Origin: an uncultured Clostridia bacterium
GTDB taxonomy: Bacteria > Bacillota > Clostridia > Oscillospirales > Acutalibacteraceae
DNA: 45,528 nt
Assembly (NCBI GenBank): GCA_944384985.1
Contig: CALWVM010000018.1
Coordinates: 1-45,528 of the forward strand
Reading direction: 5' to 3'
Position 1 is the stretch's first letter, and every line of letters begins with the position of its first letter. Shown one piece after another: positions 1-45,528 of the stretch. The notes under the pieces are model-generated. The model made no database searches. It had not been told where the DNA came from and was given only the letters and a program-made list of their open reading frames with translations. Both the position numbers and the translations under genes were made by a program.

Positions 1-112
1 GCTCCCGCTTCCGCCCCCCAAAACATCAAGAATCTCGGGTTCCTTTTTCTTCGTCGTTGTTTAATTTTCAAGGTCCGCGCTGTCTTTCGGAACTGATGTC
101 CCGCGCGACAGC
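1..112 (-). other. Leader of an rRNA operon (16S expected off the left edge)
   Basis: Read on the minus strand this stretch contains ACCTTGAAAATTAAACAACG. This kind of sequence recurs in leaders and spacers of rRNA operons in Clostridia. No mature rRNA sequence is visible, so only the leader is inside the window. The edge may be where an assembly stopped at a repeated rRNA operon. The identification rests on recognising the leader motif plus the strong promoter. Confidence 0.6.
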
Positions 113-118
113 TTTGAT

Positions 119-147
119 ATAATAGCAAAACCCACGACAAAAGTCAA
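119..147 (-). promoter_or_regulatory. Strong sigma-A promoter, probable rRNA operon promoter
   Basis: On the minus strand a TTGACT -35 box (142-147) and a TATTAT -10 box (119-124) are separated by exactly 17 bases. Transcription would run off the left edge of the window. The RNA it would make starts with the sequence described in the next entry, which is typical of clostridial rRNA leaders, so I infer that it drives a 16S gene just outside the window. Confidence 0.75.
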
Positions 148-254
148 CACCTATTTTCAAAAAAATTTGATTTTATTTCGAGTTTTTGAAACACCGCCGG
201 GTGTTTGCCTCCCAATCAGCCACAAACCACTTTTCCGAAATGCATTTCTTGAAT

Positions 255-2654
255 TTAATTATTCATTGCCAAGAAGTCAGAATATGAGACCTCGTCGACT
301 CCTTCGGTGTATTGTTCAACTATGTATTCGGCAAACTCTTCATTTACAGTTTCGTGGTAAAATTCAAGTTGCTTTTCCATTGTTGTCTCTGAGGGGTCTA
401 TATACCCCGTCTCTATATGAGCAATTGTATAATTATATTCCTCATTTAAAATATACTGACTATTAAACTCCCTAATTTCAGATTTGTATGTTTCCCACGC
501 TTGCATTCGCTCTACCTCGGAGACAAAATAATCTGTGCACCGATCGCACAAAGCTGTGTAATCCTCTAAAAGCGTTATTGTTAAGATATTGTCAGCAAAG
601 TTAAATTGTGCAACACCGGATGCGTTTGAATTCCAAAAGCTGTTATATTCTGGGACACCAGAAAATGCTTCAAGCGTTTGGTTGCTTTTAATCCCGCTAA
701 CAAATATAACTGCTTGCGTGTTATTATTTTTGGGCAGTATAGGGTAAAGAATATGTGGATCTTCGATATCCGTTTTTATTTCACATTTCGTATATTGATT
801 CCCATTATAGCTAAAAAAACCACCTATAGAAGGAACTCCAGTTGCTCCAAGACGCGACCAATAAACAATTTCAGGAACCTCGTTTCCATCTAAATCAATC
901 AGTTCAACACTAATACTGGTATCCACGAATTCCATACCATATTTGGGAAAGTTATAAATTAATTCAGTCGCAGCCTCTAAATAATTTCCCATCGTCGCCA
1001 AAAATTTCTTGGCCGTATTTTCATCAGCAATGTGCAAACTAAGATCTAATTTCGCAATTTGCTTCTTATTCTGATCTGCTATTTGTTGTGTGCCTTCCAC
1101 GCAGTCATATTTTTCACTATCTTTTGCAAGATAGAAAAGAGCTATTCTTTTATTGGCTTCATCTAACTCGTCATCATAGATGCCTTCGCTGCTGTATTTA
1201 GCAGCAAATTTATTGCCCATCTTATAGCTCTGTATATCTATCAACATGCCTAAGATCTGCGTTAAACGCATCTTGTTACAATCGTCTTGGGTAAGAAGAT
1301 TTTCAGCACTGTCGTCAACACTATTCAGAACAAAATGCTTTAGCTGGCTTGCAAGCATTACATCGTAACCGGAATTGTCGCTCAGGTCAAACCCGGCGGC
1401 GTTGAAAACCGCATCTACAATGCCTGTTGCGAGCTTTACTTTATTTGCACCGGACATAAACTCCTTTGCAGCTATGTCTAAAGCCTCATCTAATAATTCC
1501 TTTTCAATCTCTTCACCCAGTTGCGTCATGGCGCTTTCAACAACTTCATTGCCGTAAAGGTCTGCAATCTCGCTTAGCGCTATTGCACGCATATCATAAT
1601 CACTTGAATCGCTAAACAGTTCAATAGCATCCTTGTGATCCTGATTCATCGTATAAAATTTATAATAGAAATCCACAGCATCTACGAAAACGCCTACCGT
1701 GTCAATATATTGGCTGAAAGAATTGATTTTATCAATTTCCGCCTGTTCTTCCGGAAAAAAGTTTTCAAAGGGCGAAGCATCTCCAAATGAATGCATGGAT
1801 TTATAATCCTCAAACATTGTGGTCAAAGCGTTAGCAGAAAGTTTATATGTTTTTGTCGCTTTCTTATACACATCATTATATAATTCTTCCGTTATGCCAA
1901 GAAAATCGGCTAATAGACTGTCATTATTCAGCAACTGTTCATACGGTTCATTATTTGTCACAGCGCTTTCCAAAATATCAACATACTTCTCTTTTTCCCC
2001 ATAGGAGCCCATAAGATTGGTTACTTTGAAAGAAAAAATCGTTTCTCCAACATAGCCCAGAACACATGCACTTTTATAAAGGCCTTCATCGCCCGCAAAA
2101 ATGTCGTCTCTAAGATCGCTATAATCGAGGCAGGAATTTATTGGATTATAATTATATAAAGCATCACTGATCGATATACCGCTACTTACAATAGATATTG
2201 TATCATTGCTTTTATAAACGACACTTGACTTTAAATAAGCCGCCATTTCCCCAAGCGGGAAAAAATATAAATCGCCGAATTGATAAAAATCTAAATCAAG
2301 GGTCTCTTTTTGATATGTCAAATAGTAGATGTCGATCGTTGCACTTTCATAATTGAAAACCACTTTAGAGTTGGCTCTTTCATATTCCTGACCGACTCTG
2401 ACAAATGCAGTATTTTCTTCGTCATAATTATACATTGTGTAGTCTTCAAAGACACTGATCGGAGCATACAGAGTATCATTTCTAACGTAAAACACATTGT
2501 TTGCATCCGTGATTTCCGTGCCCGTTTCATCATATCCCATGATATCGAGCAACACAAAATACCCATCCTCAGCATACGCAACTATATTGCACATACCGAA
2601 CAACACAACGAGCGCGCAAAATGCGGAGAGTATTTGGCGTGACAGTTTCTTCAT
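255..2654 (-). CDS. Large secreted protein with copper-amine-oxidase-N-like domain
   Basis: A 799-residue protein with a clear N-terminal signal peptide (MKK, a hydrophobic run to about residue 28, AYA cleavage site). Residues about 30-160 show the repeated VRNDTLYAPISVFEDY and LYFFPLGEMAAYL pattern typical of the Cu_amine_oxidase_N-type beta domain common in secreted Firmicute proteins. The middle, about 200-520, is acidic and helical. Near the C-terminus the stretch VELIDLDGNEVPEIVYWS resembles FG-GAP/VCBS-type calcium loops. Its ATG overlaps the stop of the upstream lipoprotein gene (ATGA) and has a GGAG site, so the two are co-translated. No catalytic motif is recognised; an extracellular binding or surface role is inferred. 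Confidence 0.8.
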   Translation of the reverse strand: MKKLSRQILSAFCALVVLFGMCNIVAYAEDGYFVLLDIMGYDETGTEITDANNVFYVRNDTLYAPISVFEDYTMYNYDEENTAFVRVGQEYERANSKVVFNYESATIDIYYLTYQKETLDLDFYQFGDLYFFPLGEMAAYLKSSVVYKSNDTISIVSSGISISDALYNYNPINSCLDYSDLRDDIFAGDEGLYKSACVLGYVGETIFSFKVTNLMGSYGEKEKYVDILESAVTNNEPYEQLLNNDSLLADFLGITEELYNDVYKKATKTYKLSANALTTMFEDYKSMHSFGDASPFENFFPEEQAEIDKINSFSQYIDTVGVFVDAVDFYYKFYTMNQDHKDAIELFSDSSDYDMRAIALSEIADLYGNEVVESAMTQLGEEIEKELLDEALDIAAKEFMSGANKVKLATGIVDAVFNAAGFDLSDNSGYDVMLASQLKHFVLNSVDDSAENLLTQDDCNKMRLTQILGMLIDIQSYKMGNKFAAKYSSEGIYDDELDEANKRIALFYLAKDSEKYDCVEGTQQIADQNKKQIAKLDLSLHIADENTAKKFLATMGNYLEAATELIYNFPKYGMEFVDTSISVELIDLDGNEVPEIVYWSRLGATGVPSIGGFFSYNGNQYTKCEIKTDIEDPHILYPILPKNNNTQAVIFVSGIKSNQTLEAFSGVPEYNSFWNSNASGVAQFNFADNILTITLLEDYTALCDRCTDYFVSEVERMQAWETYKSEIREFNSQYILNEEYNYTIAHIETGYIDPSETTMEKQLEFYHETVNEEFAEYIVEQYTEGVDEVSYSDFLAMNN

Positions 2655-3151
2655 GATGCTTCTCCTTCCAATATTCTCTGCATTTCATTCATACAATATG
2701 AATAGCTGTAACCACACATCGCATCGATAAAGCCTTCACTGAAAATAACTGAAAACCCATTTTCAGTTTCAAGCACTAATAAAGTTTGTTGTGTCGTTTT
2801 CGGCTCGGCATCCCGAATTATTTCTTTAATTTTGTTGTTCATTTCTTCATCGGTTGGCATGTGTTCAATACTACTTTGGTACTGCTTTATTCCTTCCAAA
2901 GCATCGGCCGAAGTTACATTTAATGTAACGGTATAACAGTTCTTCTCAGTTTCTTCTATTTCTGTGACCGTAAAAGAAGCGGAATCTTCAAGGCTTTTCA
3001 CAAAACTGTTTGCATCATATTCTTCATTTGAATTCCATGCTTTTTCAATTTCCGTTTGCATAGTTTCAACTGACACGGATTTTCCACATCCGAACAAGCA
3101 AAAAGCCAATAGCAGCAACAGTAAAACGCCTAAAGAAATTCCTTTTCTCAT
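2651..3151 (-). CDS. Small lipoprotein of unknown function
   Basis: 166 residues beginning with MRKG, a leucine-rich membrane segment and the lipobox LFGC (Cys at about residue 22), so it is predicted to be lipid-anchored outside the cell. The mature part is acidic, about 140 residues, with a predicted alpha/beta mix. It has no motif I recognise. A GGAGG ribosome site precedes the ATG. It is the first gene of a two-gene unit, its stop overlapping the start of the large secreted protein. Function unknown. Confidence 0.8.
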   Translation of the reverse strand: MRKGISLGVLLLLLLAFCLFGCGKSVSVETMQTEIEKAWNSNEEYDANSFVKSLEDSASFTVTEIEETEKNCYTVTLNVTSADALEGIKQYQSSIEHMPTDEEMNNKIKEIIRDAEPKTTQQTLLVLETENGFSVIFSEGFIDAMCGYSYSYCMNEMQRILEGEAS

Positions 3152-3310
3152 AAAATACCTCCAAAAAAAGAAGCATCAACATCTGTGGGTGTTTGTTTTC
3201 CTTTTTCCTTCATAAATAAGACAGATGAGTGACTCCTACAAATTACGTTTCAGTCAAAGAAAGCAGGCATACCGTTATTGCAGGTTTATAGGTGATCTGT
3301 TTTCTGTAAT

Positions 3311-4243
3311 TCAATCCGTAAAATTCGTAATTCTGTAAACGACCTTATTCTCATTTTCAAGTGTAAGTTGGCTATAGTTTTCATCGTAAGTTGCGTATGT
3401 CGTGCTTTCTTCATACGGCGTCAAAGACATTTTGTTTGTGTCATTATATAGAGCATAATCATACGCTTGGTATACCCAGGATTCACGATCCGCATCGTAG
3501 TGCAGAACTCTTGCATTTCCTTCAGATAAATCAAAATCCTTGTAATTATAATAGAATTTATATATCTCTACATCAGGGTCTAAATTATATAGTTGGTTAC
3601 GAAAATCATTGTATGCCGATTGGCTCGCAAAGCCTGAATAGCCCTGCGCAAGGGAGGGAGCATTTACTGTTGACCAGGTTTCAAAGAGAAGCTTTTTATA
3701 TAGTTGATTTTTGTCGTCTCCATCGTCGGGAAAATGGGATAGATTTATGACGGAGTCTGACTGCATAGTTTCATAATATTCTTCTGCATCTTCCGAAAAA
3801 CGAAGATTTAAAGTCTCCCATCCATCAAAATAAATTCCGGTAAACATCAATTTATACTGTTCTTCATTGCTGTAATACCGATAAATTTCAATCTCACCGT
3901 CTTCTGTTAATCGATATTTCCATACATGCTGCGCGCAGGTTAAGGCTGTTCCGTCATAGGTCCCGTCGCTGCCCTCTCGAAAAACAAAGCCATAGTCGTT
4001 GCCATATTCTAAATCTATATCATACCCTCCATTCCATTGCGGTGTCGCCAACCAGAATCCGTCTGTCAATAATCGTGATTGTATATTGGCAGCTTCTGAA
4101 TCCTCATGATAATTGGAATCATCGTTTGTGAGGCCGTTTTCCCCATTGTGACTGCCACAACCGGATAAAGCCCCTGCAAGTATTGCAAAAAGTGCAATAA
4201 TAGAGATAACTCTTTTTGTATTTTGTAAAAAGATGGATTTCAT
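3311..4243 (-). CDS. Lipoprotein of unknown function
   Basis: 310 residues from the ATG at 4243, chosen because AAAGGAG lies 7 bases upstream and because it places a signal peptide at the N-terminus. Longer in-frame starts add ten residues without such a site. The lipobox LSGC is near residue 31. The mature protein is rich in Tyr, Asp and Asn and has many short beta-like segments. No conserved catalytic motif is seen. It is followed by the secreted-protein pair and preceded by a hairpin that separates it from the zinc-ribbon gene. Function unknown. Confidence 0.8.
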   Translation of the reverse strand: MKSIFLQNTKRVISIIALFAILAGALSGCGSHNGENGLTNDDSNYHEDSEAANIQSRLLTDGFWLATPQWNGGYDIDLEYGNDYGFVFREGSDGTYDGTALTCAQHVWKYRLTEDGEIEIYRYYSNEEQYKLMFTGIYFDGWETLNLRFSEDAEEYYETMQSDSVINLSHFPDDGDDKNQLYKKLLFETWSTVNAPSLAQGYSGFASQSAYNDFRNQLYNLDPDVEIYKFYYNYKDFDLSEGNARVLHYDADRESWVYQAYDYALYNDTNKMSLTPYEESTTYATYDENYSQLTLENENKVVYRITNFTD

Positions 4244-4314
4244 TTGACGCTCCTTTACAATAAACCAAACCATTACTTTTTTCTTTGAGCCGCCAACAAA
4301 GAGAATAAAGGGAT

Positions 4315-4344
4315 AGTTCCGTGCCCTGAATTAGGCACGGAACT
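4315..4344 (-). terminator. Hairpin, probable terminator after the zinc-ribbon/TPR gene
   Basis: A perfect 11-bp stem (AGTTCCGTGCC at 4315-4325 with GGCACGGAACT at 4334-4344) directly after the stop of the 4360-5850 gene. The U-tract on the minus strand is weak and interrupted, so termination may be partial. Confidence 0.6.
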
Positions 4345-4359
4345 TGCTCTTAAAGATTC

Positions 4360-5850
4360 TTATTGTTGTGGTAAATTCTTTTTGGCTACAAGATTAGCAA
4401 TCCCAAAGGTGTTATCCCCCCAGTAACTGTCGCCCGTTGTACCGCAAAAACGAATTTCTAAAGTTTGCACACCACTTACGCTAAAACTAAAATCTTGCGG
4501 CAAAACACCCGTAGTAATTTTAGGGGATGTATAGAGTAATTTTCCATCTCCATATGCCTCAAAGTAGCCAGTAAACTTATCGCTTTTTGCCTCATTGCAT
4601 AAAAAGATTGTCCCGCCAACCGTGTCATAGCGTCCACCCAAGTTATAAAATAGATGATCCATGTCCAAAGCTGCCGCTTCACTGTTGCCGACATACACTT
4701 GAATTACATTCTTGAATTCTTGGTTATCGTTAGAAATCTCACCATCCATGAAATGATAGTTGCCATATGCTGTTCCTTCTTCTTCTCTGAAAACATTTTC
4801 CTCTTTATAAAGCTCAAACGGCAAATACATCTTGTACTCGTCCAGCTTCGCCTGATAATCGCCGTTCGGGTTAATTGCGATCGCGGCTTCTACATTGCCG
4901 ACTGCTGCGTTCACATCGCCCGCTTGGAATTCCGCTTCAGCCTTTTGCATATAGCTGTCAGCATAGGTCGTCATTACGGTGTTCATTTTCTCCTGCACTT
5001 CTGCGGAGGACTGCCCAACGGACTCCAAATACGCCTGAGCTGAACGCAGCAATTCCATGCCGCCGTCTATATCGCCGTCCTGCACGTAGGCATCCACCTG
5101 TGCAAGTGCAGCCTGAATGTATCCATCTGCACATTCACCGATCATGGTAACCGAATCGCTGTACTCCGAATCCGAGCCTAAAACACCTTGAAAGTAATCA
5201 ATCGCCGTTTCATAGTCCTGTTCGGTTTTATAAGCATACAGGCCATCACAGTAGTTCTCTTTGGAATCGATCAAATCATCCAAATCATCCCATGCTGTTT
5301 GATTTACGGGAGAAACGCTGGCGGAAAGATCGATTGCCGAATCGGAGACAAGCGTACCGTATTCCGAAGACAGATATTGCTCCACTGCACCATCTCCCGA
5401 CGTTTGAGCTGCCGCGTCGAAATCGTGGGCATTCAGATTGGTTTTAATATCTGCAATCGTATCGGCAATTACCTCGTCATATTTCTGCCGTTTTTTGCTG
5501 TCGCCATAGGATGCCGAATACACCTCATACACGCGACTACCGCTTTTAGAATCGATCGCGCGCTTTAATTCAGCAGTTTCCGCCAGATTGGAAATTACAA
5601 CAATTCCGGTTATAACCAACACCAGAGCCACACACGCCGAAACCGCAATTGCAATCTTTTTCTTTTTGGGCATCAATGCAAATTTGGATGGCTTTTTGAC
5701 TTTAGGCATTTGAGATACAGGTTGGAACGTGGTCTGCACCCCGTTTGCAGGCTGCGGTGTAGGATGCGGCGCATCGTTGACCGGAGCGCCGCATTTCAGG
5801 CAAAAATTCTGCCCGGGCTTGATTTCATTTCCACATTTTTTACAGAACAT
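4360..5850 (-). CDS. Zinc-ribbon, single-TM protein with TPR-like repeats
   Basis: 496 residues. The N-terminus carries a zinc ribbon (CKKC near residue 3, CLKC near residue 17). A Pro/Gln linker and a basic KPSKFALMPKKKK stretch follow, then one membrane helix at about 69-90. The extracytoplasmic part contains TPR-like helical units (for example around residues 205-340, with YKTEQDYETAIDYFQGVL and a QAGDVNAAVGNVEAAIAINP unit). The last about 130 residues look beta-rich and resemble NPCBM-type domains that end in a TLEIRF strand (ARF/VQTLEIRFCGTTGD). The topology is cytoplasmic zinc ribbon, TM, exterior sensor. It belongs to the run of zinc-ribbon genes here. Precise function unknown. Confidence 0.8.
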   Translation of the reverse strand: MFCKKCGNEIKPGQNFCLKCGAPVNDAPHPTPQPANGVQTTFQPVSQMPKVKKPSKFALMPKKKKIAIAVSACVALVLVITGIVVISNLAETAELKRAIDSKSGSRVYEVYSASYGDSKKRQKYDEVIADTIADIKTNLNAHDFDAAAQTSGDGAVEQYLSSEYGTLVSDSAIDLSASVSPVNQTAWDDLDDLIDSKENYCDGLYAYKTEQDYETAIDYFQGVLGSDSEYSDSVTMIGECADGYIQAALAQVDAYVQDGDIDGGMELLRSAQAYLESVGQSSAEVQEKMNTVMTTYADSYMQKAEAEFQAGDVNAAVGNVEAAIAINPNGDYQAKLDEYKMYLPFELYKEENVFREEEGTAYGNYHFMDGEISNDNQEFKNVIQVYVGNSEAAALDMDHLFYNLGGRYDTVGGTIFLCNEAKSDKFTGYFEAYGDGKLLYTSPKITTGVLPQDFSFSVSGVQTLEIRFCGTTGDSYWGDNTFGIANLVAKKNLPQQ

Positions 5851-5893
5851 ATGTAAGATACTCCATTCTTATTACACAACAGCCGTTATGCGG

Positions 5894-6472
5894 TTACCAA
5901 GAAAAACTGTAAAAGTCTTCGTAGCAGTCTTTGCAAACATCCTCTGTTTGCCCAAAAAAGGAAATCGTGTTTTTCTTTCCGAAGTAGACATCCCCGCATT
6001 CCTCACAGCGGTGGATATTCGTAATAACCACCAACAGAAGTACGACAAAGACGGCAACTGCGGCAATCATAATATTTCTTTGCTTGTTCGGCGAGGCAGA
6101 CTTAACCTTTGCGGCTGTATTATGTACGCCGTCTTTCATCATTTTTACCGCTTCGCTGTTTGCAAAGTCCTTTTGCACCGATTGCAGGAACGCATTATTT
6201 TGCGCTTTTTCTTTCACAGACTGCCACGCACTGCCGTAGCCCATGACAGCGTTTTGCTGCTCTTTCGTGGGCAGAGAGAGGTTCTGCCCGCAGTTTGGGC
6301 AGAACGCAGCGTTTTGTCCCGTAAGATCTGCGTGGCAATTTGGACAATAGGTTGCCGCTTCTTCTATACGCGGCGCAATGTCCTCATCGGGCATAAATTC
6401 GTTGCCGCCGCAATTTGAGCAGAATTTCGCGTCGTCCTCTAATTTGTTTTTACAATTTACGCAAATTTTCAT
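5894..6472 (-). CDS. Double zinc-ribbon membrane protein
   Basis: 192 residues with two N-terminal zinc ribbons (CVNC...CSNC and CPNC...CPNC), a helical middle and a membrane segment at about 135-157 (IMIAAVAVFVVLLLVVI). The C-terminus carries another CxxC pair (CEECGDVYFG...CKDC), so metal-binding ends lie on both sides of the membrane helix. AAGGAGG precedes the ATG. It is followed after 43 bases by the TPR/zinc-ribbon gene. Function unknown; zinc binding is inferred from the cysteine spacing. Confidence 0.8.
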   Translation of the reverse strand: MKICVNCKNKLEDDAKFCSNCGGNEFMPDEDIAPRIEEAATYCPNCHADLTGQNAAFCPNCGQNLSLPTKEQQNAVMGYGSAWQSVKEKAQNNAFLQSVQKDFANSEAVKMMKDGVHNTAAKVKSASPNKQRNIMIAAVAVFVVLLLVVITNIHRCEECGDVYFGKKNTISFFGQTEDVCKDCYEDFYSFSW

Positions 6473-6501
6473 TTTGTTCCTCCTTAGTCAGACGTTTAGA
6501 A

Positions 6502-7068
6502 TTAAAAATCAAAGCAAAACACGAACCATCCATCCGATACCTGCACTAAAACCGTACTGAACCCTTCAATTCGAAACAGTGCTACGTCGTTAATCTTTTC
6601 CATATATCTGACTGCATATATACATGATTGTATTTCCTGTAAAAGCCAAGAAAACTCTTCCTTGTCATCTAAAGATGCACTACTGTATATAATTATTTCC
6701 GTGTCCGCATCAGGTAGAAAAAGTTCTGAAGCAATATTCGCATTAGTAAAGTACTCACATTGCTCTATTTCAGAGAGTGACTTACTTTCAATGTCCACTA
6801 AAACTGACGTATAGCTGTCGTACGATTGATAAGCGTACTCCAGCGCCTGCTCCGCTCCCGGCAGCATATAGGGCGTTATGTAATCGGGATCGGCTCGTTT
6901 CAGCATTTCCACAATGGCGTTTTCCAACTCCGAAATCGTATAGCCCTGCATGCTCTCGGTGGTGGTCTCCATGGTGGTTTGCGTGGGCGTTTCGGTAGAG
7001 CTACCGCACCCGGTGAGCAGCACTGTCAAAAACAGGCACGCCGCTACAAGCAAAGACAGATATTTCAT
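6502..7068 (-). CDS. Lipoprotein of unknown function
   Basis: 188 residues from the ATG at 7068, chosen for its GGGAGGAG site 6 bases upstream and because it begins the signal peptide MKYLSLLVAACLF with lipobox LTGC. The upstream in-frame start adds 19 residues and no SD. A Thr-rich linker (TETPTQTTMETTTES) follows the lipid anchor, then an alpha/beta globular part. No known motif. It lies between two zinc-ribbon membrane proteins on the same strand. Confidence 0.75.
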   Translation of the reverse strand: MKYLSLLVAACLFLTVLLTGCGSSTETPTQTTMETTTESMQGYTISELENAIVEMLKRADPDYITPYMLPGAEQALEYAYQSYDSYTSVLVDIESKSLSEIEQCEYFTNANIASELFLPDADTEIIIYSSASLDDKEEFSWLLQEIQSCIYAVRYMEKINDVALFRIEGFSTVLVQVSDGWFVFCFDF

Positions 7069-7143
7069 ATGGGTCTCCTCCCTTTTTGCAATCTGCATCG
7101 GCTGTGCATATGCTTGCCCCCACACAGCCTCCCTTTTGGCGCT

Positions 7144-7686
7144 TCAGCCGACGTGGTTATAATTTGCGGCAAGCTGGTTCATAGCCTTGGACAATTTATA
7201 TATGTAAACAAAAGGTCCAACCACAATCAACAAGCCCAGCACATCCCAGCCCCAAAACGTCCCCGCTCCGAAACTATGCGCATAGGGAAGTGCACGACGC
7301 GCCAGTTCCGCACCGATGCGCGCAGACAGTTTGTGAAACCAAACCAGCGTACCGATACCAAACGTCAACGGCGTAATCACAAAAAACAACAGGCAATAGT
7401 GCATGGTCTTTTTGCCGTCGTACCGAGATGCTATAATGTTGATATCCGTAGAAATCGATGAATAATACACGAGCGAATAAATCCCCAGCGTAACGATAGA
7501 AAGCAGAATGAATTTCAAAAGCCCCCTGTTGGTTTTTAGCTGGGAAACAGGGCGCTGTGCCGCGGCATTTTCTGCTACAGGTGGGTTGGCTGCGGTCTGC
7601 GGCTGTGCCACCACGCTTTGTCCGCATTTTGCACAACCAACAGCGTTGTCATCCAATTGAGTACCACAATTTGAACAAAATTTCAT
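7144..7686 (-). CDS. Zinc-ribbon protein with DUF4234-type membrane domain
   Basis: 180 residues. An N-terminal zinc ribbon (CSNC near residue 4, CAKC near residue 18) is followed by a Gln/Ala-rich linker. The membrane domain begins with LSIVTLGIYSLVYYSSIS, the signature of DUF4234 proteins, and has about three helices (about 58-75, 96-118, 145-165). GGAGG precedes the ATG. The family is of unknown function; zinc-ribbon plus DUF4234 architectures are common in Clostridia. It sits inside the lipoprotein/zinc-ribbon cluster. Confidence 0.85.
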   Translation of the reverse strand: MKFCSNCGTQLDDNAVGCAKCGQSVVAQPQTAANPPVAENAAAQRPVSQLKTNRGLLKFILLSIVTLGIYSLVYYSSISTDINIIASRYDGKKTMHYCLLFFVITPLTFGIGTLVWFHKLSARIGAELARRALPYAHSFGAGTFWGWDVLGLLIVVGPFVYIYKLSKAMNQLAANYNHVG

Positions 7687-7739
7687 TTTTTATTCCTCCA
7701 ATTATTGTTTTTGGGTTTATCATTTTGGGGCTTTTTAAT

Positions 7740-8654
7740 TCAGACTATTTCTATAAAGCTGTTATAGGTATCCACATAGTATACGCCTGACTCAAGCCCT
7801 GAAAAATCGACTTGAAAATAACCATTTTTGGTTTTTTCAACCGGTAGCTTTACCGACCCAACGCCACCTCCCGGCTTTTGGTAAACTTTAATATATTCCA
7901 AATATGCTTGAACTGTAAATTCCTCCCATTCGGTTCCATTATATCCGCCGAAGGTAAATTCTTCATTCTTTTGAGCGTTTAAAAGCTTATATCCATCGAC
8001 CGGAGCAAGACCAATCTTGTCATAAAAAACATCGGAATGATTATTGACATACTCTGTTAAATCTTGTCCGTTACACTCCGTTAATCCATACAGGTGCCCT
8101 CCACGAATACTCAGTTCAGTTTTCGGGAAATATTCCGACAGAAAGACATACGGATTATCAGCTACTTTCCCGCTATCCGGTTCGTCTGTAAATTCATCGA
8201 AAAAATTGAGTGGAACCGTATACTGTGCTGTCGTTTCATCAACCGGAAACAAAGAAATAGTCTCTTTTGTTTCATATATGCCGATTATAGAATCTTTTTT
8301 TATTTTGGGGATTGGTTCGTCAGCATGTTTCCACAAGACTATATATTTCTTTTCCTGAACATCCCAATCGCTATAATCGGTAAAGCAGGGATTCTCATCA
8401 CTTGCTGTTTTCGAATAGGATTTCAACTCCACAACACCGTCTTCATTCAACGGCACATACCCCTCGCTGTCCAAAGTAATGGTCAACGGGATTGTGTTTT
8501 CCGGTTCTGTAACGCTTTCGGTTGTCGCAGGCATGGTCGAAGCGTTTACTGCTGAATCACTGTAATTTACCGTCGGGGAGCTTGATTCTCCGCACGCCGT
8601 AAACAACAGACTCAGCGCAAGCAAAACAGAAAGCAATGCAATTGGCTTTTTCAT
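7740..8654 (-). CDS. Lipoprotein of unknown function
   Basis: 304 residues. A signal peptide with lipobox FTAC (Cys near residue 21) is followed by a Ser/Thr-rich spacer and a beta-rich globular part. No conserved catalytic residues are recognised. The start ATG has GGTGGAG upstream. It is the promoter-proximal gene of the left accessory cluster, with its own consensus-like promoter at 8695-8723, and is separated from pckG by that gene's terminator. Confidence 0.8.
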   Translation of the reverse strand: MKKPIALLSVLLALSLLFTACGESSSPTVNYSDSAVNASTMPATTESVTEPENTIPLTITLDSEGYVPLNEDGVVELKSYSKTASDENPCFTDYSDWDVQEKKYIVLWKHADEPIPKIKKDSIIGIYETKETISLFPVDETTAQYTVPLNFFDEFTDEPDSGKVADNPYVFLSEYFPKTELSIRGGHLYGLTECNGQDLTEYVNNHSDVFYDKIGLAPVDGYKLLNAQKNEEFTFGGYNGTEWEEFTVQAYLEYIKVYQKPGGGVGSVKLPVEKTKNGYFQVDFSGLESGVYYVDTYNSFIEIV

Positions 8655-8694
8655 GATTTCTCCACCGTGAAACTATGATTATATCTTTAAATGT

Positions 8695-8723
8695 ATGATA
8701 CCGAATTCGACCATGCTTGACAA
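8695..8723 (-). promoter_or_regulatory. Promoter of the left accessory cluster
   Basis: Minus-strand TTGTCA (8718-8723) and TATCAT (8695-8700) separated by 17 bases, about 40 bases before the ATG at 8654. Confidence 0.6.
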
Positions 8724-8854
8724 GCATATCAGGGCATACGACTTTATTTGCGTGGTATAAGGCAATTACAAGAGCTCTGATTTTTGTATAATTAAATTGA
8801 ATAATTCAAGCTACACTTATAATTTCTATTCTGAAGAGATACACTAACGACAAC

Positions 8855-8902
8855 AAAAAAGCCCAATGGCGTTCGCACAAATGCGCAAATGCCATCGGGC
8901 TC
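8855..8902 (-). terminator. Intrinsic terminator of pckG
   Basis: On the minus strand, AGCCCGATGGCATTTGCGC folds back on GCGAACGCCATTGGGCT (8861-8901) and is followed by TTTTTTG. It lies 20 bases after the pckG stop. Confidence 0.85.
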
Positions 8903-8920
8903 TATATTAAGAAACTGTTG

Positions 8921-10711
<1,791 letters not shown>

Positions 10712-10812
10712 GATTCATTCTCCTTCTCAAAAACTTCGGCTTTCGCCGAGCTGATTTTGCATGATCGGCATTCCAAAAATGCAGAATGGAAGAAATCCCC
10801 ATTCGATATAGC

Positions 10813-10841
10813 ATTATAATATAGCCCACCGAAAAAAGCAA
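10813..10841 (-). promoter_or_regulatory. pckG promoter
   Basis: TTGCTT (10836-10841) and a perfect TATAAT (10813-10818) with a 17-base spacer on the minus strand. It leaves an approximately 95-base leader before the pckG ATG. Confidence 0.6.
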
Positions 10842-10931
10842 CATGGAAAATGTTAAGAAAATGTCAATTCTATGTCGCTTTTTGATGAACAATCCACAAA
10901 AGGGCGCGCACCTGTCCCAAAAATCGGCGCA

Positions 10932-11951
10932 TTACCGCCCGTTTTCTTCGATCGGCATGGTTGCGGCGGCATTGAGCGACATATCCGCACGCTTGCCTGC
11001 ACGCCACTCATAAAAGCCCTGTGCGCCGACCATTGCCGCGTTATCACCGCAAAGGCGAAGCTCCGGCAGATAAAGCTGCAAGCCGCGCCGCTTTGCAAGA
11101 AGCGTGACACGTTCACGCAAAACGGAGTTCGCGGATACCCCACCCGCAAGCACAAGTTTTTCGGTTTTGGGATACATCTCCAGCGCCAGATCGGTATTGC
11201 GAAGCAAAGCGTCCACCACGGCGGACTGAAACGATGCGCCGAGATCCGCTTTTTCGATAGTCTCCCCTTTTTGCGCGGCGTTATGCAGCCGATTGAGCAC
11301 GGCGGTCTTGAGGCCTGAAAAGCTGAAATCGAGCGGGCTGCCCTCTACACTTGGGTGCGGGAACGAAAAGGCGTTCGGATCGCCGTTTTTCGATACTTCG
11401 TCCAGATGCACGCCGCCCGGGTACGGCAGCCCCATGGCACGCGCCGCCTTATCGAGCGCTTCGCCCGCGGCATCGTCTCGCGTGCGGCCGAGCACATGGA
11501 ATTGCGTATAATCCTCCACCTGCACAAGCAGGGTATTGCCGCCCGAGACGACCAGGCACAAAAACGGCGGCTCAAGGACCGGATGGGTAATATAATTCGC
11601 CGCGATATGCGAGCGCAGATGGTGCACGGGCACAAGCGGCTTGCCGCTGGAGAGCGCGAGCCCTTTTGCGTAATTTACGCCCACGAGCAGCGCACCGATG
11701 AGCCCCGGCGCATAGGTCACGGCGATGGCGTCCACATCCCGGATGGTCACGCCCGCTCGCTCGAGCGCTTCGGCGGTCACCACGCTGATGGATTCCGTAT
11801 GCAGGCGCGAAGCGATCTCCGGCACAACGCCGCCGAAGATTTTATGCCGCTCGATCTGCGTTGCAACGACATTGGAAAGCACGCGGCGGCCATCCTCCAC
11901 CACGGCAGCGGCAGTTTCGTCGCAGGAGCTTTCCAGCGCTAAGATTCGCAT
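10932..11951 (-). CDS. tsaD: tRNA N6-adenosine threonylcarbamoyltransferase TsaD
   Basis: 339 residues, full length. It transfers the threonylcarbamoyl group to A37 of ANN-decoding tRNAs, working with TsaB, TsaE and TsaC, none of which is in the window. Seen: the N-terminal ASKHA motif LALESSCDETAAA, the metal-binding HHLRSH motif near residues 111-116, VSGGNTLL, and the C-terminal AGGVSANSVLRE and LCGDNAAMVG motifs. It is transcribed alone from a promoter at 11998-12026 and is divergent from the GH16 gene. Confidence 0.97.
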   Translation of the reverse strand: MRILALESSCDETAAAVVEDGRRVLSNVVATQIERHKIFGGVVPEIASRLHTESISVVTAEALERAGVTIRDVDAIAVTYAPGLIGALLVGVNYAKGLALSSGKPLVPVHHLRSHIAANYITHPVLEPPFLCLVVSGGNTLLVQVEDYTQFHVLGRTRDDAAGEALDKAARAMGLPYPGGVHLDEVSKNGDPNAFSFPHPSVEGSPLDFSFSGLKTAVLNRLHNAAQKGETIEKADLGASFQSAVVDALLRNTDLALEMYPKTEKLVLAGGVSANSVLRERVTLLAKRRGLQLYLPELRLCGDNAAMVGAQGFYEWRAGKRADMSLNAAATMPIEENGR

Positions 11952-11997
11952 TCCGATCCCTTCTTACAACGATCATTTTCATGTAAAATTCTTTCGT

Positions 11998-12026
11998 ATT
12001 GTACCATACTTTTTGCTGTGTTGCAA
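11998..12026 (-). promoter_or_regulatory. tsaD promoter
   Basis: Minus-strand TTGCAA (12021-12026), 17-base spacer, TACAAT (11998-12003), about 47 bases before the tsaD start. Confidence 0.6.
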
Positions 12027-12075
12027 TCTCGATGGAAGTGCAAAAATCAGTTAGGCACATTTTGGCCCTTTCCGG

Positions 12076-12104
12076 TTGACAGGCGGAAAGGAATCCGATA
12101 CTAT
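12076..12104 (+). promoter_or_regulatory. Promoter of the GH16 gene
   Basis: Consensus TTGACA (12076-12081) and TACTAT (12099-12104) with 17-base spacing, 30 bases before the start of the plus-strand glycoside hydrolase gene. Confidence 0.65.
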
Positions 12105-12134
12105 AAGGCTATCCTTTAACCGGAGGGGAGAAAA

Positions 12135-13184
12135 ATGAAACGTATGGTTCTTTTGATCGTAGGCGCTGTTCTGGTCGTGGCGGGTGTGATCGCCATTGTG
12201 GTGGGCGTAACCTCACGGCCCAAGAATGACGATTCTTGGAAAGAAAAAGGTTATGACCTCTCGATCCCAACGCTTGGGGAGGACGGCTGGTACATGGTGT
12301 TTGAGGATGATTTTGAGGGCGATGCGCTCAATCAGAATATCCGCTTCGGCGACCGCTATACGGGCAGCCGTGAGATCTGGACGACTTCACCCCACGCCGT
12401 TCGCTGGGAATCGAACGATGACAAGCACCCGGAATATGCCTGCTGGTGGTGCCCGGAAATGGTGGAGGTCCGCGACGGCGACGCGGTTATCCACGCACGG
12501 TATGAAGACAATCACGAATGCACCGGCGGCTGCCCCGCCGCGGGCCGCTTTACGAGCGGCATTGAGACGCGCCGCATTGTAGGCAGTGGCGACAATAACA
12601 AGGGCTCGAGTGACGAACTGCTGTTCGCACAGGCATTCGGCTACTTCGAAGTGCGTGTGAAGCTGCCTGACGCGGACGGACTTTGGTCGGCATTTTGGCT
12701 GCAATCCTCCAACATGCGCAAGGTCGCAAGCGAGGGCGTGGACGGCACGGAGATCGACGTGTATGAAAGCGCGTTCCGCCGCAACCGCCAAAGCCGCATG
12801 GGGCACGCGCTGTTGTGGAACGGCTATGGGGAATTTGCCGCTTCCGACACGATCATCAACACGCTCGAGCAGGATCTGTATGACGGCTACCACACCTTTG
12901 CACTAAAGTGGACGCCGGAATACTATGTATTCTACATCGACGGCGAACCGACCTGGGCAACGGCGGGCGGCGGCGTTTCCAAGGTCAAGGAGTTTTTGCG
13001 CCTGACCGTCGAAATCGACGCGGGCGACGGCTGGGGCCCGCACGGGCAGAAGATCGGGCAGTTTTCGCACGAGGGCGACACCGCCTTTTATGTGGATTAC
13101 GTCAAGGTTTGGCAGAACGAAAACTATGAACCTTACATCATTGACGACGCCCTGTTCCCCGGCGGGTTGGACATGGCAAACTAA
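12135..13184 (+). CDS. Glycoside hydrolase family 16 beta-glucanase-like protein
   Basis: 349 residues, N-terminally anchored by one membrane helix (about 5-27), with the catalytic domain outside the cell. The GH16 signature EIDVYE lies at about residues 206-211; the first Glu is the expected nucleophile and the last the acid/base. Flanking GH16 motifs are FGYFEVRVKLPDADGLWSAFWL and YHTFALKWTPEYYVFYIDG. Family members hydrolyse beta-1,3/1,4-glucans, agarose, carrageenan or similar; the exact substrate cannot be read here. An insert with four Cys (WWCPEM...CTGGCP, about 97-136) is unusual. GGAGGGGAG precedes the ATG. Monocistronic, between its own promoter and two terminators. Confidence 0.9.
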   Translation: MKRMVLLIVGAVLVVAGVIAIVVGVTSRPKNDDSWKEKGYDLSIPTLGEDGWYMVFEDDFEGDALNQNIRFGDRYTGSREIWTTSPHAVRWESNDDKHPEYACWWCPEMVEVRDGDAVIHARYEDNHECTGGCPAAGRFTSGIETRRIVGSGDNNKGSSDELLFAQAFGYFEVRVKLPDADGLWSAFWLQSSNMRKVASEGVDGTEIDVYESAFRRNRQSRMGHALLWNGYGEFAASDTIINTLEQDLYDGYHTFALKWTPEYYVFYIDGEPTWATAGGGVSKVKEFLRLTVEIDAGDGWGPHGQKIGQFSHEGDTAFYVDYVKVWQNENYEPYIIDDALFPGGLDMAN

Positions 13185-13207
13185 ACACATATTGACATGC
13201 AAAGACA

Positions 13208-13240
13208 CAGTCCGGCTTCCGAGGGAAGCCGGGCTGTTTT
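13208..13240 (+). terminator. Terminator of the GH16 gene
   Basis: CCGGCTTCC (13212-13220) pairs perfectly with GGAAGCCGG (13224-13232) around a 3-base loop and is followed by a short T run at 13237-13240. Confidence 0.75.
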
Positions 13241-13266
13241 CGGTTTCCGGTGAACGGCAAAGCGAA

Positions 13267-13305
13267 AGCTCCGAAGCGGACGGCCTCGGAGCTGCTATTT
13301 TTATT
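13267..13305. terminator. Second hairpin terminator, possibly shared with the minus-strand RNA
   Basis: AGCTCCGA (13267-13274) pairs with TCGGAGCT (13286-13293). On the plus strand it is followed by ATTTTTATTT, a good terminator tail. On the minus strand it is followed only by a broken U-tract, so it could end the RNA starting near 13932 but less convincingly. Confidence 0.6.
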
Positions 13306-13326
13306 TGTTTATTCAGTTTTACCTAA

Positions 13327-13479
13327 GCTGTCCGCTGTGGCGTTAGACTGGACGAAAAATCGTACGGTTTGTGTATTCTTTAACGCATTTCTTACAGCGA
13401 ACGGATCAAATTTGTTCTCGAAGATACGATAAACTTTACATGTTTTACTTACTTGTCAAATTTGACCACAGCGGACAGC
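13327..13479. repeat. 14-bp perfect inverted repeat with 125-bp spacer
   Basis: GCTGTCCGCTGTGG (13327-13340) recurs as its exact reverse complement at 13466-13479. The right arm lies inside a 23-codon reading frame on the minus strand. The pair could be a long-range RNA helix in the minus-strand transcript or the ends of a small non-autonomous element; no flanking target duplication was noticed. Confidence 0.75.
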
Positions 13480-13520
13480 GAACCGAATGTCTGCGGTTCT
13501 TCAGTCCCTACACCGTACAT
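13449..13520 (-). CDS. Candidate 23-residue micro-ORF inside the putative large RNA
   Basis: ATG at 13520 with GGGAGG 8 bases upstream encodes MYGVGTEEPQTF...VKFDK and stops at 13449. The good ribosome site and the overlap of its end with the right arm of the 14-bp inverted repeat suggest it may be read, perhaps as a leader-type peptide. It could also be chance within structured RNA. No homologue is recognised with certainty. Confidence 0.3.
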   Translation of the reverse strand: MYGVGTEEPQTFGSLSAVVKFDK

Positions 13521-13938
13521 TGGATTCGCCTCCCTTCGTTTCGTAACAAAAGGCTTTTCAGAAACCAACCGCCAAGGCTTTTCGCAATCGACAGACCGAT
13601 TTGCTTTTTCAAAGCCTTGCGTTTCAAAGCATCCTGAACTTCCGCGCCTGCACGCCATCGGCTTTTTCGGACCTTGGGGTTTTTGCCCCTGTGTCTCACT
13701 GCCGGTCTTGCGTTTGCAAGATCATCTGCGAACGTCTGGTCTGCGCCCGCCACCCCGACCCTGTTTCACCGGATCTCGTTTCTGCCGACTTTTGCGGCGT
13801 CTTTTCTGTAACGGATCCGAGCCTTACATGCTGCCGGAGCACCTTCCTATCGGCTCTTTTGAGAACTGCGGAAATCCAAAAGCCTTACACGCTTTGAAAC
13901 GTTTGGGGTTGCTTTGGTTTCTCCCTTTGTTCATCTTT

Positions 13939-13966
13939 ATTATAGCACCGAATTCATAAAAGTCAA
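13939..13966 (-). promoter_or_regulatory. Strong promoter of the candidate large RNA
   Basis: Minus-strand TTGACT (13961-13966), 16-base spacer, perfect TATAAT (13939-13944). It is followed by no ordinary gene for more than 700 bases in its direction, which is the main reason for proposing a non-coding transcript. Confidence 0.7.
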
Positions 13967-14087
13967 TAGTTTTTTTAAAATTTTTTTGATTTTTTTATAT
14001 TGATTGTCCACATTGCCCAAAATCAATGTCTTTGCCCGTCCGCAGCGCCGCAAAACGCGCAAAATACGGGAAATGCAATTTTTACCG

Positions 14088-14116
14088 TTGACTACAAGAG
14101 CTTTTCGGGGTAGAAT
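14088..14116 (+). promoter_or_regulatory. Promoter of the DUF1292 gene and possibly 6S RNA
   Basis: TTGACT (14088-14093) and TAGAAT (14111-14116), spacer 17 bases, 30 bases before the start codon. Confidence 0.7.
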
Positions 14117-14145
14117 GTAAACAGAAAAAGACAACGGAGGAGCGC

Positions 14146-14442
14146 ATGGACGAAGCTTACAACCCCGATATCGTCAGCGTCGTGGACGAGGACGGTACGG
14201 AGCATATCTTTGAAGAGCTGGACCGCATTGAAACGGATGACGCGCGTTATGTAGCGCTGCTGCCCGTTTACGACGATGCGGAAGAAATTCTGGACGACGA
14301 CGGCGAGCTGATTATTCTCCGAGTCACCGAAGAAGACGGCGAAACCTATCTCGAGCCTATTGAGGATGACGAGGAGTTCAACCGCATCGGCGCCGCGTTC
14401 GAGGAACGGCTTTCGGATTTGTTCGACATCACAGAAGAATAA
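14146..14442 (+). CDS. DUF1292 domain protein (YrzB-like)
   Basis: 98 residues, very acidic (Asp/Glu-rich), with the DUF1292 pattern: an early VDEDGTEHIFEELDRIE segment, RYVALLPV, and LIILRVTEEDGETYLEPIED followed by a short acidic tail. Full length for the family. Its role is not established; in Firmicutes it often travels with yrrK/yrzL near alaS, which are not seen here. A GGAGG site 5 bases from the ATG supports the start. It is followed directly by the probable 6S RNA. Confidence 0.88.
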   Translation: MDEAYNPDIVSVVDEDGTEHIFEELDRIETDDARYVALLPVYDDAEEILDDDGELIILRVTEEDGETYLEPIEDDEEFNRIGAAFEERLSDLFDITEE

Positions 14443-14469
14443 CCGCGCAAAACGCGTACAAAGCAAAAT

Positions 14470-14656
14470 CAACCTGCCCGATGCGAGAACCATACGGTTC
14501 AATATTAACCCAACACCTTTTTTATCGGGAGTCAGAATTCCGAGGCGGTGTGCAGACCTCCCGCATTTTTGCGGACGTTGGGAGTACTAAAACCGAGGAG
14601 AGACACCCACCTGCTTTTTGCAGGTTATTATTAGCCGTGTGCGGTCGGGCGGGGAT
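14470..14656 (+). ncRNA. ssrS: Probable 6S RNA
   Basis: About 185 bases, the usual 6S length. The ends pair as a long closing stem (CCTGCCCGATGCG near 14473 with TGCGGTCGGGCGGGG near 14640-14654). The interior has a large central bubble with GGAGTACTAAAACCGAGG and the GACACCCACCTGC...GCAGGT hairpin characteristic of Firmicute 6S RNAs, and a terminal hairpin (CTCCC...GGGAG). 6S RNA binds the sigma-A holoenzyme active site and mimics an open promoter. The call rests on remembered family features, not on a covariance search. Confidence 0.7.
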
Positions 14657-14664
14657 TTTCGTGC

Positions 14665-14706
14665 CAAAAAACGCGCAGTCCGAAAATTTCGGGCTGCGCA
14701 TTTTTT
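14665..14706. terminator. Bidirectional terminator between 6S RNA and uvrA
   Basis: GCGCAGTCCGAAA/TTTCGGGCTGCGC hairpin (14673-14699) with T runs on both strands (TTTTTT at 14701-14706 on plus; six A residues at 14666-14671 giving U on minus). It ends both the plus-strand unit and the uvrBA operon. Confidence 0.9.
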
Positions 14707-14714
14707 CGGTTTAT

Positions 14715-17555
14715 TTATTTTTCCCTGCTTTTTGCAAGCAGCGGTTTGAGATACTGACCTGTATAGGACTGTTTGCAGCGCGCGACCTCTTCAGGCGTGC
14801 CCTCGACAACGATGGTGCCGCCGTTGTCGCCGCCCTCGGGACCAAGGTCGATGATATGGTCCGCAACCTTGATGACGTCCAAATTATGCTCGATGACAAC
14901 GACCGTGTTGCCGCCGTCCGCGAGCTTCTGCAAAACGTCAATGAGCCGGTGCACGTCCGCGGTGTGCAGGCCCGTTGTGGGCTCGTCCAAAATATAGATC
15001 GTCCTGCCCGTGGGGCGGCGGGAAAGCTCCGTTGCAAGCTTTACACGCTGCGCTTCACCGCCGGAAAGCGTGGTGGCAGGTTGGCCGAGCTTGACGTAGC
15101 CAAGGCCCACGTCGTAGATCGTCTGGAGCTTGCGGCGGATCTTCGGAATACTGGAGAAAAAGCTGAGCGCCTCCTCGACCGTCATTTCCAGCACGTCATA
15201 AATGGATTTGCCTTTATATTTGACCTCCAGCGTTTCGCGGTTGAAGCGTGCGCCTTTGCACACGTCGCAGGGCACATAGATATCCGCCAAAAAGTGCATT
15301 TCGATCTTGACGATGCCATCGCCCTGGCACGCTTCGCAGCGCCCGCCTTTCACATTAAAGGAAAAGCGGCTCGGCGTAAAGCCGCGCACTTTGGCATCCT
15401 GCGTCTGAGCAAACAGGTTGCGGATGTCGGTGAACACGCCCGTATAGGTCGCCGGGTTGGATCGCGGTGTCCTGCCGATGGGCGACTGGTCGATGTCCAC
15501 GACCTTATCGAGGTTTTCAAGGCCCAGAATGTCTTTATGCTTGCCTACGGGCTTTTTCGCGCCGTTGAGCTCATTGGCAAGGCGCTTATACAGAATCTCA
15601 TTGACGAGTGAGGATTTGCCCGAACCGGAAACCCCGGTCACAGCGATGAATTTGCCCAACGGAAACTTCACATTGATGTTTTTCAGGTTGTTTTCCGCCG
15701 CGCCGCGCACGGTTAAGAACTTACCGTTGCCCTTCCGGCGCGTTTCGGGTACGGGGATCTTGCGCTTGCCGCTCAAATACTGCCCGGTAATGGAAGCCGG
15801 GCAGTTTTTGATGTCCTCTACCGTACCGGCGCAGACGACCTCGCCGCCGTGCACGCCCGCCCCGGGGCCGATGTCCACGATATAATCTGCCGCGTACATC
15901 GTATCTTCGTCATGCTCAACGACCAGCAGCGTGTTGCCGAGGTCGCGCAGATGCTTGAGTGTGGCAAGCAGCTTGTCATTGTCGCGCTGGTGCAGCCCAA
16001 TGCTCGGTTCGTCGAGGATATACAGCACGCCCATCAACGATGAACCGATCTGCGTTGCCAGACGGATGCGCTGGCTCTCGCCGCCGGAAAGCGTGCCCGA
16101 CGAGCGGGCAAGCGTTAAGTATTCAAGCCCGACGCTCGACAGGAATTCCAGCCTGCTGCGGATCTCGCGCAAAATCTGATCGGCGATCATGCGGTCGCGG
16201 TCGCTCAATTCCAGTCCGTCCAAAAACTGGAGCGCCGCCGTAACGGACATTTTGGTAAATTCATAAATATTGATACCGCCTACCGTTACACCTAAGGTGA
16301 TGGGCTTGAGGCGTGCGCCGTGGCAGTCGGGGCAGTCGCAGGCCTTCATCACCTGCTCGATCTCCCAGCGCGCCCAGTCGCTGGTGGCATCCTTATACCG
16401 CCGTTCCAAATTGTTGACGATGCCTTCGAATGCGGCGGTATAGCTGCCCGTGCCGTAGACATTTTTTCGCTGCATTTGCAGCTTTTCGCCTTTGGTGCCA
16501 TACAGCAGCGCGTTGAGCGCTTTCTTGGAAAAATCACAGATGGGCGTATCCAGGGTAAAGCCGTATTTTTTGCCGAGCGCTTCATAATACATCTGTGCGA
16601 TGGTCCCACCCTCGGCGTTGGACCAGCCGCTGGCGCGAATGGCGCCGTCGCGGATGGACAGCTTTTTGTTCGGGATAATAAGATCGGGATCGACTTTGAG
16701 GAACGTCCCAAGCCCCGTGCAGGTCTCGCACGCGCCGAACGGATTGTTGAATGAGAACATCCGCGGGGTCAGTTCGTCCACCGAAGCGCCGTGCTCCGGG
16801 CAGGCATAGTTCTGCGAGAACAACAGGTCCTCACCGCCAATTAGGTTGATGAGCACCGTGCCGCCTGAAAGCGAAGTCGCCGTTTCGATGGAGTCCGCAA
16901 GGCGGCTGCGGATGTCCGGTGAAATCACCAGGCGGTCCACCACGATTTCGATGCTGTGCTTGATATTTTTTTCGAGCTTGATCTCTTCCGAAAGGTCATA
17001 CAAATTGCCGTCCACGCGCACGCGCACAAAGCCCGAACGCCGCGCATTGTCGAGTTCCTTTTGGTGCTCGCCTTTTCTGCCGCGCACCACAGGCGCCATG
17101 ACTTGGATTTTCGACCCGTTTTCAAGTTCCATAACGCGGTCCACAATGGTATCCACAGACTGCCGCACGATTTCGCGGCCGCACACGGGGCAGTGCGGCA
17201 CACCGACGCGGGCATACAGAAGGCGCAGGTAATCGTAAATCTCGGTCACTGTGCCCACCGTAGAGCGCGGGTTCTTAGAAGTTGTTTTCTGGTCGATGGA
17301 AATAGCGGGAGAAAGCCCGTCGATGGAATCGACATTCGGCTTTTCCATCTGACCGAGGAACATGCGTGCATAGGACGAAAGCGACTCCACATAACGCCGC
17401 TGCCCCTCGGCATAAATGGTGTCGAACGCAAGCGAAGATTTTCCCGAACCCGAAAGCCCCGTGAGCACCACGAGCTTGTCGCGCGGGATCTTGACATCGA
17501 TATTTTTCAGGTTATGCTCGCGCGCACCTTTCACCACAATATATTTGCTTGCCAT
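14715..17555 (-). CDS. uvrA: Excinuclease ABC subunit A
   Basis: 946 residues, full length. DNA-damage recognition ATPase of nucleotide excision repair; a UvrA dimer loads UvrB at lesions. Seen: first Walker [10 protein letters not shown] (about 33-41), zinc fingers (CPVC..., CPEH...CETC, CEAC...CDVC), two ABC signatures ([16 protein letters not shown] and [15 protein letters not shown]) and a second Walker [12 protein letters not shown] near 640. Its ATG overlaps the uvrB stop by one base (TGATG), so the two are translationally coupled. Expression is presumably LexA-controlled through the uvrB promoter. Confidence 0.98.
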
Positions 17556-19522
17556 CAGCGTTTTTCCCCTTTGAGTTCCTGAATTTTGTCTCGCAGCATC
17601 GCCGCGTGCTCGAATTCCAAAAGCTTTGCCGCCGCACGCATTTCGGCGGTCAGCTTTGCAATCATCGCCTGCCGCTCGCGCTCACTCAGGCGCTTGCGCG
17701 GCTTTTTGTCATCGCTGTGCGTAGAGATTTCGAGGATGTCGCGCACATCCTTTTGGATGGTGCGCGGCGTAATACCGTGCTCTTCGTTATAGCGCATCTG
17801 CTTTTCGCGGCGGCGCACCGTCTCGGCAATGGCACGCTCCATGGAGGGCGTGACACTGTCCGCGTACATAATGACCTCGCCGTGCGCATTGCGTGCTGCG
17901 CGGCCGACCGTCTGCACCAGCGACGTTTCTGAGCGCAAAAAGCCCTCTTTGTCTGCGTCGAGAATGGCGACAAGTGACACTTCGGGGATGTCTAAGCCTT
18001 CACGCAGGAGGTTGATGCCGACGAGCACGTCGAATTCGCCCAGACGCAGGTCGCGGATGATCTCCATGCGCTCGATGGTATCGATATCATAGTGCATATA
18101 CTTGACCTTGATGCCGTGCGTGTCGAGGAAGTCGGTCAGATTTTCCGCCATTTTTTTGGTCAGCGTCGTGACGAGCACGCGCTCGCCGCGGTCGGTGCGC
18201 AGGTGGATTTCGGAGATCAGATCCTCGATCTGCCCCTCGGTCGGGCGCACGAAAATTTCGGGATCCAAAAGCCCCGTCGGACGGATGACCTGCTCGACGA
18301 TCTGGGCGCTTTTTTCGCGTTCAAAGTCGCCGGGCGTGGCGCTGACGAAAATTTTCTGCCCGACGCGCGCATAGAATTCGTCAAAAGTCAGCGGCCGGTT
18401 GTCAAACGCGGAAGGCAGACGGAAGCCGTACTCCACAAGGGATTCCTTGCGGGAACGGTCGCCGCCGTACATGCCGCGCACCTGCGGGAGCGTAACGTGG
18501 GATTCGTCAACAAACAGCAGAAAATCCTTCGGGAAATAATCGAGCAGTGTGAACGGCGCGGAGCCGGGCGCGCGCCCGGACATTACGCGGGAATAATTTT
18601 CGATCCCCTTGCAGAAGCCCGTTTCGCGGAGCATTTCCATATCGTATTCGGTGCGCTGGCGGATGCGCTGCGCCTCGAGCAGCTTGCCCGCTTTTTCAAA
18701 TTCCTTGACGCGCGCCTCCATTTCGGCGAGGATTTCTTCAATCGCGCGTTCGAGCTTGTCCGGCGAAACGACATAATGCGACGCGGGATAGATCGCAACG
18801 TGGGAGACCACGTTTTTGACCTGCCCGGTTATGGGGTTGATCTCGCTGATACGGTCGATCTCATCGCCGAAAAATTCAACGCGGATCGCCGTGTCGTTCG
18901 AATAGACGGGGAAGATTTCCACCACATCCCCGCGCACGCGGAATTTATTGCGGATAAAATTGATGTCGTTGCGCTCGTACTGGATCTCTACAAGCTTTTG
19001 CAGCAGCTCGTCGCGGCTTTTGTGCATACCCTGTCGAAGCGAAATGACCATGTTGCGGTAGTCGATGGGGTCACCGAGGGTATAGATGCAGGAAACGCTG
19101 GCAACGATGATGACATCCCGGCGTTCCGACAGCGCGGAAGTCGCGGAGTGGCGCAGCTTATCAATCTCATCATTGATCGCGGAATCCTTTTCAATATAGG
19201 TATCCGTAGACGGGATATACGCCTCAGGCTGATAATAATCGTAATAGGAGACAAAATATTCGACAGCGTTTTCGGGGAAAAACTCCTTAAACTCCGAGCA
19301 CAGCTGCGCTGCAAGCGTCTTGTTGTGCGCGAGCACCAACGTGGGGCGGTTGAGATTGGCAATGATATTCGCCATCGTGAAGGTCTTGCCCGAACCCGTC
19401 ACGCCCAACAGCGTTTGCTCCATATAGCCTTTTTTTACGCCTTCCGTCAGTGCGGCAATCGCCTCGGGCTGGTCGCCGGTTGGGGCGTAGGGCGCTTTCA
19501 ATTTGAATTTTCGTTCTTCCAT
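17555..19522 (-). CDS. uvrB: Excinuclease ABC subunit B
   Basis: 655 residues, full length. Damage-verifying helicase-like subunit that hands DNA to UvrC. Seen: Walker [11 protein letters not shown] (about 40-49), the beta-hairpin region [35 protein letters not shown], helicase motifs around [20 protein letters not shown] and QTVGRAARN, and the C-terminal UVR motif ([18 protein letters not shown]...RD). First gene of the uvrB-uvrA operon, with a promoter and LexA box at 19555-19601. UvrC is not in the window. Confidence 0.98.
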
Positions 19523-19554
19523 GGGGGTTCTCCATAACGGGTTTTGACGTAAAA

Positions 19555-19566
19555 GAACATTTGTTC
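19555..19566. promoter_or_regulatory. LexA (DinR) SOS box of uvrBA
   Basis: The palindrome GAACATTTGTTC matches the Firmicute SOS consensus GAAC-N4-GTTC. It lies just downstream of the -10 box, over the expected start site, where repressor binding would block transcription. Confidence 0.85.
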
Positions 19567-19572
19567 TTTGCT

Positions 19573-19601
19573 ATCATACCCCGATTTTCCTGCTTTGTCA
19601 A
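19573..19601 (-). promoter_or_regulatory. uvrBA promoter
   Basis: Minus-strand TTGACA (19596-19601), 17-base spacer, TATGAT (19573-19578); the SOS box starts 6 bases further on. Confidence 0.8.
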
Positions 19602-19620
19602 CCGTTTTTGCAGCAAATAC

Positions 19621-19655
19621 AAAAGCGCGGCGGGCAAGACCCGGCACGCTTCTGT
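19621..19655 (-). terminator. Terminator after radC
   Basis: Minus-strand hairpin AAGCG..CGGG-TCTT-CCCG..CGCTT with a short U-tract, 25 bases after the radC stop and upstream of the uvrB promoter. Confidence 0.65.
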
Positions 19656-19676
19656 TATTTGCGTTTCGCACGTTAT

Positions 19677-20378
19677 TTAAAACAGATATTTGAACTTTGG
19701 ACTGGTCTTCATGGAAAACCAGTCTTTTCCGGACACGATAAAGTGGTCGTCCACGCGGATGCCTAAGGACCGAAGCGTCAGGACGATATTGCGCGTGGCA
19801 TCGATGTCCGCAGCCGACGGCGCCGCAACGCCCGCGGGGTGGTTGTGTGCCAAAAGGATATTGGACGCGCCGTTTTGAATGGCAGCCTCGGCAATCTTGC
19901 GCAGGTTGATGCGCGTGCTGTCCGGCGTACCCTCCGAGATCACGACCGTGTTGACCACGCGGCATTTGTGCGTCATGCACACAGCCAAAAGCTGCTCCGT
20001 AGTTTTGCCGACAAACTGAGAGACAAAATATTCGCCGGCTGCTTTGGCGGTGTTGAGCACCAGTGAGCCCGATTTGACCTTGTCCTGCTCATATTTTGCA
20101 AACAAAGACGACATCAGCCGAATGAGGACCGCCGTATTCTCGCCGACGCCCGGTACGTGCATCAACGCCTCGACGCTCGCGTCGAACACGCCCGAAAGCG
20201 AGCCGAACTCGTTGATCAGGCGATGTGCAAGCTCGTTGGTGTCGCGCTGCGGGATCGCATAGAACAGCAAAAGCTCCAGCGCGTTGTGATCCTCAAATGC
20301 GTCTAAGCCCTCGCGGACAAAGCGTGCTTTCAGCCGCGCGCGGTGCCCGCTGTGAACCGGTGTCTGCTTTTCTGCCAT
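19677..20378 (-). CDS. radC: RadC family protein (JAB/MPN domain)
   Basis: 233 residues from the ATG at 20378, which sits 4 bases after the pyrE stop; an alternative TTG at 20414 overlaps pyrE. The N-terminal half has helix-hairpin-helix motifs (FGSLSGVFDASVEAL, VPGVGENTAVLI). The C-terminal JAMM motif is intact: E in VISEGTPDS, then HNHPAGVAAPSAADID near residue 177. The family was named for a repair phenotype since questioned; its substrate is unknown. Placed after pyrE and before the SOS-regulated uvrBA unit. Confidence 0.92.
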   Translation of the reverse strand: MAEKQTPVHSGHRARLKARFVREGLDAFEDHNALELLLFYAIPQRDTNELAHRLINEFGSLSGVFDASVEALMHVPGVGENTAVLIRLMSSLFAKYEQDKVKSGSLVLNTAKAAGEYFVSQFVGKTTEQLLAVCMTHKCRVVNTVVISEGTPDSTRINLRKIAEAAIQNGASNILLAHNHPAGVAAPSAADIDATRNIVLTLRSLGIRVDDHFIVSGKDWFSMKTSPKFKYLF

Positions 20379-20382
20379 TTCG

Positions 20383-20967
20383 TTATTTGATCTTGCGGCT
20401 GCCGGGCTTAACAAGCGGAAGTTTGCCTTCCTTGCAAAGCGGGCAGTCCGCCGCCTCCCACGAGGTCACGGGCGCAGAATAGACCGCCTTAAACGGCACG
20501 CCGAAATCGATCTTGCCGCCGGTGCGGTCCACGATCGAACCGACGCCGACAATGTCGCCGCCCGCCTCCCGCACAAGGTCAATAACCTCTTTTACGGAGC
20601 CGCCCGTGGTCACGACGTCCTCGACGATCAGGACCTTTTCGCCCGGTTCGACCGCAAAGCCGCGGCGCAGCGTCATTTTACCGTCCTCGCCGCGCTCGGT
20701 AAAGAAATTCTCACAGCCAAGCGCGCGGCTGACCTCATACGCCATCTGCACCGCGCCCATGGCGGGGCCGATGACGACCTGCACGCCGGCGTCCTTGTAT
20801 TTTTCCGCCAGCGCCGCGCAAAGCTCTTCGCTGTATTTGGTATTGCGGAAAATCTTTGCGCACTGCAAATATTTATCGGAATGTCTGCCGGAGGTCAGCA
20901 GGAAATGCCCTTCCAAAAGCACGCCCGCCTCTTTGAGAATTTCGGTCACTCTCTCTTGCGTAAGCAT
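20383..20967 (-). CDS. pyrE: Orotate phosphoribosyltransferase
   Basis: 194 residues, family length. It converts orotate + PRPP to OMP in pyrimidine synthesis. Seen: the N-terminal [18 protein letters not shown] segment and the PRPP-binding loop [17 protein letters not shown] (near residues 112-128). The C-terminal tail with two Cys (CPLCKEG) is typical of the longer clostridial PyrE type. It precedes radC with a 4-base gap. No other pyr gene is nearby and no PyrR attenuator was recognised. Confidence 0.96.
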
Positions 20968-21001
20968 AAGCCAAACTCCTTATCTGTTCATCGTTGTTTG
21001 T

Positions 21002-21029
21002 ATTTTAGCACAAGAAACCCATTTTGAAA
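21002..21029 (-). promoter_or_regulatory. Possible pyrE-radC promoter
   Basis: Minus-strand TTTCAA (21024-21029), 16-base spacer, TAAAAT (21002-21007), about 30 bases before the pyrE ATG. The -35 box is weak. Confidence 0.45.
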
Positions 21030-21060
21030 AGGGGCTCGCGCAAAGAACGGCGTTTCCTAC

Positions 21061-21091
21061 AAAAAACACGGGGCGCATGGAACGTCCCGTG
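21061..21091 (-). terminator. Terminator of the metF operon
   Basis: Minus-strand CACGGGACG pairs with CGCCCCGTG (21067-21091) and is followed by six U residues. It lies about 18 bases after the stop of the membrane-protein gene. Confidence 0.85.
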
Positions 21092-21108
21092 TGAAAAATA
21101 AAGGGTTC

Positions 21109-21663
21109 TTATTTAAAACGCAGCAGTTTTCGCACCGACTTGCGCCATTTGAGCAAATAGAGCGTAATCAGCCGTGAAAGGGCGATGTCATAAATCACAA
21201 ACACCACATTCCCGAGTACCAAAAGTCCCAAGACCGCCCATTTGCCGTATTCTTCCATTTCATCAAACGGGATCTGGAACACATAGATAATCACGAGATA
21301 CGCAAGCACCACCGAGACATTAAAAAGCAAGAACTTGAGTATCCACAGCAGCACCCTGCGAAATCGGCCCTCCAAAATTGCCTTAAAAATCGGGTAATGC
21401 CCGAAAAAGAACACATACATCACGGCGGCTTCTTTGTCGGGAAGGACCAGCAAAGAGAGCAGACTCACCGCCGCATACACGCCGAACGCCCACTTCTTGC
21501 CGACGTCAATGACCATGATGACCAGCAGCACACCTGCCACCGCCGGGAGCGCATAGGTCAGCGTCGGGATCACCGCCGTCAGGAACATCGTCACAACCGA
21601 GAGCGCCGCCACAATCCCGCCGAGCGCGGTTTTGGAGGTGGTTTGAAAACTGTCTTTTCCCAT
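21109..21663 (-). CDS. Conserved multi-pass membrane protein
   Basis: 184 residues with about five hydrophobic helices (about 12-32, 37-55, 58-75, 105-128, 140-165) and short basic ends. The layout, including TALGGIVAALSVVTMFL and an extended GHYPIFKAILEG loop, resembles small membrane proteins of the ECF-S/YybS sort, but I cannot assign a family. It starts one base after the stop of the J-like protein gene, so the two are very probably co-translated. Function unknown. Confidence 0.75.
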   Translation of the reverse strand: MGKDSFQTTSKTALGGIVAALSVVTMFLTAVIPTLTYALPAVAGVLLVIMVIDVGKKWAFGVYAAVSLLSLLVLPDKEAAVMYVFFFGHYPIFKAILEGRFRRVLLWILKFLLFNVSVVLAYLVIIYVFQIPFDEMEEYGKWAVLGLLVLGNVVFVIYDIALSRLITLYLLKWRKSVRKLLRFK

Positions 21664-21664
21664 A

Positions 21665-22306
21665 TCAGCAGCCCGGAATCAGATCGCCGCCCATGCATTC
21701 GCAGCAGCAATCCGCGCACAAAAGCGACGAACAAATGTCGCAGGCGTCGCAGCCACCGCCGCGCGTCTGACGGTAGCCGCCGCGGGAGTTGTTGTTGAGT
21801 GCATTAAACGCCGCAGCATACTCGGTATTGCCCGGATCGCGCTGGCAGGCGGTGGAATAATTTTTATACGCCTCGTCAAACCAGCCGCGCCGCTGTTGGA
21901 TCTGCCCTTTTAAGAAGTACCATTCCGCCGTGCGCGCCGCGACGGGAATACCGTCCAGGATCATTTCCGCATCGTCGATGCGCCCGTTGTTGATTTGCGC
22001 GCGCACATCGGCGAACTGCGAACCGCCGTAGGCATTCGAGCCGTAGGCGTTATATCCGCCGTATCCTGTATTCGCGTTCGTATAGGACGACTGCCCGCTC
22101 GAATACGCAGTCTGCCCGCGCCGCTCGGCGACGACGGCATCATACGCACGGTCCAGCTCTTCCATTTTGCGTTTGGCAACATCCGCAAGCGGACCGGAAG
22201 CGAGACTGTCCTCCTGGTATTTGCGGGCAAGCGCGCGATATGCATCCTTGAGCTGCTCATCGGTCGCATCGCGCGGAATGCCCAATACGGCATAAGGGTC
22301 TGCCAT
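21665..22306 (-). CDS. J-domain-like protein with TPR-like repeat and Cys-rich tail
   Basis: 213 residues from the ATG at 22306 (GAGGTG site upstream; a longer start adds 11 residues). Residues 1-65 follow the DnaJ fold (MADPYAVLGIPRDATDEQLKDAYR...), but the HPD tripeptide needed to stimulate DnaK is QED (KYQEDS). A Gly/Tyr/Ser/Asn-rich linker follows, then a TPR-like helical pair (about 105-165). The last 30 residues hold eleven Cys, including CDACDIC and CADCCCEC. Co-chaperone activity is therefore doubtful; metal binding or palmitoylation-like anchoring of the tail is speculative. It lies between DUF5685 and a membrane protein. Confidence 0.8.
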   Translation of the reverse strand: MADPYAVLGIPRDATDEQLKDAYRALARKYQEDSLASGPLADVAKRKMEELDRAYDAVVAERRGQTAYSSGQSSYTNANTGYGGYNAYGSNAYGGSQFADVRAQINNGRIDDAEMILDGIPVAARTAEWYFLKGQIQQRRGWFDEAYKNYSTACQRDPGNTEYAAAFNALNNNSRGGYRQTRGGGCDACDICSSLLCADCCCECMGGDLIPGC

Positions 22307-22348
22307 TGTATTCTTCACCTCTCTGGTATCGGTCAACACGAAAAAAGG

Positions 22349-23233
22349 TCACGCCGCAGGGGACTTTTGATATTTTTCCCGAATGGATTGCGTTCTCGCG
22401 TTCAATCCGTCACAAAGAATATTTTCCAAAATGGTACGGTGTACGCCGCCCGAAAGCAGCGCGAGGGTCGTTGCGGCTTCGTTTTCCGTCATATAAATGG
22501 AGCGCAAAATGCCCTCCTGCACGTCGTCTCGCCGCAGATCCTCGCGGGACGTGACGGCATATTGCAGCAAAAACGGATTGTAGCCGCCGGTTTTCCAATC
22601 GGTTTCCATATCGTCGTAAGCGTCCATGAGATACACCCAGCGCCCGACGCAATAGGCGATTCGTTCCGCCACGCGGCGCTGCTCGCCCGCGGGCATATCC
22701 GCCGTGCAGAGCGCGGCGAGCGCCAATGCGCTCGGGTCGGCGGCGCGGTCGGCGGAATCGCACCGCTGCGTTTCCAGCGCCTGCTGCTTTTGCATGGCGC
22801 CTTCGGCGATCTCGGCAAAACGCGGATAGCGTTTCGCCGCTTTTTTATAGCTTGCCCGCAAAAAGGCGCAAGCCAAGGCGGCAGCCGCTTTTTTAAAGCC
22901 CTTTGCGTCGCGGCGGTTGTCTTTTGCTTTATGATATGCTAAAACCACAGTCAACGCCGCGGCGGCGCGATAACTTTCCGCACAGTCAATCTGATAGCGG
23001 CACACTTTCGCGGGATTAAACGGGCAGCGCCCTTTTTTGTACTGCGGCGCTTGCTTTTCGGCGGTGCAGTCGCGCAGCAGCACATAAAATGTCGCATCGT
23101 AGCTTAACAGCAGGCGGGAAAAAAGCCCGTATTCTTTGCCAAGCGTTTTGCAGAGCGTACAGTATACCGCTTTGTATTCCTCGTACTCGCGCACTTTGAG
23201 TTCCGGCTTGTAAATGCGCACATATCCAAACAA
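22349..23233 (-). CDS. DUF5685 family protein
   Basis: 294 residues. The opening MFGYVRIYKPELKVREYEEY, followed by AVYCTLCKTLGKEYG, is the signature start of DUF5685 proteins. The remainder is helical, Ala/Arg-rich, with a YLMDAYDDMETDWKTGGYNPF segment; the DAYDD acidic cluster recalls the aspartate-rich helices of terpene-synthase folds, which is only a resemblance. CxxC near residue 26 and an isolated Cys pair may bind metal. It lies 15 bases after metF and 42 before the J-like gene, a neighbourhood suggesting one operon. Function unknown. Confidence 0.82.
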   Translation of the reverse strand: MFGYVRIYKPELKVREYEEYKAVYCTLCKTLGKEYGLFSRLLLSYDATFYVLLRDCTAEKQAPQYKKGRCPFNPAKVCRYQIDCAESYRAAAALTVVLAYHKAKDNRRDAKGFKKAAAALACAFLRASYKKAAKRYPRFAEIAEGAMQKQQALETQRCDSADRAADPSALALAALCTADMPAGEQRRVAERIAYCVGRWVYLMDAYDDMETDWKTGGYNPFLLQYAVTSREDLRRDDVQEGILRSIYMTENEAATTLALLSGGVHRTILENILCDGLNARTQSIREKYQKSPAA

Positions 23234-23248
23234 GCAGTTTCCCTCCCG

Positions 23249-24109
23249 TTACAGGATGGAGGACAGGTTGCGCATGATGGCGCCCGCGACTTCGGGGCGG
23301 TTCATGGTATAGATGTGGATACCCGAAACGCCGTTGGCGATGAGTTCCACGATCTGCTCGGTGGCGTAGGCGATACCCACCTGTTTGATCGCTTCCGGGT
23401 CATCGGCGAATTTATCAACCATCGTTTTCAGCCGCGTGGGCAGCGTGGTGCCCGACAGCTTGCAGGATCGGGCGATCTGTTTGGCATTCATCACGGGCAT
23501 GATGCCCGCGCAAACGGGGACGTCGATGCCCTTTTTTAGTGCACGATAAAGGAAACTGTATAACGCGGTATTGTCAAAAAACATCTGTGTCACGAGGAAA
23601 TCCACGCCGCATTCCACTTTATGCTTCAGGTTTTCGAGGTCCTCTTCGGGACTTGCCGATTCCACATGCCCTTCCGGATAGCACGCCGCGCCGACGGTAA
23701 AGCCGCCCTCGCTGCGAATCGCCTCCACAAGCTCAGAAGCGTAGCGGTAATGGTCATCGTCGGGCGTGTAATTCTCCGGCAGATCCCCACGCAGCGCCAG
23801 CACGTTGCGCACGCCGCGCGCCTTGAGGTCCATAAGTACGTTGTGCACGGTCTGTTTGTCGCTGGACGCGCATGTCAAATGCGCCATGGCGGGGATGTGC
23901 AGGTCGTTTTCGATATGTGCGGCAATCTTCGGCGTGTTGACGGAAGTGCCGCCGCCCGCGCCGTAGGTCACGCTGATGAAATCCGGAGAAAACGCGGCAA
24001 GCGCGTCCACCGCCGCTTCGACAGGCGCGTACGCCGCGTCGTTTTTCGGCGGAAACACCTCGAACGAAACGACAAGCTGCTTGCTTTGAAATTTTTCCAT
24101 CAAATCCAT
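23249..24109 (-). CDS. metF: 5,10-methylenetetrahydrofolate reductase
   Basis: 286 residues, the length of bacterial MetF. FAD-dependent reduction of methylene-THF to methyl-THF, feeding methionine synthesis (often B12-dependent) or the methyl branch of C1 metabolism. Seen: FEVFPPK near the start, the FISVTYGAGGG motif, HLTC, VLALRGDLP, DFLVTQMFFD, and PVCAGIMPV. No partner (MetV or RnfC2) is adjacent. First gene of the putative four-gene operon running to 21109. Confidence 0.96.
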   Translation of the reverse strand: MDLMEKFQSKQLVVSFEVFPPKNDAAYAPVEAAVDALAAFSPDFISVTYGAGGGTSVNTPKIAAHIENDLHIPAMAHLTCASSDKQTVHNVLMDLKARGVRNVLALRGDLPENYTPDDDHYRYASELVEAIRSEGGFTVGAACYPEGHVESASPEEDLENLKHKVECGVDFLVTQMFFDNTALYSFLYRALKKGIDVPVCAGIMPVMNAKQIARSCKLSGTTLPTRLKTMVDKFADDPEAIKQVGIAYATEQIVELIANGVSGIHIYTMNRPEVAGAIMRNLSSIL

Positions 24110-24169
24110 AGGTTACCGTCCAGACTGCATTCCCGCGGAAATGCTATAAATCGAGATTTTGTATTATGT

Positions 24170-24198
24170 ATCATACCACAACTTCCAAACAAGGACAA
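24170..24198 (-). promoter_or_regulatory. metF operon promoter
   Basis: Minus-strand TTGTCC (24193-24198), 17-base spacer, TATGAT (24170-24175). The leader to the metF ATG is about 55 bases; I see no riboswitch in it. Confidence 0.6.
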
Positions 24199-24299
24199 GA
24201 AAAACGGTCGTTTTTTCATATTGCGGACATCGGAATTTACAGTTTGTTAACAAAACGTTTTGAAATGTTCGATTTTGTATGTGCATAGGGTCGAAAAGG

Positions 24300-24333
24300 C
24301 AAAAAGCGCATCCGAAAAGGATACGCTTTTCCA
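24300..24333 (-). terminator. Terminator of the cobalamin-regulated operon
   Basis: Minus-strand AAAAGCGTATCC-TTTT-GGATGCGCTTTTT hairpin directly after the DUF4430 gene stop, ending in a U-tract. Confidence 0.85.
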
Positions 24334-24338
24334 TCGCA

Positions 24339-25055
24339 TTAAAACGGGACGTTCCCAACGTCGCCGGGCGAGCAGGTATATAAAAATTCTACCGTATCGC
24401 CTTCCTGCAACGTGTAATATTTGCTCGAATAATTTAAAAATTCGCCGTTGACGCGGTAAAGCCAGCCGCTTTGTGTCCCGCAGTCGCGTTCCGCAAGCCC
24501 GCCGATGCTGCGCACATAGCCGCCGGAGGTTGCGGAATACACAATGTTGTTTTCCCGCAGTGTTCGCTTCAGCAAATCAAATGCGGATTCCCCCGCTTCG
24601 AATTCCACCGCCGCATTTTGCAGAAAATAGCCGTTTGACGGCAGAACACCGGCAAAATTCGGGTCGTTGAGGAGCCCATATTCCACGGCAGTCTGAAAGC
24701 TGACTGTCAATGTGACGGTGTCGGCGGCGGGTGCGGCAGGCTGCGCGGGCGTCTGCACGGCGGGCGTTTGGGCGGAAGTAGAAGAATTGCCCGCGCCGCT
24801 TTGCGTGCTTTTGTTTTCCTGCTGTCCGCTTTTTGGGTCTTGTGCGCCGTCCACAGCCGGTGCTTGTGTCTGCGCTTCTGCGGCGGCAGAGGCATCGGAA
24901 ATGACAGTCTGCGTTTGCGAAGCCGCTTCAGTCAACAGCGCGGCAGTCGTTGAGGCGGTATCCTCCCCCCTGCCGCAGGCACATAAGAGCAGCGCGCAAA
25001 GCAGTATGGCAGCAAGCCCGCGCAAAATGCGCGTCAAGTGCTTCGCGTTACGCAT
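24339..25055 (-). CDS. DUF4430 lipoprotein (transcobalamin beta-domain-like)
   Basis: 238 residues from the ATG at 25055, chosen because it begins a signal peptide with lipobox LCAC (Cys near 27); it overlaps the upstream gene by 8 bases. A low-complexity Ala/Thr/Gln/Ser linker (about 30-120) is followed by the DUF4430 domain (about 120-238): VTLTVSFQTAVEYGLL, FDLLKRTLRENNIV, YVRSIGGLAERDCG, SGWLYRVNGEFLNYSSKYYTLQEGDTVEFLYT. DUF4430 corresponds in fold to the C-terminal beta-domain of intrinsic factor and transcobalamin. The linker suggests it reaches out from the membrane. B12 binding is inferred from fold plus riboswitch control. Confidence 0.88.
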   Translation of the reverse strand: MRNAKHLTRILRGLAAILLCALLLCACGRGEDTASTTAALLTEAASQTQTVISDASAAAEAQTQAPAVDGAQDPKSGQQENKSTQSGAGNSSTSAQTPAVQTPAQPAAPAADTVTLTVSFQTAVEYGLLNDPNFAGVLPSNGYFLQNAAVEFEAGESAFDLLKRTLRENNIVYSATSGGYVRSIGGLAERDCGTQSGWLYRVNGEFLNYSSKYYTLQEGDTVEFLYTCSPGDVGNVPF

Positions 25056-26175
25056 GCTTTTTTCGCACCACCAATACTGCCGCGGCAGCAAGCATGACTA
25101 AAGCAGCAGCCGTGGGAGCCCCGGCGCCTGTGTTGGGGATGTCTACCGTTTCCGCTGCGCCGGCGGGGTCTGTCCCCTGCTCGGGGGTATCTGTCTGCGA
25201 CTGTGTAGTGGGTCCCGGCGTACGTTCCACATAGGTATACAGCGTCGGTTCACCGTTTTGAAAGCGCTCATAGGCTTCATAAGCCTGTAAGATCTGATAG
25301 GTCGTCAGTGGGTCTTCGGCGTTGGCATAGTTCAGTCCGCCACCGTTGTCCGATAGGAAAATCTGTAACGCCGCCACGGGCGACACGCCGTTTTTGCAGT
25401 ATTCCTCGGCGGTCGGGTCGAGCCCTAATGCACACAATGCGAGGATCACCTGCGCGGTGCTCTCGCCGCTCTGCGTGCCGAACACAGGGCTTCCGAACGC
25501 GCCGGTATCGAACTGCTGGGCTTTGAGGTACACGAGCGCTTTATCCACCGCTTCACGCACGGCTTCATCCGTATCATAATACGGGGCGAACGCCTGCACC
25601 GCCATGGCGGTCGTGTCGCAGTCGGAGGAGATCCCCCAGCCTTCATCTACGCTGCAATACGGGAAACCACCGTCCGGCTGCTGGGCGGCAAGAAGAGTTT
25701 TCACAATGGTTTGTTTTGTGCTGTCAGGGAAATGAAAGCCGGCGCTGAAATTCATAGCCAAAAGCGGGAATGCGAGGCTGCTTAAATACACTTGCGCCGA
25801 ATAATCTACCGCATCGAGCGCTTCGAGCAGGTCATGCCCGCCGATATTCCGAGCGTCCAGCCCGCAGGCGGTCGTGCTCAACACAATGCGCGCAAGGTCG
25901 CTCGGGTAAAGCAAATCAAAGCTGTTTTTTACAGCTTCGTCGATATAGGCGGCATACGCCGCATCGGGCGATTCACCCGCCTGTGCGAGTGTGAAGGCCG
26001 TCCAGTCAATGAGGCTGTCCGGGTAGCTTGTGTCCGTGTAATCGAAGCCGGTGTTTCCCGAGTTTGCCAACCAGGCCGTGACCGCCTGTTTCGGGTTTTG
26101 CGGCGCGGCAAACACCTGCACACAAAAGGCGCAGAGCAGCGCCGCACATAAAAGTGCAGAAATAAATTTTTTCAT
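25048..26175 (-). CDS. Secreted alpha/alpha-barrel (prenyltransferase-repeat) protein with sortase-like tail
   Basis: 375 residues from the ATG at 26175 (AAGGAAG site upstream; longer starts add 39 residues of leader). Signal peptide to about residue 23. Residues about 30-300 hold repeats of the prenyltransferase/squalene-cyclase type: DGGFPYCS...DCDTTAMAVQAFAPY, DTGAFGSP...STAQVILALCALG, GGGLNYANAEDPLTTYQILQAYEAY. The same barrel forms the alpha-domain of intrinsic factor and transcobalamin. A Pro/Thr/Gln linker leads to IPNTG, a hydrophobic helix and RKKHA, a cell-wall sorting-like signal. The gene is directly under a cobalamin riboswitch, which makes corrinoid binding a strong inference; no Cys-locking residues are claimed. 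Confidence 0.88.
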   Translation of the reverse strand: MKKFISALLCAALLCAFCVQVFAAPQNPKQAVTAWLANSGNTGFDYTDTSYPDSLIDWTAFTLAQAGESPDAAYAAYIDEAVKNSFDLLYPSDLARIVLSTTACGLDARNIGGHDLLEALDAVDYSAQVYLSSLAFPLLAMNFSAGFHFPDSTKQTIVKTLLAAQQPDGGFPYCSVDEGWGISSDCDTTAMAVQAFAPYYDTDEAVREAVDKALVYLKAQQFDTGAFGSPVFGTQSGESTAQVILALCALGLDPTAEEYCKNGVSPVAALQIFLSDNGGGLNYANAEDPLTTYQILQAYEAYERFQNGEPTLYTYVERTPGPTTQSQTDTPEQGTDPAGAAETVDIPNTGAGAPTAAALVMLAAAAVLVVRKKHA

Positions 26176-26237
26176 CGTATCGTCTTCCTTTCGTTTCAGT
26201 ATGGTTATGTGTAAACTGCCGTTTTCCCTCCTCCCCG

Positions 26238-26268
26238 CAAAAAAGCGGAGCTCGTGAGAGCTCCGCTT
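26238..26268 (-). terminator. Riboswitch-controlled terminator
   Basis: A perfect 11-bp stem (AAGCGGAGCTC, 26243-26253, with GAGCTCCGCTT, 26258-26268) with a 4-base loop; the minus-strand transcript continues into a U-tract (A run 26239-26244). It lies between the cobalamin aptamer and the first gene, so it is the likely expression platform. Confidence 0.88.
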
Positions 26269-26396
26269 GATGCGAACAAAAGAAAGACGCACTGCGCCTT
26301 AGCCGATATTCGCATACTTCTCTCCCACCGAAAGAATTTTGCTGAAGGCCCGGGAAATTTTGAAGCCGGTTCCGGTTCAAATTTCCCGACCTTCCC

Positions 26397-26574
26397 TTAC
26401 AGGCAGGTCTCCTGGCTTGCGGCATTTCCCGACGCAGACGCCTTCCCAAAGCCGTAGCTTCAGTGGCAAATGGCTGCGCCGCAGCCGCTTACAGTAGCGG
26501 GGGCTGTCACGGATTCGCACCGTGTTCCCTTTTCACTTCGCCCAAAGCGCAAAGCGCTGCGAAGCACCTGTAAG
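26397..26574 (-). ncRNA. Adenosylcobalamin riboswitch
   Basis: The minus-strand RNA has the class hallmarks in order: the P1 5' strand TTACAGG (26567-26573), GAAAAGGGAACACGGTGCGA, ATCCGTGACAGCCCCCGC, TACTGTAAGCGG, the B12 box GCCACTG, and AGCCAGGAGACCTGCC with the P1 3' strand CCTGTAA (26397-26403). Together with the downstream terminator it should switch transcription off when B12 is plentiful. It begins just after the stop of the flavoenzyme gene 26586-29414. Confidence 0.96.
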
Positions 26575-26585
26575 CCGTATAGATT

Positions 26586-29414
26586 TTAATAATTTTCGCA
26601 GAAGTCGTCGATCACCGGAGCGTTATTGTTCCAGCCAAACTGCCCGCCGCCGCGGATCACTTCTTTTGCAATTATAGCACATTCCTTTGCATTTGCAAGC
26701 GCCGGGTACTGCGCTTCCAGTGTTTGCAGCAACTCGTCCGCCTTCGGGGCAGGCGCACCGCAAAGCGCGGCAAGCGCCGCAAGCGTGGTCGGCAGCGCGG
26801 CCTCAAACGCCGCACGCTGGACGGCGCGCGAGCCGTCTGCGCGCAAATAAGTGCCGTTTTGCGCCGTGAACGGCGCGGTGAACAGCTGCTCGGTCGCGGT
26901 TTCCGTATAGGCATTGGAAAGCGCGAGGGTATATTCCGCCGTTATGGCATCAGGCTTTTTACAGTCAAGCAGAATCGCCGCTTTTTCACCTTTGTAAGCG
27001 GACACCGGCGGGATACCCAGAAGCTGAAGTCCTGCAAAGCTCGCACTTTTTTCCGTTACGTCAGCGTAAGCCGCCGGGAAGTGCGCTTTAGCAAATGCGG
27101 CTTCCTCGAGCGTCGCCACGGGGCCGAGCACGACGGCAACACTGTCGCCGTAGGACGCGATTTTCGCACAAAACGCCGCCATCTGTTCTTTCGTTGCAGG
27201 CTGCATTTGCGTATTCGCCGCCAAAATACCGAAACGGCCGCCTTTGCACAACAGACCTTTCTCGCCGGCGGGCAGCGAACGCATGACGGTCTTGCCGAGG
27301 AAGCGAACATCCGTCTCGCACAGCGCCGCGCAGAAATTGCAGACCGAGCGCACGCTGTTTTCCTTAACAGGGACCGCTTTTTTGACCGGCTGTTTTTCGC
27401 GAAGCGCACCGGTCGGGCAGACGGTCACGCACTGCCCGCAGAAGATGCAGCTGCTCTTTTCGAGCGGCAGAGAGAACTCGGGGCTGACGAGGGTATCAAA
27501 CCCGCGTCCCAAAAGCCCTAAATTCGTTTTGCCCATGACTTCGTCGCACACGCGCACGCAAAGCCCGCACAAAATGCACTTGTCGGCATTGCGCGCAATC
27601 AGGGAATTGACATCCTCTTCATTGCGATGGTGTTTTTCCCCGGCAAAGCGTTCGGGGTGAACGTCGTAGGCGTTTGCGTATTCAATCAATTTGCATTCGT
27701 AATAATCATGGCAGCCGCACCCTAAGCAGCGCATGGCTTCTTTCTTTGCGGCTTCTTGTGTAAGGCCGAGCGAAACCTCGCCAAAGTCGGCGCGGCGTTC
27801 AGAAGCCGGACGCACAGGCACCTCTACACGCGGCGCTTTGGGGAATTTTTCGAAAAATTCCACGGGCAGTGTGCGCTCCACAAGGAAGGGCTTTTTATAG
27901 CGCGCTTCTTCGCCGTTTAAGTAACGATCGATCACAAGGGATGCTTTCTGCGCTTCGCCGATCGCGGCAACGGCGATAGACGCGCCGCGGTTGGTCATGT
28001 CGCCCACCGCAAAGACGTTGGGCAAAGAGGTGCGGAACGTCTCTTCGTCGGCGGCGACGGTGCTGCGCTGGGTCGCCTCGACCGATTCAAAACCCGTAAG
28101 GTCGGGGTGCTGGCCGATCGCCATAATCACGGTATCAAATTCCGCATTCTCCACCGCGCCCGCAATCGGTTCCGGGCGGCGTCTGCCGCTCGCATCCGGT
28201 GCGCCGAGCTGCATTTTCTGCAAGGTCGCCTGCACGGTATCGCCGCAGTCCTTGAATTCGATCGGCGTCGTCAGGAAACGGAATTCCACACCCTCTTCGG
28301 TCGCTTCGCGGATCTCCACATCCTCGGCGGGCATTTCCTCGCGCGAACGCCGATAGAGCACCGTGACCTGCTTTGCACCCAGACGCACCGCCGTGCGGCA
28401 AGCGTCCATGGCGGTATTGCCGCCGCCGACAACCGCCACGCGGTCGCCGATAGGCATTGGGTCACCGAGGGCTACGGTGCGCAGGAAGTCGATCCCGCCC
28501 ACCACGCGGGAGGCGTCCTCGCCTGGCACGCGCATTTGACTGGAGCGCCATGCGCCCGCCGCGAGCACCACGGCATCATATTCGCTGCGAAGCGCATCGA
28601 GCGTGATCTGCTCGCCGACACGCACATTGTTCTGCATTTCTACGCCGAGCGCGGCGATCTGCGCAATTTCCCGATCCAAAAGGGCTTTGGGCAGACGGTA
28701 TTCCGGGATGCCGTAGCGCAGCATGCCACCCATTTTCGGCATGGCGTCCAAGACTGTGACCGCATGACCCTGACGGCGCAGGAAATACGCCGCGGTAAGC
28801 CCGCCGGGGCCGCCGCCGACAACTACGACGCGTTTGCCCGTATCGGGTTCCACAGGCGGAACGTACGGCGTGCTGCTCGCCATATCCATATCGGAAGCAA
28901 ACGCTTTTAGCGCTGCGATGGAGACCGGTTCCTCCACGAACCGGCGGCGGCATTCCTTTTCACAAGGGTGCGGGCACACGCGCCCGATGGACGAAGGCAG
29001 CGGGATTTTTTCTTTGATAAGCCTTGTCGCTTCCGTGTATTCGCCGTTGGCGATCATTCCCACATACCCCTGGCAGTCCGTACCCGCAGGGCATGCCTTG
29101 GTGCAGGGTGCCTTGCAGTCACCGTCATGGTCGGACAGCAAAAGCTCCAGCGCCATTTTGCGTGCACGTACGACGCGCTCGGTGTCGGTATGCACGACCA
29201 TGCCGTCGCGCGCTTTCGTCGCGCAGGCGCGCTGCAATTTCGGCGTGCCTTCGACTTCGACGACGCACAGCCCGCATGCGCCGTAAATTTCTACACGGCC
29301 GTCAAAGCAGAGGTTTGGGATCTTTAAACCGTTTTTGGTGGCGGCGGAAAGCAGCGTGGCACCCTCCTCCACCTGTAACGGATGGTTATCTATGGTAATT
29401 TGAATCAAACTCAT
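26586..29414 (-). CDS. NuoG/GltD-like iron-sulfur flavoprotein, third subunit of a NADH/ferredoxin/NAD(P)H enzyme
   Basis: 942 residues from the ATG at 29414, which overlaps the NuoF-like stop (ATGA). Domains: an N-terminal 2Fe-2S ferredoxin (about 1-80, CGLC); a GltD/Nfn-type Cys cluster region (CKAPCTKACPAGTDC, about 98-160); an FAD-binding Rossmann fold (VVVVGGGPGGLTAAYFLRR, about 198); an NAD(P) site (VAVVGGGNTAMDACRTA, about 331); two 4Fe-4S sites (CILCGLCVRVC, CIFCGQCVTVC); and a molybdopterin-type 4Fe-4S segment (CNFCAALCETD...CKGG) with a shortened tail lacking a visible active site. No hydrogenase H-cluster motif is present. An NAD(P)H:ferredoxin, possibly bifurcating, role is inferred. 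Confidence 0.88.
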   Translation of the reverse strand: MSLIQITIDNHPLQVEEGATLLSAATKNGLKIPNLCFDGRVEIYGACGLCVVEVEGTPKLQRACATKARDGMVVHTDTERVVRARKMALELLLSDHDGDCKAPCTKACPAGTDCQGYVGMIANGEYTEATRLIKEKIPLPSSIGRVCPHPCEKECRRRFVEEPVSIAALKAFASDMDMASSTPYVPPVEPDTGKRVVVVGGGPGGLTAAYFLRRQGHAVTVLDAMPKMGGMLRYGIPEYRLPKALLDREIAQIAALGVEMQNNVRVGEQITLDALRSEYDAVVLAAGAWRSSQMRVPGEDASRVVGGIDFLRTVALGDPMPIGDRVAVVGGGNTAMDACRTAVRLGAKQVTVLYRRSREEMPAEDVEIREATEEGVEFRFLTTPIEFKDCGDTVQATLQKMQLGAPDASGRRRPEPIAGAVENAEFDTVIMAIGQHPDLTGFESVEATQRSTVAADEETFRTSLPNVFAVGDMTNRGASIAVAAIGEAQKASLVIDRYLNGEEARYKKPFLVERTLPVEFFEKFPKAPRVEVPVRPASERRADFGEVSLGLTQEAAKKEAMRCLGCGCHDYYECKLIEYANAYDVHPERFAGEKHHRNEEDVNSLIARNADKCILCGLCVRVCDEVMGKTNLGLLGRGFDTLVSPEFSLPLEKSSCIFCGQCVTVCPTGALREKQPVKKAVPVKENSVRSVCNFCAALCETDVRFLGKTVMRSLPAGEKGLLCKGGRFGILAANTQMQPATKEQMAAFCAKIASYGDSVAVVLGPVATLEEAAFAKAHFPAAYADVTEKSASFAGLQLLGIPPVSAYKGEKAAILLDCKKPDAITAEYTLALSNAYTETATEQLFTAPFTAQNGTYLRADGSRAVQRAAFEAALPTTLAALAALCGAPAPKADELLQTLEAQYPALANAKECAIIAKEVIRGGGQFGWNNNAPVIDDFCENY

Positions 29415-31162
29415 GCGTTTACCTCCACGGCGCCGAAGTTGCAGTTCTCTGCACACTTACCGCACTTGATGCAAAGCGCCGGATCGATCTTGTGCGGTTT
29501 TCTGACTTCGCCCGTAATCGCCCCGACCGGGCAGCCGCGCGCACATTTGGTGCAGCCGACGCACTTTTCGGGATTGATGGAATACGTCGTAAGCGCCGCG
29601 CATTCGCCCGCAGGGCAGCGTTTGTCGCGGATATGCGCCTCAAATTCGTCGCGGAAATAGCGGATGGTCGTGAGCACAGGGTTCGGCGCGGTCTGCCCCA
29701 AGCCGCACAGCGCGCCGTCCTTGATGCCGGCACAAAGCTCTTCTAAAAGCTCGATATCGCCCTCCTGCCCCGCCCCTTCGGTAATGCGGGTCAGGACTTC
29801 GAGCATCCGTTTTGTACCAAGGCGGCAGTGCACGCACTTGCCGCAGGACTCTTTCGCGGTGAAATCGAGGAAAAATTTCGCCATGCCGACCATGCAGGTG
29901 CTTTCGTCCATGACGACCATACCGCCCGACCCCATGATCGCGCCCGTAGCACCCAGCGCCTTGTAGTCGATCACGGTATCCAAAAGGCTTTCGGGGATAC
30001 ACCCGCCCGACGGGCCGCCCATCTGGACCGCTTTAAAGCGTTTGCCGTCGCGGATGCCGCCGCCGATGTCAAAGATCACGTCCCTAAGCGTTTTGCCCAT
30101 GGGGATCTCCACAAGCCCGCCGCGGCGGATCTTACCGGTCAAAGCAAAAACTTTTGTGCCTTTGCTGCCCTCGGTACCCATTGCGGCGAACGCGGCACCG
30201 CCGTTTTCGAGGATCCACGGGACGTTGGCAAAGGTTTCTACATTGTTGATATTCGAGGGCTTGTGCCAATAGCCCGCTTCTGCGGGGAACGGCGGCTTTA
30301 AGCGCGGCATACCGCGGTTGCCTTCCAAAGATTCGATCAGCGCGGTCTCCTCACCACAGACGAACGCGCCCGCGCCCGCTTTGATGCGCATTTTGCAGGA
30401 AAAGCTGCTGCCGAAAATATTTTCGCCGAGATAGCCTTTTTCCTCCGCCTGCCGGATCGCTTTTTCCAGCCGCTTGATGGCAAGCGGATATTCCGCACGC
30501 ACATAGACGATCGCCTCTTTGGCGCCGATGGCGTATGCGCCGATGAGCATACCCTCGATCAGCCCGTGCGGGTCGCCTTCAATAACGGCACGGTCCATGA
30601 ACGCGCCGGGGTCGCCCTCGTCGGCGTTGCAGATAAGGTATTTTTCCTCACCCGCGGAATTACGCGCAGCGTTCCATTTGAACCAGGTCGGGAAGCCCGC
30701 GCCGCCGCGCCCGGCGAGCCCGGAAGCCTTGATCTCCTCGATAACCGCTTCGGGCGTCATATCAAAAAGCGCGCGGCGGATTGCGGTGTAACCGCCCGCA
30801 TTTTCGTATTCTTCGATGCTTTCGGGGTTAAGCACGCCGCAGTGCCGCAGGGCGATGCGCGTCTGCTTCTCCAAAAACTGCGCGTCCTCATCGGAAATTT
30901 TCAAATCCTCGACCGCCGCAAGGTCATTGCTTTTCACCGCTTCGGCAATGCGCGGTGCGTCCGTCTCCTGCACGCGCACAAGGCGGGTCAGCGCGCCGTT
31001 TTCCACATAGATGTCCACGATCGGTTCGGCAAAGCACATGCCGTTGCAGCCGGTAATGGAAAGTGTCGCATTTTGGGGCATGCGGCTCTCCAGCGCGTCA
31101 TACACTTTCTGTGCGCCCGCCGCGATGCCGCACGAGCCCGCGCCCACAACGATCTTCGTCAT
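29411..31162 (-). CDS. NuoF-like NADH-binding FMN iron-sulfur subunit
   Basis: 583 residues from the ATG at 31162 (one base after the upstream TGA). Domains: a thioredoxin-like 2Fe-2S part (CGIAAGAQ..., ITGCNGMCFAEP, about 1-110); the NuoF core with FMN/NADH motifs GRGGAGFPTWFKW, CNADEGDPGAFMDR and GEETALIESLEGNRGMPR; an SLBB domain; the ESCGKCVHCRLGTKR 4Fe-4S site; and a C-terminal pair of ferredoxin clusters (CVGCTKCARGCPVGAI, CIKCGKCAENCNFGAVE). This is the layout of HydB and related soluble flavoenzyme subunits, where NADH meets FMN. It pairs with the NuoE-like gene upstream and the GltD-fusion downstream. Confidence 0.94.
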   Translation of the reverse strand: MTKIVVGAGSCGIAAGAQKVYDALESRMPQNATLSITGCNGMCFAEPIVDIYVENGALTRLVRVQETDAPRIAEAVKSNDLAAVEDLKISDEDAQFLEKQTRIALRHCGVLNPESIEEYENAGGYTAIRRALFDMTPEAVIEEIKASGLAGRGGAGFPTWFKWNAARNSAGEEKYLICNADEGDPGAFMDRAVIEGDPHGLIEGMLIGAYAIGAKEAIVYVRAEYPLAIKRLEKAIRQAEEKGYLGENIFGSSFSCKMRIKAGAGAFVCGEETALIESLEGNRGMPRLKPPFPAEAGYWHKPSNINNVETFANVPWILENGGAAFAAMGTEGSKGTKVFALTGKIRRGGLVEIPMGKTLRDVIFDIGGGIRDGKRFKAVQMGGPSGGCIPESLLDTVIDYKALGATGAIMGSGGMVVMDESTCMVGMAKFFLDFTAKESCGKCVHCRLGTKRMLEVLTRITEGAGQEGDIELLEELCAGIKDGALCGLGQTAPNPVLTTIRYFRDEFEAHIRDKRCPAGECAALTTYSINPEKCVGCTKCARGCPVGAITGEVRKPHKIDPALCIKCGKCAENCNFGAVEVNA

Positions 31163-31163
31163 A

Positions 31164-31679
31164 TCAAGCGCCCTCCTTTGCCGCGGCGGCAAGCTCCGCC
31201 AAAATCTGTTTGGTCTTATCGGGCGTAAGGCGGCCGTATGTCTCGTCGTTAATCATCATCACGGGCGAAAGGCTGCAGCACCCTAAGCAAGCGACATTTT
31301 TAAGCGTAAAAAGCCCGTCGGCGGTCGTTTCGCCATCCTTTATGCCAAGCGTTTCCGTAATGGTCTTTTCGATTACGTCCGAACCGTTGACGTGGCATGC
31401 CGTCCCTTTGCAGAGCATAATCAGGTATTTCCCGACCGGTTGCAGACGGAACTGCGTATAAAACGTGGCGACGCCCATGATCTTGGCAGGCTTTACACCT
31501 GTGCGCTCCGAAATATACCGAATCACATCCTGCGGCAGATAGCCGTAAATCTCCTGCGCGTGCTGCAGGATCGTAATCAGGCTGCCGGGGACGTCGGCGT
31601 ATGTATCCAAAACGCCGTCCAAAAGCGACAGATCGCTTCTTTGGGCCTTACAAGCACAATCCATTCTCTGTTCCTCCAT
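31164..31679 (-). CDS. NuoE-like 2Fe-2S subunit
   Basis: 171 residues from the ATG at 31679 (AAAGGGA 7 bases upstream; the longer start has none). Family hallmarks: LITILQHAQEIYGYLPQDVI, GVATFYTQF, and the 2Fe-2S ligands CKGTACH...NVACLGCCSLSPVM. It is the small electron-relay partner of the NuoF-like subunit in soluble NADH-dependent complexes (HydC/FdhC type). First gene of a three-gene operon with promoter at 31722-31750. Confidence 0.94.
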   Translation of the reverse strand: MEEQRMDCACKAQRSDLSLLDGVLDTYADVPGSLITILQHAQEIYGYLPQDVIRYISERTGVKPAKIMGVATFYTQFRLQPVGKYLIMLCKGTACHVNGSDVIEKTITETLGIKDGETTADGLFTLKNVACLGCCSLSPVMMINDETYGRLTPDKTKQILAELAAAAKEGA

Positions 31680-31721
31680 GATTTTCCCTTTCTGTTTTCC
31701 ATGTGAAAACAGGCTTTTATA

Positions 31722-31750
31722 ATCATAATACATCTATACAAAAAATGCAA
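31722..31750 (-). promoter_or_regulatory. Promoter of the NuoE/NuoF/GltD-fusion operon
   Basis: Minus-strand TTGCAT (31745-31750), 17-base spacer, TATGAT (31722-31727), about 45 bases before the start codon. Confidence 0.6.
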
Positions 31751-31841
31751 TTTGAAAATCCTGTGAAAGCCACAGAAATTTGCAGGGCGCCATACGAAAA
31801 TTCAGTATTTTCCGCCCTTTTTTGCCGCTTTGGATTTATGC

Positions 31842-31857
31842 TATAATACCGTTGGAG
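31842..31857 (+). promoter_or_regulatory. Minus-ten box and SD of the PHP gene
   Basis: A perfect TATAAT (31842-31847) has only a weak -35 candidate. The SD GGAG (31854-31857) is at the expected transcription start, so the leader is extremely short. Confidence 0.45.
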
Positions 31858-31866
31858 ATGAAAAAC

Positions 31867-32541
31867 ATGGCTTTTTTGACCGAACTGCACGCGCACACCG
31901 CTGAGACGAGCCGCTGCGCCGAGGACAGCGCCGAACATCTGGTGCAAAACCATTTGGAACACGGGTACAGCACACTCGTGGTGACCGACCATTTCAGCCA
32001 CCGGACGTTCGACCCCTTAGCGGGCACTGCGTACAAAGCGCTGGTAGACTTTTTCCTGCGCGGTTACCGCGCGGCGAAAAGAGCGGCGGCGGGTACAAGG
32101 CTTTCTGTACTTTTGGGAATGGAACTGCGCTTCACCGCGCCGGGGAATGTCAACGACTACCTTGTTTACGGTGTGACGGAGGATTTTCTCTATAATGCCG
32201 AAGGGCTTTTGGATATGCGGCTGAAATCCTTTATGCAGCTTGCGCACGAGCACGGGATGCTCGTCTACCAGGCACACCCGTTTCGCGACGGCATCCGTAT
32301 TATAGACCCTGTACTGCCCGACGGGTTTGAAGTGTATAATGCCTGCGTGCGCCATGATTCGCGCAATGATATCGCCGCAGCCTGGGCAAAGAAGCACAAA
32401 AAGCCCGGTATTTCAGGTTCAGATTACCATAGGCCGGAGGACATCGCACGCGGCGGGATCGAGACAGATACAGAAATTCGAACGAACGACGATCTGCTTG
32501 CGGTCCTGCGGGCGGGAAGCTATCGGCTGATCCGGAAATAA
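31867..32541 (+). CDS. PHP-domain metal-dependent phosphoesterase
   Basis: 224 residues. The start at 31867 was preferred because GGAG lies 9 bases upstream; ATG 31858 abuts that site. Metal ligands of the PHP fold are visible: HAH in ELHAHTAET, D-H in VVTDHFSH, E in GMELRF, H in QAHPFRDG, and DYH in SGSDYHRPEDIARGG. Such proteins hydrolyse phosphoesters (histidinol phosphate or nucleotide 3',5'-bisphosphate, for example); the substrate is unresolved. It is the only plus-strand gene between 14443 and 44269 and is flanked by its own promoter and a terminator. Confidence 0.9.
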   Translation: MAFLTELHAHTAETSRCAEDSAEHLVQNHLEHGYSTLVVTDHFSHRTFDPLAGTAYKALVDFFLRGYRAAKRAAAGTRLSVLLGMELRFTAPGNVNDYLVYGVTEDFLYNAEGLLDMRLKSFMQLAHEHGMLVYQAHPFRDGIRIIDPVLPDGFEVYNACVRHDSRNDIAAAWAKKHKKPGISGSDYHRPEDIARGGIETDTEIRTNDDLLAVLRAGSYRLIRK

Positions 32542-32555
32542 AGGCAGCAAAAGAA

Positions 32556-32590
32556 TTGCCCGGGGCGTTTTCGTCCCGGGCTTTACTGGT
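32556..32590. terminator. Terminator between the convergent PHP and GH31 genes
   Basis: GCCCGGGGCG-TTTT-CGTCCCGGGC hairpin (32558-32581), TTTA on the plus side and a T-rich stretch (TTCTTTT) on the minus side. Confidence 0.75.
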
Positions 32591-32596
32591 TTCGAT

Positions 32597-34987
32597 TTAT
32601 TCCATATCGCACAGCGCTTCTAAAAGCTCGGCGCGCAGCGCGCGGTTTTTCACACGCTTTGCCGCCGCAATGGCATCTTCCAAGGTTGCTTTGTTTTTAA
32701 GGCCCTGATAGGTTGCGGACTTTTTCATATTGTTGGCGTTGAAGTGCGTTAGGATATTGCGGATACGTGCCTTGTACGGCGGGTTTTTCCGCACTGTTAC
32801 GCCTTTTAGCGTGACTGCAATCTCTGTGCCGACGGGAAGCGGCGGCAGCGTGAGCGTAAGCCCCGCATCGGGGTCAGCGGCGGGTTGCACATCCAGCGCA
32901 TTGCCGTTCACCGCAACGTGGATCAGCTCTGCGGCGGCAACATCGGCAAACCGGAGCGTCCACGCACGGTTTTTCGGCATATATGGCTTTTCTTCGCCGC
33001 CTGAAATATGCAGCGTCAGATTTTCTCCGGATTCCGCAAGCGTGATCATGGTCTTGCTGCAATCCCCCTGCTCGAACGCGCGGGTCTCGCCATCATCCTC
33101 ATACAGTGTGAACGTATTGTTCCCGCGATACAGCCGCAGTTCCATATGTTCGGGATTCTGTGCGCCGTTGCCGTGTTCGAGCGAAAGCGGAATAATCGCG
33201 CCCGCCTTGGCGAACACGGGGATAGAATCCATGTCGCTGTGCACGCGGACGGTTTTGCCGCCCTTGTAAATTGCGCCGGTAAAGAAATGCGTCCAGCGCC
33301 CTTTCGGCAAATATACCGCTGTCTCGGCGACTTTCGTGTGCGCATTGCATTTGGACGTCACGGGGCAGACGAGCAATTCCGAGCCGAACATATATCCGTT
33401 TTTGCAGCGGTAGGCTTCTTTTTCCTGCGGGCAGGTATAATAGAGTGGTTCGCACAGTGCGCGACCTTCCGTATGTGTACGGTAGTTCATGGCATAGATA
33501 TACGGGATGAGCGCGTGGCGCAGGCGCAGCGCCTGCGTTGCCAAAGTCTCTGCCGCCCAAGTATAGTTCCACGGTTCTTTGCCAAACAGGTCGTTCGAAG
33601 TCGAATGCAGGCGCAGAATGGGCGCAAACACGCCGAACTGCACCCAGCGCACATACAGCTCGTCGCTGTGTTCGCCGAAGTGGTGCCCGCCGATGTCGTG
33701 GCTCCACCAGGTATAGCCGCAGTTTGCCGCCGTCGCGGTGAAATACGGCTGGAAGTGCAGTACGCGCCAGTTCATTGCCGTATCGCCCGAAAAACCAAGC
33801 GGATAGCGGTGTGAGCCGATGCCCGCATACCGCGACAGGATCATCGGGCGGTGCGTATCTCTGCCGTTGTCGAGATAGTGATAGTGGTTCAAGGACCAAA
33901 GCGGGTCAAGCCCGGCAAGCTTGCTCTTTGTCCCCTGCTGCCAGTCGATCCACCAGAAGTCCACGCCGTCGGCTTCGTACGGATGGTGCCCGATGTCGAG
34001 ATAATTGTTGATGAATTTCGGGTCGGCGATGTCGAATTCCACCGGCTCGCGTTTTTCGGTGTCCACGCCCATGGCCTTTGCCATTTCGGGGTAACAGTCC
34101 TCAAACCAGCGGAAGCCGTCCGCCGGATGGAGATTGAGCGTGACTTTGAGGTTCTGTTCGTGTAAAAACTGCAAAAAGCCTTTGGGATTGGGAAACAGAT
34201 CGGTGTTCCAGCTATACCCCGTCCAGCCGGAGGTGCCGCCCCAGCTCTTTTTGAATTTTTCATGGAAATGCGCTTCAAGGTCCACCCAGTGCCAGTCCAT
34301 ATCCACCGTAGCGACGGTCAAGGGGATGTCTTTGCGGGCGAATTCGAGCATCAGATGTTCATATTCCGATTGGCTGTACGGATAATAACGGCTCCACCAA
34401 TTGCCCAGCGCGAAGCGCGGCACAAGCGGGACATCGCCCGTAAGGGCAAACAAGGCGCGCACCGCATCGATATAATCATCGCCAAAAGCAAACGCATAGA
34501 CGTCCGTTTCCGGTTCGGCGCGTTTAACGACCATACCATCCGTATCCAGCAGCAGGGACTTGCTGTCGTCGAGCAGCGCCAGGCCGTCTGAGGACAGCAC
34601 GCCGTCTTTTAAGGGAATCGGCCCAAAGGTCGCGTCGAGCGTGCGCGCGGTGCCCTTGAGGTTATGGCGGCGGCAGGGACGCACACGCTTGCCGTCAATC
34701 ACCGCATACAGCAAATTGCCGGATGCTGTGTTCACAGCAAAAGCGGCTTTTTCCGTTTTCACAGTCAGGCGGCTGCCATGCTGTTCCGAGTGGAAGCGCA
34801 CAGCGCCATGATCGCGATACCACACAGTCTGCGTCGCCGCGTCCGTAAAGCTCTCTTTTGTGCCGTGCTCAATGCGGATGACCCGGTTAAGCAGGACGGT
34901 CACGCGCGTATCCCCCGCAAGGATCACGTTTTGCGCACAAGGGGTGGGCGCGGGTGCGACTTTCAGATAATCATGCAGCTTTTCCAT
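32597..34987 (-). CDS. Glycoside hydrolase family 31 (alpha-glucosidase-like)
   Basis: 796 residues with no signal peptide, so cytoplasmic. N-terminal beta domain, then a GH31 barrel: FALGNWWSRYYPYSQSEY, VDMDWHWV, the catalytic nucleophile Asp in DFWWIDWQQG (about residue 348), the acid/base Asp in GFSGDTAMNW (about 401), and WSHDIGGH. The C-terminal beta domains end in a 60-residue Lys/Ala helical tail that looks extra. Related members cleave alpha-glucosides, alpha-xylosides or sulfoquinovose; the substrate is not readable. It lies 57 bases downstream of the GH36-like gene, probably the same operon. Confidence 0.93.
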   Translation of the reverse strand: MEKLHDYLKVAPAPTPCAQNVILAGDTRVTVLLNRVIRIEHGTKESFTDAATQTVWYRDHGAVRFHSEQHGSRLTVKTEKAAFAVNTASGNLLYAVIDGKRVRPCRRHNLKGTARTLDATFGPIPLKDGVLSSDGLALLDDSKSLLLDTDGMVVKRAEPETDVYAFAFGDDYIDAVRALFALTGDVPLVPRFALGNWWSRYYPYSQSEYEHLMLEFARKDIPLTVATVDMDWHWVDLEAHFHEKFKKSWGGTSGWTGYSWNTDLFPNPKGFLQFLHEQNLKVTLNLHPADGFRWFEDCYPEMAKAMGVDTEKREPVEFDIADPKFINNYLDIGHHPYEADGVDFWWIDWQQGTKSKLAGLDPLWSLNHYHYLDNGRDTHRPMILSRYAGIGSHRYPLGFSGDTAMNWRVLHFQPYFTATAANCGYTWWSHDIGGHHFGEHSDELYVRWVQFGVFAPILRLHSTSNDLFGKEPWNYTWAAETLATQALRLRHALIPYIYAMNYRTHTEGRALCEPLYYTCPQEKEAYRCKNGYMFGSELLVCPVTSKCNAHTKVAETAVYLPKGRWTHFFTGAIYKGGKTVRVHSDMDSIPVFAKAGAIIPLSLEHGNGAQNPEHMELRLYRGNNTFTLYEDDGETRAFEQGDCSKTMITLAESGENLTLHISGGEEKPYMPKNRAWTLRFADVAAAELIHVAVNGNALDVQPAADPDAGLTLTLPPLPVGTEIAVTLKGVTVRKNPPYKARIRNILTHFNANNMKKSATYQGLKNKATLEDAIAAAKRVKNRALRAELLEALCDME

Positions 34988-35044
34988 AGGACTCCCTCTT
35001 TTTCTGTTGTCCGCCCGCCGCGGGCAAAATGGCCGAGGCGCGGA

Positions 35045-37756
35045 TCATTGCAATTCGTCAAATGGTTTGGCGTGGTCATAAAAGGCGTATTCTTTTACCG
35101 CTTCATGCACCTGCAAGTCGGCTTTCTGCACGCAGTCCGCTTTGTGCTGCGGGTCATACGCGCCGCCCGAGAGCGCACCGTCCACATAGACCTTTAAAAC
35201 GCCGTTCGGTTCGCGCACCACGTCCACACGTGCAAAGCGCCGTTCGTGCACCGCATCGCGTGCGCGTGCCTTGACACCCTTGCATTCAGCAACCGGACAG
35301 CCGTTGGAAACCGTTACCGCGAGTTCCTTCCCGAGCGTGAGCAGCACACCATCTCGCGGGGCGTTTTCAACACGCATACGCAGTGTGAAATCCCCTTCGC
35401 CGGAGAACGCGTCCGGGAGTTTTCCCTCTGGGTACCAGGTCACAGCGCAGTCCGCCGCCGCTTCGTTGCCCCAGACATCGCTCACGCTGTATGAAATATG
35501 CAGTGCTTCGCCGTCTTTTGCAGGTTCCGGAAGGGAAACGTCGATCTCGCTGTAATCGGAAAGCAGCTGTGTGCTGCAGACCTCGCCGTTTACAGCAATG
35601 CTTTGCCCATACAACACAATACGTTTGTCAAAAGCCAGACGCACGGTGCTTGCATTCGGCATATGTACCCGCACAAGCTTGGGGGCTTCGGTTTCCGGCT
35701 TGCCGAAGCACAGCAGGCGCACCGCGTGCGGCTGCAATTCCACCTGTACCGTGTCGCCGTACTGCCAAAGCCTTTGCATCGGCTCGGGGCTGTATGGCAG
35801 CCAGACTACGCAGGACATGTCGCCTGCTGTTTCACCCACACCGATCAGGCGGTCGAGCGTAATAGAAAAGCTTTGTACGCGGTTTAAGGGATTGCGCAGC
35901 GCCACGACGCCCTCGCCGCCGTCCCACGCGCTGTACCCATACACAGAACCGGTCTTGGGGCTTTCCCCGATGAGCTGCGCGTGGCGCAGGATATGGAATT
36001 TTTCCCGCAAAAAGCGCAGAACGTCGGCGTTGATCTGCCATTTTTCTGGGGAGAAAAGGTTATAGCTGTAATAAAGCTCCCAAAACGCCGTGCCGCGTGC
36101 CGCCAGCATATACAGATACTTGCGGAACTCCTCGTCGGTCATCTGCACCTTCGCGGTGTTGCCGTAGATGGGGTCGTGGTTATACATATGCGCCGCCGGG
36201 AACTGGTAGGCGCGCGTTTTGTGGAAATCAAAATATTTTGCGTCGCGGTAGGAAAGCATCTTATCATAATCCGCACCGCCCATCGCTTCGCCGCTGTCAG
36301 TTTTATCCAAGAACCCGACATCGTCGCTGTTCTGCATCCAAAGGCTTTCGCAGAATTGCAGATACCAGGGGCTCGCATTGCAGTAGCTCGTCTGATTGAG
36401 CCACAGGCTCTTCCCCTTTTCTTCGCGTGAAGCGTGCATGGTTTTGAAAACGGAGATCCAGTTTTCCCAATGGTCGGTAAATGCGTACATGCCCTCGTAT
36501 CCGCCCGTCGGATGCCCATGTCTTTTCGAGCGGCAGGACTTGAGCATGAAGCCGTCGAGCTTCCAGTAATTGATGTCAAAACGCTCCATGTAATCCAAGA
36601 ACAGTGCGCTCAGATTTTTCTGGTAGCGGTGGTCGGCGGTGCACACGTCGTGGCTGCGGCGGTTGTAGCCGCCCTTGCCCGCGCGCTGCATGCGCTTGCC
36701 GAATCCCGGCGTTTTGCTGTTGTAGCCGCCGCGCGGACCCAGCCAAAGCCCGAAATGCGAACCAAAGCTTTCGGCAAGCGCCGCGCCCTCGTAAAGCTCG
36801 TTCGGGAATTTTTCGTTGAATCCCCAGAAATCCTTGTCATAGTCCACCCAGCCGTCGTCCACGACATAGGAATCCACGGGAGGCACGCCGGTCTGCGTCA
36901 AGCCCTTTTCAATTTCCAGAAAAGAACGGCGGATGTTGTCGCGGTCGATATCGAGCATGTGGTCGAACCAGGAATTATACTGCACGCGCAGATCCACCGG
37001 GCGCGCGATATCGTCGATATAGGAAAGAAAATCCGCGCGAACGACCTCCGGCTGCGTGCTTCTTGCCGCGCCGAAAACCGTCTTCCATGTAGTATAAGCT
37101 TTTTCCCCATGTGCAAGCTCCTGCAGCGTTTTCCCGGCGTAGTAGCGCACATGCGCGTAACCGTCCTCAATGTTGTTGTCTGATGCCGGGAACTCGCTGC
37201 CTGTGAATAGGCCGTTTAAATAGATCGGCTGGCCGAGCGCCGCCTGAAACGGCTGTAAAAAAGCCTTTTTCATATTCGGGCGGCTCCATTTCTGCACCAT
37301 CTCGCGCGGCAGGGAAATGAGCTCTGTGTCGATGGAATCCACACGCACGTCTTCGTCCGTCGAAGAGAGGCACAGCGTCTTATACATATACGGCCGGTCG
37401 CCCGTCACTTCATAAACAAGGCTGACCACATAACCGACGCCCAGCGCGTGCAGTGGCGCAAAACGCACCTCCAGCCGTTTGGTATCGTCCGAGCCGCCCG
37501 TCAGAATATCCGACACGCGCAGCATGGAACACCGCAGTGCGGCGATTTTCTTTTTCTCCGTATATACGCGTAGAACGAATTCCTCTGAGCAGGGTTGGAA
37601 CACCAGATCCAGCCCCCCTGCAACGCGGCGGTTACGGATGTATTCGGTGCGAAAGGTCTGTTTTTCGGACACCGAAAACACACGCACGATATGCGCGTTG
37701 CCGATGGCGATCTTACCGTCGCCGACCTCAATAAACGGTTTGGTTGGGAAATCCAT
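35045..37756 (-). CDS. GH36-like (clan GH-D) alpha-galactosidase-type glycosidase
   Basis: 903 residues from the ATG at 37756, which shares its A with the upstream stop (TAATG). Lacks a signal peptide. N-terminal beta-supersandwich, then a TIM barrel with YVVDDGWVDYDKDFWGF, FGLWLGPRGGYN, and the clan GH-D nucleophile Asp in YWKLDGFML (about residue 401). SDDVGF (about 478-479) holds the candidate acid/base. Two C-terminal beta domains (about 640-900) include a laminin-G-like portion with FTLRMRVENAPRDGVLLTLG. The longer-than-usual length and C-terminal domains suggest a substrate other than melibiose, perhaps host or mucin glycans; this is inference. Confidence 0.8.
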   Translation of the reverse strand: MDFPTKPFIEVGDGKIAIGNAHIVRVFSVSEKQTFRTEYIRNRRVAGGLDLVFQPCSEEFVLRVYTEKKKIAALRCSMLRVSDILTGGSDDTKRLEVRFAPLHALGVGYVVSLVYEVTGDRPYMYKTLCLSSTDEDVRVDSIDTELISLPREMVQKWSRPNMKKAFLQPFQAALGQPIYLNGLFTGSEFPASDNNIEDGYAHVRYYAGKTLQELAHGEKAYTTWKTVFGAARSTQPEVVRADFLSYIDDIARPVDLRVQYNSWFDHMLDIDRDNIRRSFLEIEKGLTQTGVPPVDSYVVDDGWVDYDKDFWGFNEKFPNELYEGAALAESFGSHFGLWLGPRGGYNSKTPGFGKRMQRAGKGGYNRRSHDVCTADHRYQKNLSALFLDYMERFDINYWKLDGFMLKSCRSKRHGHPTGGYEGMYAFTDHWENWISVFKTMHASREEKGKSLWLNQTSYCNASPWYLQFCESLWMQNSDDVGFLDKTDSGEAMGGADYDKMLSYRDAKYFDFHKTRAYQFPAAHMYNHDPIYGNTAKVQMTDEEFRKYLYMLAARGTAFWELYYSYNLFSPEKWQINADVLRFLREKFHILRHAQLIGESPKTGSVYGYSAWDGGEGVVALRNPLNRVQSFSITLDRLIGVGETAGDMSCVVWLPYSPEPMQRLWQYGDTVQVELQPHAVRLLCFGKPETEAPKLVRVHMPNASTVRLAFDKRIVLYGQSIAVNGEVCSTQLLSDYSEIDVSLPEPAKDGEALHISYSVSDVWGNEAAADCAVTWYPEGKLPDAFSGEGDFTLRMRVENAPRDGVLLTLGKELAVTVSNGCPVAECKGVKARARDAVHERRFARVDVVREPNGVLKVYVDGALSGGAYDPQHKADCVQKADLQVHEAVKEYAFYDHAKPFDELQ

Positions 37757-38217
37757 TACGCATCCTCCTCCGGGAACAGAATTTTCTCCGCAGCGCACGC
37801 CGCACTCTCAATGATATGCCGGCACGGGCGGTTTTGGTAGTAACTTTCTGTGCGCGCCTCGGGGGTGCTCTCCAAAGGCACGTCGGGGGAAAGCCCCAGC
37901 AGCTCGCGGCAGATGATCGACGGGTTGGATTTCCGAAACTCTGCGGCGATCTCCTGTACTTTCTTGTAGGTGTATGCTTTCGCTTCGCTGTCTGCGCCTT
38001 CCGTTGCGCCGTAAAGCATGCCGGCGAGCATCGCCGCGCCGCACAGCGCGCCGCAGACTTCCCGCATTCTGCCCACGCCGCCGCCCAAGCCCGCCGACAC
38101 GCGCAGGGCTGTCTCTTCGGGCATACCGACTTTATCGCAAAACGCGGCAAAAACCGATTGCGCACAGTTAAATCCGGATAAAAACAATTCGACCGAACGG
38201 TCCGTGTATTTGGACAT
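37756..38217 (-). CDS. C_GCAxxG_C_C family protein
   Basis: 153 residues. The family signature is visible: FNCAQSVFAAFCDKVG, GLGGGVGRMREVCGALCGAAML, and a later Cys (SIICRELLG). These proteins are predicted redox or metal-binding partners in anaerobes; biochemical function is not established. Start at 38217, 28 bases after the adenosyltransferase stop; its stop overlaps the next gene's ATG, so translation is coupled to the GH36-like protein. Confidence 0.88.
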   Translation of the reverse strand: MSKYTDRSVELFLSGFNCAQSVFAAFCDKVGMPEETALRVSAGLGGGVGRMREVCGALCGAAMLAGMLYGATEGADSEAKAYTYKKVQEIAAEFRKSNPSIICRELLGLSPDVPLESTPEARTESYYQNRPCRHIIESAACAAEKILFPEEDA

Positions 38218-38245
38218 AAATTTTCACCATATTTGAATCATTGTC

Positions 38246-38755
38246 TTAAAACTCCAGCCCTTCGACGGCGGCTATACCGCGGTCATACGGGTGGCGCAGG
38301 CAGTCAATTTTTGAAATGCAGTCTGCCGACGCGCAAATTGCTTCAGGAAAAAACCGACCCGTCAACGCGACGTGCACCGTGTCGGGCAGCGTCTGCAAAA
38401 GATCTAAAAGCGCGGTCTCGGGGAACATGCCGTTTTCGAGCGTGCCTCCCATTTCATCCGCAATCAGCAGAAAATCCTCTGCCCGAGGAATGAAAAACTG
38501 TGGGACAACTTGCGCCGTGCGTGCGGTAAAATCCGCTTTACCAGCATCATCGAGCTGAAAGAAAAAGGGAATGCCGGGGTGCGCAAGGGTTATCTCCGCA
38601 GAAAAGTACTTCGCGAGCGCTTCAAATTCTGCGGAAACGTCCGGTTTTAAAAGCTGCAGCACCCGCACGCGCTTGCCGTGCGAAGCCGCGCGAAGCGCTA
38701 AACCCGCTGCCGCTGTGGTTTTCCCCACGCCGTCGCCCATATAAATTCGAAGCAT
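38246..38755 (-). CDS. cobO: Cob(I)yrinic acid a,c-diamide adenosyltransferase, CobO/BtuR type
   Basis: 169 residues from the ATG at 38755 (GAGGAG 8 bases upstream; the longer frame adds 24 residues without a site). The P-loop GDGVGKTTAAAGLALRA near residues 7-23 and the central LLIADEMGG and VHVALTGRFFPE segments are those of the CobO/CobA adenosyltransferases, which put the 5'-deoxyadenosyl group on cob(I)alamin or its precursors, making the AdoCbl sensed by the riboswitch at 26397-26574. No other cobalamin-synthesis gene is in the window. First gene of a probable operon with the glycosidases. Confidence 0.88.
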   Translation of the reverse strand: MLRIYMGDGVGKTTAAAGLALRAASHGKRVRVLQLLKPDVSAEFEALAKYFSAEITLAHPGIPFFFQLDDAGKADFTARTAQVVPQFFIPRAEDFLLIADEMGGTLENGMFPETALLDLLQTLPDTVHVALTGRFFPEAICASADCISKIDCLRHPYDRGIAAVEGLEF

Positions 38756-38798
38756 GTGCAATGCTCCTCTCCACTGCAAGGGATATTTCGGAATATAT

Positions 38799-38827
38799 AT
38801 TTTACTATATCCCACGAAAAAAGGCAA
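38799..38827 (-). promoter_or_regulatory. Promoter of the cobO-glycosidase unit
   Basis: Minus-strand TTGCCT (38822-38827), 17-base spacer, TAAAAT (38799-38804), about 40 bases before the ATG. Confidence 0.5.
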
Positions 38828-38851
38828 CCGCTTCCAAGAAAATTTGTTTAG

Positions 38852-38886
38852 AAAAACAAAATCCCCGCCGCTTTCGCAGCAGGGAT
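38852..38886 (-). terminator. Terminator of the TM2 gene
   Basis: Minus-strand ATCCCTGCTGC-GAAA-GCGGCGGGGAT hairpin (38861-38886) followed by TTTGTTTTT. Confidence 0.8.
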
Positions 38887-38909
38887 CAAAATGCTATGGA
38901 TGCAGGGAT

Positions 38910-39317
38910 TTAATCCGACAGCGCCATACCGTTGGCATCCGTGATCTTGCCCTGGAAAATCTGGACGGCTTCGACAATCGCCCAAACCCACACGGCAATC
39001 GGTGCAATCCAAGTCCAACTCAAAAGTATCGTGACGAGCAGCTGAATCACCGCTTTCTTGGTATAGCCAAGATAGAAGTTGTGGATACCCAGTTGCCCTA
39101 AGAAAATCGCCAAAAGCCCCGCAGCGATCTTCGATTTGCTGCCCGTAGCCGGCTGCTGCTGCAGCGCGACGCCGCATGAAACGCACACCGCAGCGGACGG
39201 CGCAACGGGATTGCCGCAGTTCGGGCAAAACGCGTTGCCGGCGCCTGCGGGCGTTCCGCAATTCAGGCAGACAGCCTGATTGGGTTCCATGGGATTGCCA
39301 CAGTTTCTGCAGAACAT
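38910..39317 (-). CDS. Zinc-ribbon TM2 domain protein
   Basis: 135 residues from the ATG at 39317 (AGGAGGAG upstream; the longer frame is spurious). The N-terminus carries two CxxC zinc ribbons (CRNC...CLNC and CPNC...CVSC), then a Gln-rich linker. The TM2 domain has the pattern KIAAGLLAIFLGQLGIHNFYLGYTKKAVIQ, two hydrophobic helices and a short DANGMALSD end. TM2 proteins are small membrane proteins without an established biochemical role. It has its own promoter and terminator, and its zinc ribbon matches those of the genes at 4360-7686. Confidence 0.9.
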   Translation of the reverse strand: MFCRNCGNPMEPNQAVCLNCGTPAGAGNAFCPNCGNPVAPSAAVCVSCGVALQQQPATGSKSKIAAGLLAIFLGQLGIHNFYLGYTKKAVIQLLVTILLSWTWIAPIAVWVWAIVEAVQIFQGKITDANGMALSD

Positions 39318-39386
39318 AAAATCTCCTCCTAAGATGAAAAAATGGGAAGTGCAAATCCCCGCTGTCTGCGGGATATTTTCATCACA

Positions 39387-39415
39387 ATCATATAATATTT
39401 TATGTACGTTGTCAA
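39387..39415 (-). promoter_or_regulatory. Promoter of the TM2 gene
   Basis: Minus-strand TTGACA (39410-39415), 17-base spacer, TATGAT (39387-39392). The leader contains a small CCCGC/GCGGG hairpin at about 39357-39371, upstream of the SD. Confidence 0.7.
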
Positions 39416-39493
39416 GAGATTTCATGGAATCCCAAGCAGGATTTGTGACGACCCAATGATTTTTTGCAGTCTCGCCGCATCAGGCAAAATGCA

Positions 39494-39523
39494 TAAAAAG
39501 TGCCCCGTCCGAGGACGGGGCAC
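39494..39523 (-). terminator. Terminator after rplL
   Basis: An 11-bp GC-rich stem (GTGCCCCGTCC, 39500-39510, with GGACGGGGCAC, 39513-39523) and a U-tract, about 20 bases after the rplL stop. Confidence 0.9.
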
Positions 39524-39541
39524 ACAACGGAATGGATCCGC

Positions 39542-39919
39542 TTACTTGAGTTCGACTTTCGCGCCGACTTCTTCGAGCTTTGCCTTAGCAGCTTCCGCTT
39601 CTTCCTTCGGCATAGCTTCCTTGATGGTCTTGGGAGCACCATCGACGAGTGCTTTCGCTTCGCCAAGACCAAGGCCGGTGATCTCACGGACAGCCTTGAT
39701 GACCTTGATCTTCTCGGAACCGATTTCCGCAAGAACAACGTCAAATTCGGTCTTCTCTTCCGCAGCAGCAGCGCCGCCATCAGCCGGAGCCGCAACCGCT
39801 ACGGCAGCAGCCGCAGACACGCCGAATTCTTCTTCTACTGCATGAACGAGCTCAGACAGCTCGAGAACGGACATTGCTTTGATTTCTTCAAGCAATGCGG
39901 TAACTTTTTCAGATGCCAT
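39542..39919 (-). CDS. rplL: 50S ribosomal protein L7/L12
   Basis: 125 residues, family length. Residues 1-30 form the dimerisation helix pair ([20 protein letters not shown]). A hinge rich in Ala/Pro/Gly ([20 protein letters not shown]) follows, then the C-terminal domain with [24 protein letters not shown] and VELK at the end. It forms the flexible stalk that recruits translational GTPases. Downstream of rplJ in the L10-leader operon. Confidence 0.98.
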
Positions 39920-39948
39920 TTCTATGATCCTCCATTTTTTCTTTTGGA

Positions 39949-40521
39949 TTATTCGGCAGGGGTTTCCTCTGCCGCGGGTGCAGCCTCCTCGGCTGCGGGT
40001 TCGGTCGCTTCAGCGGCGGGAACTTCTTCACCGCTCTTGTCTACGACAGCCTGAATAGCGCGCGCAAATGCAGCGATCGGCGCGTTGAACGCATTGAGCA
40101 CTGTGGCAAGCAAGACTTCACGCGACGGCAGCTTGGCAAGGCTTTGCAGCTTTTCGAGGTCGATCACTTCATCATCCAGGAAACCGCCTTTCAGAATGAA
40201 GCTGTCGTTTTGGTCCGCATACTTTCCAAGGATTCTTGCGGCGGCGACATAATCGTCCGCGCTTGTCGCAATAGCAGTCGTCCCTTCGAGGACGCTGTCC
40301 AGCGCCTCATACGGGGTGCCGGCAATCGCACGATGCAGAAGCGTGTTTTTGGAAACGGTGTACTGCACGCCCGCTTCACGCAGCTCCTTGCGAAGCTTGG
40401 TGTCATCGGCAACAGAGATCCCGCGGTAATCCACGAGCACGCCCGCGCAAGCCCCTTCCAAACGGGTCTTGAGGTCGGCGACCTGCTGCTTTTTCAGTTC
40501 CAGAACTTTCTCACTCGGCAA
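39949..40521 (-). CDS. rplJ: 50S ribosomal protein L10
   Basis: 190 residues from a TTG at 40521 (reads [13 protein letters not shown]..., the family's normal start; AGGAGG lies 8 bases upstream). A GTG at 40530 would add three residues but overlaps the SD. The L10 fold is clear ([41 protein letters not shown]). The C-terminal helix that binds L12 dimers is followed by an acidic Ala/Glu/Pro tail ([18 protein letters not shown]) longer than in many relatives. First gene after the L10 leader. Confidence 0.95.
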
Positions 40522-40561
40522 AACATTCACCTCCTAAATAAAAATGACGCTTGCTTTATGA

Positions 40562-40692
40562 GAAAACAAAAGCCTTTTCCGCACAAAGACGGAAAAGGCC
40601 GGATTTACCTTAACAAGAAAGTAAAGCACTTTTCCTCGGCAGGCGGGCTTACACCCTTACGCAAATGCACCTGCTGTCTTCGGCAAGCGAAC
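40562..40692 (-). ncRNA. Ribosomal protein L10 leader with attenuator
   Basis: The minus-strand leader carries the L10-binding kink-turn element (GCCGAAGACAGCAGGTGC...CCTGCCGAGG) followed by a terminator hairpin GCCTTTTCC/GGAAAAGGC (40572-40599) with a U-rich tail. Excess L10(L12)4 should bind and lower expression of rplJ-rplL. Position and motifs match the known Firmicute leader. Confidence 0.9.
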
Positions 40693-40694
40693 GT

Positions 40695-40723
40695 ATACTA
40701 ACACAAGTCTTTCGACTTGTCAA
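40695..40723 (-). promoter_or_regulatory. rplJL promoter
   Basis: Consensus TTGACA (40718-40723), 17-base spacer, TAGTAT (40695-40700) on the minus strand, starting 9 bases after the rplA stop. The spacer contains a tight AAGTC-GAAA-GACTT palindrome. Confidence 0.85.
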
Positions 40724-40731
40724 GTATCTTT

Positions 40732-41439
40732 TTATTCGGCAGCGGGAGCAGCGCCAAGCTTGTTGGCGTTGACCTTGATGCCGGGGCCCATGGTGGTCGC
40801 AACCACGCAGGACTTGATGTACTGCCCTTTCATCGCGGCGGGCTTCGCCTTAATGACGGCATCCATCAGCGCGTTGAAGTTCTCCGCAAGCTTTTCGGGG
40901 CCGAAGGAGACCTTCCCGATGGGGCAGTGGATGATGTTGGTCTTATCGAGTCTGTACTCGATCTTACCGGCTTTTGCTTCGGTGACGGCTTTCGCAACGT
41001 CCGGGGAGACTGTGCCGGCTTTGGGCGAGGGCATAAGCCCGCGCGGGCCGAGGATCTTACCGAGACGGCCGACAAGGCCCATCATGTTGGGCGCCGCAAT
41101 GCAGACGTCAAAGTCCAGCATGCCGCCCTGTACCTGCTCGACAAGGTCTTCCGCACCGACGATCTCTGCACCTGCAGCGGTGGCAGCGTCCGCATCCGCG
41201 CCTTTTGCGAAGACGGCGACACGCACCCGCTTGCCGGTGCCGTTGGGCAGGATGACCGCGCCGCGGACCTGCTGGTCGGCATGGCGGGAGTCAACGCCCA
41301 AGCGGATATGCAGTTCCACGGTCTCATCAAATTTCGCCGTGGCGGTTTTTACAGTCAGCGCAAGCGCCTCATTGGTATCATACAGCTTGGTCTTATCCAC
41401 AAGCTTTACGCTTTCCGCGTACTTCTTACCGTGTTTCAT
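40732..41439 (-). CDS. rplA: 50S ribosomal protein L1
   Basis: 235 residues if started at the ATG at 41439 (MKHGKKY, the family-typical beginning). A second ATG three codons upstream (41448) sits only 2 bases from the AGGAGG site. L1 forms the stalk that moves the E-site tRNA and can bind its own mRNA. Family stretches are visible: [58 protein letters not shown]. Downstream of rplK. Confidence 0.96.
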
Positions 41440-41498
41440 AACATTCATTTCCTCCTATGAAGTGGTGGTTATCGGATTTTTCCTCCCACGAAGGAGCA

Positions 41499-41924
41499 TC
41501 AATCTTCAACAGTGACGCCCATGGAACGCGCGGTACCCGCAATCATACGCATAGCCGCTTCGACGTTGGCCGCGTTGAGATCGGGCATTTTCTGCTCGGC
41601 GATCTTGCGGACCTGCTCGGTCGTGATCTTCGCGACCTTGGTCTTGTTCGGGACGCCCGAGCCGCTCTCGATGCCGCACGCCTTTTTAATCAGGACCGCG
41701 GCGGGCGGGGTCTTTGTAACAAACGTGAATGAACGGTCTGCATAAACCGTGATGACGACGGGGATAATCATACCCATGTCGTTCTTGGTGCGTTCGTTGA
41801 ATTCCTTTGTGAACGCCATGATGTTAACGCCGTGCTGACCAAGTGCCGGTCCGACAGGCGGTGCCGGCGTCGCTTTGCCGGCGGGGATTTGCAGCTTAAT
41901 GAAGCCTACAACCTTTTGAGCCAT
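41499..41924 (-). CDS. rplK: 50S ribosomal protein L11
   Basis: 141 residues from the ATG at 41924 (GGAGGTGC upstream; the 26-residue N-terminal extension in the open frame is not part of the family). The N-terminal domain [19 protein letters not shown] and the C-terminal rRNA-binding domain ([12 protein letters not shown] end) are intact. It is part of the GTPase-associated centre. Between nusG and rplA, the standard order. Confidence 0.98.
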
Positions 41925-42039
41925 TTGTTTGCACCTCCGAAATTCGTGGTAGTGGCGGGACGGCTGTGTGCCGACCCTCCCACAGCGCGCCGAAGCCGGC
42001 ACGCAAAACCAAGCGGGAAACCCGCTTAATTACCGATAT

Positions 42040-42600
42040 TTACTCTTTTACGGCCTCGACCTGGTCGAGTTCCAATTCGACGGGCGTCTCTTTTCCGAAC
42101 ATGGAAATGATGACGCGCACGGAATTTGCATCCGTATCGATATCGTCCACCACGCCGATGACGCCTTCGAATGCGCCGTCCACGATGGTGACCATATCGC
42201 CCTTTTCATAATTGACCTCTACCACGCGCTTCTCAACGCCGAGCTTGAGGACCTCTTCTTCCGTCAGGGGGACGGGTTTGCTTTCGGGGCCGACGAACCC
42301 CGTGACGCCGCGCGTGTTGCGCACAACATACCAGGCGTCGTCCGTCATTTTGACCTCGTCGGTATCCTCGTTTTCAAAGACAGCAAACTTCACAAGCACA
42401 TAGCCCGGGAAAATTTTGCGCTCCACCTCTTTTTTGGTGCCGTCCTCACGGATCTCGGTCACGGTTTCAGTGGGCACTTTGACCTCGAGGATCTGATCGT
42501 GCATTTTCCGATTTTCCACAACGGTCTCGATATTTGCCGCGACCTTGTTTTCATAACCGGAATAGGTGTGCACGACATACCATTTTGCATCGTCTGCCAT
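42040..42600 (-). CDS. nusG: Transcription termination/antitermination protein NusG
   Basis: 186 residues. NGN domain KWYVVHTYSGYENKVAANIE...FPGYVLVKF (about 6-90), GVTGFVGPESKPVPLTEEEV, and a KOW domain with YEKGDMVTIVDGAFEGVIGVVDDID (about 125-185). It binds RNA polymerase and modulates pausing and Rho or ribosome coupling. Start 15 bases after the secE stop. Confidence 0.98.
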   Translation of the reverse strand: MADDAKWYVVHTYSGYENKVAANIETVVENRKMHDQILEVKVPTETVTEIREDGTKKEVERKIFPGYVLVKFAVFENEDTDEVKMTDDAWYVVRNTRGVTGFVGPESKPVPLTEEEVLKLGVEKRVVEVNYEKGDMVTIVDGAFEGVIGVVDDIDTDANSVRVIISMFGKETPVELELDQVEAVKE

Positions 42601-42615
42601 TTGAAAGCTCCTTCG

Positions 42616-43041
42616 TCAGAATCGAAGCAGCCCGGAGAGCATTGCCCCTGCGGCTGCCGTTGTGGTCTCCCCTTCGGCTGCAGCGTCACTGCCGACTCTC
42701 CCCGCCAGATTGACGAGCGCCTGGATGCCTTCGGAAAGGCCGGTGTCGATGATCCAGAGAACAACGGCCAGCACCGCGACGACCACGATGACCACGGCTG
42801 TGCTCTTGAGCACGGTTTTGGCGTCCGGCCAGACGATCTTTTTACACTCGGATCTTTCATCCTTGAAGAATTTAGCGATCGCCTTTCCCATGCGCACAAA
42901 GATATTTGCCTTTTTCTGCTTGGCCGGATCTTTGCCGCTCTTGGATTCTTTTTTGGCCTTAGAGCTTTTCTCCGCCTTTGCGGGCTTTTCTTTGGAAGAC
43001 TTCGGTTGCTCGGCAGAACCCTTTTTAATTTCGTCAGCCAT
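42616..43041 (-). CDS. secE: Preprotein translocase subunit SecE
   Basis: 141 residues, longer than the usual 60-80. The SecE core is FVRMGKAIAKFFKDERSECKKIVWPD (about 49-74) followed by the single membrane helix STAVVIVVVAVLAVVLWIIDTG. It is preceded by a 48-residue Lys/Ser/Ala/Glu-rich, low-complexity tail and followed by a 35-residue Ala/Gly/Thr-rich C-terminal extension. Extended N-termini occur in some clostridia. Between rpmG and nusG, the typical arrangement. Confidence 0.94.
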   Translation of the reverse strand: MADEIKKGSAEQPKSSKEKPAKAEKSSKAKKESKSGKDPAKQKKANIFVRMGKAIAKFFKDERSECKKIVWPDAKTVLKSTAVVIVVVAVLAVVLWIIDTGLSEGIQALVNLAGRVGSDAAAEGETTTAAAGAMLSGLLRF

Positions 43042-43056
43042 TGTCCATCCTCCGTC

Positions 43057-43206
43057 TTACTTGGTTTCCCTGTGGAGTGTATGCTTTCTGCAGAATCTGC
43101 AATACTTGTTCAGCTCCAGTCGATCGGGCGTGTTTTTCTTGTTCTTCTTGGTGTTGTAGTTGCGCTGTTTGCACTCCGTGCACGCAAGGGTGATCTTGAC
43201 TCTCAT
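43057..43206 (-). CDS. rpmG: 50S ribosomal protein L33
   Basis: 49 residues from the ATG at 43206 (GGAGGTGCCG upstream). [19 protein letters not shown] with the CTEC and CRFC pairs of the zinc-containing (C+) L33 form; the longer open frame is not real. First gene of the rpmG-secE-nusG unit; promoter at 43303-43331. The tRNA-Trp gene often found between rpmG and secE in other clades is absent. Confidence 0.97.
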
Positions 43207-43302
43207 TTCGGCACCTCCGTTACTCAGCGGCAACGCCGCTTGTTCATAGCCTGCCTCAGAAAACAGGGCACAAAAAAAGAACCCTCTTTCAGAGGTAAAA
43301 GT

Positions 43303-43331
43303 ACTATACCATATTGAAAGCGGTTCGTCAA
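43303..43331 (-). promoter_or_regulatory. rpmG-secE-nusG operon promoter
   Basis: Minus-strand TTGACG (43326-43331), 17-base spacer, TATAGT (43303-43308), about 90 bases before rpmG. A CCTCT/AGAGG-type hairpin follows in the leader. Confidence 0.8.
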
Positions 43332-43431
43332 GTATTTTTTTGTATATCGCGGTTTTCCGGGGATAAAGGGCGCGCAAGGGCATAAAATCACTCCTGCGCA
43401 CCCCGGATGCCTTCTTCACACGTCAAGCCGG

Positions 43432-43881
43432 CTAAGCCGTTGTGCCCTCTGTTTCTGTCGACGTCGTTTTCGCGCGGCGCAGCAGCCGGACGTTCTGCCC
43501 GAACCAAATTGCGAGCAGCACGGGCGCAGCGATCATGGCGGGGATCATCAAAATACCGTTTTGCACTGCTGCAAGCAGGATAAGCCCCGCCGCGTTGAGA
43601 AGCCCGACACAAAGCGGAAGCAAAAGCCAGAGTTTTCTCGATTTATGCGGTAACTCCAAAAACGGGAAGGCGATCAGCGCGTAGATTGCAGGCACACACA
43701 ACGCGGTATGCTCCACGACGAACCACGCTTCGCCGAACGCCAACTGCGGGAGAAAAATCCCCACGGCTCGCATAAAGTCGTACTCGTATTCCCGCGGCAG
43801 CAAAACGGAGAGTAAGACGCATATGCCGTACATTAGATAAACAAGGAAATAGGCGCTTGGAAACGCAGCGCGATCCCGCAA
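43432..43881 (-). CDS. Small four-helix membrane protein, start uncertain
   Basis: 149 residues, with hydrophobic helices at about 10-27, 40-72 (possibly two), 82-105 and 112-132 and a polar Thr-rich C-terminus. No family recognised. The only in-frame start is a TTG at 43881 without a good SD. A well-placed SD and ATG at about 43904 open a different frame that runs 23 codons to a stop inside this gene. So either translation starts at the TTG or a one-base frameshift has split the N-terminus. Promoter at 44105-44132. Confidence 0.6.
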   Translation of the reverse strand: MRDRAAFPSAYFLVYLMYGICVLLSVLLPREYEYDFMRAVGIFLPQLAFGEAWFVVEHTALCVPAIYALIAFPFLELPHKSRKLWLLLPLCVGLLNAAGLILLAAVQNGILMIPAMIAAPVLLAIWFGQNVRLLRRAKTTSTETEGTTA

Positions 43882-44104
43882 CGCGATTTGGTTCGTTTAT
43901 TCATAACATCCTCTCCTCACACACGATTTTTTTCGAGAGATGATGCCTGCATGGGACTCCCCTGCCTTTCCTGAAATCCGATAAAACAAAACGCGGCTAT
44001 ACAACCTGCACTGCCGCGAACTTTTCTTGCCGTGGAACACGCCGCCGCAATGCGTGCCGGGACAAATTATGCACTTGAAATATCGAAACTCTTTTTATAA
44101 ATAT

Positions 44105-44132
44105 AGTATACCATATTTATATGAGATGTCAA
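44105..44132 (-). promoter_or_regulatory. Promoter of the small membrane-protein gene
   Basis: Minus-strand TTGACA (44127-44132), 16-base spacer, TATACT (44105-44110). The leader of about 200 bases contains GGGGAG then a possible 11-codon reading frame starting at about 43953. Confidence 0.65.
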
Positions 44133-44168
44133 CGCGTCCAGATTTTTTAGCTTTTCGCGATTTTCGGA

Positions 44169-44197
44169 TTGACAAACCGAACCGGATGTTGTATAAT
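44169..44197 (+). promoter_or_regulatory. Consensus promoter of the tRNA pair
   Basis: Both boxes are perfect: TTGACA (44169-44174) and TATAAT (44192-44197) with 17 bases between. It lies 70 bases before tRNA-Pro. Confidence 0.88.
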
Positions 44198-44269
44198 ACA
44201 CGAGCATTTGAAGTTACGCATTTTGAAAAGCGTACTTTTGCGCCGCGTCCTTCGGGCGCGCACCGATAT

Positions 44270-44345
44270 CCGGGTGTGGCGCAGTTGGTAGCGCGCGTGG
44301 TTTGGGACCATGAGGCCGCAGGTTCGAACCCTGTCACTCGGACCA
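44270..44345 (+). tRNA. tRNA-Pro (anticodon TGG)
   Basis: Acceptor CCGGGTG pairs with CACTCGG; D arm GCGC...GCGC; anticodon stem CGTGG/CCATG with loop TTTGGGA, anticodon TGG; T arm with GGTTCGAACC; encoded CCA at 44343-44345. Cloverleaf complete. Confidence 0.95.
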
Positions 44346-44390
44346 ATCAAAAATTACGGGAAGTCCCGTTCTACGATAAAAATTGCATAC

Positions 44391-44467
<77 letters not shown>

Positions 44468-44469
44468 TG

Positions 44470-44503
44470 ATTGGGTGACAAAAAAGATGTCACCCAATTT
44501 TTT
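44470..44503 (+). terminator. Terminator of the tRNA operon
   Basis: Perfect 11-bp stem ATTGGGTGACA (44470-44480) / TGTCACCCAAT (44488-44498) followed by TTTTTT. Confidence 0.9.
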
Positions 44504-44599
44504 CAGTATTCATGCGGGTTTGCGGGCTTTTGGAAGTGAAATCCGAAAAACGGTTTTACCGTAGATGTCCAAACAGCAAACCGCAGCAAAATCCGTCAC

Positions 44600-44646
44600 A
44601 GCGGGGCTTCCACCTGATTTTTCAGGCCGGAGGCCCCGCTTTTTTG
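44600..44646 (+). terminator. Intrinsic terminator in the element remnant
   Basis: AGCGGGGC...CCTGA-TTTT-TCAGG...GCCCCGCT hairpin (44600-44640) followed by TTTTTTG. Confidence 0.75.
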
Positions 44647-44779
44647 CGTTTTACACCTTTTTCCCCGTTGTCGGAACTGTAAAAGTTTCCGGCAGTTATA
44701 TAGATAGATTGACGAAAGCCCCAAATGGGCCATTTTTCAGCCCTCAAGATACAAGGGGGTAGTGCGCCCTTTTTTAGAA

Positions 44780-44808
44780 CCTCTCCGGCTGGCAGGCCGG
44801 GGAGGTTT
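44780..44808 (+). terminator. GC-rich hairpin with T-tract
   Basis: CCTCTCCGG pairs with CCGGGGAGG around CTGGCAGG and is followed by TTTTCC. It may attenuate transcription into the ParM-like fragment. Confidence 0.5.
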
Positions 44809-44941
44809 TCCGCTTTCCCCCTCTCCCAGACCCTCTCCCCCTAAATTACTTACTTGGCTGGGAAAGAACAATACTCTCTACGTTCTTAACCAGCAGAAAC
44901 TTCAAGTTTTCAACAACCAACAAGAAAGGATGAATAAAACC

Positions 44942-45073
44942 ATGAACATCGGTATCGACCACGGCTACTACGCCATCAAAACCCGGCATTTTTCTTTCCC
45001 AGCCGGTATCTCGGAATATTCCCACGAACCCTACACCCTGCAGAACACATTGGAGTACGGCGGGAAGTTTTAC
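44942..45073 (+). pseudogene. ParM/StbA-like actin ATPase, truncated to the N-terminus
   Basis: The frame from ATG 44942 (or 44930) begins MNIGIDHGYYAIKTRHFSFP, the conserved phosphate-1 motif start of the ParM-like plasmid-segregation proteins carried by integrative elements, and runs to EYGGKFY. After about 45073 the similarity ends and the frame continues as out-of-frame recombinase sequence to a stop at 45160. About 40 of some 300 residues remain, so it is non-functional. The identity is from recalled family sequence. Confidence 0.7.
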
Positions 45074-45464
45074 CCTGATACACTGCATTGCCGGAGAAAA
45101 GGAAGAAGTCAGCCCCATTGTGATAGAGAACAAAATCAAGGAACTGGAAATAGAATTTGACCGGCTGCTGGTTCTGGCGGTTGACGAAAACGACATCATT
45201 GACCATAAGTTAAAACAAATCATCGAAACTATCCTCAAATTAAAGCAGCAGAAAAAGCGGCTCGAATACACCGCAGAGCGTTCCGAGGTAATGGAATCCA
45301 AGGCCCAAGAAGTCATGGGACTGATTTCCGCAGAGGACCTCGACCTAACAGAATACTCCGACGCCTTAGTATATCGCATTATTGAAAGAATCACCGTACT
45401 TTCCAAAGAGGAAATCCGCATCCGCTTTGTAGGCGGATTTGAAATCACACAACCACTTCACTAA
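45072..45464 (+). pseudogene. Large serine recombinase, C-terminal fragment
   Basis: About 130 residues without a proper start (an internal GTG at 45120 opens the frame). The segment IENKIKELEIEFDRLLVLAV, the Lys/Gln-rich coiled coil and the closing YRIIERITVLSKEEIRIRF are those of the C-terminal region of TndX/TnpX-type large serine recombinases. The catalytic N-terminal domain and zinc ribbon are missing. It is joined, in a different frame, directly to the ParM-like fragment. Non-functional remnant of an integrase. Confidence 0.75.
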
Positions 45465-45465
45465 G

Positions 45466-45528
45466 AAGCAGGTACAGAGAAACGCTGACAGATCACATGC
45501 TGTCGGTGTTTCTCTGTACCTGCTTTTT
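45466..45528 (+). terminator. Very strong terminator at the element's right end
   Basis: An uninterrupted 18-bp stem (AAGCAGGTACAGAGAAAC, 45466-45483, with its complement at 45508-45525) encloses a second CTGACAG/CTGTCGG stem and ends in T residues at the window edge. Confidence 0.88.

Follow-up and report, generated by a model that had tools for sequence, protein, structure and literature searches.

Vertebrate intrinsic factor, transcobalamin, and haptocorrin (2pmv, 2bb5, and 4kki) are built from an alpha/alpha toroid followed by a DUF4430-type beta-grasp domain, and the available text of one source assigns DUF4430 to the C-terminal part of TCN proteins (PMC4350170). Bacterial proteins of a similar kind are described in the accessible part of Burroughs 2007 (PMC1796856), where transcobalamin-like SLBB domains are fused to toroids, either N- or C-terminally. 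According to the same text, these SLBB/toroid proteins are secreted, several of them with Gram-positive anchors, their operons include CbiO/CbiQ, and their hosts usually lack key enzymes of B12 synthesis; scavenging of B12 by these proteins and their transfer to animals were predicted. Neither riboswitch nor S component turned up when the main text of the paper was searched for these words. For import, the accessible part of PMC5997447 describes ECF-CbrT (structure 6fnp) and an L. delbrueckii gene cluster, nrdJ-cbrS-cbrT-pduO, with no mention there of an extracellular toroid/DUF4430 pair. Cell-surface capture of B12 by lipoproteins is likewise described for gut Bacteroides in the available text of PMC6143338. 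In the literature searched, which excludes most subscription papers and all preprints, we found no experimental test of a bacterial toroid/DUF4430 pair. The Bacteroides lipoprotein, which we take to be BtuG, belongs to a system that differs from the pair studied here in having another architecture and an outer-membrane BtuB.

The locus analyzed here lies in a 45,528-nucleotide stretch of DNA (the window) from an uncultured Clostridia bacterium. The general idea behind it is already in print, and the pair belongs to the kind predicted in the accessible text of PMC1796856: it too comprises secreted toroid and SLBB parts, a putative Gram-positive-type anchor tail, and a predicted role in B12 scavenging. 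It departs from the fusions described there in that neighboring genes encode the toroid and the SLBB domain separately, the ECF genes occupy a different contig, and a riboswitch has been documented. It has the toroid and beta-grasp parts of the vertebrate carriers in the same order but differs from them in having two genes, two anchors, and a bacterial surface location, with corrinoid binding as a prediction. The present work adds riboswitch statistics, the linkage to CbrT, an alignment of a whole fusion protein with intrinsic factor, and the example of a genome whose importer genes are not linked to the pair. Our main reading, to which we assign a probability of about 0.8, is that the pair is a corrinoid-scavenging surface system in which a toroid and a beta-grasp domain form a clamp that feeds ECF-CbrT.

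Layout and predicted control of the gene pair

The minus strand of the window carries a short operon, composed of a cobalamin riboswitch, a hairpin, the toroid (barrel) gene, the DUF4430 gene, and a second hairpin (Table 1). The first-pass annotation had placed an AdoCbl riboswitch with a terminator and two overlapping genes at 24300..26574, and all of these elements were recovered at those coordinates; the overlap is 8 nt. The list of open reading frames gives a longer, GTG-initiated version of the toroid gene, but the true start is probably the ATG.

Table 1. Positions of the operon elements and of related genes in the window
Feature	Position	Strand	Details
Cobalamin riboswitch aptamer, RF00174	26586..26385	-	131.4 bits, E 5.9e-33, gathering score 31.5
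Terminator-like hairpin with T run, separating riboswitch from toroid gene	26275..26232	-	-26.3 kcal/mol, z -5.4
Toroid (barrel) gene, gene 1	26175..25048	-	ATG start, 375 aa; secreted, C-terminal IPNTG-TM-RKKHA tail
DUF4430 lipoprotein gene, gene 2	25055..24339	-	ATG start, 238 aa; transcobalamin C-terminal-like, SLBB beta-grasp, low-complexity linker
Hairpin ending the two-gene operon	24345..24290	-	-19.7 kcal/mol, z -4.1
MetF (methylenetetrahydrofolate reductase)	23249..24109	-	TIGR00676 above cut-off
CobA/BtuR-type corrinoid adenosyltransferase	38249..38755	-	PF02572, 116.8 bits; 12 kb from the pair, same contig

The riboswitch is the sole RF00174 match in the 2.12-Mb, 97.67% complete genome, and its B12 box at 26402 has zero mismatches to what we take to be the consensus. 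Both hairpins were chosen by eye and then folded against shuffles; none of 200 shuffles folded as well as the first. Over the two strands, a consensus terminator scan listed 15 sites where 5.7 were expected; neither operon hairpin is among them, because their stems pair part of the T run and leave too few T residues in the tail. The pair has the features of a cobalamin riboswitch regulon, namely, an RF00174 aptamer upstream and a terminator-like hairpin, the latter missed by the consensus scan.

The riboswitch, both genes, and the downstream MetF gene are kept at the corresponding loci of two Clostridia MAGs (L113 and L114), in which MetF is 91 to 92% identical to that of the window. By inference, MetF would supply methyl-THF to a B12-dependent MetH. 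Its membership in the operon is disfavored because a hairpin stands between it and the DUF4430 gene, and MetF is probably on a separate transcript; since it occupies the same place in both MAGs, however, it may share a transcript with the pair.

The two proteins and their single-chain counterparts

The first-pass annotation described the toroid protein as a secreted alpha/alpha-barrel protein with an IPNTG-helix-RKKHA tail, and each element of this description held. Judged by eye, the N terminus resembles a signal peptide. The AF2 model of residues 1 to 319 (pLDDT 88.9) is a toroid, and its predicted fold matches the toroid of transcobalamin, haptocorrin, and intrinsic factor. The tail was also found again; LPXTG-type anchor models score just below their cut-offs on it, and the genome contains two sortase matches.

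The best fold and sequence matches of the toroid are class II terpene cyclases, and the protein scores 14.4 bits against Pfam Prenyltrans, under the cut-off of 26.5. Class II terpene cyclases carry a DxDD motif, and noncanonical ones carry DxDTT. The window protein has DCDTT around residues 185 to 189, where such enzymes have their motif. These matches could indicate a secreted or cryptic terpene-cyclase-like enzyme whose link to B12 is regulatory only. We consider this extremely improbable: the signal-peptide-like start would lead to export of the protein, separating it from prenyl diphosphates; the window protein has a single toroid, as opposed to the two of class II cyclases; its partner is a DUF4430 protein, to which some relatives are fused in an intrinsic factor-like whole; and the relatives mostly have D-x-D-x-T, with a variable fourth position. 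The DxDTT-like motif may be a shared toroid feature that was reused for corrinoid contact.

The second protein, annotated earlier as a DUF4430 lipoprotein on a long flexible linker, bears out that description as well. Its DUF4430 domain (PF14478) scores 58.7 bits (cut-off, 23.8), which places it at the domain level in the transcobalamin-like SLBB/DUF4430 clade, and its gene is the only match of the family in the genome. A lipobox, searched with what we take to be the PS51257-type expression, is present in the window protein and in both MAG relatives. The linker, of about 85 residues, is of low complexity; it is 41 to 44% identical between the window and the MAG relatives, versus 82 to 84% for the DUF4430 domain.

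The toroid and DUF4430 domains, encoded side by side in the window, are found in one chain in relatives of the same order. For one such natural fusion, a template-free model was built from an alignment (A4) of 13 distinct proteins, one gene being entered twice (L073 and L028 rows). The first 15 Foldseek matches of this model are transcobalamin, haptocorrin, and intrinsic factor, and the predicted structure aligns to intrinsic factor over both domains. The window proteins are 31% (toroid) and 33% (DUF4430) identical to the modeled fusion, and the window DUF4430 domain aligns to the part of the model in which strands are predicted at 417 to 420 and 424 to 428, after a helix at 402 to 413. Comparison of structures supports what had been proposed from the window by itself, that each of the two proteins corresponds to one domain of intrinsic factor and transcobalamin. 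A link at the level of sequence was dropped, as PDB profile searches with three alignments (A1, A2, and A3) gave no transcobalamin, intrinsic factor, or haptocorrin chain at E values up to 10; in this absence of a sequence-profile match, the window proteins differ from the vertebrate carriers.

Gene company and riboswitches in relatives

We fetched 40 stretches from relatives for their barrel, DUF4430, or riboswitch matches. Because they were selected by these matches and some genomes gave two, counts among them do not describe an unbiased sample. Both domains occur in 31 of the 40, of which 18 encode a fusion, 19 carry the domains in separate genes of the same strand no more than 1.5 kb apart, and 6 show both arrangements. 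The split pair of the first-pass annotation is thus real but is not peculiar to this bacterium, the two-gene arrangement being common in this order. ECF genes, counted when EcfT, EcfAA′, and/or a CbrT-like S-component was encoded on the same strand at a distance of up to 3 kb, stand near 23 of the 31 loci with both domains and near either domain in 25 of the 40 stretches. A frequent gene order is barrel, DUF4430, EcfT, EcfAA′, and CbrT, so that parts of the importer described in the accessible text of PMC5997447 lie beside the barrel/DUF4430 genes. There are no ECF genes beside the pair in the window or in the two MAG stretches.

These arrangements bear on whether the two proteins act together. 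It is possible that both are related to corrinoids without forming a joint clamp, with the DUF4430 protein capturing the ligand alone or docking at CbrT and the toroid binding a wall glycan or a carrier. The separate chains and different anchors of the window proteins would fit such a division, as would stretches with DUF4430 beside ECF genes and no barrel (L086 and L091) and those with a barrel and no adjacent DUF4430 (L107 and L109), though the genomes of the latter (G077 and G131) have DUF4430 on another contig. A Lacticaseibacillus protein (from L. rhamnosus) is, moreover, labeled an additional lipoprotein component of a putative cobalamin ECF transporter in the available text of PMC9963975. 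Against this division of labor stand the 18 of 40 stretches with both halves in one protein and the fusion that matches intrinsic factor and transcobalamin over both domains, and we consider it unlikely.

Predicted control by B12, also part of the first-pass annotation, extends to the relatives. From 85 genomes with profile matches, some of them through the low-complexity linker alone, we picked 50 that had a barrel match. RF00174 matches occur at 48 places in 32 of the 50, and the other 18 have none. Thirty of the 48 riboswitches, from 27 genomes, precede a barrel match on the same strand by no more than 4 kb, where at most 0.1 would be expected, while none of the 48 lies at the same distance downstream of a barrel and none lies on the opposite strand.

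Some relatives show additional features. A protein of 230 to 308 aa is encoded directly upstream of the fusion or barrel in six stretches (L079:684-1607, L104:8111-8980, L076:6236-7018, L074:8564-9373, L078:7111-7905, and L107:5456-6148); in L079 it sits between the riboswitch and the fusion. Its only matches are weak and below cut-off (CarboxypepD_reg, DUF4198, or an anchor motif), and it may be a third component. In L077 (11028-11738), two tandem cobalamin riboswitches precede a 1,150-aa toroid protein. L087 (G055:C1:176000-195000) has a cobalamin riboswitch in the vicinity of a 2,490-aa open reading frame that carries DUF4430 toward its C terminus; the genome from which L087 comes has eight RF00174 matches.

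Importer, proposed route, and other window features

The first-pass annotation expected the importer to be encoded outside the window and to be BtuFCD. The first part of this expectation agrees with our results and the second does not: in the 97.67% complete genome, searches for FecCD/BtuC gave nothing above the cut-off and one match below it, and the importer is therefore probably not BtuFCD. Instead, the genome has five ECF S-component matches, one of which lies at the end of another contig (C6; L040). It is preceded by an EcfT-like open reading frame, which scores as EcfT does in the operons of relatives, and by a double ATPase for which ECF ATPase models are the best matches, yet under their cut-off. 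The best match of this S-component is 6fnp (E 5.6e-11), and its comparison with eight S-components encoded at barrel/DUF4430 loci gives 167 to 297 bits. The other four (L035 to L038) score at most 10.4 bits against the S-components of those operons, and L035 is RibU-like; they were set aside as candidates. A set of EcfT, EcfA/A′, and a CbrT-like S-component is thus present in the genome, and ECF-CbrT is the most likely importer.

The bacterium itself seems unable to make vitamin B12, as judged from CbiC, the sole marker of de novo synthesis searched, for which the genome has no match. It likewise has no match to a PduO-type adenosyltransferase, and the CobA-type enzyme would make AdoCbl. The only protein above the B12-binding cut-off is MetH-like, as named by reading its sequence. 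Given the lack of a CbiC match, the CobA-type enzyme, the MetH-like protein, and ECF-CbrT, the organism looks like a B12 scavenger. The ligand might still be another corrinoid or a tetrapyrrole, such as cobinamide, rather than cobalamin, since the fold leaves the ligand unfixed and ECF-CbrT of L. delbrueckii also imports cobinamide (PMC5997447, available text). We hold this to be quite improbable in view of the upstream switch, which is of the cobalamin family, and of a genome with a CobA-type enzyme and a MetH-like protein but no CbiC match.

With a corrinoid clamp feeding ECF-CbrT as the preferred reading, the following route can be proposed. At low cellular cobalamin, the riboswitch would let RNA polymerase past the hairpin, and the pair would be made. 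The toroid protein would be exported and held at the wall or the membrane by its IPNTG/TM tail, and the DUF4430 protein would be lipid-anchored on its flexible linker. The toroid would take one face of the corrinoid and the beta-grasp domain would close on the other, as in intrinsic factor and transcobalamin. The complex would then present the corrinoid to ECF-CbrT for import, after which it would serve MetH, with adenosylation by CobA.

We lean slightly toward a further proposal, that the pair is a two-piece intrinsic factor closed by its ligand, whose surface halves would meet only around the corrinoid and pass it to the ECF importer and of which the animal carriers would be the fused, secreted version. 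ECF vitamin importers are described as using the membrane S-component as the substrate-binding protein. If the proposal is true, there would be an ECF vitamin importer with a dedicated extracellular capture complex, and some Gram-positive bacteria would import B12 with the same molecular clamp as animals. Because each half has its own gene, such a clamp would be experimentally separable.

Two other features of the window were observed in passing. The genes upstream of the operon (26589-31733, minus strand) include one for a 942-aa flavin/iron-sulfur oxidoreductase with Fer2_4, Fer4, and GltD-like domains, which, together with the two preceding open reading frames, gives the impression of an NADH-linked redox complex. 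On the plus strand, positions 14468-14659 match 6S RNA with a score barely over the gathering score (47.7 versus 46.4).
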